The position numbers and the translations under genes were made by a program. Below are positions 1 through 64,000 of a stretch of 64,000 nucleotides of DNA, piece by piece (the first letter of the stretch is position 1; the number at the start of each line of letters is the position of its first letter). The notes beneath the pieces are model-generated. The model had not been told where the DNA came from, did not search any database, and saw only the letters and a list, made by a program, of their open reading frames with translations. This DNA comes from Natrinema versiforme (GTDB taxonomy: Archaea; Halobacteriota; Halobacteria; Halobacteriales; Natrialbaceae): NCBI RefSeq assembly GCF_005576615.1, contig NZ_CP040330.1, positions 1,674,001 through 1,738,000 of the forward strand, read 5' to 3'.

Positions 1-1503
1 CGACCCGCCGGCGAGGCGAATTCGCGCTACGACCAAGCCCGGTACATCGAGAACGGCGAGTACGAACCGCTGCTCTCGGAGAAGGATCTGACGCGAGTCG
101 AAATCGACGGTGGTGTGGGTGACGGTGGCGACGAGAGCGATGGCGACGGCGACGACTCCCCGCTCCCCGACGACCTCACCCGGGACACCCTCGAGTTACC
201 GGAACTCTCCGAACCCGAACTGGCCCGCCACTACACGCGGCTCTCTCAGATGATCTACGGGATCGACAGCGGGCCCTACCCGCTGGGCTCGTGTACGATG
301 AAGTACAACCCGAAGTTCACCGAGGACGTGGCCGCGCTGCCCTCGGCTGCCGTCCACCCCGACCGGTCCGAGGGATCCGTTCAGGGCACCCTCGAACTTC
401 TTTATCGGCTGCAGGACTATCTAGGCCGGATTGGCGGGATGGACGCGGTGACGCTCCAGCCACCTGCGGGTGCGGCCGGCGAATTCGTCGGCATCCGCGT
501 CGCCGCGGCCTACCACGAGCACAACGGCGAGGGCCACCGCGACGAGGTCATCGTCCCCGAGAGCGCCCACGGGACCAACTTCGCCAGCGCCGCGCTGGGC
601 GGCTACGACGTGGTTTCCCTGCCCAGCGACGACGAGGGGCGGGTCGATCTCGAGGCGCTCGAGGCCGCCCTGAGCGAGGACACGGCCGCACTGATGCTGA
701 CCAATCCGAACACGCTCGGCCTGTTCGAGCGTGACATCGAGGAGATCGCCGAGATGGTCCACGACGTGGGCGGGCTGCTCTACTACGACGGCGCGAACCT
801 GAACGCCCTGCTCGGCCGCGCTCGGCCGGGCGACATGGGCTTCGACGTGATGCACTACAACGTCCACAAGACCTTCGCGACGCCCCACGGCGGCGGCGGA
901 CCGGGCGCGGGTCCGGTCGGCGTCGTCGACGACCTCGCCCCGTTCCTGCCCGCGCCTCGAGTCAGGGAGCGCGGCGAGGAATCGACATCCGGCGATTCGA
1001 TATACGAACGCTTCGAGCCCGAGCACACCATCGGCAAGGTCCACGGGTTCGACGGCAACTGGCTGGTGCTCGTCAAGGCATTCGCCTACATCGCGCGCCT
1101 CGGCGACGAGGGGCTGTCGGACGCGAGCGCCTCCGCGGTGCTCAACGCGAACTACCTCGCCGAGCAGGTCGAGTACGACGTACCGTACGGACCGTTCCAC
1201 CACGAGTTCGTCGCCAGCGCCGGCGAACAGGACGCAGCCGACGTGGCCAAACGGATGCTCGACTACGGCGTCCACCCGCCGACGACCAAGTGGCCCGAGA
1301 TCGTCCCCGAGGCCCTGATGACCGAGCCGACCGAGGTCGAGAGCAAGGACACGCTCGATCGGCTCGCCGCCGCGTTCAACGCCGTCGCCGGCGAGGACGA
1401 TGTGGCACTCGAGGACGCGCCCGAACGGACCACCGCACGCCGGATCGACCAGACGAGCGCCGCGCGGACCCCGCGGCTCTCGTGGCAAGCGCTCTCGGAA
1501 TAA
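1..1503 (+). CDS. gcvPB: Glycine dehydrogenase (decarboxylating) subunit 2, 5'-truncated by window edge
   Basis: PLP-dependent half of the split P-protein of the glycine cleavage system; it decarboxylates glycine and passes the aminomethyl group to lipoyl-GcvH. The reading frame is open from base 1 (YDQARYIENGEYEPLLSEK just inside the edge), so the true start lies upstream; a GTG at 115 is an internal codon. Visible family features are GSCTMKYNP early in the protein, TNPNTLGLFE in the middle and the PLP-lysine motif HYNVHKTFATPHGGGG, with the lysine codon at 868-870. About 500 residues are present, near the usual length of the subunit. The split gcvPA/gcvPB arrangement is standard in haloarchaea and gcvPA would be expected upstream. 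An acidic Gly/Asp-rich stretch at 115-165 is a normal haloarchaeal linker. Confidence 0.95.
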   Translation, partial: RPAGEANSRYDQARYIENGEYEPLLSEKDLTRVEIDGGVGDGGDESDGDGDDSPLPDDLTRDTLELPELSEPELARHYTRLSQMIYGIDSGPYPLGSCTMKYNPKFTEDVAALPSAAVHPDRSEGSVQGTLELLYRLQDYLGRIGGMDAVTLQPPAGAAGEFVGIRVAAAYHEHNGEGHRDEVIVPESAHGTNFASAALGGYDVVSLPSDDEGRVDLEALEAALSEDTAALMLTNPNTLGLFERDIEEIAEMVHDVGGLLYYDGANLNALLGRARPGDMGFDVMHYNVHKTFATPHGGGGPGAGPVGVVDDLAPFLPAPRVRERGEESTSGDSIYERFEPEHTIGKVHGFDGNWLVLVKAFAYIARLGDEGLSDASASAVLNANYLAEQVEYDVPYGPFHHEFVASAGEQDAADVAKRMLDYGVHPPTTKWPEIVPEALMTEPTEVESKDTLDRLAAAFNAVAGEDDVALEDAPERTTARRIDQTSAARTPRLSWQALSE

Positions 1504-1663
1504 GCGGTCGTCTCCTGCCTTGGATCCTCGATCGCGACAGAGCCGCTGAGAAGCAGTGCTCTAGTCGATCTCCGCTCCTCGAGTTCCGGCGAGAACGCTG
1601 GGTAGGCGACTCGGACGCGGAGTCGTCTCCGGGAGTAACGTGAAAATCGAGGAAACCGACGGT

Positions 1664-1840
1664 TTACGCCGTACTCGAGTCGACGGCGGTGCCGTTGTCG
1701 CCGATGCGGACGAAGCCGTAGTCACAGTCCGGGCAGTGCCATTTGACCTTCTCGCCGAGGTGAAGTGTCGTACTGGCGGCGCGGTAGAACATCTTCTCGC
1801 CCCCGCAGTTCGGACACTCGTGTTCGAGTTCCAGAGCCAT
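1664..1840 (-). CDS. Small zinc-ribbon protein (58 aa)
   Basis: A 58-residue protein with two CxxC knuckles, CPNCGG near residue 9 and CPDCDYG near residue 38, separated by a basic/aromatic stretch. This is the layout of a treble-clef/zinc-ribbon micro-protein of the kind common in haloarchaea. The ATG at 1840 is chosen because the in-frame extension to 1966 is low-complexity and runs into the promoter of the divergent cobalamin adenosyltransferase. Function is unknown; such proteins may bind nucleic acids or partner proteins. It stands alone between gcvPB and the adenosyltransferase gene. Confidence 0.72.
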   Translation of the reverse strand: MALELEHECPNCGGEKMFYRAASTTLHLGEKVKWHCPDCDYGFVRIGDNGTAVDSSTA

Positions 1841-1964
1841 ACCCGACGGTAGTGAGCGAAGCGAGTTTAACGTACTGATTCCTCGGGCCGACTCGAGACC
1901 GCCGGAACGCCGCTGGGGCTCGAGTGACAGGGAAGTTAAGTGGAATCCCGCCGTCGGTTCGGCC

Positions 1965-2498
1965 ATGTCGATTTACACCGGCCGCGGCGACGACGGGGAG
2001 ACGGATCTCCGGGATATGACCCGCGTTTCGAAGTCGAGTGCCCGAATCGAGGCCTACGGGACCGTCGACGAACTCAACGCCCTGCTCGGCACGGTTCGGC
2101 CGACCGGTCACGACGATATCGACGACCGCCTGTCCGAAATTCAGAACCACCTCCACGTCGTGCAGGCGGACTTCGCGAACCCCGATCCCGACGAGGACGA
2201 CCCCGCAATCGACGCCGACCACGTCGAGACCGTCGAGGACTGGATCGACGAGTACGACGAGGAACTCGAGCCCCTGACCTCGTTCATCCTGCCGACCGGC
2301 AGCGACGACGGGGCGGCCTTACACCACGCTCGCACCGTCTGTCGGCGCGCCGAGCGACGGGCGGTCGCGCTGGCGACGGACGAACAGATCAACGAGGACG
2401 CGGTCCAGTACCTCAATCGCCTCTCCGACGGGCTGTTCACGTTCGCCCGCGTCGTCAACGCCCGCGACGGCGAACCGGAGGAAGCGCCCGACTACTAG
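1965..2498 (+). CDS. Cob(I)yrinic acid a,c-diamide / cob(I)alamin adenosyltransferase, PduO type
   Basis: Transfers the 5'-deoxyadenosyl group of ATP to Co(I) corrinoids to make coenzyme B12, a cytosolic trimeric helical-bundle enzyme of the PduO/MMAB family. Support: the N-terminal ATP-binding motif YTGRGDDGETDL (residues 4-15), the RIEAYGTVDELNALLG block (residues 26-41), and the late helix with RRAERRAVAL that carries the conserved ATP-contacting arginines. Length (177 aa) is typical. The start ATG at 1965 lies just after AAGTTAAGTG, which may be the promoter/TATA region. There is no operon partner; the downstream gene is convergent. Confidence 0.92.
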   Translation: MSIYTGRGDDGETDLRDMTRVSKSSARIEAYGTVDELNALLGTVRPTGHDDIDDRLSEIQNHLHVVQADFANPDPDEDDPAIDADHVETVEDWIDEYDEELEPLTSFILPTGSDDGAALHHARTVCRRAERRAVALATDEQINEDAVQYLNRLSDGLFTFARVVNARDGEPEEAPDY

Positions 2499-2568
2499 CC
2501 CTCGAGTCTCGGAATCGAACGCCGGATCGTCCCTTCAGCGCGTCGGAACCGAGCGAACGGCGGAGAGG

Positions 2569-2763
2569 CTACGCGGTCTCGAGCGACGGCGGCAACTCGA
2601 CCGCGACGAGTTCGTGTCCCGTCGCTCGCCGGTGGTCGGCTCCGATACGGGTCGCCTCCTCGCGGCCGTCGGCCGCCCGCTCGTACGAACAGCCGTCGCA
2701 GTCCACGAGGAACCGCTTCGTTGCTTCGCGAGCGGGGGCCGCGGCCGTCTCTTTCGTTGCCAT
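2569..2763 (-). CDS. Conserved-looking small haloarchaeal protein (64 aa)
   Basis: A 64-residue acidic protein with FLVDCDGCSYERAADG in the middle (a single CxxC) followed by an EEATRIGADHRRATGH helix. The pattern 'Cys-x-x-Cys, then Ala/Glu helix with HxxxTGH' is seen in many small haloarchaeal proteins of unknown role that may bind a metal with Cys2His2 ligands. The ATG at 2763 is the only good start. I do not recognise a named family. Confidence 0.6.
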   Translation of the reverse strand: MATKETAAAPAREATKRFLVDCDGCSYERAADGREEATRIGADHRRATGHELVAVELPPSLETA

Positions 2764-2869
2764 ACTCCTCTAGTCGGCGACCGACTGCTTGAACCGTCCG
2801 CCAAAAGGCGTTGGAACTCGCCCCCGATCGCCGGCCAGCGGACGCGACGGATCGACGCGACAGGGGCGC

Positions 2870-4636
2870 TCACTCCGACGAATTCTCCGGATTGAGGCCG
2901 ACGACAGACCGTCCGAGGACGTCCGCGTAGCCCGAGGCCGTGAGTTTCAGCGCGGGAACGCCGGGGAACATGAGCGTCTGGAGCGTCAACAGCGGCCGTT
3001 CGATACCGACGCCGCTCTCTCGAAGCGCGTCCTCGAGCGCGCCGAACTTCGTTGCGAACGTTTCGGGGGAGAGTTCCGCTGCGGTCGCGGCGATCGGCAT
3101 CGCGAGGTCCGTGACGACCTCGCCGTCGCGAGCGACCGCGAAGCCGCCGCCCATCGACGCGACGCGACCTGCGGCCACGACGGCGTCATCGGTGTCCGCA
3201 GCGACGGTCACCAGTCCGGTCGTTTCCCAGGTCCCGGTCGTGGCGACGGCACCCGACTCGAGGCCGTAGCCGGTGAGGAAGCCGGTAAAGCCCCGGTCCT
3301 CGGTCGCCGGGTCGCGGTCGAGCAGCGTCGCGGTGAGAACGTCGCCGTCGGGGTCGGGACCGAGCCGCTGGCCCGAGCCGTCCCCGCCGGTATCGATCCC
3401 GGCGTCGGCCGTCGTTTCGGTCGTCACGAGCCCCTGCTCGACCGCCATCGCGCGGACGGTTCTGTCAGATGCGGCCTCGAGCGGCGCGGTAAAGCGCTCG
3501 CGCTCGAGGTCGACCGAAACGGTGCCGTAGACGTAGTCGGGGTACGGGTCGGTTCTGGCCTCGACGACGGGGTCGCCGTCGGCCACGACGCGGTCGCCCT
3601 CCGAGAGGACCGTCTCGACGGTCATCGTCTCGAGGTCCTCGACGACGAGCAGGTCGGCGACGGCCCCGGGTGCGACGACGCCGCGGTCCGCGAGCCCGAA
3701 GTGGGCCGCGGTGTTTCGAGAGGCGGCGTCGATCGCGTCCGCCGGCCGGATTCCCGCGTCGATCAGCCGCCGGACGATCTCGGCCATGCCGAACCCCTCG
3801 AGCAGGTCCCCGGGCCAGACGCCGTCGGTCGAGAGCGAGACGCTCCCCGGATCGAGGTCCGGATAGGCGTCGATGAGCGCGTCGAGATCGTCACGGATCG
3901 AGCCGCAGCGGCCGACCACGTGGATGCCGTTCTCGGCGCGTTCCCGAACGCCCTCGGCCGAAATGGCCTCGTGGTCGTTGTCCACGACGGTCGCGAACGC
4001 GCGCAGCGAGTCGCCCCGACAGCCCGCTCCGTGGCCAACGATCGGGACGCCGCCGTCGCGTGCCCGTTCGTAGAGTCGCTCGAGCGGTGCGTCCCGGCCG
4101 ACGACGTGGACCCAGTCGATCTCGCCGACGCCGACGACCCGCTCGCGATCGAGCAACCTCGAGAGCGCCTCGAGTTCGGCGGTGGTGCCGGTCGCCGGCT
4201 CGAACGTGTCGACGAAGGCCTGCGGTGGGAGGGTGAGATACGTCGTAATCGGGCAGTCGGCGGTCCGCTCGAGGAACGTCTCGACGCCGCGGCTGCCGAA
4301 CAGCAACCCGAGCCCGGAGCTCTCGGTGACGACCGCGGTCGTGCCGGTCGCGAGCAGGTCGGGGACCGCCCGGTCGAAAATCAGCTGAATGTCCCCGTGC
4401 GTGTGGGCGTCGATCAACCCCGGGAGGACGACGCGGTCAGTCGCCGAGACGACCGTCGTTTCGGGCCCGGTGACGGAGTCGGCGTCCTCGAGAAGCGCGG
4501 CGATCCTGTCGCCGACGACGGCGACGTCGCGCTCGAGGAACTCCCGGCGGTTCGAGCAGTAGACGCGGCCGCCCTCGACGACTAGATCGGCGGTCGCCCC
4601 CTCGTGCTCGAGGGCGACCGGCTGTAACTCGTTCAT
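2870..4636 (-). CDS. ade: Adenine deaminase (amidohydrolase superfamily)
   Basis: Predicted to hydrolyse adenine to hypoxanthine and ammonia in purine salvage. The 588-residue protein has the amidohydrolase order: an N-terminal beta-sandwich segment (LVVEGGRVYCSNRREFLERDVAV), the metal motif LIDAHTHGD (His78 and His80), GHGAGCRGDSL in the barrel, SLSTDGVWPGD late in the barrel, and a C-terminal domain with MGGGFAVARDGEV and FPGVPALKLT as in the Ade family. Length is close to bacterial Ade (about 580). Family assignment is strong; substrate specificity within the family is by similarity only. Transcribed alone, convergent with nothing and divergent from the 92-aa gene at 4785. Confidence 0.88.
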   Translation of the reverse strand: MNELQPVALEHEGATADLVVEGGRVYCSNRREFLERDVAVVGDRIAALLEDADSVTGPETTVVSATDRVVLPGLIDAHTHGDIQLIFDRAVPDLLATGTTAVVTESSGLGLLFGSRGVETFLERTADCPITTYLTLPPQAFVDTFEPATGTTAELEALSRLLDRERVVGVGEIDWVHVVGRDAPLERLYERARDGGVPIVGHGAGCRGDSLRAFATVVDNDHEAISAEGVRERAENGIHVVGRCGSIRDDLDALIDAYPDLDPGSVSLSTDGVWPGDLLEGFGMAEIVRRLIDAGIRPADAIDAASRNTAAHFGLADRGVVAPGAVADLLVVEDLETMTVETVLSEGDRVVADGDPVVEARTDPYPDYVYGTVSVDLERERFTAPLEAASDRTVRAMAVEQGLVTTETTADAGIDTGGDGSGQRLGPDPDGDVLTATLLDRDPATEDRGFTGFLTGYGLESGAVATTGTWETTGLVTVAADTDDAVVAAGRVASMGGGFAVARDGEVVTDLAMPIAATAAELSPETFATKFGALEDALRESGVGIERPLLTLQTLMFPGVPALKLTASGYADVLGRSVVGLNPENSSE

Positions 4637-4784
4637 GGGCGGTCATTCTCGCGCAGGATCCTATGCGAATCGGTCGCGCGAGAGCGGGTGCGGTCGCTCC
4701 AGTCCGTTCCCGTCGGCTCGATCCGATTCTGTTGCCGACGAAAGAACTATATCCTCGCTCGGCCTCTCTATGGGAGAGAATCAC

Positions 4785-5063
4785 ATGAACAAGCACTTCG
4801 ACGACAGCCGTTACTACCTCTCCCGCGCCGCCGAACACGCCCGCCTCGGTCTTACCGAGTCCCTCGAGCCGCTTGCGGATCGGGTCCGAACATACCTCGG
4901 TCGGGATTCCGATCCGGAGCCCGAATCCGGCCGTTTCGACGGCGTCCGCGAAGACGTGACCGCACTCGAGGCCCGCGCCACGGCGCGGGCCCGCAGGGCG
5001 CTCGGGTCCGTTCGTGATCGGGTGACGGCGCGTCGCTTGCTCGAGGCCACCGTCGATCGGTGA
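4785..5063 (+). CDS. Haloarchaeal hypothetical protein (92 aa), charged helical
   Basis: Begins MNKHFDDSRYYLSRAAEHA and continues as alternating acidic and basic helical stretches ending in ALEARATARARRALGSVRDR. This pattern (short N-terminal YYL motif, linker, coiled-coil-like C-terminus) is familiar from a small conserved haloarchaeal family of unknown function. ATG 4785 is preferred over upstream in-frame starts because GGGAGAG sits 8-10 nt before it as a ribosome binding site and a TATA-like AAAGAACTATATC lies at 4741-4753. It lies next to the tRNA-Val gene that serves as an integration site. Confidence 0.68.
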   Translation: MNKHFDDSRYYLSRAAEHARLGLTESLEPLADRVRTYLGRDSDPEPESGRFDGVREDVTALEARATARARRALGSVRDRVTARRLLEATVDR

Positions 5064-5103
5064 AAGGAAGTCTTAAGTCGAACGCACGGGAATCACCTCG
5101 TGC

Positions 5104-5177
5104 GGGTTGGTGATCTAGTCCGGTTATGATACCTCCTTCACACGGAGGAAGTCGGCAGTTCGAATCTGCCCCAACCC
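5104..5177 (+). tRNA. tRNA-Val (anticodon CAC)
   Basis: The acceptor stem GGGTTGG (5104-5110) pairs with CCAACCC (5171-5177). The anticodon stem CCTCC/GGAGG flanks the loop TTCACAC, giving anticodon CAC (valine, GUG codons). The T-arm GGCAG-TTCGAAT-CTGCC occupies 5154-5170. No intron is visible and CCA is not encoded beyond the A at 5178. The 3' half is the attachment site of the element that ends at 8355. Confidence 0.95.
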
Positions 5178-5178
5178 A
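5153..5178. repeat. Attachment site copy 1 (3' end of tRNA-Val)
   Basis: 26-bp sequence covering the T-arm and 3' acceptor strand of tRNA-Val, repeated without mismatch at 8330-8355. Bases on either side differ. This is the usual att arrangement for tyrosine-integrase elements that insert in a tRNA 3' end and restore the gene. Confidence 0.9.
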
Positions 5179-5506
5179 TAAAATCTCTTACTGGTTTTGA
5201 AGGATGGCATAGCGGAGCTGTCTTGCGGTTTTCTGCTGAAAGTGGATTCAATTTCATGTAGTCAGCACCTCTTTTCGTCCGAACCCGGTGACGGGATACG
5301 GTACGCTCGAAGGACACGCTCGAGATTATACTTTCCTCTGTTTCAACCGGATAGTCTTAGACTACGTTAGCGGCTGCCGCCTTATCGAGGCTAAAGAAGT
5401 AGGATTGCTACGATAAAGTGAGTCTGTTGGGAACGGAGGTGATCAATACAGGGAGTGGACTGAACAGAGGGAAACGACTTCCTGTACTCAGCTCCTCGAT
5501 TCACAT

Positions 5507-5686
5507 ATGGAGACTGCTTGTACGTATTGCGGAAGTGATGTGTACGAACACGACGCAGTATTCGTGGAGGAAGCACAGGAAGACGAGCGTGAATCAGCGG
5601 GACAGTTCTGTAACTACGCCTGTTTAGCAACGTATATCGAGGAGAACGAACTGACTGAAGGCGCGTGTTGCAGGATTGACCTCTAA
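5507..5686 (+). CDS. Small Cys-rich (TRASH/MYM-like) metal-binding protein, 59 aa
   Basis: ATG at 5507 opens a 59-codon frame ending TAA 5684-5686. It reads METACTYCGSDVYEHDAVF, an acidic loop, then GQFCNYACLATYIEE and a C-terminal GACCRIDL. The CxxC ... FCxxxC spacing followed by an aromatic helix is the layout of TRASH/YHS-type metallochaperone domains; an adjacent vicinal Cys pair sits five residues from the end. It converges on the flavoprotein gene (24 nt between stops) inside the tRNA-Val element, suggesting a joint role in thiophilic metal handling (inference). It is too short for most gene callers. Confidence 0.7.
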   Translation: METACTYCGSDVYEHDAVFVEEAQEDERESAGQFCNYACLATYIEENELTEGACCRIDL

Positions 5687-5709
5687 TAACGAGGTGCCAG
5701 TCGTTCCGC

Positions 5710-7095
5710 TTACGATGGCTTGTGGACGCCACTGGCGGCTGCGTTGATGACCTCGGGAAGCGTCGGATGGATGTGGATTGCGTCAGCAACGTTTTCAGCA
5801 GTTCCGCCGAGTTCCATCGCAACGACGAGTTCGTGAACGATAGCGGCTCCCTCTTCACCAACAACGTGCGCCCCGAGGATTTCTTCTGTCTCGGCGTCAG
5901 AGACGATCTTCACGAATCCCTCGGTCTCACCCAGCGCCTTCGGTTTGCCCTGTTCCTCGTAGTCAGAGCGTCCGACAGCTACCTCGTATCCTTGGTCTCT
6001 GGCCTGCTCTTCCGTTAGCCCGACACGGCCAACTTCTGGGTCGGTGAACACAGCATGGGGAATATGGTGATCATCAGTATCAACCGACTCGTCTTTGACA
6101 AGGTGCCGGTACAACATATCTGCGTCATCCCGGGCTGAGTGGGTGAACATCGGCATCCCAGTAACATCTCCGAGTGCCCAGATGGAATCCTCGGTGGTCT
6201 GGAACTGCTCGTCCACCTCGACAAATCCCTTCTCATCCGTCTCCACGCCAGTCTGTTCGAGACCGAGGGTGTCGGTGTTAGGCTGTCGTCCGGTGGCAAT
6301 CATCACGTCGGACGCATCTACGGTCATCGTCTCGCCATTCCTGCTGGCCGTGGCCTCGATTTGAGAGTTATCCTGTTCGAGTCGTTCGACGCTGGTTGCG
6401 GTATGTACGTCGATGCCTTCAGACTCAAAGGCAGCCTCGATGACCTCGCTCACATCTGGCTCCTCGTCCGAGAGCAAGCGGTCGGGGCGCTGGAAGACCG
6501 TTATATCGGCCCCGAAGCGGGCGTACATCTGCGCGTATTCACAGCCAACGTAGCCACCACCGATAACCACGAGGTGTTCGGGGACTTCTGAGAGTTCCAG
6601 CGCACTCGTGCTATCCAGCGTCTCTACTTCGTCAATCCCGTCGATAGGGGGCTTTGCGGGGCGTGCCCCGGTATTGATAACGACCTTATCCGCAGTTAGC
6701 ACCTGGTCACCAACTGCGACTTCCGTGGGCGACTCGAAGGTTCCGTGTCCTTCAACGAGGTTGAGGCCGTCCGTGTTCTCTACGTTATCGTAGGCCCCGG
6801 TTCGGATGCTCTCGACTACTTGTTGCTGGCGTTTTACGACTGCCTCCATGTTCGTTTCGGCGTCGCCTTTGAGGTCGATACCGAACTCTTCGGAGCGGTC
6901 GATGAGATTAGCGACTTCAGCGCTCCGAATCATCGTCTTTGTCGGGATGCATCCCCGATTCAAGCACGTCCCGCCGAGTAGGTCTTGCTCAACGAGGGCA
7001 GTATCAAGCCCCTTGTGGGTGCTCTTCATACTCACCGGGAGACCGGCCATGCCGCCACCGAGTACGAGAAGGTCATAGGTATCACTCTCAGCCAT
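5710..7095 (-). CDS. Pyridine nucleotide-disulfide oxidoreductase, mercuric reductase / dihydrolipoyl dehydrogenase-like
   Basis: 461-residue class I flavoprotein disulfide reductase. FAD-binding VLGGGMAG (residues 11-18), the redox-active pair in GGTCLNRGCIPTK (Cys44, Cys49), the NAD(P) Rossmann motif VIGGGYVGCEYAQ (middle), the FAD-ribityl motif ALGDVTG, and the dimerisation domain with HIHPTLPE (His443, Glu448) are all present. MerA proper has a vicinal Cys pair at the extreme C-terminus; this protein ends SGVHKPS without it, and there is no N-terminal HMA domain. No lipoyl-complex genes are nearby, so a role as Lpd of an oxoacid dehydrogenase is not supported by context. It is cargo of the integrated element; many haloarchaeal homologues are named MerA, but the substrate is open. 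Confidence 0.85.
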   Translation of the reverse strand: MAESDTYDLLVLGGGMAGLPVSMKSTHKGLDTALVEQDLLGGTCLNRGCIPTKTMIRSAEVANLIDRSEEFGIDLKGDAETNMEAVVKRQQQVVESIRTGAYDNVENTDGLNLVEGHGTFESPTEVAVGDQVLTADKVVINTGARPAKPPIDGIDEVETLDSTSALELSEVPEHLVVIGGGYVGCEYAQMYARFGADITVFQRPDRLLSDEEPDVSEVIEAAFESEGIDVHTATSVERLEQDNSQIEATASRNGETMTVDASDVMIATGRQPNTDTLGLEQTGVETDEKGFVEVDEQFQTTEDSIWALGDVTGMPMFTHSARDDADMLYRHLVKDESVDTDDHHIPHAVFTDPEVGRVGLTEEQARDQGYEVAVGRSDYEEQGKPKALGETEGFVKIVSDAETEEILGAHVVGEEGAAIVHELVVAMELGGTAENVADAIHIHPTLPEVINAAASGVHKPS

Positions 7096-7223
7096 CTCAA
7101 TGGGTGCTTCAACGACACTGCCAAAAGAGACTGGGGGAGTCCCCTATGGTAAGTTCGCATATGTAGTGAATGAGTGTTTCAAACTCGAAAACGGAAAATA
7201 AACTGGGGTTCAATATGGCCGGA

Positions 7224-8231
7224 TTATCCGTTGTCCATCTCAAAGACTTCGGCACGAAGTTCTCGCTTCTCACCCTCTGTTCGTGCATCGTAGTGCTTTT
7301 CCAGAGTCTTCGTGCTGACGTTCATTCGGTCGGAGAGGAGTTCTTTGCTATGGCCCTCATTCAACCACACTGTGATGGCACTTCGACGGAGTGCATGTGG
7401 GGGCACTGACGACGGACACCGCTGAGATTGCTCCATTGTCGTCGCTTCGCAGGTCTCGAGATCTCGACCATGAGGACACTCCCCGGAGTAGTGACATGGC
7501 CGAGTCAGTGCATTGATATTCGCACGAAGATTGGAGCTGACTGGACGGCCATGTCGAGTAGTGAACAGCGGCTCACGTCCGTTCTCATCCGTCACGTCGT
7601 CTCTGTGTATCTTGATGTAATCATCCAGCACTTCACAGACCCAACCGTGGAGATTCACTTCTCGTTCGGCTTTGGTCTTGTTCTTGAGCGGCGTGCCCTT
7701 ATCGGGTTGATGATGTACTTCAACGTACTCTTCATCAGGATGATAGTCACGAAGATCGAGAGTTCGAATAGTTCCAAGACGGAAGCCGGTGTCCCACAGT
7801 ACGGCGAATAGAGCGTGACGGAGAGTTGCGTACTCGAACTTCCCCAAGTATGCCAGAATCTCCTCGGCGATGTCCGGCCCAATCTTATCACTTCGCGCGT
7901 CATCATCGGGATTGGGGATAACCATATTTTCCGCTATATTTGAGTCTACAACTTCCATACTCCCTAACCAGCGGACGAATACGCGGATCACAGAGAGATT
8001 GTTGGAAAGGGTAACTTCGTTGATGTCACTGTTCTCCCGGCGGTAAATCTTGAAGTCATGGATGTGAAACCCATCCAGTTCCGAAATATCATCCAGACCG
8101 GCCTTATCGGACCACTCCACGAACTGGTTTAGAGCGTATTTGTGATTACGATGGGTCGATCTCGAGACTTCGAGTTTCCGTTCTTTGAGATACCGTTCAA
8201 CCGCCTTGGAGACCGTCATGCTTCGTGTCAT
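7224..8231 (-). CDS. Tyrosine recombinase/integrase of the tRNA-Val element
   Basis: 335 residues from ATG 8231 (ATG 8219 gives MTVSKAVERYLKERK and is equally possible). N-terminal SAM-like core-binding domain (residues about 5-100), then the catalytic domain with Arg151 in DTGFRLGTIRTL, the HALRR box (His279, Arg282), His294 in NEGHSKELLSDRM, and the nucleophile Tyr314 in TLEKHYD. A Cys/His-rich insert (Cys246, Cys252, Cys261, Cys272) just before the HxxR box is typical of haloarchaeal integrases. The 5' end faces the distal att copy at 8330-8355. It is intact, so the element may still be able to excise. Confidence 0.9.
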   Translation of the reverse strand: MTRSMTVSKAVERYLKERKLEVSRSTHRNHKYALNQFVEWSDKAGLDDISELDGFHIHDFKIYRRENSDINEVTLSNNLSVIRVFVRWLGSMEVVDSNIAENMVIPNPDDDARSDKIGPDIAEEILAYLGKFEYATLRHALFAVLWDTGFRLGTIRTLDLRDYHPDEEYVEVHHQPDKGTPLKNKTKAEREVNLHGWVCEVLDDYIKIHRDDVTDENGREPLFTTRHGRPVSSNLRANINALTRPCHYSGECPHGRDLETCEATTMEQSQRCPSSVPPHALRRSAITVWLNEGHSKELLSDRMNVSTKTLEKHYDARTEGEKRELRAEVFEMDNG

Positions 8232-8329
8232 TATTGAATGAATCACCCCGCGAAGTGGTGCGCTGGAAGCCTCAATTGAAGCGGTCGTGTGGAAGGATAT
8301 GGCGTTGCGGGCCGCGAGCGGAGCGAGCG

Positions 8330-8355
8330 CGGCAGTTCGAATCTGCCCCAACCCA
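8330..8355. repeat. Attachment site copy 2 (distal end of tRNA-Val element)
   Basis: Perfect 26-bp copy of the T-arm/acceptor end of tRNA-Val found at 5153-5178. It lies 99 bp upstream of the integrase start and is not part of a complete tRNA: the 5' portion is missing, as expected for the displaced tRNA fragment at the far end of an integrated element. Confidence 0.9.
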
Positions 8356-8593
8356 CTTATTTTGCTGCGAGCAATCCGCGAGCAGCGAATTCGTCCCACT
8401 CACTTCGTTTGTGAGAACTCTCGGTGGATGTCCACCAGCGGGACGGGGAGTAAGCGAAGGAGTAGACGGCAGTATTTTCGAGGAAGGAGATCGAGGCTGT
8501 TGTGCCAATACAGGTGACGCATCCGTCGGCCGGTAGAGAGCCCCATCTATTTTCGGTATAACCCTCTTCACTGCCCCGCAGTAACCACTGAAC

Positions 8594-9067
8594 ATGGATG
8601 GCTCATCGCTCGATGATGTCGATAGAAGCATCCTCCACTATCTCCAAGACAACGCTCGCAACACCGTCACAGACATCGCTAACGAGGTCGGGGTGTCGGG
8701 AAACACCGTCAGGAATCGAATTGAAGAACTCGAGGAGAGCGGTATCATCAAAGGGTACAGCGTCGATATCGATTACAAAGAGGCTGGCCTCGATCTCCAC
8801 TTCGCCTTTACGTGTACTGCCTCTATCAGTAAGCGCGAAGAGTTAGCAACGGGCATTCTCGATATTCCGGGTGTGATCGAAGTTCGGGAATTCATGACCG
8901 GGCAGGAGAACATCTACCTTGAGGCGTTAGGGACGGATGCAGGAGATATCACACGGATCGCACACGATATCGACGCGTTAGGAGCAGAGATTCACATTGA
9001 AAAGTTGATTCGAAACGATTACAGCCACTCCTTCGGGCCGTTCAGCCAACCGGACGACAAACCATGA
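8594..9067 (+). CDS. Lrp/AsnC family transcriptional regulator
   Basis: 157 residues. An N-terminal winged helix (residues 5-60: LDDVDRSILHYLQDNARNTVTDIANEVGVSGNTVRNRIEELEESGIIKGY, quoted here in parts: DVDRSILHYLQ, IANEVGVSGNTVRNRI) is followed by a RAM effector-binding domain (IPGVIEVREFMTG) that in this family binds amino acids and drives oligomerisation. The C-terminus is slightly extended (RNDYSHSFGPF). It lies immediately outside the tRNA-Val element and has no operon partner; autoregulation is usual in the family but no operator was identified. Confidence 0.88.
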   Translation: MDGSSLDDVDRSILHYLQDNARNTVTDIANEVGVSGNTVRNRIEELEESGIIKGYSVDIDYKEAGLDLHFAFTCTASISKREELATGILDIPGVIEVREFMTGQENIYLEALGTDAGDITRIAHDIDALGAEIHIEKLIRNDYSHSFGPFSQPDDKP

Positions 9068-9216
9068 TGTGATATAGAAATATTTACACACATAATCTCG
9101 AATTTTTCAAAATAAGGGCGGCAGATGTCGGTGATTGGAATCACGGCCAGTGTATTTAATACCCATTCGAGAAATAGTGGAGTGTGAGTTCGGCGTTCGG
9201 GTCTATCAGGTGACAC

Positions 9217-9471
9217 ATGAGTAATACAGAAGAAGTACGCAGTTTAGAGGATGAATCCGTAATCGAGCGAGGGAACCAATACGATCACGCGACGTACGGT
9301 CGCGTTACGGTGACTGGAATTTGGAAGGGTGTGCATCAAGTTGACCGAGCGCGGAATACAAGCGACACCGGTGTGATCATCGTTCGATATTCAGCGGATC
9401 AGAACGAGGGAATCGATGAGGCTGATGAGCTTACGGATACGCTCGACGAGTTTCTCGCCGCTATTGAATGA
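9217..9471 (+). CDS. Hypothetical haloarchaeal protein (84 aa)
   Basis: Reads VIERGNQYDHATYGRVTVTGIWKGV then VIIVRYSADQNEG and an acidic helix at the C-terminus. The beta-rich N-terminal part resembles small SH3-like or KOW-like haloarchaeal proteins. A TATA-like TGTATTTAATACCC lies about 70 nt upstream and the start ATG follows a GGTGAC. Downstream of the Lrp regulator in the same direction with a 149-nt gap. I do not recognise the family. Confidence 0.6.
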   Translation: MSNTEEVRSLEDESVIERGNQYDHATYGRVTVTGIWKGVHQVDRARNTSDTGVIIVRYSADQNEGIDEADELTDTLDEFLAAIE

Positions 9472-9632
9472 CGATCGCTGATCGATGTGCACGGAGACGT
9501 GGCAAATCTATTTCAGCAGTTCCGTCCGATCTCAGTACGTCACCCCCGATTTTGGCAGACTTTCAGTAGAAGCTGTTCCCCCACGAGCAAGCAGCGACGA
9601 AACTTAAGCCGTCTCGAGTGGTACGAACCCGC

Positions 9633-9773
9633 ATGCCCTACCAGCTACAGTGTGACGGGTGCGACCTCGATCGCGAGCACGCGGATTGGGCCGACGCGAA
9701 CGAGGCGGCGAGCGACCACGAGGCCGAGTATGGCGACCACTGGGTGAGTATTATCGACCTGCAGGAGGCCTGA
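9633..9773 (+). CDS. Small CxxC protein (46 aa)
   Basis: ATG 9633 opens 46 codons to TGA 9771-9773: MPYQLQCDGCDLDREHADW, an Ala/Glu helix with ASDHEAEYGDH, and a hydrophobic end WVSIIDLQ. One CxxC plus two His residues in DHEAEYGDH could form a Cys2His2 metal site. A promoter-like AAACTTAAGCC is at 9600-9610. This is the same general build (CxxC, helix with H-x(6)-H) as the 64-aa protein at 2569-2763. Function unknown. Confidence 0.6.
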   Translation: MPYQLQCDGCDLDREHADWADANEAASDHEAEYGDHWVSIIDLQEA

Positions 9774-9845
9774 CGGTCGCTCGTTCGCTGACAGGGCCGT
9801 CAACCGAGAGTTGAGCCGCCGTCTCACCGCCGAGCCGCCGAGTTG

Positions 9846-10265
9846 CTACTGATCCTCGAGTCCGGTTCCGTTCTCCCGGGCGAGATACGCAGACAGGATG
9901 GCGGTGTGTACCGTTCGACTGTCCGTCTCCTGAATCGTGGCGGCCGCCTGAAAGCGTTCGCGGGCGCGGGTCACCGTCTGTGGCTCGGCGGCGAGGTGCG
10001 CGAGGACGAACGCGTCGGACGCGACCGCTCGAGCGGCCTCGAAATCCGCCTCGTCGTAGAGGTCGGCGAAGTCGGCGACGACGTCCGAGACGAGCCGATC
10101 TGTCGCGTCGGCACCGGGATCGCCCGCCGGGACCGCGTCCGTGCCGTCGAAGTAGTCGTCGTAGTCGACGACGCCGGCCGCCTCGTAGAGGTGCGACTCG
10201 AGCGCGTCGAAGACGTGCTCGGAGACGTACACGCCGAACAGCTTGTATTGATCGTCAGTCGTCAT
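9846..10265 (-). CDS. Haloarchaeal hypothetical protein (139 aa)
   Basis: From ATG 10265: MTTDDQYKLFGVYVSEHVFDALESHLYEAAG, then an acidic loop and two predicted helices (ADFEAARAVASDAFVLAHL, VTRARERFQAAATIQ), ending AILSAYLARENG. No signal or membrane segment is visible. The in-frame extension to 10394 lacks protein character. Convergent with the 46-aa gene. Family not recognised; probably a lineage-specific conserved protein. Confidence 0.62.
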   Translation of the reverse strand: MTTDDQYKLFGVYVSEHVFDALESHLYEAAGVVDYDDYFDGTDAVPAGDPGADATDRLVSDVVADFADLYDEADFEAARAVASDAFVLAHLAAEPQTVTRARERFQAAATIQETDSRTVHTAILSAYLARENGTGLEDQ

Positions 10266-10407
10266 GAGTCGAACTCGCGTCTCTCGCGACCAATGGCCTC
10301 GAGTACAATAAAGCCGGACGGCGTCGACGCGCTCGAGCCGCGGAGCCGGGTCCCGATCGAACCCGACCTTGAGATCCGAAACGCTCGAGGGCAACCGTTG
10401 GGACCGC

Positions 10408-12408
10408 TCAGCCGTCGGCCTGCTCGATCCAGCCCGCCGCGCGCTTCTCGGTGACCGCGGCGGCCTCGGCGACGGTCTCGACGTCCGCTCGAGCGAGATC
10501 GTCGAGCGAGGTGATGCCCGCGTCTACGAGGCGCTTGCGGTACATCGCGTCGACGCCGTCGACGAGTTCGAGTCGACCGCCGACCTCGCGCTCATCGGAC
10601 TCCGACATCGCGGCGGCGATTTCGAAGGGCGCGCTGGCGGCCGTCTCGAGGAGCGCCAACTGCTGGCGCTGCAGCGCGACCTGCCCGGAGAGGGCACTGC
10701 GGGCGAGTTCCCGTTGGAACTCGAGTCCGTGCTCTATGGCCTGCGTGCCTGGTTTCAGTGCCGCTCGTTGGAGGGCGACGGCGGCCGAGAACGGACCGGA
10801 CGGTCGACTTCGATCGTCGTCGGTCGAACTCGCTTCGGCCGGCGCAGTTTCGGACTCCGTCTCGAGATCCTCGAGTGCCGTTCGATCGCGGTCTCCGGCC
10901 GTCTCGGCGGGACGGTGATCAATCCCGTCGGCCTCGTCCGTGACGATCCGGCGATCGACCGCCTCGACGCCGCCGCCGGTGTCCGTCGGCTCTCCCTCGA
11001 TCGCGTCGGGACCGATGTCGGCTCCGGGGTCGCGATCCGCCTCCGCAACTGATTCGAGATCGGGGCCGGTCTCTAGCTCGTCGGCCAGATCCGTCTCCGC
11101 GGCTGCCCTCGAGCCCGCATCACGCTCGCGTTCGTCGGGTTCGTCGCTTTCGACAACCGACTCGAGGTCGGGGCTGCGGTCCAGTCGGTCGACTACGTTG
11201 CTCGTGTCGTCTCCGGTCTCTGCATCGGCGGCGACCGTGTCGGTGTCGCCGGGTTCGTCGACCGATTCGATGTCGATCCCGGTGTCCAGTTCGTCCGCCA
11301 GATTCACGTCCGCGGTCGGGTTTCGCTCGTCGGCGTCGTCCAGCCCGTCGCTCACGTCCTCGAGCGACCCACCGTCGACGCCGCCGGTGACCGCATCGGC
11401 GAGGTCCGTTTCGGAGTCCGATCGGTCGTCGCTCACGGCTCCGTCGTCCGGCTCGCTTTCCGTCGGCGTTTCCCCGTCGGTCACACCGCGCTCGTCGGCC
11501 ATATCGACCGTTGAGGCCGCCTCGTCGGGCACCCCCTGCTCCCCCCGATCCCCCTGATCGGGAGTGTCCTCCGTCGAGTCGGCCGTCGTCCCCGTGGCCG
11601 GTGTCTCGTCGTTCCAGGACGGTTCCCCGAAGTCGTCTTCGTCGACTGATTCGTCGGCCTGATCGGTCCCCTCGACTCCAGTCGGTCCCGCAGTGTCGGC
11701 CGTCTCCGCCGAGTCCGCCCCATCGATCGTTGCGGTTTCGTCGATTGCTGCGGTCTCCTCGAGTCCGTCTCGTGCGTCGGTATCGACCGCTTCGTCGGCC
11801 GCGCTCGGGGCCTCGAACGTCCCTCGCTCTTCGGTACGAAGCGGATCGGTGTCCGCCGCCGACTCGTCGGGTTCGGTTCCCGTCTCTGCGGTGTCCGCCG
11901 CGGGATGTGTCTCGTCGATGTCCGCCGGTTCGTCAGCGCCGCCCGTCTCCGTCGTCTGATCCGTCGGCTCGGTCCGTTCCGTGTTACTCGCCGGCCCCGC
12001 GCGTTCGACCTCGGTGATCCCCTCGTCGCCGGTCTGCTCCCGATCCGTGGCGACGTCGCGCTCGAGCCCGTCGGAATCGGCGGACCCGCCTTCGGTCTCG
12101 AGGGTCGGATCGTCCGTCTCGGGACTGTGAGCCGGTTCGTCGGTCCCGGTCTGCGCGTTCGGCGCTTCGGGGTCCGACTCGAGCCGAATCACGTCGTCGG
12201 CGGTCGTTTCGATCGCGTCCTCGTGGACCATCACCGTGTCCTCGTGCGCCCGTTCCCAGCCGAGGGCGGCCTTGATCGAATCCATCACTCCCGGGTTCGG
12301 TTCGACGACGGCGGTGTCCCCCTCGACCGCCGCGACGGTCCCGATCACCTCGCCGTTCGCACTCTCGACCGTTTTTCCGACGGACGATTCGGAAAGCCGT
12401 GCACACAT
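10408..12408 (-). CDS. PRC-barrel-like / helix-hairpin-helix protein with a long acidic repeat region (666 aa)
   Basis: Three parts. Residues about 1-75 form a PRC-barrel-like beta domain (SSVGKTVESANGEVIGTV, AVVEPNPGVMD, DTVMVHEDAIE). Residues about 80-540 are an extremely acidic Asp/Glu/Thr/Ser region with degenerate repeats of the type LADELDTGIDIESVDE and LADELETGPDLESVAE. The C-terminus has a hydrophobic helix region (ALKPGTQAIEHGLEFQREL, quoted to 19) and a final helix-hairpin-helix unit (VDGVDAMYRKRLVDAG, ITSLDDLARADVETVAEAA). HhH units of this kind bind DNA or act as protein docking modules. Start ATG 12408 is preferred over 12516, since the PRC homology begins there. Cytoplasmic; the role is unknown. 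Confidence 0.7.
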   Translation of the reverse strand: MCARLSESSVGKTVESANGEVIGTVAAVEGDTAVVEPNPGVMDSIKAALGWERAHEDTVMVHEDAIETTADDVIRLESDPEAPNAQTGTDEPAHSPETDDPTLETEGGSADSDGLERDVATDREQTGDEGITEVERAGPASNTERTEPTDQTTETGGADEPADIDETHPAADTAETGTEPDESAADTDPLRTEERGTFEAPSAADEAVDTDARDGLEETAAIDETATIDGADSAETADTAGPTGVEGTDQADESVDEDDFGEPSWNDETPATGTTADSTEDTPDQGDRGEQGVPDEAASTVDMADERGVTDGETPTESEPDDGAVSDDRSDSETDLADAVTGGVDGGSLEDVSDGLDDADERNPTADVNLADELDTGIDIESVDEPGDTDTVAADAETGDDTSNVVDRLDRSPDLESVVESDEPDERERDAGSRAAAETDLADELETGPDLESVAEADRDPGADIGPDAIEGEPTDTGGGVEAVDRRIVTDEADGIDHRPAETAGDRDRTALEDLETESETAPAEASSTDDDRSRPSGPFSAAVALQRAALKPGTQAIEHGLEFQRELARSALSGQVALQRQQLALLETAASAPFEIAAAMSESDEREVGGRLELVDGVDAMYRKRLVDAGITSLDDLARADVETVAEAAAVTEKRAAGWIEQADG

Positions 12409-12653
12409 ATCCGTGGGTGGGCCGGTCCAGGACAAGCCAGTGCTGCCTGCACCCGCGGGTCGCCCGGGCAGCGAACACTGTGGCTCGAGGCGGGACACCC
12501 CCGTCGCTGTGCCCACTCTAATTCATATTGAAACGTAGTAATACGTGACCCATTCGCTCGCATACTACCGGTAGCGCCGCCGATAGCGAGTGATCGACCA
12601 TGATGTATCGTTGAGGTATAAAGCGTTTTAGCGCTGCGGCCAGAAGGTCGAAC

Positions 12654-14123
12654 GTGGCTTCTCGAGTGCCGAATCCGTTCCGCTGGCTCCTGCTCTCGAT
12701 CGGCTATCTGCTCGCGCGGGCCGGGATCGTCGACCCCCGTCGCGTCGAGCGGGCCACCGATCTCGCGTGGCCGCGGATCGTTACCGGAATCGCCCGGATG
12801 TCGAAGTCCGCGGCGGACGTGGCGATGGTCGGGATCGCCCTCGGCCCGGCAGCGATCGCTGGCGTCGGCTTCGCGACCCCCTTCTGGGCGATCGCCTTCG
12901 CGGTCGGCGGCGGGATCGCCGGCGCGACGATCAGTCTGGTCTCCCAGCGGTACAGCGCGCAGGCGACCGAAGAACTGTCGCTCGCAGTGACGACGAGCGC
13001 GCTCGTCGTCGTCGCGATTACCGTCCCGCTGGCGGCCCTCTACTGGACCGTTCCCGAGCGACTGATCTCGCTCGTCGGCGACGACGCCGCCTCGTTGGCC
13101 TACGGCGCGGACTACCTTCGGGTCGTCGCCCTCGGGGTTCCGTTCGCCGGCCTGAATCTGATCGGGAGCCGAACCCTCGTCGGAGCCGACGACGCGTGGA
13201 CGCCAATGACCCTTCGGGCGGGCGGTGCTGTCGTCAACATCGCCGTCAACGCCGTCCTGCTGTTCGTCCTCGAGATGGGCGTCGTGGGCGCGGCGATCGG
13301 GACGGTGCTGGCGAACGTCCTCGTGCTGGCGGCGTTCATCACCGGATTCACCCTCGGTCGACTCCCCCTGATCGGCGAGTTCCCCGTGACGATCGACCTC
13401 TCGCGGCCGTACACGACCCTCGAGGACGTCCGCGACGTGGTCGATATCGGCACCCCGCTGCTGTTTACGAACGTCGCCCGGCGGGCCGCACAGTTCCCGA
13501 TGCTCGCCATCGTCGCGCTGTTCGGGCCGAACGTGGTGGCCGCCTACGTCATCGCTCGCCGCGTCCGGGACCTGATGGACACCCCTGGCTGGGGCTTCTC
13601 GCTCGCCTCGAGCAGTCTGGTCGGGCAGGAACTCGGCACCGGCGACGAAGGGGACGCCGACATATACGGCCACGAAGTGCTCTGGTTCGGCGTCGCCGTC
13701 TATCTCTTCAGCGCGACCCTCGTGCTCGTCTTCGCCGAGCAGGTGGGCCGGCTCTTCGTCGACGATCCGTCGATCCTGCCGCTCGTGACCACCTTCATCG
13801 TCGTCGCCTGCGTGAGCGTCATCTTCCGCGGCGTCAGCGGCGGCGCGACCGGCCCGCTCCGCGCCAGCGGCGACACCCGGTGGCCGTTCTACGGCCAACT
13901 GCTCGGGCTGTACGTGTTCGCGCTCCCCGTCGCCACCCTCGGTGCCGTCTCGGTCCCGCTTCCGGGCCTCGAGCTGATACCCCCGCTCGGAATCGGGGCG
14001 CTCTACGCGGCGCTGGTCCTGGAGACCCTCGTCCCCGCCGTGGTCACGTACTACCGGTTCGCCGCCGGCCACTGGAAGGTCATCAGTCGCGGGTACCGTC
14101 CCGAAACGTCGCCGAGCGACTGA
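12654..14123 (+). CDS. MATE family multidrug/toxin efflux transporter
   Basis: 489-residue integral membrane protein with about 12 hydrophobic helices. It has the two-fold MATE repeat: GIARMSKSAADVAMVGIALG in the first half and VAAYVIARRVRDLMDTPGWG, with SLVGQELGTGDEGDAD, in the second, the latter being the conserved GQxLGxGD loop. Expected to export cationic drugs or metabolites by Na+ or H+ antiport. The start is GTG 12654, preceded by AGAAGGTC as ribosome binding site and a TATA-like GAGGTATAAAG at 12612-12622. Divergent from the HhH protein gene. Confidence 0.9.
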   Translation: MASRVPNPFRWLLLSIGYLLARAGIVDPRRVERATDLAWPRIVTGIARMSKSAADVAMVGIALGPAAIAGVGFATPFWAIAFAVGGGIAGATISLVSQRYSAQATEELSLAVTTSALVVVAITVPLAALYWTVPERLISLVGDDAASLAYGADYLRVVALGVPFAGLNLIGSRTLVGADDAWTPMTLRAGGAVVNIAVNAVLLFVLEMGVVGAAIGTVLANVLVLAAFITGFTLGRLPLIGEFPVTIDLSRPYTTLEDVRDVVDIGTPLLFTNVARRAAQFPMLAIVALFGPNVVAAYVIARRVRDLMDTPGWGFSLASSSLVGQELGTGDEGDADIYGHEVLWFGVAVYLFSATLVLVFAEQVGRLFVDDPSILPLVTTFIVVACVSVIFRGVSGGATGPLRASGDTRWPFYGQLLGLYVFALPVATLGAVSVPLPGLELIPPLGIGALYAALVLETLVPAVVTYYRFAAGHWKVISRGYRPETSPSD

Positions 14124-14177
14124 GTCCCGCTCCGCCACCAACTCGCCTCACGACGCCTGGCCCGACTTCCGGCCGAT

Positions 14178-15347
14178 TCAGGGCGTCAATACCGGTCGAA
14201 TGCAGCCGTCTTTCTTGTGCTTGAACAGTTCGTAGGCCGCCGGCCCCTCCTCGAGCGAGCGTTCGTGGGTCGCCAGATACGACGGGTCCAGTTCGCCCTC
14301 CGCGGCGTACTCGAGCAGGTCCGGAACGTACCGTTGCCCGTGCTGTTGGGCGGTGCGGACGGTGATCCCCTTGTTCATCACCACGCCCATCGGGAACTTG
14401 TCGAGGAGGCCGTAGACGCCGAGGATCGAGAGGGTACCGCCCTTCTTACACGCGCGGATCGCCTGTCGGAGCGCGGTCCCGCGGTCGGTGTGGAGGCGCA
14501 GGGACTGCTTGGCGCGGTCGTAGGCGTGTGCGACCCCGGTTCCGTGGGCTTCCATCCCGACGGCGTCGATGCAGGCGTCGGGGCCGCGGCCGCCGGTCAT
14601 CTCTTTGAGCGTGTCGACGACGCTGTCGACCGCGGTGTAGTCGATCGTCTCGGACCCCGCCTCGTTTCTGGCCGCTCGCAGGCGCTCGGGGAACCGATCG
14701 ATACCGATGACGCGCTCGGCACCCATGAGGGCGGCGCTGTGCTGTGCCATGAGGCCGACGCCGCCACAGCCCCAGACGGCGACGATATCGCCGTCTCGAA
14801 TGTCACAGAAGTCCGCGCCCATGTAGCCGGTCGCCCACGCGTCGGACGCGAACAGCGCCTGCTCGGCCTCGAGTTCGTCGGGGACGTGAAAGCAGTTCTC
14901 GTCGGCGTGGGGTACCCGGACGTACTCCGCGTGGGAGCCGGCGTAGCCGCCGAAGGCGTGCGTGTACCCGTATATGCCGGCCGTCGTATCGCCGAGGATC
15001 GGTTCCTGCAGTTCCGCGTTCGGGTTCGTGTTGTCACAGAGCGACCACAGGTCGTCCCGGCAGTAGCCACAGCTCCCGCAGCCGATGAACGAGGGGACGA
15101 CCACCCGATCGCCCGCCGAGACGGCCTCGACCTTGCGGCCGGTTTCGACGACCTCGCCCATGAACTCGTGGCCGATCACGTCACCCTCGCGCATCGTCGG
15201 GAGGTAGCCGTCGATGAAGTGCAGGTCCGAACCACACGGCGTGGTCATGGTCACCCGGAGGACGACGTCGCGCGGGTTGACAATCTCCGGATCCGGAACC
15301 GACTGGACTCGCAGGTCGTTGACGTCGTGCCAGCAGAGGGCTCTCAC
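14178..15347 (-). CDS. Zinc-dependent alcohol/formaldehyde dehydrogenase-like (MDR superfamily), 389 aa
   Basis: Medium-chain dehydrogenase with catalytic-zinc ligands Cys38 (TTPCGSDLHF) and His60-Glu61 (GHEF), a complete structural-zinc lobe (Cys90, Cys93, Cys96, Cys104) and the Rossmann motif VWGCGGVGLMAQ. Length and the insert around TGGRGPDACIDAVGMEAHG match the glutathione-independent formaldehyde dehydrogenase-like subgroup, but haloarchaea lack that cofactor context and the substrate is unknown. Transcribed in the same direction as, and 13 nt downstream of, the SRPBCC gene, so the two are probably one transcript. Confidence 0.88.
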   Translation of the reverse strand: MRALCWHDVNDLRVQSVPDPEIVNPRDVVLRVTMTTPCGSDLHFIDGYLPTMREGDVIGHEFMGEVVETGRKVEAVSAGDRVVVPSFIGCGSCGYCRDDLWSLCDNTNPNAELQEPILGDTTAGIYGYTHAFGGYAGSHAEYVRVPHADENCFHVPDELEAEQALFASDAWATGYMGADFCDIRDGDIVAVWGCGGVGLMAQHSAALMGAERVIGIDRFPERLRAARNEAGSETIDYTAVDSVVDTLKEMTGGRGPDACIDAVGMEAHGTGVAHAYDRAKQSLRLHTDRGTALRQAIRACKKGGTLSILGVYGLLDKFPMGVVMNKGITVRTAQQHGQRYVPDLLEYAAEGELDPSYLATHERSLEEGPAAYELFKHKKDGCIRPVLTP

Positions 15348-15360
15348 GCGCTCTCACCGT

Positions 15361-16140
15361 TCATAGCAGATCACCGCTCCCGCGCGCGGACGGATTGTGC
15401 TCGAGCGACGGGATTTCGCCCGTCTCGACGAGGCTCTTGAACCGGCGGAGCGCCTTCTTCGCGACCGTTTCGGGGACGATGCCGAGCCGCTGAAACGCGG
15501 CGGCACCGAGACTCCCGGCCGGCGGATCGAACTGTAATCGGAGCGTGACTACCGTGCCCCGGTCGCCCGCTGCCGACCGGAAGCGCACTTCGCCCTCGTG
15601 GGGGATCGTCGCCCCCTCGAGGGACTCCCAGCGCAGGGAGTCGCCGGGTTCGTCGGCCGTAATCTCCGTCTCCCACGTCAGATTCGGTCCGCGGGGGGTC
15701 TCCACATCCCAGTGAAGTCGGTCCTCGCCGGCTCCCGTCACTTCCGCGAAGGGATCCATGATCCGGGTCAACTGCTCGGGGTCGCGCCAGTACTCCGAGA
15801 GTTCGTCCGCGGGTGCGCCGACCGTTATCGATCGCTCCACGGTCGGCATCCCCTCGGGAACGTCAGCCGCGACACCCTCGCGGTCGCGGATCGCCGAGGC
15901 GAGCGTTCGGACCGGCCGATCGGTCCCGCTGAGTCCCCGAGCGATCAGCCAGCCGCCGCCGACGGCCAGTACCGTCCCGCCGAGCGACCGCCGCCTGAGA
16001 CCGGCGGCGAGGAGGAGACCGCCGGCGGCCGCAGCGGCCATCCGTTTCCCTCGGCCGTCGGTTCCCTCCGCCGAGTACGGCTGTCCGATCGCTCCCGATC
16101 GCAGCGTTTCCGGTATCGCTGTTGACAGTGCGCCACTCAT
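15361..16140 (-). CDS. SRPBCC (cyclase/dehydrase, START-like) membrane-anchored protein
   Basis: 259 residues from ATG 16140. The N-terminal third has a hydrophobic double segment (MAAAAAGGLLLAAGLRRRS, LGGTVLAVGGGWLIARGL) resembling the DUF2892-type anchor. Residues about 105-245 are a SRPBCC fold: VERSITVGAPADELSEYW, DPEQLTRIMDPFAEV, WETEITADEPGDSLRWES, VTLRLQFDPP. Proteins of this 'polyketide cyclase/dehydrase' type bind hydrophobic ligands, and similar two-domain proteins are widespread next to zinc dehydrogenases in actinobacteria and halophiles. Longer in-frame starts (to 16503) are rejected for lack of protein-like composition. Confidence 0.8.
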   Translation of the reverse strand: MSGALSTAIPETLRSGAIGQPYSAEGTDGRGKRMAAAAAGGLLLAAGLRRRSLGGTVLAVGGGWLIARGLSGTDRPVRTLASAIRDREGVAADVPEGMPTVERSITVGAPADELSEYWRDPEQLTRIMDPFAEVTGAGEDRLHWDVETPRGPNLTWETEITADEPGDSLRWESLEGATIPHEGEVRFRSAAGDRGTVVTLRLQFDPPAGSLGAAAFQRLGIVPETVAKKALRRFKSLVETGEIPSLEHNPSARGSGDLL

Positions 16141-16902
16141 GTTCGACCACGTGACTCCCGACTCGAGCGAGCCTGCGGTCGTGTTCCGTGTTCGCTCCGG
16201 TTCGACAGACGTGTCAGTCTCGGTTTCATCGAGCGTGTCGGTGTCATCGAGGAACAGTTCACACGGCAAACAGGACGAGTGCGATATTGTAGCTTTCAAC
16301 TGCAAATGCAACGCCCGCCGTCTGATCGTCTCGGCACCATTCGGCCCTGAAGTTCGTCTCGGCACCGATTCGGTCGTGAAGTGGTTCAGCCGTGAGCGTG
16401 TGGGCCACCGGTACGTGCAAGCGTTTCGGGACGGGTACTGACGCTCGAGTCGGGCACCCATTCGAGCAATTCGTCTGCTCTGTGGAACCGAATACTGGCA
16501 CATACCTCGGTTCCAGTAGCAGTATTCAAATTCGACATATCGAAAGTCGCACCTTATGGCTCAAAACTACATTCGAAACCGATCTCCCCTCTCTATTGAG
16601 CCGGTATCACGCCGTCTTACCAGTATTCGATCAATCCTCGTCTCTGACGGATGATCTCGAACGGTATATCCTATCACTCGAGACAGAGCAGAAAGCCCGG
16701 GATATCAGCAGTTTCGAATCCGACCCACTCACAGTTGTATACTGAAATACAAGAGTCAGAAAATAGGTGGGTGGAAAATACTACCTGTATTCTGGTATAG
16801 CGTGGCGCTGCCAAACGGTGGCGAACAGATCCGGCCGGTCGCTGTGGGACAGCAAGCGCGCCCAACCCAGTCGAATCGAAGCCCCGACTCGGTGAATCCG
16901 GG
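16141..16902. other. Gene-poor AT-rich gap
   Basis: 762 bases with no gene I can support. From about 16,270 to 16,800 the composition drops clearly in GC. A plus-strand frame at 16392-16745 (117 codons) has a plausible last third (LTDDLERYILSLETEQKARD) but no ribosome binding site and a non-halophilic first half; it may be a remnant of a transferred gene. Short dispersed AT motifs precede the SMC-like gene's 3' side; no transposase or att-like repeat was seen. Confidence 0.5.
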
Positions 16903-18864
16903 TTAGATCTCCTCGACGTACGCGTACGAGTCGGACAGCGCTTCGGCGTCCTCGCGTAGCAGGGCGACGACGAGACAGTCGACGTACTCCTCGAAGTACT
17001 CGACGAGGTCGGCGATCCGGTTCGAGTCGATCGCCTCGAGCGAGTCCAGGAGCATGAACGGGACGACCTCGTAGACGTCGTGGACCAGATAGCCCGCGAG
17101 CGCGAAGACCAGTCCGGTGACCTCGCGTTCGCTCTCCGAGAGGTGGTCGACGGTGTCCTCGTAGGTCCGGCCGTCCTCGGTGGTCCGGACGATGTGCAGG
17201 TCGAACGCGGTCCGCGAGACTTTCCGGCGTCCCTCTCGGACCGTCTTCTCGCGTCGTTCGATCCAGATGCGGTCGATGTTCCGGTACTCGAGGATCGAGA
17301 GGATCGACTCCATGTGCTCGTTGAACGCGTCGACGGCGTTCGCCTCGATCCGGTCGACGCGGGTTCTGAGATCGGTCAGTTCGTCCTCGATGGTCTCGCG
17401 GCGGTCCTCGACCTCGCCGCGTTCCTCGATCTTCGCCTCGATCTCGTCGATCCGGTCTTGGACCTCGTCGCGTTCCTCCTCGAGATCCTCGAGTTCGAGT
17501 TCGAGCCGGTTCAGGTCGCGGTGGGCCTCGATAACGTCGCCGTACTCGGCGTCCTCGAACGTCTCGGCGTCAGATTCGAGGTCGTCGACGCGTTCCTGCT
17601 GGTCCTCGAGGTCGGCCTCGAGTTCCTCGATTCGCTGTTCGCGGCGCTCGAGTTCGTCCTCGATCGCCTCGAGTCGCGTCTCGATCTGGCCGCGTTTCTG
17701 CGTTTGCTGGCGGATTTCCTTCTGTCGGGACGAGAGGTCGTCGATCTGTTCCTGCAGGTCGCTTCGCTCGTCGAGTTTCTGCTGGCGGAGCGATCGCAAT
17801 CGGTCGAGCGTCGATTCGATCCGTTCGCGGTCGACCTGCGACCCGCACGTCCAACAGACGACATCGTTCGAGTCCCCGAGGAGTTGCTCGGTGATGTCAC
17901 CGTCACTCTCGGTGTCATCGCTCGTCTCGGTCGACTCCTCGAGATCGAACTCGAATCCGTCGTCCGCGAGGCGCTCCTCGTTGAATCGGATCACGCTCTG
18001 GAGTTCGCTGACGGTCGTATCGAGGGATCGCTTTCGGGAGCGAAGCTCCTGGACTCGCCCCTCGAGTCGCTCCGGCGACTCCTCGGTGTCGTCGACCTCC
18101 TCGAGGTCGGCCTCGAGGTCGTCGCGTTCCCGTTCGAGCTCCGCGTAACTCTCCCGTTCGGTTTCGAGATCGTACTCGATGGACTCGAGTTCGGTCCGTG
18201 CCTCCTGGAGGTCGGCGAAGGCCGATTCGATCTCCGCTTTCCGTTCGCGACTCGCCTCCACGTCCAAGTCGAACTCGTCGAGTTCCGCCTCGAGTTCATC
18301 GATCCGTTCGGTCGTGGTCTCGATCTCGTTTTCGAGTGCGACCCGGTCCTCCTCGAGGTCGGGCAGCTCGGCGTCGAGCCGCGACAGTTCCTCGAGGCGC
18401 TGGTCTATGTCGCGCTTTTCGGCCTCGAGACTGCTGATTTCGGCCTCGATCTCGTCCGTATCGATCGGCCGCATGATGAGTTCGCGGAGGTCGTCGCCGG
18501 CTCTGACGGCTCGGCGCGCCTCGTTCGACTCGAGCAGGAAGGCAAAGAGGTCCGCGAGTTCCGGGTCGTCGAGGTAGGGATCGCCGTCGAAGACGACCTC
18601 GCCGTTGCGCCGCTCGAGGTATCGCGTATACTGGTCGTCGTCGAAGGCCAACTCGACGCTGCCGGCGTCCGCGTCGCCCTTCAGCGAGGATCGCTGGCTG
18701 CCGAGCGCCGCCATGATCGTCTGGAGAAACGATGTTCGGTTCGTCGCGTTCCGGCCGGTCAGGACGTTGACGCCGGGTTGGAGCGTCACTTCGGTACTGT
18801 CGATGCCGCCGATGTTCTCCGCTGCGACGGTAATCGCCGATGAGACGGATTCTGGAGATGACAT
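16903..18864 (-). CDS. Archaea-specific SMC-related (Rad50/SMC-like) coiled-coil protein
   Basis: 653 residues with split-ATPase architecture. N-terminal head: VNVLTGRNATNRTSFLQ (residues 33-49) at the Walker A position. Long antiparallel coiled coil (about 135-315 and 355-530) flanks a Rad50-type zinc hook, CWTCG (Cys337, Cys340). C-terminal head: HLSESEREVTGLVFALAGY (ABC signature position) and PFMLLDSLEAIDS (Walker B/D-loop position). The Walker A is degenerate: G-R-N-A-T-N-R-T-S lacks the invariant Gly and Lys of GxxGxGK(S/T). This matches what I recall of a haloarchaeal SMC-related family. It lies 62 nt downstream of the RdfA-like gene in the same direction, suggesting a joint operon in chromosome organisation or cell-shape control (inference). 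Confidence 0.85.
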   Translation of the reverse strand: MSSPESVSSAITVAAENIGGIDSTEVTLQPGVNVLTGRNATNRTSFLQTIMAALGSQRSSLKGDADAGSVELAFDDDQYTRYLERRNGEVVFDGDPYLDDPELADLFAFLLESNEARRAVRAGDDLRELIMRPIDTDEIEAEISSLEAEKRDIDQRLEELSRLDAELPDLEEDRVALENEIETTTERIDELEAELDEFDLDVEASRERKAEIESAFADLQEARTELESIEYDLETERESYAELERERDDLEADLEEVDDTEESPERLEGRVQELRSRKRSLDTTVSELQSVIRFNEERLADDGFEFDLEESTETSDDTESDGDITEQLLGDSNDVVCWTCGSQVDRERIESTLDRLRSLRQQKLDERSDLQEQIDDLSSRQKEIRQQTQKRGQIETRLEAIEDELERREQRIEELEADLEDQQERVDDLESDAETFEDAEYGDVIEAHRDLNRLELELEDLEEERDEVQDRIDEIEAKIEERGEVEDRRETIEDELTDLRTRVDRIEANAVDAFNEHMESILSILEYRNIDRIWIERREKTVREGRRKVSRTAFDLHIVRTTEDGRTYEDTVDHLSESEREVTGLVFALAGYLVHDVYEVVPFMLLDSLEAIDSNRIADLVEYFEEYVDCLVVALLREDAEALSDSYAYVEEI

Positions 18865-18926
18865 ATGCGTCGTTTCTCGCCGCTGAATATAAATGCTATT
18901 TGGTTACGGCCGCTTTCCGCCGTTCG

Positions 18927-19553
18927 TCAGGCGGGTTCGGTCCCGTCGCAGTCACAGCCGCCCTGATCGAGCAGTTCTGCAATGGGGTAGTCGGCCCCGC
19001 ACTGTCCGCAGATGGCGCGAACGTCGACGAACACCTCGTAGTCCTTGTCCGTAATCTCGTCGGCGTTGCGTAACTCGTCGAGCGTGGATTCGGTGATGAC
19101 CTGGGTGCGGCCCGCGAGTCGCTGAACGGTCTCTTTCTTCCGTTCGATACGGTCCTCGCTGTCCTCCTCGGGGAGCGAGGCGTCGCGAACGTTCGTGAGA
19201 TACGTATAAATCGTCTGGTGGGTGACGAAGTCCGATCGAACGTCGTCGATGTCGACCCCCGATCGCTCGAGTTCGCGGCGTTTGCGAACCGCGTCGGATC
19301 GAGACACGTCGTCGTCGGTCAGTGTTCGGTAGAGGGAATCGATATCCGTATCGAGCACGGACGCGCCCGCCTCGCGCACGGCCGCGCGGAGCACGGCCTG
19401 ATTGAATTCGGTCGCGAGGTCGCGCAGACTCGTTCGCTCCGTCCCGTCACCGATCCACTCGGCCTCCAGGCGCTCTCCCCACTCCTCGAGCCCGTACTGG
19501 TCCATCACTCGCTCGACTTTCGTTCGTCGCCCGCCGCTCGAGTCGTCTGCCAT
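18927..19553 (-). CDS. rdfA: RdfA-like protein (rod-determining factor family)
   Basis: 208 residues from ATG 19553 (12 bases shorter than the longest frame). Features: GGRRTKVERVMDQYGLEEWG at the N-terminus, RTSLRDLATEFNQAVLRAA, a DSLYRTLTDDDVS block, RRELERSGVDIDDVRSDFVT, HQTIYTYLTNVRDASLP, and a C-terminal metal-binding tail with CGQCGADYP and CDCDG. This order is what I remember for RdfA, a protein required for rod morphology in Haloferax volcanii. It precedes the SMC-related gene. Paralogues with this build are numerous in haloarchaea, so a direct shape role for this copy is not certain. Confidence 0.78.
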   Translation of the reverse strand: MADDSSGGRRTKVERVMDQYGLEEWGERLEAEWIGDGTERTSLRDLATEFNQAVLRAAVREAGASVLDTDIDSLYRTLTDDDVSRSDAVRKRRELERSGVDIDDVRSDFVTHQTIYTYLTNVRDASLPEEDSEDRIERKKETVQRLAGRTQVITESTLDELRNADEITDKDYEVFVDVRAICGQCGADYPIAELLDQGGCDCDGTEPA

Positions 19554-20419
19554 ACCGGATGTCACTGAGGCCTATCGTACAAGTGTTGTGGTTGACTGCC
19601 GGGCCAACGACCAGCCGTACGAATCGGAAACGAACAGATTCATCCGAGCCGACCTCGATCCGCTCACCTTCCAATCATCGACTTACTTCGCTTCCGTTCG
19701 GATGCGAACCGTATCGACTCCCTCGTCAGCCCCAGCTCGTCCCGTACTGAGTAGTACGAACGTTCGGCACTGGCGAATTTCCCGACGTTTCGGCCGACCT
19801 ATCGGACGGTGCCGAACGTTCCAGTCACGTTTTCCTCGAGTTAGTTACGAGAACCGCTCCCGAAACGAGGCAGTGGGCGGACGGAAGCGGCATCACTGGA
19901 ACGCGAACCGATAACAGAATTATGATACGAACGAACAGTTACAAAGATATGCCTGTAAATAGCCGGCTCGCGTCGCCGAGTGGGGCCGTTCGCCGGTCGC
20001 ATCACGGAACGAGAGTCGCTTTCCACGGACGAACGTGAAAGCGGGGCGTAGTCGAACGTAACTGGACGATGGGACCGGTCCAAGCGGCGACGGTGTTATC
20101 GCACGGAATTCGCGTTCGTGTTCATCACTGGCGAACGATTTGACGAACGTGTTCGCGTGGGATCACCTTTCTGATCACACGCCGATTCGGGGACTACCGA
20201 GCAGTGGAGTCGGTATCGGCGGAGATTCACGACCGATTGGTCACCCGATGTGATCGCCGAATGATATCTATCGTTTTTCATTACGTAACAGAACCATCCG
20301 CGAGACGCTCGAGCCCCACGTCGTTTCGAACCGCTGTTCCGGTTCTCACCCTCCATTTGGGTCCGCTGGCGGCGGTACCGGGGAGAAGATTTAACAGAGG
20401 CTCCGCCGAAGAGCGAACG
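19554..20419. other. Gene-free intergenic region with a 20-bp inverted-repeat motif
   Basis: 866 bases without a supportable gene on either strand; the longest frames (20096-20356, 19841-20083, 20204 extension) have non-halophilic composition. It contains TTACA-N10-TGTAA at 19939-19958, almost identical to a motif in the other large gene-free gap (40738-40761). GAAGATTTAACAGAGG just before 20400 is a plausible TATA/leader for the zinc micro-protein at 20420. Confidence 0.6.
19939..19958. repeat. TTACA-N10-TGTAA motif, copy 1
   Basis: 20-bp block with five-base inverted arms and spacer AAGATATGCC. It matches 19 of 20 bases at 40740-40759 in another long gene-free gap. TATA-like core; could be an operator/promoter or part of a non-coding RNA promoter. 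Confidence 0.5.
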
Positions 20420-20548
20420 ATGACCGAGCGCCAGCAGCTAGTCGTACAGCCGTCCCGGTGTCCCGATTGCGATGGTGACCTCACGTTCGGCGGCAAATCG
20501 TGGCAGTGCGCCGACTGCGGTCACATCCCGCGCCACGCTGCGGACTGA
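20420..20548 (+). CDS. Zinc-finger micro-protein (42 aa, two CPxC knuckles)
   Basis: 42 residues: SRCPDCDGDLTFGGKSWQC then CADCGHIPRH. Two CxxC knuckles (Cys14/Cys17 and Cys31/Cys34) make a complete zinc ribbon. Such one-domain zinc ribbons (under 70 aa) are abundant in haloarchaea, and deletion phenotypes in biofilm and swarming have been described for some. ATG 20420 follows GAAGAGCGAACG; a TATA-like ATTTAAC is about 25 nt upstream. The function of this one is unknown. Confidence 0.7.
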   Translation: MTERQQLVVQPSRCPDCDGDLTFGGKSWQCADCGHIPRHAAD

Positions 20549-20661
20549 GCGGGACGAGGTATTGCGACCGCCTTTGATCGCCGTAGTCGTGGGTTCGTCT
20601 CTAACGGTTCGCTGATCGCATCCGCGGTAGTAAACAGTTCCCCGCCGCGTCGATCGCGAGC

Positions 20662-21735
20662 CTACGCGATGTCGACCGGCTCGCCCCGTTCGGCGGACTC
20701 GTGGAGCGCTTCGATGATCCGCATGTCCTGTAGGCCGTGTCGCCCGTCGGGATAGATCTCGGCGTCGCTGAGGAGTCGGTCGGCGAAGTAGTCGAACTCC
20801 TCTTCCATCTCGCGTTCGGCGTCGAAGCTGTCGTGTTCGACCGTGACCGAGAGCTCGCCTCGAGACAAGTGCAACGAACACTCCCCGTGGAACGCCGGGC
20901 GAAGTTCGATCTGCCCGTCCGTTCCCGTGATCTTGAGGTGGGTGTCCTCGTGGGCGTTCTGACTCGAGGTCGAGGTCATCTGGATGTCGTCCTCGAAGCG
21001 CAGCAGCGACGAGGACCGCTCGTCGGGCACGTCCCCGAACGCTTCGTGGTTCGAGGCCATCTCCGAGTGTACGCTGACGGGGTCGCGATCGAGCAGGAAT
21101 CGGGTGGTGTTGATCGAATAGATCCCCAGGTCCATCACCGAGGTGCCGTAGCCGCTCAGTTCGGGATCGAGTCGCCACTGATCCGGATCGGGAATCATCT
21201 CGAGTAGGGGTTGGGTGTTGTGCCCGTAGACCGAGACCGGGTCGCCGATAAAGCCGTCCGCGATCAGTTCGCGGGCCCGGCGCACCGCGGGATCGGTCTG
21301 CATGCGGTAGGCGATCATGAGCGGCACATCTGCCTCCTCGCAGGTGTCGACCATCGCTTCGGCGCGCTCGAGGGTCGACTCCATGGGCTTCTCACAGAGG
21401 ATCGCCTTGTCCAGTTCGGCCGCGGTCTCGACGTACTCGAGGTGGTAGGCGTTCGGCGTCCCGACGTAGATCGCGTCGTACTCGTCGCTCGCAGCGCCGT
21501 CGTGAAACTCGTCGTAGCTGATGCCCCGAGCCACGTCGTTTTCGTCGGCGAGTCGGGTCGCCTTTTCGGTCGAACTGCTGACGAGGACCGAGACCTCGCC
21601 GAGATCCGACGATTCGATCGCCGGGAGCGCGACGTCGATCGTCCACCAGCCCAGTCCGATCAGGGCGTATCTGACGGTTCCGCTCTCGGTCGTCTGCCAC
21701 GTCCGTTCCTCGTACCTGTCGATCCAATCGAGCAT
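20662..21735 (-). CDS. xacA: D-xylose / L-arabinose 1-dehydrogenase (NADP+), Gfo/Idh/MocA family
   Basis: Oxidises the aldopentose at C1 to the lactone, first step of the oxidative pentose pathway. 357 residues: N-terminal extension (DRYEERTWQT), Rossmann motif YALIGLGWWTIDVALPAI (about residues 23-40), GTPNAYHLEY, the catalytic CEKPME (Glu115-Lys116-Pro117) and the C-terminal beta-sheet domain with GHNTQPLLEMIPDPDQWR and DLGIYSINTTRFLL. The N-terminal extension and GLGWW motif match the characterised Haloferax enzyme (Gfo6/XDH/XacA), as I recall it. The start ATG 21735 follows a TATA-like TTTTTTATC on the minus strand. Encoded near XacD, E, F and an ABC importer in this window. Confidence 0.88.
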   Translation of the reverse strand: MLDWIDRYEERTWQTTESGTVRYALIGLGWWTIDVALPAIESSDLGEVSVLVSSSTEKATRLADENDVARGISYDEFHDGAASDEYDAIYVGTPNAYHLEYVETAAELDKAILCEKPMESTLERAEAMVDTCEEADVPLMIAYRMQTDPAVRRARELIADGFIGDPVSVYGHNTQPLLEMIPDPDQWRLDPELSGYGTSVMDLGIYSINTTRFLLDRDPVSVHSEMASNHEAFGDVPDERSSSLLRFEDDIQMTSTSSQNAHEDTHLKITGTDGQIELRPAFHGECSLHLSRGELSVTVEHDSFDAEREMEEEFDYFADRLLSDAEIYPDGRHGLQDMRIIEALHESAERGEPVDIA

Positions 21736-21820
21736 GCTCGCCTCTATACCTCGATCTGATAAAAAATGACCGATGCCAGTGTGTGACGATAGCAGGGTCC
21801 GACCGTCGCCGTCTCCCGCG

Positions 21821-22312
21821 CTACGAACCGGTCTCTGCCGTCCCCCCGTCTTCGTCGAGCGAGACGGTCACGAGTCCGTCGAAGTTGAGGAGCACCCGCT
21901 GGACCCAGTCACCGAAGATCGCCTTGCCGGTCGGCGAGCGTCTGCGACCGGCGATGAAGACGTGATCGCAGTCGTACTCGTCGGCGGCATTGAGCGTCGC
22001 CATCCCGTACCCCTCCGAGAGGATATCGACGCCGACGCTGTAGTCGATATCAGTCTCGCCGAGGGTCTCCCGGACGAACGACTCGAGTTCGGCTTCCGCC
22101 GCCTTGATGATGACGTCTTCGCCGTCGTCTTCCGAGACTCCCTCGATCTCGCCGATCGACTCGATTTTCCGAACGCCGGGACCGATCTCTTCGCCTGTGG
22201 CAAAGGCCAAGACGGTCAGTTTCGCGTCCCCGCCGCGTGTGTACTGTGCCGCTTCTCGGAGGAGCGTCGCGTGGCGATCCGTGTCCTCGACGACGACGAG
22301 TCCGTGTTCCAT
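21821..22312 (-). CDS. Universal stress protein (UspA family)
   Basis: 163 residues: LVVVEDTDRHATLLREAAQYT at the N-terminus and, at the C-terminus, the ATP-binding loop HVFIAGRRRSPTGKAIFGDW (G-2x-G-9x-G-S/T-like) followed by VQRVLLNFDGLVTVSLD. Usp domains of this length act as small cytosolic ATP-binding dimers. It lies between xacA and a GntP permease, all on the minus strand; Usp genes next to transporters are common in haloarchaea and may modulate transport (inference). Confidence 0.88.
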   Translation of the reverse strand: MEHGLVVVEDTDRHATLLREAAQYTRGGDAKLTVLAFATGEEIGPGVRKIESIGEIEGVSEDDGEDVIIKAAEAELESFVRETLGETDIDYSVGVDILSEGYGMATLNAADEYDCDHVFIAGRRRSPTGKAIFGDWVQRVLLNFDGLVTVSLDEDGGTAETGS

Positions 22313-22446
22313 ACACGGTCGTTGCGAGGAACCGGATTAAATATTCCGTTTGGTACCGGATCGCGTTCGACGGAAGCATCGATCCGAGCCGGTTCGAGGG
22401 TTGCATCGACCGCGTGGACGGCCGACCCAGTTGAAACGGATCGTCG

Positions 22447-23841
22447 CTAGACGAGCGGGAAGAGCGTCGAGTAGACGAGGAGCACGACGAGACTCGAGAT
22501 CGAGAGCACGACGGTGAGTGCGGTCCACGTCTTGAGCGTCTCGGCTTTCGTGAGGCCGCCGATCTCCTTGACGATCCAGAAGCCGGAGTCGTTGAACCAC
22601 GAGCAGATGACGGCCCCGGAGCCGATCGCCATCACGAGATAGGCCGGGTGAACGGTGAGTTCGGGGACCTGTGGGGCCATGATCCCGCCCGTGGTCAGCA
22701 TGGCGACCGTGACCGACCCCTGCGCGACGCGGATGATCGCGGCGATAAGCCACGCCGTCACCAGCAGACCGATTCCGAGGCCGTCGAGGGTCGACGCGAC
22801 GAGTTCGCCGATACCCGCTTCGGCGAGCATCGCCCCGAACGCGCCGCCGGCCGCGGTGATCGCGGCGATGTTCCCGCCGTTGCGCAAGGCGTCGGTGATC
22901 TCGTCTTCCCAGACCGAGCGGGGGAAGTCGTCCATCCGGAGGTAGGTGAGCGAGGCGATGACCGCGGCGAAGGTCAGCGAGAAGTTGACGTTGCCGACGT
23001 AGTCGGTCGCCGGCTGAATGGACTCGAGGGCGGGGTACGTATCGCTGAACGTGTTGACGGCCGTACTGGCGGCGATGAAGGCGACGGCGACGACGACGGG
23101 GAGCACCGACTCGGCGAACGACGGCAGGTTCGAGACCGGCTTCGAGGCCTGCTCCTCGAGGTCTTCGACGGTCGTTCCCATCGTGTCTCGGAGCGGGATG
23201 TCGACGTACTGATTGATGAACCGACCGAAGAGGACGCCGCTGATGAGCGCCGCGGGGAGGGCGACCGCCAGCCCGACGACGATGGTCGTGCCGAGGATGG
23301 CTCGCTCGGGATCGAGTTCTTGGGCGACCGCGAGCGGGCCCGGCGTCGGCGGCACGAAGGCGTGCATCGCGACGCCGCCGCCGCCGACGACGACGATATA
23401 CAGCGCGTAGTTCTTCCCGATTCGAGCGCGCATGGCGCGGGCCAGCGGCGCCATCAGGTAGAAGACGTTATCGAAGAACACCGGAATCGAGAGGATCGAG
23501 CTACTGACCCACAGGGAGAGGTCGGCGTTGTCGTCGCTGACGAACGACTGGAAGGATCGAACGATCCGATTCGCCGCACCGGAGTCCGTCATCGATTTCC
23601 CGATCACCGCCGCCATCAGGATCGGAATCCCGACGCCGGCCATGTTCTCGCCGAAGGCCGTCGCGACGCCTTCGGGAATGGTGCCGAAGCCGACACCGTC
23701 TAAAAAGAACGCGTTGGTCGTCCCGACGAGCAACGCCGAAATGATCAACCCGATGAACGTCGGAACGTCCCAGACCACGAGGAGCAGAATCACGGAGACG
23801 ATTCCGATACCAAAGGCTAACAGTGGTGCGGTGGCTGCCAT
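22447..23841 (-). CDS. GntP family permease (gluconate/sugar-acid:H+ symporter-like), copy 1
   Basis: 464 residues, about 12-14 hydrophobic helices. GntP signatures: GIPILMAAVIGKSMTDSGAANRIVRSF, given in parts (IGKSMTDSGAANRIV), PVFFDNVFYLMAPLARAM, HAFVPPTPGPLAVAQEL and CSWFNDSGFWIVKEIGGLT. In bacteria these carry gluconate or related aldonates. Placed among pentose-oxidation genes it could import xylonate, arabinonate or related acids that enter the pathway after the dehydrogenase step (inference). It has a close paralogue at 28654-30042 with the same motifs. Usp gene follows 134 nt downstream. Confidence 0.9.
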   Translation of the reverse strand: MAATAPLLAFGIGIVSVILLLVVWDVPTFIGLIISALLVGTTNAFFLDGVGFGTIPEGVATAFGENMAGVGIPILMAAVIGKSMTDSGAANRIVRSFQSFVSDDNADLSLWVSSSILSIPVFFDNVFYLMAPLARAMRARIGKNYALYIVVVGGGGVAMHAFVPPTPGPLAVAQELDPERAILGTTIVVGLAVALPAALISGVLFGRFINQYVDIPLRDTMGTTVEDLEEQASKPVSNLPSFAESVLPVVVAVAFIAASTAVNTFSDTYPALESIQPATDYVGNVNFSLTFAAVIASLTYLRMDDFPRSVWEDEITDALRNGGNIAAITAAGGAFGAMLAEAGIGELVASTLDGLGIGLLVTAWLIAAIIRVAQGSVTVAMLTTGGIMAPQVPELTVHPAYLVMAIGSGAVICSWFNDSGFWIVKEIGGLTKAETLKTWTALTVVLSISSLVVLLVYSTLFPLV

Positions 23842-24014
23842 GTGTTCATTTCGGAACTATCTGCATGACCATAAAAAACCATGCATTTGTCCTGTCGGCG
23901 CGGCCGAGCAAGCTGACGGGTCTGACAGCCATACCAGTCGCCAGCAGGACGTAGCGAACCGAAACCGACGGTTCAGAAGTCGACGGCTCGAGTCGACCGG
24001 GACGATCCGATCGA

Positions 24015-25190
24015 CTACTCGTAGGTGTGAACGCTGCCGGTCGTGTGCTCCTCGATGTACTCCCAGTCGTACTCGACACCGAGTCCCGGTCCGTCGGGAA
24101 CCGGAACGGTCCCGTCGTCGTCGACGGCGTCCATCAGATCCGAGTACCCACCCTGATAGACCGGTGGCTGGGTGTTCTGACAGTCGGGGTGGACCAGCGC
24201 CAGTTCGTAGTAGTTCGAGTTCCGGCAGGCGGCGATACAGTGCCGTTGGGCGGGGCCGGGCGCGTGAAACTCCACGTCGAGCCCGAAGGCCTCGGCCATT
24301 CGAGCCACCTTGATCGCACCGGTGATCCCGGCATCGTATTCTGGATCGGCTCGCAGGAAGTCCGTGGCGTCGTTGGCCGCGAAGTCGGATTTGCTCTCGA
24401 GCCCCCGGACGTGTTCGGTCTGGAGGATCGGTGTCTCGAGTTTCCGGGCGAGCTTTCGGTGGGCGTGCTGGGAGATGCCGCCGTCGCGGAACGGGTCCTC
24501 GTACCAGAAAAAGCCCGCCTCGTCGAGCGCGCGACCGAGCTCGAGCGCGTCGGCGAAGGTCTCCAGTTCGCAGGCGGGGTCGTGCATGAGGTCCATGTCG
24601 TCGCCGACGGCGTCGCCGACCGCGCGCACGGCCTCGATCTCTCGGGTCAGGTCGCGAGCGTCGTCACCACCGCCCCAGCCGTGGATTTTGAACCCGCCGA
24701 AGCCGCGGTCCCGACAGTCCTCGGCGAAGTCGGCGAACGCGGCGGGCGAGTCGAGCCCGCCCGCGTCGTCGCCGTGGTACGTCGACGCGTAGGCGGGGAT
24801 GTGCTCGCGGTAGGTGCCGAGCAGTTCGTGGATCGGCGCGTCGTAGTACTTGCCCGCGAAGTCCCACAGCGCGATGTCGATGGGGCCGATTCCCATCCGA
24901 TCGTACTTCCGCAGCGCGCGTTTGACTTCCGACCAGTGTTTCTCCCGCTGCAGCGGATCCTTGTCGATCAGGTACTTCGCGATGATGTTGTACTGGGCGG
25001 CCGCGGGCGAGTTCCCGCCGACGTACTCGCCAGTGATCCCCTCGTCCGTGTGAATTTTGACCCCGAAGAGCTTCCGCATCGTCGTCTCGCCGGGTTCGTA
25101 GACGAGGTTGAACCCGTGCTCGTCGGTCCCCACGTCCTCGAGGGGGTACTCGAACTCTCGACTTTCGATTTTCGTGATCGTCGGTGTCAC
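24015..25190 (-). CDS. Enolase-superfamily (mandelate racemase type) sugar-acid dehydratase, second type
   Basis: 391 residues from GTG 25190, chosen because AGAGGTGA lies 5 nt upstream as ribosome binding site. Predicted Mg2+-dependent acid-sugar dehydratase: metal ligands Asp204 (MHDPACE), Glu231 (WYEDPF) and Glu259 (LQTEHV), acid/base candidates Lys168 in GFKIHGWGGG (a KxH pair with His170) and His309 in VEFHAPGP. It is clearly different from the XacD-type dehydratase at 36070 (KxD). The substrate is not determined; location next to a GntP permease suggests a hexonate, deoxyhexonate or another pentonate. The 3' end is 170 nt upstream of the GntP start. Confidence 0.85.
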   Translation of the reverse strand: MTPTITKIESREFEYPLEDVGTDEHGFNLVYEPGETTMRKLFGVKIHTDEGITGEYVGGNSPAAAQYNIIAKYLIDKDPLQREKHWSEVKRALRKYDRMGIGPIDIALWDFAGKYYDAPIHELLGTYREHIPAYASTYHGDDAGGLDSPAAFADFAEDCRDRGFGGFKIHGWGGGDDARDLTREIEAVRAVGDAVGDDMDLMHDPACELETFADALELGRALDEAGFFWYEDPFRDGGISQHAHRKLARKLETPILQTEHVRGLESKSDFAANDATDFLRADPEYDAGITGAIKVARMAEAFGLDVEFHAPGPAQRHCIAACRNSNYYELALVHPDCQNTQPPVYQGGYSDLMDAVDDDGTVPVPDGPGLGVEYDWEYIEEHTTGSVHTYE

Positions 25191-25844
25191 GTTCGTCACC
25201 TCTTTCGGACGACTGATAAAGATACGCCGTCGTGGCCTCCTGTCAACCGGTTTCCCGACACCGAAGGGGGTGTTCCGAATGACGACCAAGCGTTCATCAA
25301 TACCGAATTGGAGTTCAGTGTTACTGGCGGCTAGCTGTCGAGACGGTCCGCTCGAGACGGCCACAACCACCGCAACCGTGACTTTCGGCGCGAGAAGTCA
25401 ACTCTTCGGCCGAATGCTGTTGGGCGTTCTATCAATGATTGCTGAACGGCTGCGAGTCCGATCGATCACCGACGATCTACCGGCGTTCACAGTGGCCCCA
25501 ACAGCCCCTCTCCGATATTGGCCGCCTCGAGCCCGATTTCCGGCAGCAACCCCGTCATCGATCCGCCTGCATTACAGAACGATGTGTGTGATGCGTGGAA
25601 ACGGCGATCCGGACCGACAACACGGCGTTCAATATTACATAACAACGTCTCGGTCTTGGAAAACACAGTTGACCGCTACCGCGTATCGGTCGTCGCGATC
25701 GGGTCGTCCGAGCCGGTACTGTTCAACAGGTGTGGCGCTATACTGAATCCCGTACTGCCACGCACGCAGCGACCGGACCGAGCGGACTGCAACCGCCGAA
25801 AAATAGCGTCGATATCGCCTGTGACTCGAACGGACGGCAGTCGA
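25191..25844. other. Intergenic region without supported gene
   Basis: 654 bases between the dehydratase start and the xacF stop. No frame with halophilic composition was found. It includes AT-richer patches (25,600-25,640) but no inverted repeat longer than 7 bp or transposase remnant that I can see. Confidence 0.5.
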
Positions 25845-27284
25845 TCAGTAGTTGTCGTAGACCGTCTTGCTGATGCTGTAGAAGTCCAGTCCGGCGTCGC
25901 CCTGCTCGCGGTAGGTCTCGCTCGAGGAGTCCTTCATGCCGCCGAAGGGAACGTGGAGTTCGAGGCCGGTCGTCTTCTCGTTGATCTTGACGACGCCGGC
26001 TTCGATCTCCTCGACGAAGCGGTTCGCTTCGGTGTGGTCGTCCGTGACGACGCTCGCCGAGAGCCCGTAGTCGACATCGTTGGCGACGGCGAGTCCCTCG
26101 TCGAAGTCGCTGACGGGGATGACCGCCAGTACCGGTCCGAAGACCTCCTCCTGTGCGAGGCGCATCTCGGGATCGACGTCCGAGAAGACCGCGGGCTCGA
26201 CGAAGTAGCCGTCGCGGTCGAGTTCGCTCCCACCGAACTCGAGGGTCGCGCCCTCCTCTTGGGCGATATCGACGTACTCGAGCGTGCTCTCGAGTTCGGA
26301 CTCGCTGACGTGGGGCCCCATACCGGGGTCGTCGAGTCCGTGGCCGTGGTCGATCGCTGCGGCGCGGTCGGCGACCCTCTCGACGAACTCGTCGTAGACG
26401 TCCTCGTGGACGATAGCGCGGGAGGCGGCCGTACACGCCTGCCCGGTCACGCCGAACGCGCCGTCGGCGACGATCTGGGCCGCTTCCTCGACGTCGGCCC
26501 TGTCGCTGACGACCGTCGGGTTCTTGCCGCCCATCTCGAGCTGGACGCGCTTGCCGTCCTCAGTCGCGGTGTCGTAGACGGTGTTCCCGACCGCTGTGCT
26601 GCCGGTAAAGGAGATGGCGTCGACGCCCTCGTGGCTGGCGATCGTGCCACCGACCTCGCTGCCGGGACCGGTGACGACGTTGAGCACGCCGTCGGGCAGG
26701 CCGGCTTCCTCGAGTGCGCCGGCCATCTCGTGGACGACGCCGGGCGCGAGCGTCGCAGGCTTGATGACGACCGCGTTACCCGCGGCGAGGGCAGGTGCGA
26801 TCTTCCATGCCGGGATGGCGATGGGGTAGTTCCACGGCGTGATAAGGCCCGCGACGCCGAGGGGTTCGTTCTTGGTGTAGAGGTTCGTATCTCGGGCGCT
26901 CGAGCTCTTGACCGTGCCGCCGATGTCGCTGGCCTTCGAGCCGTAGTAGTGGAAGATATCGATCGCACGCTGGACCTCGCCGCCGGCCTCGCTTCGGGTC
27001 TTGCCCTCTTCCCGTACGAGCAGTTCGGTCAGCTCCTCCTTTCGCTGATCGAGGAGCGAACCGGTCTTCGCGAGGATTCGGCCGCGCTCGGGACCGGGCG
27101 TCGACCCCCACTCGTCGCTGGCTGCACTCGCCGCTTCGATCGCTCGCTCGGTGTCCTCGGCGTCGGATTGGGGATAGGTCGCGATGACTTCCCCGGGGTT
27201 TGCGGGATCGGTCGTTTCGAACGTTTCGCCGGTGTGCGATTCGGTCCACTCGCCGCTCACGTAGTTCAGCCGCTGATCTGCCAT
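25845..27284 (-). CDS. xacF: 2-oxoglutarate semialdehyde (2,5-dioxopentanoate) dehydrogenase
   Basis: Last step of the pathway: oxidises 2-oxoglutarate semialdehyde to 2-oxoglutarate with NAD(P)+. 479-residue aldehyde dehydrogenase with Asn152 (TPWNYP), Lys175 (VIKPATLAP), Glu250 (LEMGGKNP) and catalytic Cys284 (TGQACTAASR); the C-terminus has EVFGPVLAVIPV and PFGGMKDSSS. Full length. Substrate is inferred from position among xacA, xacD, xacE and the importer. Divergent from xacE with a 110-bp promoter region between them that contains ACGTGTGTACGT close to the start codon. Confidence 0.87.
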   Translation of the reverse strand: MADQRLNYVSGEWTESHTGETFETTDPANPGEVIATYPQSDAEDTERAIEAASAASDEWGSTPGPERGRILAKTGSLLDQRKEELTELLVREEGKTRSEAGGEVQRAIDIFHYYGSKASDIGGTVKSSSARDTNLYTKNEPLGVAGLITPWNYPIAIPAWKIAPALAAGNAVVIKPATLAPGVVHEMAGALEEAGLPDGVLNVVTGPGSEVGGTIASHEGVDAISFTGSTAVGNTVYDTATEDGKRVQLEMGGKNPTVVSDRADVEEAAQIVADGAFGVTGQACTAASRAIVHEDVYDEFVERVADRAAAIDHGHGLDDPGMGPHVSESELESTLEYVDIAQEEGATLEFGGSELDRDGYFVEPAVFSDVDPEMRLAQEEVFGPVLAVIPVSDFDEGLAVANDVDYGLSASVVTDDHTEANRFVEEIEAGVVKINEKTTGLELHVPFGGMKDSSSETYREQGDAGLDFYSISKTVYDNY

Positions 27285-27364
27285 ACGTGTGTACGTCGTC
27301 CCGTTCGCTCATAATTCTTGCCGTTCCGACGCTTCCGTGGCCCGACCCGTTCGGGGACGAGACA

Positions 27365-27372
27365 TTTATATC
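27365..27372 (+). promoter_or_regulatory. TATA box of xacE
   Basis: TTTATATC centred 26-27 nt upstream of ATG 27395, which would place the transcript start at or next to the start codon (leaderless mRNA), the normal haloarchaeal arrangement. Confidence 0.7.
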
Positions 27373-27394
27373 GTATTAGGTAGTTGGTGTCTCC

Positions 27395-28261
27395 ATGCGG
27401 TATCAGCGCCTCTCGACTGGCGACCAGTATAGACTAATCGCTGTCGACGACGAGACAGCGTACGATCTGACGGCCGTCAAACCGCGGCTGGACAGCTTCG
27501 GGGACCTTGCGGCGGCGGCGGATATCGCGGATGTCGGCGTCGACGAGTTGGCGAGCGAGATTGCAGACGAGGCACCGACGGTCTCTCCTGACTCGCTTCC
27601 AGACGGAACGCTACCGGTCGTGCCCGAGGAGGTCTGGGCGGCGGGTGTCACCTACGAAATCAGCGAGGAGGCCCGGGAGGAAGAGAGCGGGATGCCGGAG
27701 ATGTACCTGCACGCCTACGAGGCCGACCGGCCGGAGATCTTCTTCAAAGCGACGGCGAGCCGAACTGTCGGTCCCGGCGAGGCCGTCGGGATCCGCGCGG
27801 ACTCCACGTGGGACGTACCCGAGCCGGAACTCGGAATCGTCCTCTACGACGGATCGATCGTCGGCTACACGATCGGCAACGACATGAGCAGCCGCTCGAT
27901 CGAGGGCGAGAACCCGCTGTACCTGCCGCAGGCGAAGATGTATGAGCGCTGCTGTTCGATCGGCCCCTGCGTCGCCTCCGCCGACGACGTCGGCGATCCC
28001 CACGAACTGACGATGTCGATGTCGATCTCCCGCGACGGCGAGGTGCTCTACGACGACGAAACGTCGATCGGCAATATGGCTCGCAGTTGCGAGGAACTGG
28101 TCGAACACTGGCGGGACCACGACGTCGTTCCCGAACTCGGTGTCTTGCTGACCGGCACGTCGCTCGTCCCGGACGACGGCTTTACGCTCCACCCCGACGA
28201 CGAGGTTCGCATCGAAATCGACGAGATCGGGGAACTCTCGAATCCGGTTATCGAAGTCTGA
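27395..28261 (+). CDS. xacE: 2-keto-3-deoxypentonate dehydratase (fumarylacetoacetate hydrolase fold)
   Basis: 288 residues of the FAH superfamily; predicted to dehydrate 2-keto-3-deoxyxylonate/arabinonate to 2-oxoglutarate semialdehyde. Visible: VTYEISEEAREEE, the metal-binding EPELGIVL (Glu-x-Glu), GNDMSSRSIEGENPL (Asp ligand region), SIGPC, and LLTGTSLVPDDGFTLHPDDEV. This matches the Haloferax KDXDH/XacE sequence as I recall it. Starts at ATG 27395 with a leaderless-type promoter; divergent from xacF, its functional successor. The following gene, 392 nt downstream in the same direction, is a GntP permease. Confidence 0.87.
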   Translation: MRYQRLSTGDQYRLIAVDDETAYDLTAVKPRLDSFGDLAAAADIADVGVDELASEIADEAPTVSPDSLPDGTLPVVPEEVWAAGVTYEISEEAREEESGMPEMYLHAYEADRPEIFFKATASRTVGPGEAVGIRADSTWDVPEPELGIVLYDGSIVGYTIGNDMSSRSIEGENPLYLPQAKMYERCCSIGPCVASADDVGDPHELTMSMSISRDGEVLYDDETSIGNMARSCEELVEHWRDHDVVPELGVLLTGTSLVPDDGFTLHPDDEVRIEIDEIGELSNPVIEV

Positions 28262-28653
28262 TCGACACCGACAGCGTAGGGTCAGACACCCCGAAGCAAC
28301 CGGATCGTCGCTCTTCTATCCGAAATTGCTCGTCATTCCCTCGAGCGGGTCCTTCGAAAGCGCCCCGTTCCGTCTCTCTGTGGGCGGCGCTCTCGGTCCA
28401 CTGGGGGCCAGTTTCTCGAGGCCGGCCTCGACGACTCCCTGCGTCCGGACAGCGTTAGTGACCTGATAGGTCTGAGCGGTGACAGTCGATCGAACGACCG
28501 TGATCGGCCGCCTCGAGTCGATTAACGGAAGTGTAACTCCTATAACCGTCCGTCGCGCGGTTTTAAACCATATTCTGAGAATTATTCTTTCGACGGAGAG
28601 ATTTGGAACCATTAAAAAATATAAAATATAACGGTTATCTATGTCCATGTGTG
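28262..28653. other. Intergenic region upstream of GntP copy 2
   Basis: 392 bases without a supported gene. The last 60 bases are AT-rich (AAAAAATATAAAATATAAC around 28614-28632) and hold the likely TATA element of the permease gene. No repeat of note otherwise. Confidence 0.5.
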
Positions 28654-30042
28654 ATGTTCAATAGCACAGTATTGCAGTTGGGAGGGCAAGCGCCCCTCGT
28701 CTCGCTCGTCGCAGGTATCGTGGCAATCGTCCTACTGCTCGTCGTGTTCGACTTACCGGCGTTTATCTCGCTCGTTATCGCGGGATTTACCGTCGGGATC
28801 GTCGCACCGGAGGTCGCCTTCGCCACCGTCCCCGGCGAGTTCGCGTCGGCGTTCGGTGACAATATGGCCGGGATCGGTATTCCGATCCTGATGGCCGCGA
28901 TCATCGGAAAAGCGATGGTCGAAAGCGGCGCTGCGAACCGAATCGTCCGCGGGTTCACGAGCGTGTTCGGCGACGAGAACACGGAACTGTCGCTGTTCAG
29001 TAGCAGTTTCGTGATGTCGATTCCCGTGTTCTTCGACAACGTCTTCTACCTGCTCGCGCCGCTCGCGCGGTCCGCGCGGTCGCGAATCGGGAAGAACTAC
29101 ACCCTGTACATCGTCGCGGTCGGGGCCGCCGGTGTCGTCACGCACGGGTTCGTGCCGCCGACGCCCGGCCCGCTGCTCGCCGTCGAGGAGTTCGACGCCA
29201 ATCTCGGCAGCACGATCATGATCGGCGTGCTCGTCGGCGTCCCGACAGCGCTCGTCTCGGGGCTCGGATACGGCTACTGGATCAACCGCCGGCTCGACAT
29301 TCCGCTCCGCGATTCGATGGGCACGACGGTCGAAGAACTCGAGGCCCAAAATCAGGTCCCGACGAGTTCGCTTCCGGGTATGGTCGAGTCGCTGCTCCCG
29401 ATCTTGCTCGCCGTGCTCCTCGTGACCGCGGACACGACGGCACAGACGCTCTTCGGCGAAGACGCGGCGATCAGGGACATCACCGGCTTCTTCGGCGACC
29501 CGAACCTCGCGCTCACGGCGGCCGCCCTCGCCGCGGCGCTGACCTACTACCGCATGAGCGACCTCGACAGCGAGGCGTTCTCCGACGAACTCACGGACGC
29601 GCTCAAAAGCGGCGGGAACATCGCCGCGATCACCGCGGCCGGCGGCGCGTTCGGTGCGATGTTGCAGGCAGCCGGTGCCGGGATGTACATCGCCGACAGC
29701 CTCGAAGGGATCGGCCTCGGACTGCTCGTGACGGCGTGGGTTATCGCCGCCGGCGTCCGCGTCGTCCAAGGATCGGCGACGGTCGCGATCGTCACCACTG
29801 CGGGGATCATGGCTCCGCTCGCGAGCGGCCTCGACGTCAACGTCGCCTACCTCGTCATGGCCATCGGCGCGGGCGCGTCGTTCTGCTCGTGGTACAACGA
29901 CTCCGGCTTCTGGATCGTCAAGGAGATCGGCGGCCTCACGCAGGGCGAGACGCTCAAGACGTGGACGGTCGCGACGACCCTCATCGGGATCACGGGCCTG
30001 CTCAGCACGCTCATCTTCTCGACGATCCTCCCGTTCGCCTGA
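28654..30042 (+). CDS. GntP family permease, copy 2
   Basis: 462 residues from ATG 28654. The same signature blocks as copy 1: GIPILMAAIIGKAMVESG, PVFFDNVFYLLAPLARS, HGFVPPTPGPLLAVEEF and CSWYNDSGFWIVKEIGGLT. Predicted H+ symporter for an aldonate. Linked to xacE. Two GntP paralogues on opposite strands around the xacE/F core suggest uptake of more than one sugar acid. An upstream in-frame start at 28603 would add a stretch that covers the AT-rich promoter, so it was not used. Confidence 0.9.
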   Translation: MFNSTVLQLGGQAPLVSLVAGIVAIVLLLVVFDLPAFISLVIAGFTVGIVAPEVAFATVPGEFASAFGDNMAGIGIPILMAAIIGKAMVESGAANRIVRGFTSVFGDENTELSLFSSSFVMSIPVFFDNVFYLLAPLARSARSRIGKNYTLYIVAVGAAGVVTHGFVPPTPGPLLAVEEFDANLGSTIMIGVLVGVPTALVSGLGYGYWINRRLDIPLRDSMGTTVEELEAQNQVPTSSLPGMVESLLPILLAVLLVTADTTAQTLFGEDAAIRDITGFFGDPNLALTAAALAAALTYYRMSDLDSEAFSDELTDALKSGGNIAAITAAGGAFGAMLQAAGAGMYIADSLEGIGLGLLVTAWVIAAGVRVVQGSATVAIVTTAGIMAPLASGLDVNVAYLVMAIGAGASFCSWYNDSGFWIVKEIGGLTQGETLKTWTVATTLIGITGLLSTLIFSTILPFA

Positions 30043-30123
30043 ATCGTCTCGCCGCGTTTGAAACGTAGTCGTCCCGCAGTCACACGCCGTTTTTTCGACC
30101 CGTCCCTGAAAACACAGATCCGC

Positions 30124-31269
30124 CTACGGGAGGACGCCGTCGGCCGTTCCGGTAAACGCCAGTCGGCGGTTCTTGACCGCCACTCCGCTCTCGGCGTCGA
30201 AGAGATGGATCGCCTCCTCGGGGAATTCGACGGTGACTCGATCACCGCCGCTGACCGTCGGCACGCCCTCGGTCGTCGCGATGAACTCCTCGGCCGCCGT
30301 CGCACCGTCGAACCGAAGATGGACGATGTTCTCGTTGCCCATCGGCTCGACGACCGAGACGTCCGCCTCGAATCCACGGTCTCCGGTCCCTCGGTCGCTG
30401 ATCCGGATATCCTCCGGCCGAATCCCGAGCACGAGGTCGGTTCCGTCCTCGAGGTCCGCGTCTCGTTCCGCGGACAACGGATACTCGAAGTCGTCGGTCA
30501 CCAACGCGTCTCCCTCGAGAGTGCCGTCGAAGAAGTTCATCGACGGCTCGCCGATAAAGCCCGCGACGAACAGGTTGTTCGGCTCGTGATAGCATTCGAG
30601 GGGCGTGCCGACCTGCTGGAGTTCCCCCTGATCCAGTACGGCGATCCGGTCGCCCATCGTCATCGCCTCCGTCTGATCGTGGGTGACGTAGACCGTGGTC
30701 ACGCCGAGTTGTTCTTGGAGGTGCTGGAGTTCGGTGCGCATCTCGGCGCGCAACTTCGCGTCGAGGTTCGAGAGCGGCTCGTCCATCAGGAACACGTCGG
30801 GATCGCGGACGATGGCCCGTCCGAGTGCGACCCGCTGTTGCTGGCCGCCCGAGAGTTCGCCGGGTTTGCGATCCAGCAAGTCGTCGATACCCATCAGCGC
30901 CGCCGTCTCCTCGACCGTCTCGGAGATCTCCGCACTCGAGAGATCCGTCGACTCCTCGAGTCCGAAGGACATGTTCTCGCGAACGGACTTGTGGGGATAC
31001 AGCGCGTACGACTGAAAGACCATCGCGATATCGCGGTCCTGTGCCGACACGTCGTTGACCGTCCGCTCGCCGAGTTTGACATCGCCGTCGGTGACCTCCT
31101 CGAGGCCGGCGATCATCCGCAGCGTCGTCGATTTCCCACAGCCCGACGGGCCGACGAGGACCAGAAAGTCCCCGTCGGGAACCTCGACCGAGACGTCTTC
31201 GACCGCAACGACACTCGCCTCTCCGTCCTGATACACCTTGGTTACGTCGTCGAGTTCTAAGCCCGCCAT
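30124..31269 (-). CDS. xacK: ABC transporter ATP-binding protein of the pentose importer (XacK-like)
   Basis: 381 residues, MalK/UgpC type. Walker A GPSGCGKST, Q-loop region, signature LSGGQQQRVALGRA, Walker B VFLMDEPLSNLDAKL, H-loop YVTHDQTEA, and a C-terminal regulatory TOBE/OB domain from about residue 240 (LVLGIRPEDI). Energises uptake by the two permeases encoded upstream. Last gene of the G-H-I-J-K set, one base after the other ATPase stop. The letters follow the Haloferax order by synteny; individual J/K identity is inferred. Confidence 0.85.
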   Translation of the reverse strand: MAGLELDDVTKVYQDGEASVVAVEDVSVEVPDGDFLVLVGPSGCGKSTTLRMIAGLEEVTDGDVKLGERTVNDVSAQDRDIAMVFQSYALYPHKSVRENMSFGLEESTDLSSAEISETVEETAALMGIDDLLDRKPGELSGGQQQRVALGRAIVRDPDVFLMDEPLSNLDAKLRAEMRTELQHLQEQLGVTTVYVTHDQTEAMTMGDRIAVLDQGELQQVGTPLECYHEPNNLFVAGFIGEPSMNFFDGTLEGDALVTDDFEYPLSAERDADLEDGTDLVLGIRPEDIRISDRGTGDRGFEADVSVVEPMGNENIVHLRFDGATAAEEFIATTEGVPTVSGGDRVTVEFPEEAIHLFDAESGVAVKNRRLAFTGTADGVLP

Positions 31270-31270
31270 A

Positions 31271-32416
31271 TTACACCTGTGTCAGTTCGCGTTCGGTTTC
31301 GAGCCGACGGTTGCGGAGCGCGTCGCCGCTCGTCCCGTCGAAGATGTGGATCGAATCCGGATCGAGCGTGACCACGACCGAGTCGCCCGGCTCGACGACG
31401 TGCATGCCGTCGGTCACCGCCTGCAAGACGTCGTGTTCGTCCGTCGCATCGGCGTGGGTGAGATGCACCACGTTCTGGTTGCCGTGCGTTTCGGCGACGG
31501 TCACGGTCATCGAGAACTCGTGATCGCCGCGTTCGGCCGCCGCATCCTCCGCCCGTCGGACGTCGATCGCCTCCGGACGGATTCCGAGCACGAGGTCCTC
31601 GACGTCGCCGACGGCGGCCTCGAGCCGTTCGTCGAAGGGGTACTCGAGGTAGTCGCCAGCGAACCCGCTCTCGGACCGGTGGCCGGACAGGAAATTCATC
31701 ATCGGCTCGCCGATGAAGCCCGCGACGAACTGGTTTGCGGGCTCGTGGTAGAGCTCGAGGGGCTCGCCGACTTGCTGCAGGTGACCGTCGTTCAGCACCG
31801 CAATCCGGTCGCCCATCGTCATCGCTTCCGTCTGGTTGTGGGTGACGTAGACCGTCGTCACGTCGAGGTCCTCCTGCAGGTTCTGGAGTTCGGACCGCAT
31901 CTGCGCCCGGAGTTTGGCGTCGAGGTTGGCGAGTGGCTCGTCCATCAGGAAGACTTCTGGATCGCGGACGATGGCTCGACCCAGCGCGACCCGCTGTTGC
32001 TGGCCGCCCGAGAGCTCGCCGGGCTTGCGATCGAGGAGGGACTCGATGCCGAGGTCGGCGGCGATCTCCTCGACGCGCGCGTCCATCTCGTTGGGGGTGT
32101 AGCCCTCCTCCTCTTCCAGTCCGAACCGGACGTTCTCCCGGATCGTCATGTGGGGATAGAGCGCGTAATCCTGAAACACCATCGCGATGTCCCGGTTCTG
32201 GGGAACGCGATAGTTCATGTGGTCGCCGTCGATGTAGAGGTTGCCCTCCGTCGGCGTCTCGAGGCCGGCGATCATCCGGAGCGTCGTCGATTTCCCACAG
32301 CCCGACGGGCCGACGAGGACGAGGAACTCACTGTCTTCGACGTCGAGGGTGACATCCTCGACGGCGACCGCGTCTCCGAACCGTTTCGTGATGTGATCGA
32401 GTTGAATGCGTCCCAT
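31271..32416 (-). CDS. xacJ: ABC transporter ATP-binding protein of the pentose importer (XacJ-like)
   Basis: 381 residues; the same layout as its neighbour: Walker A GPSGCGKST, signature LSGGQQQRVALGRA, Walker B VFLMDEPLANLDAKL, H-loop YVTHNQTEA, C-terminal TOBE domain (LVLGIRPEAIDV). The two ATPases are paralogues and would form a heterodimer. The start is 3 nt after the XacI stop, so the five importer genes are clearly one operon on the minus strand. Confidence 0.85.
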   Translation of the reverse strand: MGRIQLDHITKRFGDAVAVEDVTLDVEDSEFLVLVGPSGCGKSTTLRMIAGLETPTEGNLYIDGDHMNYRVPQNRDIAMVFQDYALYPHMTIRENVRFGLEEEEGYTPNEMDARVEEIAADLGIESLLDRKPGELSGGQQQRVALGRAIVRDPEVFLMDEPLANLDAKLRAQMRSELQNLQEDLDVTTVYVTHNQTEAMTMGDRIAVLNDGHLQQVGEPLELYHEPANQFVAGFIGEPMMNFLSGHRSESGFAGDYLEYPFDERLEAAVGDVEDLVLGIRPEAIDVRRAEDAAAERGDHEFSMTVTVAETHGNQNVVHLTHADATDEHDVLQAVTDGMHVVEPGDSVVVTLDPDSIHIFDGTSGDALRNRRLETERELTQV

Positions 32417-32419
32417 CGA

Positions 32420-33352
32420 TTATCCACTCTCCGTGCGCAGTCCTTTGGCGAACTCTTCGGCGAACGCGACGTACAGGAGGATGGTCGGCAGTGCTGCGAG
32501 GAACGCCGCCGACATCCGGATCCCGTAGTCGATCCCGGAGGTCGACGCGCCGACTGCCGGCAACAACAGCGTGACCGGTGCCGCGTCGGCGTTCGACCCT
32601 GCGATGAGGGTAAACGAGAACAGGAACTCGTTGTAGATCTGGGTGAACTGGTAGATGAACACCACGCCGAACATCGGCTTCGAGATCGGCAGGACGATGC
32701 GCCGATAGATCTTCGTGATGCTCGCCCCGTCGATCTTCGCCGCTTCGACCAGCGAGTTCGGGAGGCCCTTGTAGTACGATCGGAAGAGGATCGTACAGAT
32801 CGGGATCCCGTACGCGACGTGGGTGATTATTAGCGGAACGAGTTGCGAGTGATATCCCTGTAACAGCGGAATCACCGCGAACGTCGGCTCCAGCAGATCC
32901 GCAAGCGGGAAGATGTTGTTCCAGAATCGCGACAGCGGCACCAGTACGGCCTGATACGGCACGAAGACGCCGACGAGGAACAGCGACAGCATGCCGATCT
33001 GGCCGCGCCAGCTGACCATCGTCAAGCCGTAGGCGGCCATGCTCGCGAGCAACACGTTGAGGATCGTCGCGGGAATGGCCATGAGCAGCGAGTTCACGAA
33101 CGAGCGCGAGAGGCGCTCGAGCGCGAACTGGAGATTCGACAGCGTGAATGTCTCTCCGGTCGGCGGTGCGAACGGAAGCGAACGCGCCACGCCTTCGTTG
33201 GTCTTCAGTGCCGTCATGATCCCCGTCTCGAGGGGAATGAAGAAGAATCCGAGGAAGAAGATGACCAGTGCGTACTGGCCGATCCGCCTGCGGTTCACGT
33301 TCTCGACGAGCGACACGACATCGAGGTTCGAATCGGAGCTTGCTTGTGACAT
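32420..33352 (-). CDS. xacI: Carbohydrate ABC transporter permease (XacI-like, MalG type)
   Basis: 310 residues with six hydrophobic helices. The EAA loop is near the C-terminus (SLVEAAKIDGASITKIYRRI), with the coupling-helix pattern of MalG-type permeases. N-terminal helix IGQYALVIFFLGFFFIPLE. ATG 33352 is 2 nt after the XacH stop; a longer frame to 33454 overlaps the upstream gene and is rejected. Confidence 0.87.
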   Translation of the reverse strand: MSQASSDSNLDVVSLVENVNRRRIGQYALVIFFLGFFFIPLETGIMTALKTNEGVARSLPFAPPTGETFTLSNLQFALERLSRSFVNSLLMAIPATILNVLLASMAAYGLTMVSWRGQIGMLSLFLVGVFVPYQAVLVPLSRFWNNIFPLADLLEPTFAVIPLLQGYHSQLVPLIITHVAYGIPICTILFRSYYKGLPNSLVEAAKIDGASITKIYRRIVLPISKPMFGVVFIYQFTQIYNEFLFSFTLIAGSNADAAPVTLLLPAVGASTSGIDYGIRMSAAFLAALPTILLYVAFAEEFAKGLRTESG

Positions 33353-33354
33353 TG

Positions 33355-34308
33355 TTAGAGGCTCCCCTGTCGGTGCTGGTAGACGAGATACGGCGCGATG
33401 ACGCTCAGGGCTAACAGGAGCAACATCGTCGCGATCGCGGCCGAGTACGCCCACTTACCGAATTTGAACGCCTGACGGACCATCAGGGTAGCGAGGATGT
33501 CCGTTCCGTTCGGCGGTCGGTACTGGCCCACGAGCGAGTAGAGGAAGGTAAACGCCTTGAGCGCGAACACCATCAGGACGACGGCGGCGCTGACGGACGA
33601 TTCCTTTAGCTGTGGCACGATGATCCGCAGGTAGGTGCGAAGCGTACTCGCGCCGTCGACTTTCGCGGCTTCGAACTGATCGCGCGGGATCGACTGAAGC
33701 CCCGCCAGATAGACCACCATCGCGTACCCGCTGAACTGCCAGACTAGCGCGAAGATGACCGATGCAAGGGCAATCTCCGGATTCCCCAGCCAGTCGATCG
33801 GTTCGAATCCGAGTCCCGTCACGACGACGTTGAGGAATCCGCTCTCCTGATTGTACATCCAGCGCCAGAGCTGTGCCGTGACGACGAACGAAAGCGCCAT
33901 CGGCAGCAGGTAGACGGTCTGTATCTTGTCCTTGTACCTGATGCCGTGATCCAGCAAGATCGCGAGGAACAGGCCCAAGATCAGCGAGACGGTCGTAAAG
34001 GCCACGAGCAGGATGAGATTGTTGATCGCGGCCTCACGGAACGCCTCGTTTGCAAACGCGGTCCGGTACATCTCGAAGTCGAGATCGGTGTACGTCGGCG
34101 AACTGATCCCCGAGAAGTCGGTAAGGGAAATGAGGACGTTGTACCCGATGCCGCCGTACACGGCGATTCCCATCAGGACGAACGGGATCCCCCAGTAGGG
34201 CGACGACCGGACGAAGTCGCTGTTCAGGAAATATCTGAGCTTTGTTTGCCAGTCCACCACCTCCTCGGTCGGTACTGTTGTCGATTCTGTCGTTTCCTGT
34301 GTTGCCAT
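33355..34308 (-). CDS. xacH: Carbohydrate ABC transporter permease (XacH-like, MalF type)
   Basis: 317 residues, six hydrophobic helices, EAA motif at QFEAAKVDGASTLRTYLRII. MalF/UgpA-type partner of the adjacent permease. The N-terminal 30 residues are cytosolic. Starts 52 nt after the stop of the substrate-binding protein gene. Forms the membrane channel for pentose import. Confidence 0.87.
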   Translation of the reverse strand: MATQETTESTTVPTEEVVDWQTKLRYFLNSDFVRSSPYWGIPFVLMGIAVYGGIGYNVLISLTDFSGISSPTYTDLDFEMYRTAFANEAFREAAINNLILLVAFTTVSLILGLFLAILLDHGIRYKDKIQTVYLLPMALSFVVTAQLWRWMYNQESGFLNVVVTGLGFEPIDWLGNPEIALASVIFALVWQFSGYAMVVYLAGLQSIPRDQFEAAKVDGASTLRTYLRIIVPQLKESSVSAAVVLMVFALKAFTFLYSLVGQYRPPNGTDILATLMVRQAFKFGKWAYSAAIATMLLLLALSVIAPYLVYQHRQGSL

Positions 34309-34360
34309 CAGCCTATTGACTCTGTCCCACGTTAATAAAAATTTAGGTATGATAACGTGC

Positions 34361-35668
34361 TTACTGAGAGACCGCGTCGAGCAGTCCGTCCGCCGCTGCT
34401 TCGGCGTCGTACGGGTTCTGGAAATTATTCCCGATCACGCTCTTACACTCGTCGAGGATCTCGGGTTCGACGGCGAGGCCGTGGGCGATCGTCGGCGGAT
34501 ACGACTCGGAGTCGGTCAGATGCTCGTAGGTCATCGCGAGGAAGTCCGTCAGTTCGTTCGGGTCGATGTCGGTTCGGAGCGGCACCGAACCCTTGGGGTT
34601 GTTGAACGCGATCTGGGCTTCCTTCGTTCCGACGTACTTCTGCCACTCGATCGTCTGTTCCTCGGTCGGGTTGCTGGCCGGTGTGACGAAGGAGTCGACG
34701 TGGTAGAAGTACACGCCCTCGGTTCCGGGGAACGGAATCCAGTCCCACTCCTCGCCGAAGTTGAAGCTGTCGTCGGCACGGAACATCCCGTACAGCCAAT
34801 TGCCGCCGTGGATACACGCCGCTTCCGGCGGCTGGTCGGTATCGAGATCGCCGATGATCTTCTGTCCGGCCTCCGTGTAGCCGATCGAGGAGGCGTCTCC
34901 CGGAATGTAGTTCTCCCGGATCTCCTGGAGGACGTCGAACGCCTCGATCATCGCGTCCCGGTCGCCGTCGCCGTTGATGAAGTCCATGTACGCCTCGACG
35001 CCGCTCTGACTCGTCAGGATCTGTGCCCACGTCTGGAGCCCGGTAAACGGCGCCACCATCGCGTGCGAAAACGGCGTGACATCGGTTTCCTGATCGATCT
35101 GCTCGAGCGCGTCCATGAGATCGGAGACGCTACTGAGACTCTCAGCGTCGACGCCCGCTTCCTCGAAGACGGACGTATTGTAGAACAGGTTGTTCATTCG
35201 GTGGGAGCCGATCGGCACCACCGGCATCTTATCGTTGAACTCGCAGTAATCGATAACGCGATCCTGCATGACATCCTTGTAGCCTTCGGCCTCCCAGACG
35301 TCCTCCTCGAGGTCCATCAGACTGTCCCGGTAACGCTCCAGGTTTTTGCCCGGCCAGTTGGCGAAGGCGCTCATCACGTTCTGGTTCGTCAACCGACGCA
35401 GGATGGTCGCGTTCAGGTCGACGTTGCCGTCCCCACCGACGGCCTGAAAGTTGTCCTGACTGATATCCGAGTTGTCGTCCGCGAACCCGCTGGTAAGCGC
35501 ATCGATCGCTTCCTTGCCGTCACCCCCCGTCCAGCCGTGCAGGACTTCGAACTCGTCCGAGCCGGACCCACCGAGACACCCAGCCATGCCCAGAGCACCG
35601 CTCGCTGCGATCCCCGTGAGATACGTTCGCCTATCCATACTGCCAACCGGATTGTCATTGTCAACCAT
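34361..35668 (-). CDS. xacG: Sugar ABC transporter substrate-binding lipoprotein (XacG-like)
   Basis: 435 residues. Tat signal DRRTYLTGIAASGALGMAGC with lipobox GMAGC (Cys31), so a twin-arginine-exported, lipid-anchored binding protein. The mature part has the cluster B/D sugar-binding pattern: FEVLHGWTGGDGKEAIDAL, AVGGDGNVDLNATI, and KYVGTKEAQIAFNNPKGSVP near the end. ATG 35668 is favoured over ATG 35638 since the TATA element at 35694-35703 would put the transcript start near it; both keep the signal. First gene of the xacGHIJK operon. Pentose specificity is inferred from neighbours. Confidence 0.85.
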   Translation of the reverse strand: MVDNDNPVGSMDRRTYLTGIAASGALGMAGCLGGSGSDEFEVLHGWTGGDGKEAIDALTSGFADDNSDISQDNFQAVGGDGNVDLNATILRRLTNQNVMSAFANWPGKNLERYRDSLMDLEEDVWEAEGYKDVMQDRVIDYCEFNDKMPVVPIGSHRMNNLFYNTSVFEEAGVDAESLSSVSDLMDALEQIDQETDVTPFSHAMVAPFTGLQTWAQILTSQSGVEAYMDFINGDGDRDAMIEAFDVLQEIRENYIPGDASSIGYTEAGQKIIGDLDTDQPPEAACIHGGNWLYGMFRADDSFNFGEEWDWIPFPGTEGVYFYHVDSFVTPASNPTEEQTIEWQKYVGTKEAQIAFNNPKGSVPLRTDIDPNELTDFLAMTYEHLTDSESYPPTIAHGLAVEPEILDECKSVIGNNFQNPYDAEAAADGLLDAVSQ

Positions 35669-35693
35669 GCCGATTGTGAGGTGTTACCACTGG

Positions 35694-35703
35694 CATATAA
35701 ATC
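35694..35703 (-). promoter_or_regulatory. TATA box of the xacG-K operon
   Basis: Minus strand GATTTATATG, centred about 30 nt upstream of ATG 35668. Overlapped on its upstream side by the inverted repeat at 35699-35722. Confidence 0.65.
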
Positions 35704-35722
35704 CATCGTAATTAATGGATTT
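35699..35722. promoter_or_regulatory. Inverted repeat upstream of xacG (candidate activator site)
   Basis: AAATCCAT-N8-ATGGATTT, perfect 8-bp arms, immediately upstream of and touching the TATA box of the importer operon. This is the position from which an archaeal activator could recruit TFB/TBP. XacR of Haloferax is described as an IclR-type activator of pentose genes; an XacR homologue is encoded at 39521-40285. Confidence 0.6.
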
Positions 35723-36069
35723 TAATGGGGATCTTCGCGATCGCTCTCACCGTCTCCGATCGACAACGGGTCTCGAGCGGCGCTGTCTAGCCAGTAGACG
35801 GGAGACCGTCGCGCCAGAGAAGCGGCAATCGGTGCGAAGGCGAGAGTGGGACAGACCCTCGCACTCGTCCTCGGTCGGTTCAGCGACGGCCCGTCGGACT
35901 CGAGGCGGATCGACTCGAATTCACGCCTCGTCAAACGACGCAAATCGGAGATTTGCGAGCACGATGAAGCTACGCTTCATCGAACAACCCGGAGCGAAGC
36001 TCCGTGAGCTTGACTTCGGCTCACGCCTCGTCAAACGACGCAAATCGGAGATTTGCGAGCACGATGAAG
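35723..36069. other. Intergenic region with hairpin-rich direct repeat
   Basis: No gene. It carries the first copy of a 66-bp direct repeat (35921-35986) and a unique hairpin CGGAGC-GAA-GCTCCG at 35990-36004; the second repeat copy overlaps the 3' end of the dehydratase gene. The rest (35723-35920) shows nothing notable. Confidence 0.65.
35921..35986. repeat. 66-bp direct repeat, copy 1, with two perfect hairpins
   Basis: Identical to 36021-36086, offset exactly 100 bp. Contains CGCAAATC-GGA-GATTTGCG at 35939-35957 and CGATGAAGC-TAC-GCTTCATCG at 35962-35982. Three-base loops and perfect stems. Confidence 0.85.
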
Positions 36070-36086
36070 CTACGCTTCATCGAACA
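36021..36086. repeat. 66-bp direct repeat, copy 2, overlapping the xacD 3' end
   Basis: Identical to 35921-35986. Its 3' hairpin (36062-36082) covers the last codons and stop of the dehydratase gene (stop 36070-36072), so copy 2 is the gene's natural end and copy 1 looks like a duplicated gene tail. Confidence 0.85.
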
Positions 36087-37299
36087 TCTCGGCACCGTCG
36101 GCCAGATGCTCCTCGACGGCGTCGAGATCGAGCGTGATCCCGAGACCCGGCTTCTCCGGCACTTCGGCGTACCCGTCCTCGATGATGTCCTCCTCGACGA
36201 GGTCCGACCACCAGCCGAGTTCGTAGGAGTGGTACTCCACGGCGAGCGAGTTCGAGATGGACGCCCCGACGTGGATGCTGGCCATGGTGCCGATCGGCGA
36301 GGAGACGTTGTGCATCGCGACCGGGACGTAGTACATGTCCGCGAGGTCGGCGATCTTCCGCGTCTCGCGCATGCCGCCGACGCGGGGGACGTCGGGCGCG
36401 ACGATATCGACGGCCTGCTCCTCGAACAGCCGGCGGTTGCCGTGGTTCCGGTAGACGTTCTCGCCGACCGTGATCGGCGTCGAGGTCCGCTTGGTGACCT
36501 CCGCCTGTACGTCGTGGTTCTCCGGCGGGATCGGGTCCTCGAGCCACCAGATGTCGTACTCCTCTAAGCGGTCGGCGAGTCGGTGTGCGCTGCCGGAACT
36601 GAACGACCAGTGACAGTCGAAGGCGACGTCGGCGCGGTCGCCGACGCGCTCGGTGACCTTCTCGACGATCTCGGCCTTGTGTTCGATCTCGGGACCGCGC
36701 AGGTGACGGTTCGCGCGGTCCTTCTCGTGGCCCGAGGGGACGTCGAGGTCGAACTTCAGGGCGTCGTAGCCCAGCTCCTCGACGACGCGTTCGGCCTCGT
36801 CGGCGCAGGCGTCGGGATCCGCTTCGTCCTCGGTGTGGCAGTCACAGTACATCCGCATCTCGTCGCGGTACTTGCCGCCGATGAGCTGGTAGGCCGGCAC
36901 CTCGAGGATTTTCCCGGCGACGTCGTGCAGCGCGAGTTCGATCCCCGAAATCGCGGAGATTGCTTTCCCGGCGATCGATCCCTCGCCGGAGAGCTTCTGG
37001 ACGAGGTGTTCGTAGAGGCGATCGATGTCGAGGGGGTTCTCGCCCTCGAGGAACGGGGCCATCCGCTCGATGATCTCGCGTTCGCCGGCACCCCAGTAGG
37101 ACTCGCCGTTGCCGACGAGCCCGGCGTCGGTGTAGACCCGGACCAGCGTCCACGGATAGTTCCCGTCGACGATAGTCGTCTGTACGTCCGTGATCTCGAC
37201 GTCGCGCGGCCCGCGGGAGTTGGAAACCCCCATCGTCTCCGCGGAGAGGTCCCGCATCGTATACTCTGCGTTCGGGTCGGATAGCTGTCTGTAATCCAT
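36070..37299 (-). CDS. xacD: D-xylonate / L-arabinonate dehydratase (enolase superfamily)
   Basis: Removes water from pentonates to give 2-keto-3-deoxypentonate. 409 residues: N-terminal capping domain (DVEITDVQTTIVDGNYPWTL), then the barrel with Lys182-Phe-Asp184 in LKFDLDVPSG, metal ligands Asp228 (FDCHWSF), Glu254 (WWLEDPIPPEN) and Glu280 (TVGENVYR), and general acid/base His330 (AMHNVSS). The sequence is very close, as I remember it, to the Haloferax xylonate dehydratase (HVO_B0038A), including the start DPNAEYTM and the end FDEA. Divergently placed relative to no gene; upstream is the zinc dehydrogenase (same strand, 81 nt). Confidence 0.9.
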   Translation of the reverse strand: MDYRQLSDPNAEYTMRDLSAETMGVSNSRGPRDVEITDVQTTIVDGNYPWTLVRVYTDAGLVGNGESYWGAGEREIIERMAPFLEGENPLDIDRLYEHLVQKLSGEGSIAGKAISAISGIELALHDVAGKILEVPAYQLIGGKYRDEMRMYCDCHTEDEADPDACADEAERVVEELGYDALKFDLDVPSGHEKDRANRHLRGPEIEHKAEIVEKVTERVGDRADVAFDCHWSFSSGSAHRLADRLEEYDIWWLEDPIPPENHDVQAEVTKRTSTPITVGENVYRNHGNRRLFEEQAVDIVAPDVPRVGGMRETRKIADLADMYYVPVAMHNVSSPIGTMASIHVGASISNSLAVEYHSYELGWWSDLVEEDIIEDGYAEVPEKPGLGITLDLDAVEEHLADGAEMFDEA

Positions 37300-37317
37300 C
37301 GACAGTGGTAGATTACA
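37290..37317. promoter_or_regulatory. Inverted repeat across the xacD start
   Basis: TGTAATC-N14-GATTACA, 7-bp arms, spanning the start codon (ATG 37299-37297 on the minus strand) and the bases just upstream. GTTTTAGTAG about 32 nt upstream is the likely TATA element. The arms equal those of the motif at 40738-40761 read inversely; could be an operator for a shared regulator. Confidence 0.4.
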
Positions 37318-37380
37318 ACAGGCACTACTAAAACTTCCGTCTGAAACGGTCGCCCGACGAGAAAATATCAGCGAGGTAAT

Positions 37381-38424
37381 TCAGTCTCGCAGAACCGAGA
37401 CGTCGAAGACGGGTTTGCAGGTCCCGCCCTCGACGAAGGTCTCGAACGCTTCGTCGGGCTCGAGCAGGCTAAAGCGGTCGTCGATGAACGTCTCGGCGTC
37501 GACGTCGCCCGTGTCGATCAGGCGCAGCGCGTTCTCGAAGTCCTCGTACTTCGACGCGTAGGAACACTGCAGGTCGATCTCCGCGCGCACGAGCGGCGAG
37601 TAGGGCATCGTCGTCTCGCCGGTCTGTCCGATGAGGACGATCTGGCCGCCCTTCCGAACCTCGTCGACGGCCGACGGCAGCCCCGACGGGTGGCCCGTCG
37701 TATCGAAGACGACGTCGTAGCCGATGCCGTCGGTCAGCTCGTCGCGGGCGGCGTCGAGATCGTCGCCGGCGACGTTGAGCGTCTCGAAGCCGAGTTCCTC
37801 GGCGAGGGGCAGGCGGTACTCGGTGTCCTGGCCGACGCCGCTGACGACGACCTCGCCGCCCTGTGCGCGGGCGACCTGGGCGGTGAGGAGTCCGATCGGA
37901 CCGGGCCCCTCGACGAGGACTCGCGTGCCGGCGCGTACGCGGGAGTTCTGGATGACGGCTCGGGCAGCGATGCTGGTCGGTTCGACCATCGCCGCGTGTT
38001 GCTGTTCGACGCTGTCGGGGACGGGGTGGAGCGCGTCCTCGGGGACGGCGATGTAGGGCTCGTAGGCACCGTCGTGGTCCACGCCCGTGATGACCGAGTT
38101 CTGGCAGACGTTCGATTCGCCGATCTCGCACTGGTAGCAGTCGCCACAGCCGCGGATCGGCCGCTCGACCACCCGGTCGCCGACCGCGAACTTCGTCACG
38201 GCGTCGCCGACCTCGACGACGCGACCCGAATACTCGTGGCCGATGACCGTCGGCAGTTCCATTCGCTCGAACGCCGATTCGAACTCGTAGATCCCCGCAT
38301 CGCTTCCACAGAGGCCCGCATAATCGACCTCGATCAGCGCCTCGTCCGGTTCCGGTTCGGGCCGCTCGCGGTCGGCGAGTTCCATGGCTCCTTCGCTTCG
38401 ACTGGTCTTGGCTAATCCGCGCAT
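37381..38424 (-). CDS. Zinc-binding polyol/sugar dehydrogenase (MDR superfamily), 347 aa
   Basis: Catalytic zinc ligands Cys39 (AGLCGSDAGIYE) and His63-Glu64 (IGHEYSG); structural zinc Cys93, Cys96, Cys99, Cys107; Rossmann motif VEGPGPIGLLTAQVARAQGG. It resembles sorbitol, threonine or glucose dehydrogenases. Downstream of it (81 nt) is xacD on the same strand, so a sugar or polyol substrate is likely. ATG 38424 begins MRGLAKTSRSEGAMEL; the longer frame to 38505 overlaps the divergent SDR promoter. Confidence 0.85.
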   Translation of the reverse strand: MRGLAKTSRSEGAMELADRERPEPEPDEALIEVDYAGLCGSDAGIYEFESAFERMELPTVIGHEYSGRVVEVGDAVTKFAVGDRVVERPIRGCGDCYQCEIGESNVCQNSVITGVDHDGAYEPYIAVPEDALHPVPDSVEQQHAAMVEPTSIAARAVIQNSRVRAGTRVLVEGPGPIGLLTAQVARAQGGEVVVSGVGQDTEYRLPLAEELGFETLNVAGDDLDAARDELTDGIGYDVVFDTTGHPSGLPSAVDEVRKGGQIVLIGQTGETTMPYSPLVRAEIDLQCSYASKYEDFENALRLIDTGDVDAETFIDDRFSLLEPDEAFETFVEGGTCKPVFDVSVLRD

Positions 38425-38533
38425 GATACCGTATCGTTCGTCCGCAGTTATAATTCTGCGGGGTTCAGCATCGGACGGATCGCCCTCGCTCGAGAGGGTA
38501 AACATAATGAGGTCGGACGGTCTCGCTTGCGGT

Positions 38534-39307
38534 ATGGTCGATTACCAACACAGTCCGGTGACCGTCAGTGGCAAGCGAGCCGTCGTCATCGGCGGGACGA
38601 GCGGGATCGGACAGGCGATCGCCCTCGGCTTCGCCGAGGAGGGTGCCGACGTCATCGCGACGAGTCGCAGCGAGGAGACGGTCGACGAGACCGCAACGGA
38701 AATCGAAGACCGCGGCGTCGAGACGGCGCGAGTCACCTGCGACGTCACCGACGCCGACTCCCTCGAGCGCGTCCGCGAAACGGCGGTCGACGAACTCGGC
38801 GGCATCGACATCGTCGTCGCGTCGCAGGGGGCGATTTCCCGGGCGACGGTCCAGGACATCTCCGACGAGGACTGGGAGTTCGTCACCGATGTCGCACTCG
38901 ACGGGGTCCGCCGCGTGACGCAGGCCTTCGCACCGGCGATGGAGGACGGCGGCTCGATCGTCAACATCTCCTCGCTGGCGGCTCGGCTCTCGATGGCGAA
39001 CCTGCCGGCGTACACCGCCGCCAAGGGGGGCGTCGAAGCCTTCACACGCGCATCCGCGAAGGAACTCGCGCCCGATATCAGGGTCAACGCGATCGCGCCG
39101 GGATTCGTCATCACGCCCCAGAACGCGGACACCTACGCTGAGGGCACCGAGAAACGCGAGCGCATCGACGATCGAACCCCGCTCGGTCGCGTCGCCGAGC
39201 GCGAGGAGATCGTCGGCGCGGCGATTTACCTCGCCAGCGACGCCGCCTCGTTCGTGACCGGCGAGGTCGTCACCGTCGACGGCGGGTTCGCGGACAGCGC
39301 GTTCTGA
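38534..39307 (+). CDS. Short-chain dehydrogenase/reductase (SDR), sugar dehydrogenase-like
   Basis: 257 residues. Cofactor motif VIGGTSGIGQAIALGF (about residues 17-32), VASQGAISR at the NNAG position, catalytic Ser in NISSLAA and YTAAKGG (Tyr-x-x-x-Lys), then APGFVITPQNADTYAEG and the C-terminal SDAASFVTGEVVTVDGGF. Classical SDR that could oxidise a sugar or sugar alcohol. Divergent from the zinc dehydrogenase with a 109-bp shared promoter region. ATG 38534 chosen over 38507 because the preceding GGT is the usual spacing and the conserved part begins soon after. Confidence 0.86.
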   Translation: MVDYQHSPVTVSGKRAVVIGGTSGIGQAIALGFAEEGADVIATSRSEETVDETATEIEDRGVETARVTCDVTDADSLERVRETAVDELGGIDIVVASQGAISRATVQDISDEDWEFVTDVALDGVRRVTQAFAPAMEDGGSIVNISSLAARLSMANLPAYTAAKGGVEAFTRASAKELAPDIRVNAIAPGFVITPQNADTYAEGTEKRERIDDRTPLGRVAEREEIVGAAIYLASDAASFVTGEVVTVDGGFADSAF

Positions 39308-39520
39308 TCGCCCCGCTCCGACCGAACTCACGTTTTTGGATCCGTCGCCGAAGAATCCGCTGACGGAAGTGAGAGGAATCCGTCTCCGCTCACGTCGATT
39401 GCGGTACCCTCGAGCGGACAGAGACGAACGGCGTCGTCGCGTCATCGGCCGTGAAACCACGTTCGCCATTGCTGAACAACAGTTTGTGTGGTAGGGTGAC
39501 GAGGCGGTGGCCGTGACCGC

Positions 39521-40285
39521 TCAGGAGTACGTGAGGTTCAGTTCGATGACGTTCGCCGCGCTCTTGAGGAGTTCGGGGAGTTCCGATTCGAGCCGCTCGC
39601 CCTTCATGCGACTCGTCGGCCCCGCGACGCTGAGTGCCCCGATCGGTCGGTCCTCGAGGTCCAGAATCGGAACGGCGGCACAGCAGAGACCGCCGATTCG
39701 TTCCTCTCGATCGAACGCGACACCGCGGTCACGGATCTCCGCGAGTTCGGCTTTGAGTTCCCCGCGGTCGGTGATCGAGTGTTCGGTATCGGCCGACATC
39801 CCGTGATCGTCGAGGATCGTGTCGACGCGGTCCTCGGGCAGGTACGCGAGGATTGCCTTCCCGAGGCCCGTGTTGTGCAACGCGACACGGTGGCCGGTAC
39901 TCGCGGCGACGTTGACGGCCTGATCGCCACGAACCCGGCAGACGTAGACTCCCTGTCCGTGTTCCTCGACGAGCAGATTCACGAGCTCGTCGGTCTCGTC
40001 GGCGATCGCTTCCATTTCGGGCCGGGCCGTCTCGTAGAGGTCGTCGCGCTGGCGCACGTACCGTCCGAGGTCGAGAAACCGAAGCCCGATGTAGTACGTT
40101 CCGTCCTCCTTGACGACGTACTCCTCCTGCTCGAGCGTGCTGAGATAGTTGTAGACGCTACTTTTCGGCAGTTCGAGTTCGTTCGACAGTTCGGTGACGC
40201 CGGCGCCGTCGAGTCGACGCAGCGTCTGTAGAATGTCGAACGTCGTGATGACCGACTTCACTGGATTGTTCGCTCGCTTGCCCAT
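39521..40285 (-). CDS. xacR: IclR family transcriptional regulator (XacR-like)
   Basis: 254 residues. N-terminal winged helix (SVITTFDILQTLRRLDGAG, VTELSNELELPKSSVYNYL, residues about 10-65) and C-terminal GAF-like effector domain (GLRFLDLGRYV, GHRVALHNTGLGKAILAYLP, GLCCAAVPILDLEDRPIGAL, SVAGPTSRM). In Haloferax, the IclR-type XacR beside xac genes activates pentose catabolism; the location here beside xacD and the dehydrogenases supports the same role. Its own start region carries TATACT-N4-AGTATA, consistent with autoregulation. Confidence 0.8.
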   Translation of the reverse strand: MGKRANNPVKSVITTFDILQTLRRLDGAGVTELSNELELPKSSVYNYLSTLEQEEYVVKEDGTYYIGLRFLDLGRYVRQRDDLYETARPEMEAIADETDELVNLLVEEHGQGVYVCRVRGDQAVNVAASTGHRVALHNTGLGKAILAYLPEDRVDTILDDHGMSADTEHSITDRGELKAELAEIRDRGVAFDREERIGGLCCAAVPILDLEDRPIGALSVAGPTSRMKGERLESELPELLKSAANVIELNLTYS

Positions 40286-40300
40286 ATACTGACTAGTATA
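40285..40300. promoter_or_regulatory. Inverted repeat at the xacR start (candidate autoregulatory operator)
   Basis: TATACT-N4-AGTATA, perfect 6-bp arms, lying between the TATA box (40307-40314) and the start codon at 40285 on the minus strand, that is over the transcription start. A bound protein would block initiation. Confidence 0.6.
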
Positions 40301-40306
40301 CGTTTC

Positions 40307-40314
40307 CTATAAAT
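40307..40314 (-). promoter_or_regulatory. TATA box of xacR
   Basis: Minus strand ATTTATAG centred 26 nt from the start codon; leaderless-type promoter. Confidence 0.65.
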
Positions 40315-40737
40315 ATCTATGTGTTCATCATTCATGAACGTGCGGTCGTGAATACGAACCGGGCTTTCAGACCGCTGGCTCACGGTCCGCGTCCCATGAC
40401 CGGTATATGCGTGTGAGGGACTACCGTTATCGCTCGAGTATGGTGTGAGGGACGTTCATCCATAGAGAAAGTATGTTCCCCTATAACGCAAACATCCGAA
40501 ATAGCCACTCGAATCAGCTGTGAGCGCTGCTACCCGTTGTCTGATGATACGTCTCTTCCATCCGTAGTCGGATATACGGTGTGAACGTGACTCAGAGGTG
40601 CTGCTAACCGATATTACGCCACGGAATCATGTCGGCACCCGTTCGCCATTACATAATGGTCGTTTGTCCCTTTGCGTGAACGGCTTCCGATCTGATTGTC
40701 CGTATCCGTGTGGGTCGCTGATCGAAACCCGCGCACG

Positions 40738-40761
40738 GATTACAAATATATGCCTGTAATC
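40738..40761. repeat. GATTACA-N10-TGTAATC motif (copy 2 of the TTACA/TGTAA element)
   Basis: Perfect 7-bp inverted arms around AATATATGCC. Inner 20 bases match 19939-19958 with one difference. TATA-like spacer. Lies in the middle of a gene-free gap. Confidence 0.55.
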
Positions 40762-41480
40762 TTCTTGCTCTCCGCTTCGCTGTTGATCGGTGAACGAACG
40801 AGGGCCGGATCGTGAGCGGTGAGCGGATTGAGCACATCGCGGATCCCGTGTGGTGGTCAACGTGTACCGCTAACGGCTACTTCTGGATAGACATATGAAT
40901 TCTTATGTAACAAGAATATAGTCGGGATCCAAATAGGTATCGTTATGTTACTGTATCACGCATATTCAATCGTTCCGACGTACCGTATCGTCACCTAATA
41001 ACACCTTTCAGTGGGCTCTTGAGCTTGGAATAGCGGTTGGGGATGGAGAGTTAGTTGTCCAAACAACGTCGCGGCTCGAGTCGAGACCCATACCCCCTCA
41101 AAACCCGATATAGTTGCGTCTGTAGGCCGATACGGAGAGACGATCCCGTGAGTGGTCGTTTCTGTGCACTCAGTAGAGAATTCCAGATATATTTTATATA
41201 GTTCTATTACTGGAAGGTGATATATACTTCGAAGCTGTGAACAACAGCGCGCCGATACCGTGGACAACCGGAGACGAACCGAGAGAGTGTGCCACGGACC
41301 GGACCGATCGTCCAACTCGTCCATCTCCGTTCTCTGATTAATTGGTGAGCCGTTGTTCTCGCTCCGACTGTTCACTTCGTATTTCGACCGAGAGCGGTCT
41401 GCTTCCGACAACTAGACGACGATACAACGCTGTAAAACTGGAGATAGATTTATTATAAATAAACCGTGAGCCGACCACAC

Positions 41481-41488
41481 TTTTATAC
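41481..41488 (+). promoter_or_regulatory. TATA box of the alcohol dehydrogenase at 41511
   Basis: TTTTATAC centred about 26 nt upstream of ATG 41511, giving a leaderless transcript. An AT-rich dyad TTTATT-ATA-AATAAA precedes it by about 20 nt (41449-41463). Confidence 0.7.
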
Positions 41489-41510
41489 TCGTTCGTACTA
41501 CTGGTAAACC

Positions 41511-42572
41511 ATGAAAGCGGCCGTAATCGAGGAACATGGGGAACCGCTCGCTGTTAGAGACGTCGACTACCCGGACCCGGCTCCGGATCAGGTCATCGTC
41601 GAAACCGAAGCGTGCGGGGTCTGTCGCAGCGACTGGCACGCGTGGCAGGGCGACTGGAGCTGGATCGGTGCCGGCGTTCCGGAGGGCCAGATCCTCGGCC
41701 ACGAGCCGGCAGGTATCGTTTCGGCCGTCGGCGACGACGTCGAAACGCTCGAGGAGGGCGACCGCGTGGCGGTGCCGTTCCACCTCGGCGACGGGACCTG
41801 TACGCACTGCCGCGAGGGGCGAGCGAACAACTGCGAGACGGTCATTCCGCTCGGCCTGTCGGAGTACGCGCCGGGGGCGTTCGCGGAGGCCTTCCCCGTC
41901 CGCGAAGCCGACTTCAACTGCGTGAAACTCCCCGACGAGGTCGACTTCACCGAGATGGCCGGGCTGGGCTGTCGGTTCATGACGGCCTACCACGCGCTGG
42001 CGGACCGCGCAAATCTCCGACCCGGCGACTGGGTCGCCGTCCACGGCTGTGGCGGCGTTGGCCTCTCGGCGATCCACATCGCGCAGGCGCTCGGTGCACA
42101 CCCGATCGCGATCGACGTCCTCGACAGCAAACTCGAGCGGGCAGAGGAACTCGGCGCCGTCGAGACGATCAACAGCACCGAGGTAGACAGCGCGCCGCGG
42201 GCGGTCAAAGAGCTCACCGGCGACGGGGCCGACGTCTCGATCGACGCGCTGGGTATCACCGAGACCTGCCAGAACTCGGTCAACAGTCTCGGAACCCGCG
42301 GCAGCCACGTGCAGGTCGGGCTGACGACCGGCGAGGAGCAGGGCCAGATCGATCTCCCGGTCGACGTGATGACGATGCAGGAGATCGACTTTCACGGCTC
42401 CTTCGGCATGCCGCTGGTCCGCTACGAGGAACTGTTCAACCTGATCGCACAGGGCACCCTCGAGCCGAGCAAGATCATCGGCGAGACGCTGTCGCTCGAG
42501 GAGGCACCGGAGACGCTGGCCTCGATGGACGACTACGAGACGGTCGGTATTCCGGTCATCACGGAGTTCTGA
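41511..42572 (+). CDS. Zinc-dependent alcohol dehydrogenase (MDR), incomplete structural-zinc lobe
   Basis: 353 residues: catalytic zinc Cys38 (CGVCRSDWHAWQGDW) and His64-Glu65 (LGHEPAG), then DGTCTHCREGRANNC, where Cys97, Cys100 and Cys108 remain but the first of the four structural cysteines is replaced by Asp94. Rossmann motif VHGCGGVGLSAIHIAQALGA. WHAWQGDW is typical of the AdhA/YogA-like group acting on primary alcohols or aldehydes. Leaderless-type promoter. No operon partner. Substrate unknown. Confidence 0.86.
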   Translation: MKAAVIEEHGEPLAVRDVDYPDPAPDQVIVETEACGVCRSDWHAWQGDWSWIGAGVPEGQILGHEPAGIVSAVGDDVETLEEGDRVAVPFHLGDGTCTHCREGRANNCETVIPLGLSEYAPGAFAEAFPVREADFNCVKLPDEVDFTEMAGLGCRFMTAYHALADRANLRPGDWVAVHGCGGVGLSAIHIAQALGAHPIAIDVLDSKLERAEELGAVETINSTEVDSAPRAVKELTGDGADVSIDALGITETCQNSVNSLGTRGSHVQVGLTTGEEQGQIDLPVDVMTMQEIDFHGSFGMPLVRYEELFNLIAQGTLEPSKIIGETLSLEEAPETLASMDDYETVGIPVITEF

Positions 42573-42994
42573 GCGGGCTTCGAGGCCGAAATCGATCGAT
42601 TGCGGTCGACTACACCATTTTTCCGATGCGAGCCGCTGGCTGTCAGGTTCGAGCGCAGCGAGAATCCGCGAGCCGTCGCTTTCGGTTCCGTTCTGAAACC
42701 CGGGCGGGGCGGGAGCCGCCCTGGGCGTGAGAGACATGAGCGTACTCGAAGTGGGGGCGAGACCACGTCCGAGCGATCCGGGCATGAACGCACGCAATCG
42801 GCTGGTCAGCGCGTCGTGTAGGCCGAGCGCGTACCCGGCGGGGTCGTTCCTCCCCGCACGTTGGCCAACGCGCGTTCCGAGTATTGTTATGCGGACGTTT
42901 GGCTCCCGGTAGCGTCACCGGACCGGTCGCAGGCGGCGTCTAACCCGGCCGTAGCCCCGTGCTACGGATCGATCCCTTGCGTGCCGAATCGCGG
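42573..42994. other. Intergenic region without supported gene
   Basis: 422 bases. GC-rich, several short overlapping frames in all phases but none with haloarchaeal acidic composition or a ribosome binding site. Nothing notable seen. Confidence 0.45.
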
Positions 42995-43240
42995 TCAGGC
43001 GAGTGTCCGTTCGACGTACTCGAGGATGTTCTCCGACTCCGCCATCGTCACGCCGTGGTCCTCGTCGACGAGCACGGGGACGGCCCGCTGTCCCGAGACT
43101 CGCTTGACCTCGTCTCGGCCCGAGTGAAGCGCCGGGACTTCCTCGCGCTCGTACTCGATGGCCGCCTCCTCGAGGCGGTCGGTGACGGCCTCGCAGTACG
43201 GACAGCCCTCGAGGACGTACATCGTGATGTCGCTTGCCAT
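42995..43240 (-). CDS. Glutaredoxin-like protein
   Basis: 81 residues from ATG 43240. Thioredoxin fold with the redox motif CPYC in VLEGCPYCEAVTDRL (Cys13, Cys16) and a cis-Pro region QRAVPVLVD, ending in AESENILEYVERTL. Haloarchaea use gamma-glutamylcysteine rather than glutathione, so the reductant is uncertain. Divergent from the oxidoreductase at 43376. Confidence 0.88.
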   Translation of the reverse strand: MASDITMYVLEGCPYCEAVTDRLEEAAIEYEREEVPALHSGRDEVKRVSGQRAVPVLVDEDHGVTMAESENILEYVERTLA

Positions 43241-43375
43241 ACGGGGACGTTCCCGGTGCGGACGGAAAGGGTTAGCGGCGGTTCGCCGCGACGGGCCGGA
43301 GACTGCCACCGATCGCCGGCGGTGCTTGCCTGCGACGACTCCAGAGGGATGGCAGTGGAACTCGTGGAGTACCGT

Positions 43376-44386
43376 ATGAGCGACGGCGCGACGACACGTC
43401 CGCTTCGGCTCGGTATCGTCGGTCTGGGATACATCGGAACCACCGTCGGCGGCCAGTTCCACCGCCATCCGGACGCGACCGTCCGGGCGATCTGCGATCT
43501 CGATTCGGATCGCCTCGAGCGGGTCGGGCGGGAGTTCGACGTGCCCGGCGACCGCCGGTACGCCGAGTACGCGGCGATGCTCGAGGACGGGGCCATCGAC
43601 GCGGTCCTCGTCGGGACGCCGCACACGCTGCACTACGAGCAGGTCGTCGCCGCCCTCGAGCGGGACTGCCACGTCTACTGCGACAAGCCGCTGACGACCG
43701 ACCTCGAGCGGGCCCGCGACCTCGTGGACCGTGCCGAACGGAGCGATCGGACCGTCATGGTCGGCTATCAGCGCCACCTCCAGACGGCGTTCCGAACGGC
43801 CCGCGACCGGTTCGCCGACCGCGACCCGACGTGGCTGACTGCCTCGATCACGCAGGGCTGGATCGACGATTCGCGGGGAACGTGGCGGCTCGATCCGGAC
43901 CTGTCCGGCGGCGGCTTCCTGTACGATACGGGGAGTCACGTCCTCGACGGCGTCCTCTGGACGACCGGGCTCGAGCCGGAGTCGGTCGCCGCGAGCATGG
44001 ACTTCCACGACGACGAGGAGCGGGTCGATCGCCGCGCCCACCTCGATGTCGAGTTCGCGAACGGGGCGACCGGGACGTTCTCGTTTCACGGCGACGCGCC
44101 GTCGGTCCGCGAGCACGTCCACCTCTGGGACGACGAGGGAGCAGTCTATCTCGAGGGGACACAGTGGGGCTCGCGGGACGTCCTCGAGATCGATTCCGAC
44201 GCGGGAGAATACGCGCCGTACATCGACCCTCGAAACGAGCGGTCCCGTGCCGAGGCCTTCCTCCAGAGCCTCGACGAGGGCACCGACCCGCCGGCGACGG
44301 TCCGGGACGCACTCCGGGTGACGGCGCTGACCGAGGCGGCGTACGACGCGGCGAGAACCGGTGATCGGATCGCGATCGACCGCTGA
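43376..44386 (+). CDS. Gfo/Idh/MocA family oxidoreductase
   Basis: 336 residues from ATG 43376, which follows GTGGAG at a 6-nt spacing. Rossmann motif LGIVGLGYIGTTVG, catalytic CDKPLTTD (Lys-Pro), GGGFLYDTGSHVLDGVLWTTG in the C-terminal sheet domain. Probably a sugar or inositol-type dehydrogenase with NAD(P). It differs from the xylose dehydrogenase at 20662, which has an extended N-terminus. Substrate is not inferable. Confidence 0.85.
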   Translation: MSDGATTRPLRLGIVGLGYIGTTVGGQFHRHPDATVRAICDLDSDRLERVGREFDVPGDRRYAEYAAMLEDGAIDAVLVGTPHTLHYEQVVAALERDCHVYCDKPLTTDLERARDLVDRAERSDRTVMVGYQRHLQTAFRTARDRFADRDPTWLTASITQGWIDDSRGTWRLDPDLSGGGFLYDTGSHVLDGVLWTTGLEPESVAASMDFHDDEERVDRRAHLDVEFANGATGTFSFHGDAPSVREHVHLWDDEGAVYLEGTQWGSRDVLEIDSDAGEYAPYIDPRNERSRAEAFLQSLDEGTDPPATVRDALRVTALTEAAYDAARTGDRIAIDR

Positions 44387-44755
44387 GGGCCGCCTCGAGG
44401 CCGGCGACTGACCGCCGGATTTCACTGTTCGGAGCGGCCGGAGATGTCCCGATTTCTGTCGGTCGAATCGGGTCGAAAGACGGCCGTGGCGGTAGATATT
44501 AATCTCGGTGTTTCAGCAGGAAAGACGGTTTTTCGTCGGCCCAACCACTCCATAAACTCCGCTCGCGGACACCGGTTCCGTCCTGCGGTTATGGAGTTGT
44601 TACCCGCGGTCGATCGCGTCCGAACGGCGGCCGGCGTCGACCGGGGTCGACCGTTCGACCAGCGACGACTGCGGCGGCGGTAAGGCTGTGATAGTCGCGC
44701 TCCCCTTTCGGTTACAAGCCGGATAACTACAACCGGTCGTGGCTATCGAACGGGT
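44387..44755. other. Intergenic region without supported gene
   Basis: 369 bases; no gene. The last 60 bases carry a possible promoter (CCGGATAACTAC) for the zinc protein at 44756. Nothing else seen. Confidence 0.45.
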
Positions 44756-44971
44756 ATGATCACCTGCACTAACTGCGAGACGGCCCAGTTCCTGCAGATC
44801 ACGCAGAGTCGCGTCTACTTCGAGGACGGCGAGATGATCAACGAAATCTCCGAGACCTACGAGTGCACCCTCTGTGGCGGGACGGGCCAGTACGTCTACG
44901 ACGACGACAGCGACGAGGAAACCGTCACCGGCGACGTCGAGCACACGACGGAGCGCCCGAAGTACGCCTGA
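44756..44971 (+). CDS. Zinc-ribbon protein (71 aa), haloarchaeal
   Basis: MITCTNCETAQFLQITQSRV begins the protein; the second knuckle is CTLCGGTGQYVYDD. Two CxxC pairs (Cys4/Cys7 and Cys36/Cys39) with a DnaJ-like CGGTG. An acidic tail follows. A single-domain zinc ribbon of unknown function, convergent with the gas vesicle operon (110 nt between stops). Confidence 0.7.
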   Translation: MITCTNCETAQFLQITQSRVYFEDGEMINEISETYECTLCGGTGQYVYDDDSDEETVTGDVEHTTERPKYA

Positions 44972-45080
44972 CTGTCGGCCTCGGGCAGGGCCGACCGCCG
45001 GCCCGAGGATCGAATCGCTCCGGTCGACAGCCACTCCTCGCGTCTCGCAGGCTCCGGACTCGCCGCCTCGAGTCGCCCGC

Positions 45081-45404
45081 TTATTCCGCAGCGTCGTCTC
45101 GCTCCCGTCTGTCTTCGTGAGAACTGCCGACGCCGAGTTCGGTCACCTCCTCGAATTCCGGCTCCGGATCCGGCTCGTCGTACTGACGGCGGCTGACGGC
45201 CGCGCGCCGGCGCTCGGCGTCCCACTCCTCGAAGAGGCCGTACTCGGTCATCGTCTCCATCCCGGCGATGGCCGCCGTGAGCTTGATCCCGACTAACGGA
45301 ATCTCCGCGACCGAGACGATCACGTCCGCGCGGAGGATCGCGCCGTCCCTGAGCAACACGTCGAGCACGTCGACGAGCGCGTCGTCGTCCTTTCGCGGTC
45401 TCAT
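45081..45404 (-). CDS. gvpM: Gas vesicle protein GvpM
   Basis: 107 residues. GvpA/J/M-family core: LVDVLDVLLRDGAILRADVI, VSVAEIPLVGIKLTAAIAGM, then an acidic tail. Minor GvpA-like protein that helps start gas vesicle assembly with GvpF-L. Last gene of the minus-strand gvp operon; its ATG overlaps the gvpL stop by 4 nt (ATGA). Confidence 0.92.
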   Translation of the reverse strand: MRPRKDDDALVDVLDVLLRDGAILRADVIVSVAEIPLVGIKLTAAIAGMETMTEYGLFEEWDAERRRAAVSRRQYDEPDPEPEFEEVTELGVGSSHEDRRERDDAAE

Positions 45405-46363
45405 GGGTGTGGGTTCGGATCGCTCGCGGTCGGGTCACCATTGCTGTCACCGCCGCCGAGTTCCGGTGCGAACGTGTACGGCGGCCACGGCCCGGTAAAC
45501 CGGACCTCGAGGCCCTCGTTTGCGGCCACGTCGTCCAGTATCGAGCCGATCGCCCCCTCGTCGTCCTCGTGGGCCAGCAGCGTCAGGCGACAGAGCGTTT
45601 CGCCGCCGTCGGCGTCATCGTCGCTCGAGTCGCCCGATCCCGAGCCGTCCGCCACGTCGTCTGACAGTTTCGCGCTCGGCGAGCGCTCGAGGGCGTGGAC
45701 CTCCCGCGCTTCGGCGGCCAGCCGCTCCTCGAGATCGGCGGTCAGCGACTCCCGTCGCGCGGCCCGGAGTTCCGTGAGCCGTTGGTCGAACTTCTTCTCG
45801 AGCAGGAACGCGGTCCCCTCACCGGAGTCGCCGATCTGTTCGTCGAGTTCGCGCAGGCGCTCGTCGCGCTCGATCAGCGACTCGTCGCTGATGGGGTCAA
45901 TTTCGACGACCTCGACGCGGTACTCCCAGTGGCCGGCGAGTCCGTCGAGGGCCTGCTCGAGGGTGTCCGATTCCTCGCGGAGCCACTCGCGGACGCGGTC
46001 GTCGTCGCCCCGGAGGATGGTGTCGAACTGGAACGGGATCGGCGTCCCGAAGGCCTGTCCCGCCTCGTCGACCACCGTCTGGTGGCGGACGAGCCACCGG
46101 CGAACCTGTGCGAGGTTCGCCGAGTCGTAGATGCCGTCGCAGGCGTGGACGACGGCACCGATGCCGTCCTCGACGACGACCGAGACGGGTTCGCCGTCGA
46201 CGCCGGTCGTCTCGAGGGCGGCCTCCGCGTCGGTCCGAACGATACAGTAGAGGTATCGTCCCTCGTCGATCGACGGCGTCTCGGCCGACTCGCCCGCCTC
46301 GCGGTTCTCGAGGGGGCGCTGCTCGGATTCCGCGGCGGGACCGCCGGAGCCGTCGCGGCTCAT
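45401..46363 (-). CDS. gvpL: Gas vesicle protein GvpL (GvpL/GvpF family)
   Basis: 320 residues. Starts with an acidic leader, then [45 protein letters not shown] (family hallmark) and the second-domain end [17 protein letters not shown]. Accessory protein required for assembly; in haloarchaea it interacts with the other F-M proteins. Overlaps gvpK and gvpM by 4 nt each. About 40 residues longer than typical, owing to an acidic loop [15 protein letters not shown]. Confidence 0.92.
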
Positions 46364-46704
46364 TCGTCCTCACCTCCGAAGACGGAGTAGCCGGGTTCGC
46401 GCACGGCCGTCGGCTCGCCGTGAAGCTGCTCAATCGCGTCGTTGACCAGTCCGTCCAGATCGCCGCGGAGGTCGTCGACGCCGTCCTGGATCCCCTCGTC
46501 TTCCTTGAGGTGCTCGATCTCGGCCTCGATCGTCGCGAGCTGTTCGCCGAGGCGTTCGATCTCCTCGTCCGAGAGGTTCCCCGACTCCATGCGCCGGACC
46601 GCCTCGCGCTCGAGGGCTTCGATCAGGATCTCGACGACGGTGATGACCAGGGTGACGAGCCCCTGACGCGCGTCTTCGCCGTCGCCGACGTCGATCGTGC
46701 TCAC
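46360..46704 (-). CDS. gvpK: Gas vesicle protein GvpK
   Basis: 114 residues, matching the family: [56 protein letters not shown]. All-helical assembly factor. 4-nt overlaps with gvpJ and gvpL. Confidence 0.94.
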
Positions 46705-47402
46705 GATTCCTCACCCTCCGTCTCGGCCTCCGCAGCGGCCTCGTTTTCCTCGGCGTCGCCATCGTCGGATTCCGCCTCGTCCCCGCTCGAGGTCGCACTC
46801 GAATCGTCGCTCGCGTTCGCGTCCGATTCCGAATCGTCACTGAGCAGGTCGAAACCGCCGCTGGTGGGCCGGTCGGGGTTCGGTCTGGCACCGAGACGTT
46901 CGCTCACCAGTTCCTCGTCGCCGACGGCCAGATCGCTCTCGCCCGACTCGCCGCCCCCGCCGTCGCTTCCGGTGCTGTCTGCGCCGTCGGTGCCCGATTC
47001 GGTCGCCGCGTCGTCTTCCGCGGTCACGTTGACGCCGCGGGTCGGATCGATCACCGGGTTCGGTCGGTCTCCCTCCGCGAGTTCGGGTTCGTCGACCGCT
47101 TCGGCGACCCGCCGCATGTCCGTCCCCTCCGGGAACTCGAGGCCGTACTTCGCCGCGGTCTCGAAGGAGGCGATCGCGGCGCGCAGTTGCACGCCGAGCA
47201 GTTGCGTGTCGCCGATCGAGACGGCGATGTCGGCGTTGATGACGATTCCCTTGTCGAGCAGCATCTCGACGACTTCGGCGAGGTCGGCCTTCTGCCGGCT
47301 GGGCTGGAAGTCATCCGGCACTGCGCTCACCTCCGAGGGGGGCCGGCCGCTGGTTGCTCGTCCGCGTCGCACAGCCGTTCTGTCGTCCTGTTTGTATGTC
47401 AA
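46701..47402 (-). CDS. gvpJ: Gas vesicle protein GvpJ with long acidic tail
   Basis: 233 residues. GvpA-like core at about residues 35-100 ([40 protein letters not shown]). Two features differ from the roughly 110-115-residue standard: a 34-residue basic/Arg-rich N-terminal extension and an acidic Ser/Asp/Glu tail of about 120 residues. GvpJ is a minor GvpA paralogue thought to act in vesicle nucleation. 4-nt overlap with gvpI and gvpK. Confidence 0.88.
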
Positions 47403-48322
47403 TCATTGTCGTTCCTCCGCTGTCGTTCCCGCTCGATCTCGAACCGGCGGCCGTAGATCCGCTTCCGGGTCGGTGCCGTCGAGAGTTTGACCTCCTGTGG
47501 GACCGTCGAATAGCGGGCACCGCCGCCGAGGTCGCGCCGCTCGGTCGGGATCGTCGCCGCCGCCGTCGGGTTCCGCGAGTTTGTGCTCGTGTCCTGTCGG
47601 CGCATCTTCTCGCGGTTGAACTCGTAGAGCTTCTCGAACTGCTCGTGGGTCTCGAGCAGCGCCGATCGGAAGGCGTCGATCCCCTCCATCGCCTGCTGCT
47701 GGATCGCCGCCTGATAGGCCTCGGGGTCCTCCGCGACGTCGATGTCCCCGAGGGCCTCCTTCGCCGCGGAGCCGGCGTCCATCCCCGTATCGAGGACGCC
47801 GTCCTCGTCGTCGCCGAGCAGGCCATCGCCGTTCTCGCCGTCGCCGTTCGTGACGTCCGACACCGCGTCTTCGACCATTCCGGCGTCGTCGCCGTCCTCG
47901 AGGGCGTCCATGGCGTCGTCGAGTTCGCGTTTCTCCTGCCACACGTCGGTCAGGTCCGCGGCGTTCCACGCGTTCAGCAGATCGATCGCGTCGAACAGCT
48001 CCGTGAAGTCGACGAGGTCGGTCACGCCGTGGTCGTCGTCGGCCAGCACGTCGGGGATCTCGCCGAGTTCGATCGCGTCGAGGAGTTCGTCCCCGTCGAC
48101 CGCCTCGGGCAACTCGCTGAGATCCATCGCCTCGAGCAGTTCGCCGACCTCCTCGGCGACCCGCACGAGGGTGTCGAGGTCGCCGACGACCGTCTCGAGG
48201 GTGTCGTCGTCGAGGTCGTCGATCGCGTCGCTCTCGCCGAGGGTCTCCTCGAGCCGGCCGAGGCTCTCGGTCGCGTCCTCGAGCAGCGCGTCGAACGAGT
48301 CGCCCGCCTCGGCGTCGCTCAT
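47399..48322 (-). CDS. gvpI: Gas vesicle protein GvpI-like, enlarged (307 aa)
   Basis: Sits at the gvpI position between gvpH and gvpJ with 4-nt overlaps both sides. The last 70-80 residues are basic and include RRDLGGGARYSTVPQEVKLS and TRKRIYGRRFEIERERQ, which fit GvpI, a short basic protein. The first 220 or so residues are very acidic (SFDALLEDATESLGRLEETL, LDDDTLETVVGDLDTLVRV) and helical, an addition about twice the size of ordinary GvpI. Family call rests on synteny plus the C-terminus. Confidence 0.65.
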   Translation of the reverse strand: MSDAEAGDSFDALLEDATESLGRLEETLGESDAIDDLDDDTLETVVGDLDTLVRVAEEVGELLEAMDLSELPEAVDGDELLDAIELGEIPDVLADDDHGVTDLVDFTELFDAIDLLNAWNAADLTDVWQEKRELDDAMDALEDGDDAGMVEDAVSDVTNGDGENGDGLLGDDEDGVLDTGMDAGSAAKEALGDIDVAEDPEAYQAAIQQQAMEGIDAFRSALLETHEQFEKLYEFNREKMRRQDTSTNSRNPTAAATIPTERRDLGGGARYSTVPQEVKLSTAPTRKRIYGRRFEIERERQRRNDND

Positions 48323-48909
48323 CCGTCGTCCCCCGTCTCGTCCGAGTGTTCGGTCTCCGACCGTTCCGGCCGGATGTGGACGGTGAGCACGCCGTTCTTG
48401 AGCACCGCCTCGGCCGTCGTCTCCCGCCACGGAACGTCGACGCGGTCGAGTTCGTTCCCCTCGACGGCGACGACGAGCGTCGAGTCGTCGAAGCCGACCG
48501 TCACGTCGTCCGGGTCCGCACCGGCGACATCCGCGGTGACGAGCAGTTCGTCGTCGTGGGTCCGGGTCGCCACGTGGTGGTCGCTCGAGGGGCCGGAGGA
48601 TCGAACCCGGCGCTTTCGCGACCGGTTGCTGTCGCCGTCGCCGGCCTGATTGCGGTTTCGATCACCCGAGCGGTCGTCGCCGAACCGGGCTCGATCGAGC
48701 GGCGAATCGCCCGAGAGATCGTCGGCCGATCGGATCGAGATGTCGTAATCGAAGATCGTCCGGTCGCCTCGCCGCCGTCCGGAGGTCGACGCCGGGCCGT
48801 TCTCGAGCGACTCCAGCGCGGACAGCAGGCTCGAGAGCCAGTGGTCGTTCTCGTAGGCGCGGTCGTCGGCCGATTCGTCGCGGTCGTCGTCGGGATTGCT
48901 GTCGCTCAT
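48319..48909 (-). CDS. gvpH: Gas vesicle protein GvpH (Hsp20-like)
   Basis: 196 residues. N-terminal low-complexity half, C-terminal alpha-crystallin/Hsp20 fold: LLVTADVAGADPDDVTVGFD, STLVVAVEGNELDRVDVPW, TTAEAVLKNGVLTVHIRPE. Small heat shock-like accessory that likely acts as chaperone in the GvpF-M complex. Abuts gvpG (1 nt) and overlaps gvpI by 4 nt. Confidence 0.88.
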   Translation of the reverse strand: MSDSNPDDDRDESADDRAYENDHWLSSLLSALESLENGPASTSGRRRGDRTIFDYDISIRSADDLSGDSPLDRARFGDDRSGDRNRNQAGDGDSNRSRKRRVRSSGPSSDHHVATRTHDDELLVTADVAGADPDDVTVGFDDSTLVVAVEGNELDRVDVPWRETTAEAVLKNGVLTVHIRPERSETEHSDETGDDG

Positions 48910-49164
48910 TTATCGTTTCACCTCTACGCGGCCGCTCGAGAGTTGCTCGTGGACGTCACGGGCGGTCTCGAGCTCCGCCTCGAGTTCTTCCTTGCGGCGG
49001 CGATACTCCTCCTCGGAGCGCTCGCCGAGTTCGTACAGCAGTTGGTTCTCCTTGAGTTCGTCCTCGAGGGCCTCCACGTCGTACATCTCGTCGAGCGCGA
49101 TGGAGTGGAGCGCGTCGACGATGCCGACGAACGGCCGGAGCAGGAGGTCGTCGAGGACGAACAT
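48910..49164 (-). CDS. gvpG: Gas vesicle protein GvpG
   Basis: 84 residues: VLDDLLLRPFVGIVDALHSI, then the coiled-coil EDELKENQLLYELGERSEEE, and a helical end. Matches the 80-85-residue GvpG family; helical adaptor required for assembly. Starts 2 nt after gvpF. Confidence 0.93.
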   Translation of the reverse strand: MFVLDDLLLRPFVGIVDALHSIALDEMYDVEALEDELKENQLLYELGERSEEEYRRRKEELEAELETARDVHEQLSSGRVEVKR

Positions 49165-49166
49165 GG

Positions 49167-49790
49167 TTATTGCTGGGCTCCGATTTTCACGTCGACGAAG
49201 CTGTACGGCGCGAACGGACCGGTGTACTGGACGATCAGATCGTCGCGGTCGTCCTCGAACTCGGCGACCGCGTCGTCGAACGTCTCGCGCTCGTCCTCGT
49301 CGACGAGATACGAGCGGTTGAGGACGAGCCGGTCGCTGAACAGGTCGTTCTCGACGGACTGGTCGGCGATGGGCTCGAGTCGCTCCGCGACCTCGTCCTC
49401 GAGGGTCTCGCGGTCGACGTCGGCGTCTTCCTCGCGGACGAGTTTGAGGCCGAGTTCGACTTTGCCCTCGATGTCGTTCATCGCGCGCCGGAACGCCGGT
49501 CGCGCCCCGCGGAGGACGTTCTTCAGCTCCCGGTCGCCTTCGAAGGCCATGCCGAACTGCATGGGCACGATGGTCGTGCCGCCGTCGTAGTCCATGATCT
49601 CGCGGAGGACCTCGTCGTGAATCTGGGCGTCCTCGTCTGTCTCCTCGGGATCGGTCGTGTCGATGTCGGAGACGACGGCACCGAGCCGGCGGTGGGAGAT
49701 CGTGTAGACGCGGTCGGCACCGGCGACGGCGTCGGTCTCGAACTCGACGGTGTCGGAGTCGACGATGCCGTAGACGTACCGGTTACTCAT
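49167..49790 (-). CDS. gvpF: Gas vesicle protein GvpF
   Basis: 207 residues: NRYVYGIVDSDTVEFETDAV, GAVVSDIDTTDPEETDEDAQ, the TTIVPMQFGMAF hallmark, LVLNRSYLVDEDERETF, and YTGPFAPYSFVDVKIG. Binds GvpA and prevents premature aggregation in the characterised haloarchaeal system. First gene of the minus-strand operon F-G-H-I-J-K-L-M. No gvpE or gvpD lies upstream; the promoter region to gvpA is 386 bp. Confidence 0.94.
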   Translation of the reverse strand: MSNRYVYGIVDSDTVEFETDAVAGADRVYTISHRRLGAVVSDIDTTDPEETDEDAQIHDEVLREIMDYDGGTTIVPMQFGMAFEGDRELKNVLRGARPAFRRAMNDIEGKVELGLKLVREEDADVDRETLEDEVAERLEPIADQSVENDLFSDRLVLNRSYLVDEDERETFDDAVAEFEDDRDDLIVQYTGPFAPYSFVDVKIGAQQ

Positions 49791-50044
49791 CGATGGATCA
49801 CTCGCGTAGTGTGCATCTGGTTCGATCCTCCCTGCCCCGCGCTCATTAGTCGACGCCCGTTACGGATCCGTCGCCGAGACCTACGGGTCGATAAACGCGT
49901 GCGTAATACGTCTCGGTCGACGCTGGGGCGGGTGGATGACATGGGACTATGATGCGGCAGTCGCGTGTCGCACGGCCGAGGGGACCGCGACGAGCACTCG
50001 AGTATCGTCAGCGACTGTTCGTCACCGCGGTGGGTTATCGTGGT

Positions 50045-50058
50045 GCTTGCAGTCGCAG
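50045..50058. repeat. 14-bp direct repeat, copy 1, upstream of gvpA
   Basis: GCTTGCAGTCGCAG, repeated exactly at 50122-50135, 77 bp apart, about 120 and 42 bp upstream of gvpA. Confidence 0.6.
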
Positions 50059-50121
50059 CCCGCTGCGTCGATTCACACTGAACCCGCGACGGCCACGTCG
50101 ACGGCGACCGCACTCGGTTCG

Positions 50122-50135
50122 GCTTGCAGTCGCAG
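50122..50135. repeat. 14-bp direct repeat, copy 2, upstream of gvpA
   Basis: Identical to 50045-50058. Its distance to the gvpA start (42 bp) would place it just upstream of the basal promoter. Confidence 0.6.
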
Positions 50136-50176
50136 TCCAAGTCGTGTTACGAGACGGCGGGTAAACGGGAGGTGTT

Positions 50177-50458
50177 ATGGCACAACGAACACCCGATTCC
50201 TCGAGTCTGGCGGAAGTACTCGACCGTGTCCTCGACAAAGGCGTCGTCATCGACGTCTGGGCGCGCATCTCGGTCGTCGGGATCGAACTGCTGACGATCG
50301 AAGCCCGCGTCGTCGTCGCGTCGGTCGACACGTTCCTGCACTACGCGGAGGAGATCGCAAAAATTGAACAGGCCACCGCAGAGGGCGACCTCGACGAACT
50401 CGAGGAACTCGAGGTCGAGCCGCGTCCCGAATCGTCGCCGAAGTCGGCATCAGAGTAA
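50177..50458 (+). CDS. gvpA: Gas vesicle major structural protein GvpA
   Basis: 93 residues. [40 protein letters not shown] and [18 protein letters not shown] are the highly conserved ribbed-shell core, and the C-terminus is a Glu-rich, Pro/Ser tail typical of haloarchaeal GvpA. This is the only full GvpA here. Forms the hollow protein shell that gives buoyancy. Followed 6 nt later by gvpN. Confidence 0.97.
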
Positions 50459-50464
50459 CCCTCG

Positions 50465-51490
50465 ATGGCCGACGACACGTCGCGCAAGCGCAAGGTCCGC
50501 GGACGGAAGATCACGGCCAGTCGCGAGCAGAAGGAGGGTCGCAGAGCGAAGAAAGAGCTCGCGCGAAAGGCACCGACAGACAGCGAACGCAACGGCGACA
50601 GTCCCCTCTCCGATCCCGGAGAGGTCGTTCCCGAGCCGTTCGTCGAGACCGACGCCGTCGAATCGCTCCGAGGCCGGATCAACGGCTGGCTCGAGGCGGA
50701 CCAGCCGGTCCACCTGATCGGGCCGACGGGCTGCGGGAAAACGGCGCTCGCGCTCTCGGCGGCCGCCGAACGCGGCCGGCCGGTCGTCTGGCTCAACGGT
50801 GACGAGGCGGTCGACACCGCCGCGCTCGTCGGCTCCCACGCTGGCGGCGAACGCTACAAAGAGAACGATCAGTTCGTCAGCGGCGTCAGCAAGCAGACCG
50901 AGATCGTCCGCGAACGGTGGGTCGACAACCCGCTCTCGGTCGCGGTCCGGGAGGGCGCGACGCTCGTCTACAACGAGTTCTCGCGCAGCGATCCCGCGGC
51001 CCACAACGTCCTGCTCTCGGTCTTCGAGGAGGGCGTCCTCGAGCGACCGGGGAAACGGGGCGCGGATCGGACGATCGACGTCCACCCCGAGTTCCGGGCG
51101 ATCCTCACGTCGAACGACGTGGAGTACGCCGGCGTCCACGAACAGCAGGATGCGCTGCTCGACCGGTTCATCGGCGTCCACGTCGACTACTACGACGAGG
51201 AGACCGAACGCGAGATCGTCGGCGCGCACGTCGACCTCTCGGACGACGATATCGCGACGATCGTCGCGAAGACGCGAGCGCTCCGGGACGAACTCGACAT
51301 CGTCGTCGGGACCCGCGCGGCGATCACCGCCGCGAAGGGACTCGCCGTCTTCGACGGCCACGACGGGAGCGGCGAGTTCGACGACGAGACGTTGACTCAC
51401 GTCTTCACGGACGTTCTCGTCCCGAAAATCGCCGGCGAGAACGGCGGTGACGTCGACGAATTGCGATCGCAGATCGACGAGACCATCTGA
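50465..51490 (+). CDS. gvpN: Gas vesicle protein GvpN (AAA+ ATPase)
   Basis: 341 residues. Lys/Arg-rich N-terminal stretch, then Walker A GPTGCGKT (residues 86-93), Walker B ATLVYNEFSRS, sensor ILTSNDVEYAGVH and the ALLDRFIGVHVDYYD arginine-finger region. MoxR-like ATPase needed for full-size vesicles. Between gvpA and gvpO on the plus strand; no gvpC is present between gvpA and gvpN, unlike classical haloarchaeal clusters. Confidence 0.95.
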   Translation: MADDTSRKRKVRGRKITASREQKEGRRAKKELARKAPTDSERNGDSPLSDPGEVVPEPFVETDAVESLRGRINGWLEADQPVHLIGPTGCGKTALALSAAAERGRPVVWLNGDEAVDTAALVGSHAGGERYKENDQFVSGVSKQTEIVRERWVDNPLSVAVREGATLVYNEFSRSDPAAHNVLLSVFEEGVLERPGKRGADRTIDVHPEFRAILTSNDVEYAGVHEQQDALLDRFIGVHVDYYDEETEREIVGAHVDLSDDDIATIVAKTRALRDELDIVVGTRAAITAAKGLAVFDGHDGSGEFDDETLTHVFTDVLVPKIAGENGGDVDELRSQIDETI

Positions 51491-51550
51491 CCCGACACGG
51501 AGGCGATCAATCGAACCGTACGGTCCACATAACGAACCGAATCCAGACCA

Positions 51551-52090
51551 ATGGCAGAAGCCGACGCGCAATCACGCGAGCAGTGCAAGGCCTTGACGAC
51601 GGACGGCGAGCGCTGCTCGCGGCCAGCCCGAGACGACGGGTTCTGCTACCAACACGACGAGAGTGATCCAACAGTGAGCGACAGTCAAGCAACCGAACAG
51701 GAGCCGGAGGAGGAACAGGGCGAAAACGACGTCGAGGAGCCACAGTCCCGCGGAACGGTCAGCATGACCGCCGACGAGGTGACCGATCCCGAGGAAGTCG
51801 ACAAAGACGTCGACGTCGAGCAGGAGGAGATCGCCGGCATCCTCGCGGTCCGCAAGACGGTCCAGTCGACCGCGGGCCAACTCATCGGCCACGAGTTCGA
51901 CGGCGTCAGCGAAATCTCGCCGACCGACGACGGCTGGCGCGCTGTCGTCGAAGTCGTCGAACGCCGCGCCGTCCCCGACACCCAAGACATCATCGGCCGC
52001 TACGTAATCGAACTCGACACCGAGGCCACCGTCCACGGCTACCGCCGACTCGACCGCTACCGCCGCGGCGACACCACCGAGTTCGAGTAA
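51551..52090 (+). CDS. gvpO: Gas vesicle protein GvpO with N-terminal Cys motif
   Basis: 179 residues. C-terminal half is GvpO (RKTVQSTAGQLIGHEFDGVS, DGWRAVVEVVERRAVPDTQD, GRYVIELDTEATVHGYRRLD, then RYRRG). N-terminal residues 11-36 read CKALTTDGERCSRPARDDGF then CYQHD, a four-residue C/C/C/H set usual in small zinc-binding modules, followed by an acidic linker. End of the gvpA-N-O operon. Confidence 0.92.
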   Translation: MAEADAQSREQCKALTTDGERCSRPARDDGFCYQHDESDPTVSDSQATEQEPEEEQGENDVEEPQSRGTVSMTADEVTDPEEVDKDVDVEQEEIAGILAVRKTVQSTAGQLIGHEFDGVSEISPTDDGWRAVVEVVERRAVPDTQDIIGRYVIELDTEATVHGYRRLDRYRRGDTTEFE

Positions 52091-52184
52091 GTGTGGTGTG
52101 CTCGAGCGCGGGTTGGTTTCGTCCCGGCTCGAGTGACAACGCCGTCGCTCACTGTTCTCGTCTTCTCCCCGTTCGTCCGAGTGC

Positions 52185-52976
52185 TCAGTCCGAGAGCCCG
52201 CCGTCGGCGGCGAGTCCCGGGAGATCGCCGGGACACGATGACGCACGCGGTCGGTAGTCACAGCACCGGCCGGGGTAGTAGCGCCGGGCGAGGACCCTCG
52301 CGGCGTTGAAATCTGCGGTCACGGTGTCGACGTGGCAGTCCGAATTCACGCATCGAACGGTCGTGTTCAGTTCTCGAGTCCCGAGCACGCCGCAGGCGTG
52401 ACACTCCTGCGTGGAGTACGCTTCGGGCACTGTCGTCACCGGGAGTCGGTACTCGGCGGCGACGGCTCGCAGCCGCAGGTGTGCCGCGGCGAGGAGCCAC
52501 GTGGAGCCTCGATGTGCGTCGGGGTCGGTGAGCCACGCCCACAGGTCGGGCCGGTAGTGGCTGTCTTCGGTGACCAGCACTGGGTCGTCGTAGGCGGTCG
52601 CGTACTCGCAGACCGTTCGCGCGGCGGCGTCGAGTGCCGCGACGAGGGCGTCGCAGCGCTGCTGGACGTAGGCGGCGATCGTCGTCCGGTCGTACGAACT
52701 GGCGAGCAAGGCGGCGGTCTCGAGTCGGAGGTCGTCGAGGCGTTGGCAAAGGTCGTCGCCACAGACCGCGTGCGCGCCCCGCCAGTCCGGGAGGTCGATC
52801 GGGCAGGCCGTGTAGAGGTTGTACTCGCCGACGTCGACGCCGATCGCCGTTTCCGCGCGGTCACACATTGGGATCACCGCGAGTGGCAGCGGCGCGTTCG
52901 GACTGCAGCGATGCGTCTCTCGCGTCGGGACCTTGAAGGTCCCGTGAACTGTCAGTGGACATGGCTTGCGTCCCAT
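52185..52976 (-). CDS. Compact TnpB-like (IS200/IS605-type) protein with RuvC and zinc-ribbon residues
   Basis: 263 residues, shorter than ordinary TnpB (about 370-420). It keeps the RuvC-like acidic triad: Asp48 in AIGVDVGEYNLYT, Glu137 in VLVTEDSHYRPD and Asp222 in TVTADFNAARVLA, plus the four-Cys ribbon (Cys192, Cys195, Cys209, Cys214: ECHACGVLG ... CVNSDC). The normal N-terminal wedge/REC region is absent; only about 45 residues precede the first Asp. No TnpA, no clear left/right IS ends found. It could be a decaying insertion-sequence gene or a domesticated nuclease. GC-rich like the chromosome, so it has been resident for long. Confidence 0.7.
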   Translation of the reverse strand: MGRKPCPLTVHGTFKVPTRETHRCSPNAPLPLAVIPMCDRAETAIGVDVGEYNLYTACPIDLPDWRGAHAVCGDDLCQRLDDLRLETAALLASSYDRTTIAAYVQQRCDALVAALDAAARTVCEYATAYDDPVLVTEDSHYRPDLWAWLTDPDAHRGSTWLLAAAHLRLRAVAAEYRLPVTTVPEAYSTQECHACGVLGTRELNTTVRCVNSDCHVDTVTADFNAARVLARRYYPGRCCDYRPRASSCPGDLPGLAADGGLSD

Positions 52977-53191
52977 GGCTACGCGAGCCGCGCGGACCCG
53001 GTGTTAGGGGCACCAGTCCGCATTTTCCGAGGGTTATACGGACGGTCAGGTCCGCGTGTAGCTCGCGTTACTTACCCAGTATCACCTCCTCCAAAATAAA
53101 TATTCGGACTGTTTAGCACAGTATCTCAGACAATATCATCCGACAAAGAACCGCGTTCGAATCAACTAAATGTCGATTCTCCCTTTCAACG

Positions 53192-53452
53192 ATGATGAGA
53201 CAACCGGGAGAATGGATGCAGCTCCCTACGGATAATTTCATTCTCGAAGCTCTCGATAAGGGTCTCGAGATCGGCCCCACAGCTATCGCGCGGAACATCG
53301 ACAAATCACAGAGTACCGTTCACGAGCGGCTTCGTGTCCTTATCAAGTACGGACTCGTCGAGAAGGTTGACGACGGCTACTACACGATCACTGACGCCGG
53401 TCACGCCTATCTCGAGGGCGAGATTGACGCGAGCGAACTTGAACCGGAGTAA
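53192..53452 (+). CDS. Small winged-helix DNA-binding protein (86 aa)
   Basis: 86 residues (ATG 53192 or 53195). PTDNFILEALDKGLEIGPTA, IARNIDKSQSTVHERLRVLI, KYGLVEKVDDGYYTITDAG, then an acidic tail. This is the PhiH1-repressor-like or ArsR-type winged helix common in haloarchaeal viruses and islands. It is encoded at the edge of the AT-rich islet (53.5-54.95 kb) and is a candidate regulator of it. TATA-like AAATAAATATTC is 90-100 nt upstream. Confidence 0.8.
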   Translation: MMRQPGEWMQLPTDNFILEALDKGLEIGPTAIARNIDKSQSTVHERLRVLIKYGLVEKVDDGYYTITDAGHAYLEGEIDASELEPE

Positions 53453-53550
53453 TGGGGAGCACGAACGATCTAGCCTGCGTTCCCCTGGTTTGTTTTCATC
53501 TCCACCTAGCTCAAAATAGATCGTCGGATAGTCCAGTCCCACTTATTCCA

Positions 53551-53754
53551 TCATGTAGTCTTTCGCATTGTTAGTGCCAGTTCTAGAAGTGTGATGAAAA
53601 CGTACGCATATATAATCGTCATAATTATATCCAATACTCCATTTGTTATTCCAATTGATGGGTTTATGATATCAGATACTGTCAGAGCAATTGTCATTCC
53701 CACTATATAGGCTACTGTTCTCCTTGACCAAAATTTTCTCCTGTCTGATCTCAT
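53551..53754 (-). CDS. Small membrane protein, two predicted helices (67 aa)
   Basis: From ATG 53754: basic N-terminus MRSDRRKFWSRRT, hydrophobic segment VAYIVGMTIALTVSDII, loop, second segment IIMTIIYAYVFITLLELALT, ending RKTT. The upstream in-frame start 53784 would be TTG and is less likely. Strongly AT-rich codons set it apart from neighbours. It follows the Tat-exported protein gene (minus strand, 168 nt between stop and start). Small two-helix membrane proteins next to secreted toxins often act as immunity factors (inference only). Confidence 0.65.
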   Translation of the reverse strand: MRSDRRKFWSRRTVAYIVGMTIALTVSDIINPSIGITNGVLDIIMTIIYAYVFITLLELALTMRKTT

Positions 53755-53898
53755 AGTATCTATTTTGTTTATTCTGTCATACAATTAATGTTTTGACTGG
53801 CTTCTAGACCAGCCGTAAATGGCGTTCAACTTCGTTAAATATATAGGTATATTAATTATTAGTATATGACATCCAACCAGACCAATTATGATCAGTGT

Positions 53899-53914
53899 AT
53901 TAGTTTGAACTAAT
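53899..53914. promoter_or_regulatory. Inverted repeat downstream of the Tat-protein gene
   Basis: ATTAGTT-N2-AACTAAT, perfect 7-bp arms, 9 nt downstream of the stop codon of the gene at 53923-54768 and upstream of the 67-aa gene. Could be a terminator-like hairpin or an operator for the downstream gene. Confidence 0.5.
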
Positions 53915-53922
53915 GAATGTGC

Positions 53923-54768
53923 CTAATAGAGATCACAATCCCCATGTCCAGGCTTTGTTATAACTTCAACGAGTCCACTTTTACCTGGTTTCCAGGGTCC
54001 AAGACCGTAGCCACCAGAGATCATCTTCTTTGATCCAAGTTTATAGTTGAAGTCATAATCATAGTAACCAATTGTGAGTGAATTACCGACTAAGTCACCG
54101 GCCACTGCTCCAACAATAATATCCACAGTTTTACTTCCGAAGATAGTCGAAAGTGCTCCAGATCCAGACGCAGCTAATGCTCCTAGAATAGCTGCAGTAA
54201 TAGCTGATTTCGAGGCTTCAGCAACCATGTCATTAAATTTCATTGAAGTCCCACTCACCCAATGATGATTGCAATCGTTTTTACAGTCTTTGTCTCCTTG
54301 TTTTTTTCTAATATAATATTCTGTCTTTTCAACAATTTCAGGAGTGTCAGCCTGTTTCTCTATAGCAGACCGGATTTGCTTGTCATGTGCTAATGCAAAC
54401 TGTTTAGCTTGTCTGTTATCACTATTTGTGTCTCTTTGAGCGATGTTTTTAGACTGGTGATGCGGATCAGTGTCTTCAGAATTCGCCGATTCTTTCGTCA
54501 CTTGGGTCTCATACCTGTCCTTTTTTATACTATTAACTTTCCTACTGCCAATTTCTTCATCTCCATCCACTTCGTCAACCTTCACCGCCCCAGTTTTCTT
54601 ATCAACAATGGTTAGGTATATTTCCGACGCTATCTCAACTACAAATCCCTCATATCGGCTCGCATCTTCAGTTGAAAAGCTTTCAGAACCTCTTGCGGAA
54701 ACAGCGATTGGAACTCCTGCAGCAGCGATACTTCCTGTTGTTGCTCTAATTATTGTTCGTCGGTTCAT
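53923..54768 (-). CDS. Tat-exported protein with hydrophobic Gly/Ala-rich domain, halocin-like candidate (281 aa)
   Basis: From ATG 54768: twin-arginine signal MNRRTIIRATTGSIAAAGVP with a probable cleavage near Ala25, then a charged segment (residues about 30-180) with Ser/Asp/Lys, a cysteine pair (Cys162, Cys166) in DCKNDCNHHW, a hydrophobic Ala/Gly-rich region at 183-229 (TAAILGALAASGSGAL, VDIIVGAVAGDLVGN), and a Tyr/Gly-rich end (GYYDYDFNYKLGSKK, GGYGLGPWKPGKSG) with Cys278. There is no lipobox. The size and the order 'Tat signal, spacer, small hydrophobic C-terminal peptide' recall the halocin C8 precursor, but the Cys pattern does not match C8. Not a recognised family. Encoded on AT-rich DNA with a promoter (TATA 54821-54828). 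Confidence 0.7.
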   Translation of the reverse strand: MNRRTIIRATTGSIAAAGVPIAVSARGSESFSTEDASRYEGFVVEIASEIYLTIVDKKTGAVKVDEVDGDEEIGSRKVNSIKKDRYETQVTKESANSEDTDPHHQSKNIAQRDTNSDNRQAKQFALAHDKQIRSAIEKQADTPEIVEKTEYYIRKKQGDKDCKNDCNHHWVSGTSMKFNDMVAEASKSAITAAILGALAASGSGALSTIFGSKTVDIIVGAVAGDLVGNSLTIGYYDYDFNYKLGSKKMISGGYGLGPWKPGKSGLVEVITKPGHGDCDLY

Positions 54769-54820
54769 AACCACCTAATACTATATTCTCGAAGTACATA
54801 ATACTACCTAGATCACCTCA

Positions 54821-54828
54821 TATATAAA
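54821..54828 (-). promoter_or_regulatory. TATA box of the Tat-exported protein gene
   Basis: Minus strand TTTATATA, about 55 nt upstream of ATG 54768, so a leader of some 28 nt. AGGTGG directly before the ATG can act as ribosome binding site. Confidence 0.65.
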
Positions 54829-54835
54829 TACTATC

Positions 54836-54849
54836 AGATTATCTAATCT
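54836..54849. promoter_or_regulatory. Inverted repeat immediately upstream of the Tat-protein TATA box
   Basis: AGATTA-N2-TAATCT, perfect 6-bp arms, starting 8 nt upstream of the TATA element. Typical activator/upstream-operator position. Confidence 0.5.
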
Positions 54850-55272
54850 TTGTTACCTATCATATCGTCTGTTTGGGTATACACAGTCGACGTAGGCGGG
54901 AAATTTCACGTCGTTATTTTCTCCCCCTATCGTGTAGAATTAACTAAACGCTACGTGTGCTGTCTTGACAGCCGACACTGCCGGCTCCAATGGAGGTCTA
55001 CGTAGACCACCACCTGCTCGGGGAGCAATTCAACGACACCTCGTTGAAGAGTGTGTTGGAAATTTGTTTACAACGGGTAGAAGACAGTGTTCGTTGGCGG
55101 TGATTTTTCCTGAACTACAGAGCGTGGAGACCGAGTCCCGTCGACACACCACCTTCAAGAACCTCGAGAATCCGTCGGAGGCCTCTATCCAGCCTGCTGA
55201 AGAAACTGCACCAACGAGCGCCGCTATCACACAATCACAAAACCGAAGCACCCGCTAGCCGTCGCTCCACCC
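54850..55272. other. Gene-poor region between the AT-rich islet and the CHY protein gene
   Basis: 423 bases. Composition returns from AT-rich to moderate at about 54,950. A perfect 14-bp palindrome GGTCTACGTAGACC occurs at 54995-55008. A 97-codon frame (54965-55258) has no recognisable domain and atypical composition. Possibly the remnant of an insertion; nothing firm. Confidence 0.45.
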
Positions 55273-55623
55273 GTGCAATCAATCAACGACCACGACATCC
55301 ATGGTGTCGCAGTCGGTCCGGAAACGCGGTGTGCCCACTACGACACCGACCGCGACGTGGTCGCGTTCAAATTCGCCTGCTGCGAGCGTTACTACCCCTG
55401 TTTTCGCTGCCACGAGGAATCGACGGCCCACGAGGCCGTGCCGTGGCCGCGCGGGCGGTTCGACGAGCCGTCCGTGCTCTGTGGCGTCTGCGGAACCGAA
55501 CTCACCGCTCCCGACTACCGCGCGGCCGACTACAGCTGTCCGACCTGTGACGCCCCGTTCAATCCCGGTTGTGCGAACCACGCGGAACTGTACTTCGAGA
55601 CGGCCGATTCGGACTCGGAGTGA
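55273..55623 (+). CDS. CHY zinc finger protein
   Basis: 116 residues from GTG 55273. The CHY-type Cys/His series is visible: GVAVGPETRCAHYDTDRDVV, ACCERYYPCFRCHEE, LCGVCGTEL, CPTCDAPFNPGCANHAEL. Three zinc ions are usual for this fold. The N-terminal IHGVAVGPETRCAHY is the family signature. Role in haloarchaea unknown; in other organisms CHY fingers act in protein quality control and redox partnering. Confidence 0.9.
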   Translation: MQSINDHDIHGVAVGPETRCAHYDTDRDVVAFKFACCERYYPCFRCHEESTAHEAVPWPRGRFDEPSVLCGVCGTELTAPDYRAADYSCPTCDAPFNPGCANHAELYFETADSDSE

Positions 55624-55653
55624 GAACTGACTCGAGAGAAACTGCAAACAGCG

Positions 55654-57072
55654 TCAGTCGTCGGCCGGAGCCGGCTGCGAGTCAGCCTCTGCTGCCGGCT
55701 CGTCGCGCAGCGCCGCCTCGACCCGTGCGGGCAGTTGGTTGACGATCGATCGGCCGTCCTTCTTGCGGACGACCAGCCCGTCCTCCTCGAGCGCGGCGAG
55801 GTGATGGGACACCGTACTCGGGTCGCGCTCGAGTTCGTCCGCGAGCCGGCCGTTGTGCGCCGCTCCGAGGTCGGACAGCACCTCGAGCACGTCGCGTTTG
55901 GCCGGCTCCGCGAGGGCGGCCCGGAGTTCGGCGTCCGTCTCCTCGAGGAAGTACCGGCGCTTCCCGTTGCGCTTGAGCGCGGTGACCAGGTCCTCGTCCT
56001 CGAGAATCCGGACGTGATAGCGGACCGTCGAGAGGGGGATGTCGGCCCGGTCGCTGACCCGCGAGAGGTAACAGCCGGGGTCGGCCTCGATCGTCTCGTA
56101 GATCGCCCGGCGGCGGTCGTGCTCGAGCGGGTCGGAATCGTCGTACTGGCTGTACCTGAACAGCGGGAGGACCTTCCAGAGGTCCGTCCCGGCCCGCCGG
56201 AGCGATTCTACGTTGCGGAACTCGCTGAGCCAGCCGGCCGACGCCGCGCCCGCGCTCCCGGCGGCTCCGGACGCGCCGCCGCCCGCCGCCGCACTGCCGG
56301 CCGCCGCGCCGGAGGCGGTGATCGCTCCCAGCATCCCAACTAGCACCGCGTCGGTCGCCGTCTCGGTGGGACTGGGCATCTCGGACGCGTCGGCTCCGTC
56401 GCCGTTGCCGCCCCCGGTGCTCGCGTTGTCGGCTGCGGACTCGCTCTCGCTCGCGCTGTCGACACCGTTGTCGCCGTCGTTGCCGTCGGAACTCGAGGAC
56501 CGGCCGTCGACGCCGGCTTCGGCCTCGAGCGAGGCGTTGCGCCCGGTTTCGTTGAAAGTGGTATCGACGAGATCCTCGGTTTCGTCGACCGCCTCGGTTG
56601 CGTTCGAGACGGTTTCGTCGACCGCGTCTCCCGTTTCGTTGACTGTCCCGTCGACCGCATCGGTCCCGCTCGAGGCGGTCTCATCGACCGTCTCGGTCGT
56701 CTCGTTGACGGTCGCGTCGATCGCACCGTCGGAGCCGTCCCCGTCGGTCGTCGCGTTCTCGAGTTCGTCCGTCGTGCGATCGGTCGTGCCTTCGACCGTA
56801 TCGGTGGTGCCGTCGGTGGTATTTTCGACGGCACCGGTCGTGTTGTCGGTCGTCTCCGCGACGGTATCCGTCGTTTCGTCGGTCGCGTCCTCGAGCGTCC
56901 CCGTCGTCCCGTCGGTCTCGAGGGAGTCGCTGATCGAGGCCGCAGCCGTACCCGTCAGTGCCGGTTCGGCACTCGACGCTCCCGCCGCGACACCCGCGAG
57001 CCCGCCGCCGAGGATCGTCACGGCGAGGAGGCAGGCGACCGCGCGCGTTCCGATCGACGATTCCCGTTCCAT
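55654..57072 (-). CDS. Membrane-anchored winged-helix regulator with Thr/Asn-rich extracellular region
   Basis: 472 residues. N-terminal signal/first helix (AVACLLAVTILGGGLAGVAA, residues about 10-29), a long Thr/Asp/Glu repeat region with NTT/NAT/NET sequons (about 40-190), an Asp/Ser-rich part to 230, a hydrophobic Ala/Gly segment (AVLVGMLGAITASGAAAG and following, about 240-285), then two winged-helix units: YETIEADPGCYLSRVSDRAD with STVRYHVRILEDEDLV, and AKRDVLEVLSDLGAAHNGRL with PSTVSHHLAALEEDGLV. Probable one-component membrane regulator: outer sensor, inner DNA-binding domain. Topology is inferred from hydrophobicity. Divergent from mutS. Confidence 0.8.
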   Translation of the reverse strand: MERESSIGTRAVACLLAVTILGGGLAGVAAGASSAEPALTGTAAASISDSLETDGTTGTLEDATDETTDTVAETTDNTTGAVENTTDGTTDTVEGTTDRTTDELENATTDGDGSDGAIDATVNETTETVDETASSGTDAVDGTVNETGDAVDETVSNATEAVDETEDLVDTTFNETGRNASLEAEAGVDGRSSSSDGNDGDNGVDSASESESAADNASTGGGNGDGADASEMPSPTETATDAVLVGMLGAITASGAAAGSAAAGGGASGAAGSAGAASAGWLSEFRNVESLRRAGTDLWKVLPLFRYSQYDDSDPLEHDRRRAIYETIEADPGCYLSRVSDRADIPLSTVRYHVRILEDEDLVTALKRNGKRRYFLEETDAELRAALAEPAKRDVLEVLSDLGAAHNGRLADELERDPSTVSHHLAALEEDGLVVRKKDGRSIVNQLPARVEAALRDEPAAEADSQPAPADD

Positions 57073-57214
57073 CCCGGTCGTCCGACCATCTGTGATCGAT
57101 CGTAATACGCTTTTTCCGTTTCCTGACAGTCACGCAACTTGAGAAGCGCGGCCTCGAGCCGGCAGTGGGGCCGATCCAGCAAGGTATTTCAGCGCCGGGC
57201 GGCCGAATTCGAGT

Positions 57215-60025
<2,811 letters not shown>

Positions 60026-60663
60026 TCGGTCGGCGACCGGATGCACGGAGTCTCCGCCGGTTCAGACAGCGACTTTCGATACACGAGTAGATCGAACGGT
60101 TCCTCGAACGCCTCGACGGTCTCGCGCCACACTCCTTCGAATCCGTTCGCCTCGTAAAGCCCGCGAGCCGCGGTCTGTTTCGCCATGGTGTCGAGGACGA
60201 TCTCCGTATAGCCACGCGCTCGAGCGCGCTCCTCGAGGGCCGTGTAGAGCCGCTGGCCGTCGCCTCGCCGCTGATAGTCCGGATCGACCCGCATTCGGGT
60301 CAACACGGCCGCCGACGGCGGGAGTTCATCCACGAACTGTTCGAGGTAATGATCGTCCTCGGTCGGCCGAACCGCACCCGTTGCGATGATCCGCCCGCGG
60401 ACCTCTCCAACGAGGAACTCGCCGCCGCTCTCGAGATAGATTTCAGTGACTCGCTCGAGGTCGGTGTCGGAGACGCCCTCGAGGCGGGCACTGACGTCTC
60501 GCATGGCCGTCTTGTTGAGTTCTCGAACTCGGGGGCCGTCGTCCGGGCGATAGCGACGGCAGGTCAGTACAGCACCCATCTTAACCAGTGTAATATGTCT
60601 GTAAAAAACGGTGGTGGAGATTCCCGGCACAACACACAACTGGGGCCGTGACGAGATGCTCGT

Positions 60664-60807
60664 ATGACATATCGATCGACGATCGGCTGGTCGCTCATCA
60701 CCTCGGGTATCGTCACGCTGTTGCTCGCGTTCCTGCCGGGCGATTCGCTGTGGTGGGGGATCAGCCTCCTGATCTTGGGGATCGTGATATTCGTGGGTCG
60801 GCGGTAG
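60664..60807 (+). CDS. Small membrane protein (47 aa, two predicted helices)
   Basis: ATG 60664 to TAG 60805-60807: MTYRSTIGWSLITSGIVTLL LA... (quoted in part), loop PGDSLWWG, then ISLLILGIVIFVGRR. Two hydrophobic segments with charged ends, a size typical of haloarchaeal micro-proteins. Preceded by GACGAGATGCTC and starts 85 bases from the divergent GNAT start. Function unknown. Confidence 0.6.
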   Translation: MTYRSTIGWSLITSGIVTLLLAFLPGDSLWWGISLLILGIVIFVGRR

Positions 60808-60901
60808 CCGGTCTCCCGGCTCGCCGGCGTGACCGCGCCTGTAAGATTATTCTATCTGGCCGGCGAACTCCCGAGACGAGCCTCACACGGTGGTGATCGA
60901 A

Positions 60902-61357
60902 ATGGGTGACCTCACGCTCAAGAGCCCCGCATTCGACGACGGCGAACGCATCCCCGAGACGTACGGCTACACGGACGCGAACGTCAACCCGCCGCTCGAG
61001 ATCGACGGCGTCCCGGACGACGCCGAATCGCTCGCGCTGATCGTGGACGATCCGGACGCGAAAGAACCCGCCGGGAAGGTCTGGGATCACTGGGTCGTCT
61101 GGAACGTCCCGCCCGAGACGGCGACGATTCCGGAAGACTGGGACGCCGCGGACGCGTCCGAAGGGACGAACGACTTCGGCGATCACGGCTACGGCGGTCC
61201 GAACCCACCGGACACGGAACACACCTACCGGTTCGAACTGTACGCGCTGGATACGACGCTCGAGCTCGGACCCGACGCCGACGCGGACGACCTCGAGTCG
61301 GCGATCGAGGGCCACGTGCTCGCGCAGACGCGGCTCGAGGGAACGTATCCGGCCTGA
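60902..61357 (+). CDS. YbhB/YbcL family Raf kinase inhibitor-like (PEBP) protein
   Basis: 151 residues from ATG 60902. PEBP fold: SPAFDDGERIPETYGYTDAN, NPPLEIDGVPDDAESLALIV, DDPDAKEPAGKVWDHWVVWN (the conserved DPDA and H-W anion pocket), YGGPNPPDTEHTYRFELYAL, and the C-terminal EGHVLAQTRLEGTY. Soluble; phosphatidylethanolamine or small-ligand binding is the family theme, and the role in archaea is unknown. GTG 60890 would add four residues; ATG is preferred. Confidence 0.9.
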   Translation: MGDLTLKSPAFDDGERIPETYGYTDANVNPPLEIDGVPDDAESLALIVDDPDAKEPAGKVWDHWVVWNVPPETATIPEDWDAADASEGTNDFGDHGYGGPNPPDTEHTYRFELYALDTTLELGPDADADDLESAIEGHVLAQTRLEGTYPA

Positions 61358-61401
61358 GCCAGAGAATCGACGAGGTCGCCGAGACGAGAACTGCGACGAA
61401 C

Positions 61402-62145
61402 TCACTCGGCCGGCGGCTCGAGCGAGACGAACTCGAGGCCGTGGTCGGCCAGCAGCCGGCTCGCGCGGTCGGTCACCGAGGGGGCGACCAGAATCCCGCG
61501 CACGGCGGCGTCGGCGTGGAGGTCGCGCTCGAGCGCGTCGACGTAGCGCCGAAGCTGGCCCACTGCGTCGGGGCCGACCCGCCGGCGCTTCAGTTCGACG
61601 ACGACCGCCCGGCCTGCGGAGTCCTCGCCGTAGATGTCGACCGCACCCGCGGGCGTGTCGCGCTCGGTCGCCAGCGGCGTAAACCCGGTCTCGAGCAGCG
61701 CGGGCTCCTCGAGGATCCGCTGGCGGAGGTCCTCCTCGGTGCCGACGAGCGCGAGTTCGTTGTCGTCGGAGCCGGAAAACGCCGACACCTGCAGCACCTC
61801 CCGAAACCGAACGCACAGCCGCTCGTCCGGCGTCGACCGCAGGCTCTCGAGGACGAGCGCGCCGTCCTCACAGGAGACCTCGTGGTCACAGCCCGGCGGC
61901 TGCCAGTTGACCGGCTGCTGGCCCTCGTCGGTGTGGACCAGCGCCGCGCCGTCGGGCTTGAGCATGACGTGGCGATCGCCCGCCTCGAGACGGCTCGAGG
62001 CCCGCCCCTCGTAGTCGACAGTACAGCGGCCGTAGGCGGTCACGATCGCGTCGCGATCGATCCCGCGTGCGATCACGTCGCGGGCGGCCGTCGGCGTTGG
62101 TCCCTGTAGGGTTTCCGTTCGCTGGCCGTACTCTGAATCCGTCAC
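61402..62145 (-). CDS. nucS: Endonuclease NucS / EndoMS (mismatch-specific)
   Basis: 247 residues. N-terminal dimerisation/ssDNA-binding barrel (CTVDYEGRASSRLEAGDRHV, HTDEGQQPVNWQPPGCDH), C-terminal RecB-like nuclease with Asp170 (AVDIYGED), Glu184-x-Lys186 (VVVELKRRRV) and Gln197 (VGQLRRYVD). These are the PD-(D/E)xK residues of Pyrococcus NucS/EndoMS, an enzyme that makes double-strand breaks at certain mismatches. Lies 2.4 kb from mutS with no shared operon. Convergent with the PEBP gene. Confidence 0.94.
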   Translation of the reverse strand: MTDSEYGQRTETLQGPTPTAARDVIARGIDRDAIVTAYGRCTVDYEGRASSRLEAGDRHVMLKPDGAALVHTDEGQQPVNWQPPGCDHEVSCEDGALVLESLRSTPDERLCVRFREVLQVSAFSGSDDNELALVGTEEDLRQRILEEPALLETGFTPLATERDTPAGAVDIYGEDSAGRAVVVELKRRRVGPDAVGQLRRYVDALERDLHADAAVRGILVAPSVTDRASRLLADHGLEFVSLEPPAE

Positions 62146-62271
62146 TGGACGGCCCTAGCGCGGGGACGGACAAAAGGTGCCCGCTGTCGGGCGGATACCG
62201 TCGGGACGCGCCGCGCTCGAGGCGAACCCAACGCAGAAGGTATATTTTCGTTCGTCCCTGCGTCAGAGACG

Positions 62272-62814
62272 ATGACGGACTTCTCGACTCGCCGCGGCTT
62301 CCTCGCACTGACCGGTACCGGCGCGGCCGCGTCGCTCGCCGGCTGTTCCCAACTCGACTCGCTGACGCAGTCGGACGATTCGGGGGGCGATGCGGTCACG
62401 GTGGCCGTCTCTCCGAATCAGGAGGACATGGCGAGTCTCAACGAAGACTTCGAGAGCGGGAATCTCACCCGACAGGAAGCGGTGGCGAAACAGCGCGAGT
62501 TGGTCGAGCAGGCCGGGAACGCGTTCGAGGATTCGGCGTCCGATCGGGATTTCACGGTCGAGGACTCCGAGGCCAAGTACGGCCTCTTCCGCGTTACCGG
62601 GTCCGACGAAGCGATCATGGGTGCGCTTCGAGACGGCGACATCGACGGCATCTATCCCGGCGATCAGTACGAAGTGTTCGTCCAGCAACAGCAACAACAG
62701 CAGGCGATGCGCGAACAACAGCAACAGCAGCAACAGGAGCAGGACGCGGGCAATGAGACGAACAGCTCCGACGGCGGCAACGAGACGGCTACCGGGAACG
62801 AAACGGAGAGCTAA
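62272..62814 (+). CDS. Tat-exported lipoprotein with Gln-rich tail (180 aa)
   Basis: Tat signal TRRGFLALTGTGAAASLAGC with lipobox and Cys25, so an outer-face lipid-anchored protein. Mature part: VAVSPNQEDMASLNEDFESG, LTRQEAVAKQRELVEQAGNA (coiled-coil like), DRDFTVEDSEAKYGLFRVTG. Then two tracts of seven glutamines (nt 62683-62703 and 62715-62735) and an Asn/Thr/Glu end with NET/NES sequons. Repeats are CAA/CAG mixtures in frame. Function unknown; possibly a cell-surface or signal-related lipoprotein. Confidence 0.7.
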   Translation: MTDFSTRRGFLALTGTGAAASLAGCSQLDSLTQSDDSGGDAVTVAVSPNQEDMASLNEDFESGNLTRQEAVAKQRELVEQAGNAFEDSASDRDFTVEDSEAKYGLFRVTGSDEAIMGALRDGDIDGIYPGDQYEVFVQQQQQQQAMREQQQQQQQEQDAGNETNSSDGGNETATGNETES

Positions 62815-62864
62815 CTCGTCCCCGACAGACTCGGCGGTCGCTACCATGCTCGCCGGCGGCGGAT

Positions 62865-63350
62865 TCAGCGCTCGAGGGCGAACGGGCTCTCGCGCTCGGT
62901 CCAGTTCCAGCCGGGTAGTCGCTCCTGAAAGCCGGCGGCGAGCGCCGCCTCGCAGTCGTCGATACCGGCGTTTTCGTCGGCCTCGCCGTGGATCCGAACG
63001 TCGGCGTAGTGGAAGGTGGCCTCGCCGAGCGTCCGCAGCGGCTGCGGGCCGGCGATCGTCGCGGCCAGTTCGCGCCCGAGGAGTTCGTCGACCACGAACC
63101 CGGGATAGTCGCCCTCCACGTCGAGTTCTCGCAAGATCGCGACCATCGCGGCGACGTTGACGGCCAGATCGCCGTCCGCGAAGACGGCGTCGACTGCCTC
63201 GCGATAGTCCGACTCGGAGACCGTATCGACATCGGTGCCGAAGACCTCTCCGAGGTCGTCGCGGACGTCGTTGATGAGTGGGACGACGGTTTCGGCCCGA
63301 TTTACGACCCAATCACGTTCCTCGGCGACTCGAGCGGGTGAGATGTACAT
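62865..63350 (-). CDS. Haloarchaeal conserved protein upstream of aCPSF1 (161 aa)
   Basis: From ATG 63350: MYISPARVAEERDWVVNRAE, TVVPLINDVRDDLGEVFGTD, SESDYREAVDAVFADGDLAV, DYPGFVVDELLGRELAATIA, and GFQERLPGWNWTERESPFAL. Acidic, soluble; no motif I can name. A TATA-like TTTTATA read as GGTATAAAAGCC on the minus strand (63397-63406) is about 50 nt upstream. May be a family-of-unknown-function seen next to the aCPSF1 gene in related genomes. Confidence 0.62.
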   Translation of the reverse strand: MYISPARVAEERDWVVNRAETVVPLINDVRDDLGEVFGTDVDTVSESDYREAVDAVFADGDLAVNVAAMVAILRELDVEGDYPGFVVDELLGRELAATIAGPQPLRTLGEATFHYADVRIHGEADENAGIDDCEAALAAGFQERLPGWNWTERESPFALER

Positions 63351-63708
63351 CTGCGAGTGACGACTACCGTCCCCACGGCCCTGGTTTTTGCGAAGGCTTT
63401 TATACCACGCAAAGAATAGCGTCGGGTAAGCGGGTTCTCCCTGGAATTGTCCCGCACGAACCAGGATAACCGATCCGGGAGCATGTTCGTCACGACACGG
63501 AGTCGGATACGATGATTCGGGAGACGAACCGGCAGACGAGCGCCGTCGTCCAGCGCGGGCGACGAGGCGCGCTCTCGATTCCGGCGCGGCGGCCGTCGTT
63601 TGGTGGTCGTCGCACCGATCTCTCTCGGCCGTCTCCGATCTCCGACTCCTGTCCTGACGTCGTGTCCGGTTCCGGACGGCGAGTTCACGCAAGCCACATT
63701 GGCGACCT

Positions 63709-64000
63709 ATGAGCACTGTAGAGCAGCAACTCGACGATCTCAAAGCACAGATCACGAGCGAGTTACCGAGCGATATCTCGGTCTCCTCGGTGAAATACGA
63801 AGGCCCAGAACTGGTGGTCTACACGCGCGACCCGAAGAAGTTCGCCCAGCAGGGCGATCTGATTCGGCAGCTCGCGAGCAAGCTTCGCAAGCGGATCACC
63901 GTCCGACCGGACCCGAGCGTCCTCTCGCGACCCGAACAGGCTCGCGAGGAGATCATGAACGTCATCCCCGAGGACGCGGGGGTCACGGACCTCGACTTCC
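63709..64000 (+). CDS. Beta-CASP ribonuclease aCPSF1, N-terminal KH part (3'-truncated by window edge)
   Basis: From ATG 63709: MSTVEQQLDDLKAQITSELP, SVKYEGPELVVYTRDPKKFA, LIRQLASKLRKRITVRPDPS, VLSRPEQAREEIMNVIPEDA, then GVTDLDF. This is the N-terminal KH-domain pair that precedes the metallo-beta-lactamase/beta-CASP domain of aCPSF1, the archaeal transcription termination and 3'-end-forming nuclease. Only about 97 of some 640 residues are inside the window. The sequence reaching the edge is in frame with no stop. Confidence 0.93.
   Translation, partial: MSTVEQQLDDLKAQITSELPSDISVSSVKYEGPELVVYTRDPKKFAQQGDLIRQLASKLRKRITVRPDPSVLSRPEQAREEIMNVIPEDAGVTDLDF

Follow-up and report, generated by a model that had tools for sequence, protein, structure and literature searches.

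In Haloferax volcanii, deletion of either rdfA (hvo_2174) or sph3 (hvo_2175) leaves cells that form only disks and are non-motile (Schiller et al., PMC10869688). The same study described the hvo_2174-2176 gene order and the HalOD1 domain of DdfA, and reported adjacency of the two families across 24 genomes for 42 of 54 RdfA and 42 of 50 SMC-like proteins; in Haloferax, both rdfA and sph3 fall upon addition of conditioned medium (PMC12240190). The four Haloferax sph genes were studied by deletion in 2024 (PMC11276520): each deletion reduces survival when gene conversion is assayed; a double deletion of sph2 and sph4 cannot be obtained; the sph2 and sph3 deletions have opposite shape phenotypes; and an sph1/3/4 triple mutant has no growth defect. 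A 2026 report states that Sph3 promotes plates (PMC13286277), whereas in both deletion studies cells without sph3 cannot form rods (PMC10869688, PMC11276520).

The Sph proteins and the coalescin ClsN belong to the archaea-specific SMC-related proteins (ASRPs), which were described as carrying the Walker A and B motifs and, in most cases, a zinc hook, with no consensus flanking genes (Yoshinaga et al., PMC9389158); the partner proteins of ClsN have been raised as an open question (PMC9764264). Models of how SMC-family proteins act rest on ATP cycling.

An rdfA-asrp gene pair in Natrinema versiforme

The window analysed here, a 64,000-nucleotide stretch of the Natrinema versiforme genome, carries a pair of these two families:

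16903..18864, minus strand: asrp/sph gene, 653-aa archaea-specific SMC-related protein of the Sph2-4-type clade
18887..18893, minus strand: TATA-like TTTATAT, about 29 nt upstream of the asrp ATG, recognised from sequence only
18927..19553, minus strand: rdfA gene, 208 aa from ATG, or 212 aa from an in-frame GTG at 19565
18948..19010, minus strand: RdfA C-terminal four-Cys motif, probable zinc ribbon (C186, C189, C204 and C206 in 212-aa numbering)

The open reading frame coordinates confirm the pair proposed in the first-pass annotation, an RdfA gene and an SMC/Rad50-like gene on the same strand, with asrp downstream across a gap of 62 nt. The RdfA assignment made there also holds: the protein scores 257 bits against Pfam PF21811 (gathering cut-off 27, model positions 1-195 covered) and directly adjoins an ASRP, as in the RdfA-Sph shape module; that the family is a shape determinant in H. 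volcanii is already published (PMC10869688). A profile search placed the neighbouring protein in NCBIfam NF045487 at 702 bits (cut-off 300, model positions 1-593 covered); the protein has a zinc hook between two coiled coils and an AAA_23 domain match. The TTTATAT box is a possible separate, leaderless promoter of asrp. The sole tRNA in the window, tRNA-Val (CAC), lies at 5104-5178.

A plasmid gene of Natrinema thermotolerans (CP031304.1, locus L123), 84% identical, is the nearest relative of the window ASRP. The rdfA beside that gene (L123:3200-3900) is unannotated and its reading continues in another frame, which makes it either a broken gene or a sequence error. The genome of the window itself contains a second rdfA-asrp pair (contig C3:212218-214759; loci L004, L080), clearly diverged from the first and bearing the same altered P-loop described below. 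Two short C-terminal ASRP-like fragments at C4:202700-202942 and C4:69740-69850 (L171, L172), one with an internal stop, are possible remnants of lost copies.

Predicted structures of the two proteins

Each protein was modelled alone with AlphaFold2. In the ASRP model (pLDDT 83.2), helices spanning residues 137-301 and 346-525 flank the hook, and Foldseek matched the model to Rad50 (7zr1, E=3.4e-15) as well as to Smc5/6, MukB and the Lamassu protein LmuB. The predicted structure thus has an SMC/Rad50 head fold, which supports the earlier description of the RdfA neighbour as an SMC/Rad50-like protein; as a sequence search of the PDB gave no match at E<=0.001, only the fold comparison links this ASRP to Rad50. 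The predicted head and coiled-coil architecture resembles that of Rad50, SMC and LmuB, and the zinc hook is as in Rad50; however, the window protein is shorter than Rad50 and SMC proteins, no Mre11 or kleisin partner was identified, and its catalytic residues are changed.

RdfA is confidently predicted (pLDDT 87.7) as a helical domain that contains a helix of 32 residues and ends in the four-Cys motif. The four C-terminal Cys are invariant in 30 haloarchaeal RdfAs, and a CxxC is also present in three of four methanogen RdfA-like proteins. The idea that RdfA adopts a known fold was not upheld, as Foldseek gave no PDB match at E<=0.001 and a profile search gave no match at E<=1; we therefore did not assign it to the kleisin, KITE or DNA-binding families.

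Altered nucleotide site of the window ASRP

The motifs of the ASRP head and hook lie at the following positions:

16957..16965, minus strand: switch region ALL (residues 634-636), with Ala in place of the Thr of methanogen and Sph1-type relatives
17026..17058, minus strand: Walker B/D-loop FMLLD-S-LEAID (residues 603-613), with an invariant Ser608 in place of the catalytic Glu
17122..17142, minus strand: signature motif LSESERE (residues 575-581)
17842..17856, minus strand: zinc hook CWTCG (residues 337-341), its CxxC nearly invariant in 155 aligned ASRPs
18730..18756, minus strand: degenerate Walker A, G37-R-N-A-T-N-R-T-S45, Lys to Arg and second Gly to Asn

The P-loop does read GRNATNRTS (G37-S45). 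The first-pass annotation had it lacking the Lys and two Gly: the Lys is indeed missing, but against the P-loop of relatives, A-P-N-A-S-G-K-T-S, only one Gly is lost, Ala at position 4 being normal for the ASRP family. The Walker B motif that it listed as present keeps its Asp, whereas the catalytic Glu is an invariant Ser (PFMLLDS); the signature region is there in a family-wide form, LSESE rather than LSGGE/Q (LS[TK]SE in the methanogen version); and the CWTCG hook (C337-WTC-G341) is intact as described. The window ASRP accordingly has neither the Gly-Lys-Ser/Thr of Walker A (GRNATNRTS instead) nor the Asp-Glu of Walker B (Asp-Ser instead) that mark catalytic SMC/Rad50-type ATPases, and it retains Asp607, the D-loop Asp and the SxSE signature. 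The earlier suggestion of a possibly non-hydrolysing protein is strengthened, making absence of hydrolysis probable, by the changed Walker B Glu and switch residue.

Two trivial causes of the P-loop change can be set aside. Adaptation of all SMC-like proteins to salt is ruled out by the canonical Rad50 of the same genome (GVNGSGKST, LILDEPT, LSGGER). Sequencing error, chance or a pseudogene is ruled out by recurrence of the motif: in a degenerate-codon search, the altered P-loop codon pattern matched 307 of 391 haloarchaeal genomes and 76 of 86 genera, and a reversed control gave no match among the matches listed for the 391 genomes.

Conservation of the altered site across haloarchaea

Our alignment of 155 ASRPs, 143 of them haloarchaeal, revealed a Walker B Glu in none of the haloarchaeal proteins. 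The Sph2-4-type clade, which includes the window ASRP, accounts for 120 of the 143 and has the P-loop G-x-N-A-T-[N/H]-R-[T/S]-S, Walker B D-S and a switch Ala; the second P-loop Gly is Asn except in two proteins with His, and the P-loop G, N, A, T, R and S, the Walker B D and S and the switch Ala are invariant in all sequences with letters at these positions. The P-loop change, for which the first-pass annotation had proposed a family alignment, is therefore near-invariant in these 120 proteins; the altered columns are among the least variable of the ASRP in this group, so the site is constrained, not decaying. The remaining haloarchaeal proteins are five with an Asn-Lys (NK) P-loop and a D-A Walker B, and 18 Sph1-type proteins with Gly-Lys and D-G, D-R, D-Q or D-S, which keep the switch Thr wherever the switch was read. 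The two Walker motifs change together: Arg occurs with Ser (120/120), Asn-Lys with Ala (5/5), and Gly-Lys with Gly, Arg, Gln or Ser (18 proteins). All five RdfA-paired methanogen ASRPs have GKT and D-E.

These results differ from the definition of ASRPs (PMC9389158), to which the window protein belongs by the curated model and by its coiled coil, zinc hook and N- and C-terminal head halves: Walker A and B are listed there as present, whereas in haloarchaea both are altered. Sph1 of Halobacterium salinarum (L120, on pNRC200) is altered only in part; RdfA lies directly upstream, the hook is CFVC and the Walker B Glu is missing (LLDG), but the P-loop keeps Gly-Lys (NFQGKSS) and the switch keeps Thr. 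Searches of the open-access literature turned up no account of changed ATPase motifs in Sph proteins, so that the state of the Sph nucleotide site has no precedent there; the pair, the families, their linkage and the shape phenotype are already published.

Linkage and co-variation of RdfA and ASRP

RdfA lies within 700 bp of the ASRP at 130 of 148 haloarchaeal and methanogen loci, a non-random sample that includes near relatives, in agreement with the conserved linkage that the first-pass annotation had presumed. By group, the counts are 103/120 for Sph2-4-type, 4/5 for NK-type, 18/18 for Sph1-type and 5/5 for methanogen loci; at 17 of the 120 Sph2-4-type loci, no RdfA occurs in the flank read. 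Four arrangements are represented among the 130 paired loci: 91 rdfA>asrp>, 16 asrp>rdfA>, 12 convergent and 11 divergent. The reported lack of consensus flanking genes (PMC9389158) contrasts with RdfA as the consensus neighbour in haloarchaea and some methanogens.

Across 194 haloarchaeal genomes, 164 contain an ASRP and 167 an RdfA. Among 150 genomes of the Methanosarcina class (a label inferred from family-level grouping with taxa of PMC9389158), ASRP occurs in five and RdfA in the same five, always adjacent; four of these five RdfAs, first seen by their adjacency to an ASRP, are part of the RdfA profile used, and the fifth (G546, L178), outside it, reaches 45 bits against Pfam's own RdfA model. 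Over the 130 pairs, RdfA distances are correlated with ASRP distances (r=0.88). When partners were shuffled within genomes (13 genomes, 28 pairs), the observed r of 0.793 exceeded all 5000 shuffles (mean 0.41, maximum 0.790). Each RdfA thus varies with the ASRP next to it more closely than species history would explain, an indication of a direct functional relationship and not just of co-transcription.

ASRPs occur on 119 records of a plasmid collection, and three of the four sph genes of H. volcanii have locus tags of plasmids (A0180, B0118, B0173; PMC11276520); the RdfA-ASRP module is therefore common on secondary replicons. No RdfA was found in viral contigs. At six loci of other archaea (L041, L044, L046, L047, L048, L050), a recurring operon consists of an AAA+ ATPase (PF00004 confirmed in L041, L044 and L047), a protein of about 135-260 aa and then an ASRP; in L041 and L047 a zinc-type protein follows the ASRP and a PAPS-reductase-like gene is nearby.

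Relation to Haloferax Sph3 and likely order of changes

The window pair comprises the same two neighbouring families as Haloferax rdfA-sph3 (HVO_2174-HVO_2175). It shares gene order and strand with loci L165, L166 and L169, which come not from H. volcanii itself but from three genomes of a genus taken as Haloferax because 7.3 kb of its sequence matches a Haloferax alexandrinus plasmid at 91% identity; there, rdfA and sph are followed by a HalOD1-domain, ddfA-like frame, unlike in the window. The proteins in the Sph3 position of these relatives have GRNATNRTSF, PFMLLDS and CWTCG, so that GRNATNRTS, LLDS and CWTCG are common to both.

A tree of 84 ASRP head sequences, built with the motif columns left out, placed the window ASRP (L003) in an Sph2-4 comb with no specific grouping with Haloferax Sph3, at a bootstrap that had not settled; the phenotype may consequently be that of another paralog. 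Given this placement and the opposite shape effects of the Haloferax Sph paralogs, "promotes rods", a role established in Haloferax only, should not simply be carried over to the window pair. The tie between chromosome organisation and cell shape that the first-pass annotation suggested has only indirect backing, from Haloferax, where sph deletions alter both shape and gene conversion (PMC11276520). In the same tree, again at an unsettled bootstrap, the haloarchaeal ASRPs cluster together (97/95), with the RdfA-paired methanogen ASRPs (99/93) as the neighbouring group; very long branches in the other-archaea rows leave the deep root uncertain. The Lys/Arg position changes three times on the tree, and presence of the Glu twice, once between haloarchaea and the rest and once within the outgroup rows. 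The likely, not strongly resolved order in haloarchaea is loss of the Glu first and of the Lys later. Pairing with RdfA is older than the loss of these residues: methanogen ASRPs with GKT and DE also adjoin RdfA.

Discussion

Our preferred explanation, to which we assign a probability of about 0.6, is that RdfA and Sph are the two parts of a dedicated complex in which the SMC/Rad50-fold head has stopped cycling ATP: RdfA would associate with the zinc-hook ASRP/Sph protein; the Sph head would have lost the Walker B catalytic Glu in the haloarchaeal ancestor; and in the Sph2-4-type clade three further positions would have changed as well (P-loop Lys to Arg and second Gly to Asn, switch Thr to Ala), with the consequence that the Sph2-4-type protein probably does not hydrolyse ATP. 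Sph would be a dimer, linked through the zinc hook, that serves as a scaffold or clamp without cycling; RdfA, a nucleotide that stays bound and unhydrolysed, or both would keep the heads in place, and the amount of Sph, not ATP turnover, would set activity, for example rod formation in Haloferax. In favour of this reading, besides the changes at the nucleotide site and their conservation, are the adjacency of the two genes, their occurrence in the same five methanogen genomes, the pair-specific co-variation and, in Haloferax, the identical disk-only, non-motile phenotype of either deletion (PMC10869688) and the joint fall of both after conditioned medium is added (PMC12240190).

That the altered P-loop is nearly invariant tips the balance slightly towards its still having a ligand or a structural role. 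In some P-loop enzymes, ATP binding survives a change of Lys to Arg; catalysis by uncommon residues is conceivable, and strong conservation of the altered site could reflect a changed rather than a lost activity. A nucleotide, ATP or other, might be bound without hydrolysis, acting as a lasting glue or as a sensor by which head engagement is locked, with the invariant Arg and Ser adapted to holding the ligand: near-invariance of G-x-N-A-T-N-R-T-S and D-S in 120 proteins suggests that something is held, and the Sph1-type GK[S] without Glu is the pattern of a binder unable to cleave; yet joint loss of a P-loop Gly and the Lys usually weakens phosphate binding, and we consider this account somewhat unlikely. 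An ordinary ATPase in which Arg43 holds the phosphates and another acid serves as base would fit the retained Asp607, D-loop Asp and SxSE signature and the predicted SMC head fold, but is quite improbable: Walker A (Lys and Gly), Walker B (Glu) and the switch have all changed together, and, as the canonical Rad50 of that genome shows, such changes are unnecessary at high salt.

The role of the pair can likewise be read in other ways. RdfA could be a zinc-containing regulator of its neighbour gene or of a shape regulon, with no RdfA-Sph complex, as befits a small helical protein with a C-terminal four-Cys motif beside an asrp gene with its own TATA-like box; this we think very unlikely, given that adjacency survives in four orientations, the convergent one included, that RdfA paralogs co-vary with their neighbouring ASRP beyond the genome's own history, and that the Foldseek search of the PDB (E<=0.001) gave no match to a DNA-binding family. 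That the pair is a DNA-maintenance or replicon-maintenance module with secondary shape changes is suggested by the lowered gene-conversion-assay survival of all four Haloferax sph deletions, by the failure to co-delete sph2 and sph4 (PMC11276520) and by the 119 plasmid records; we regard it as unlikely, since the sph2 and sph3 deletions are opposite in shape, the sph1/3/4 triple mutant grows normally (PMC11276520) and Haloferax sph3 sits on the main chromosome (PMC10869688).

Taken with the methanogen pairs, the dedicated RdfA-Sph complex has a possible origin that we judge to be evenly balanced between true and false: an entire archaeal class would have turned an SMC-superfamily ATPase to structural use, ATPase-dead and in partnership with RdfA, a dedicated non-SMC subunit inherited from an ancestral, ATP-hydrolysing RdfA-ASRP complex of a kind still present in some methanogens. 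RdfA emerges as a probable partner subunit of the ASRP family. The RdfA-paired proteins form a natural series that can be tested in Haloferax: methanogen GKT with DE, Sph1 GKS with no Glu, NK with Ala, and NR with Ser. The absence of the Walker B Glu in 143 of 143 haloarchaeal proteins, mostly together with that of the Lys, suggests that salt-loving archaea may have turned a chromosome-type motor into a non-cycling structural part. If this is true, a widespread and strongly conserved SMC-like family without catalytic residues that nevertheless controls shape and gene conversion would separate the structural role of such proteins from their motor role.
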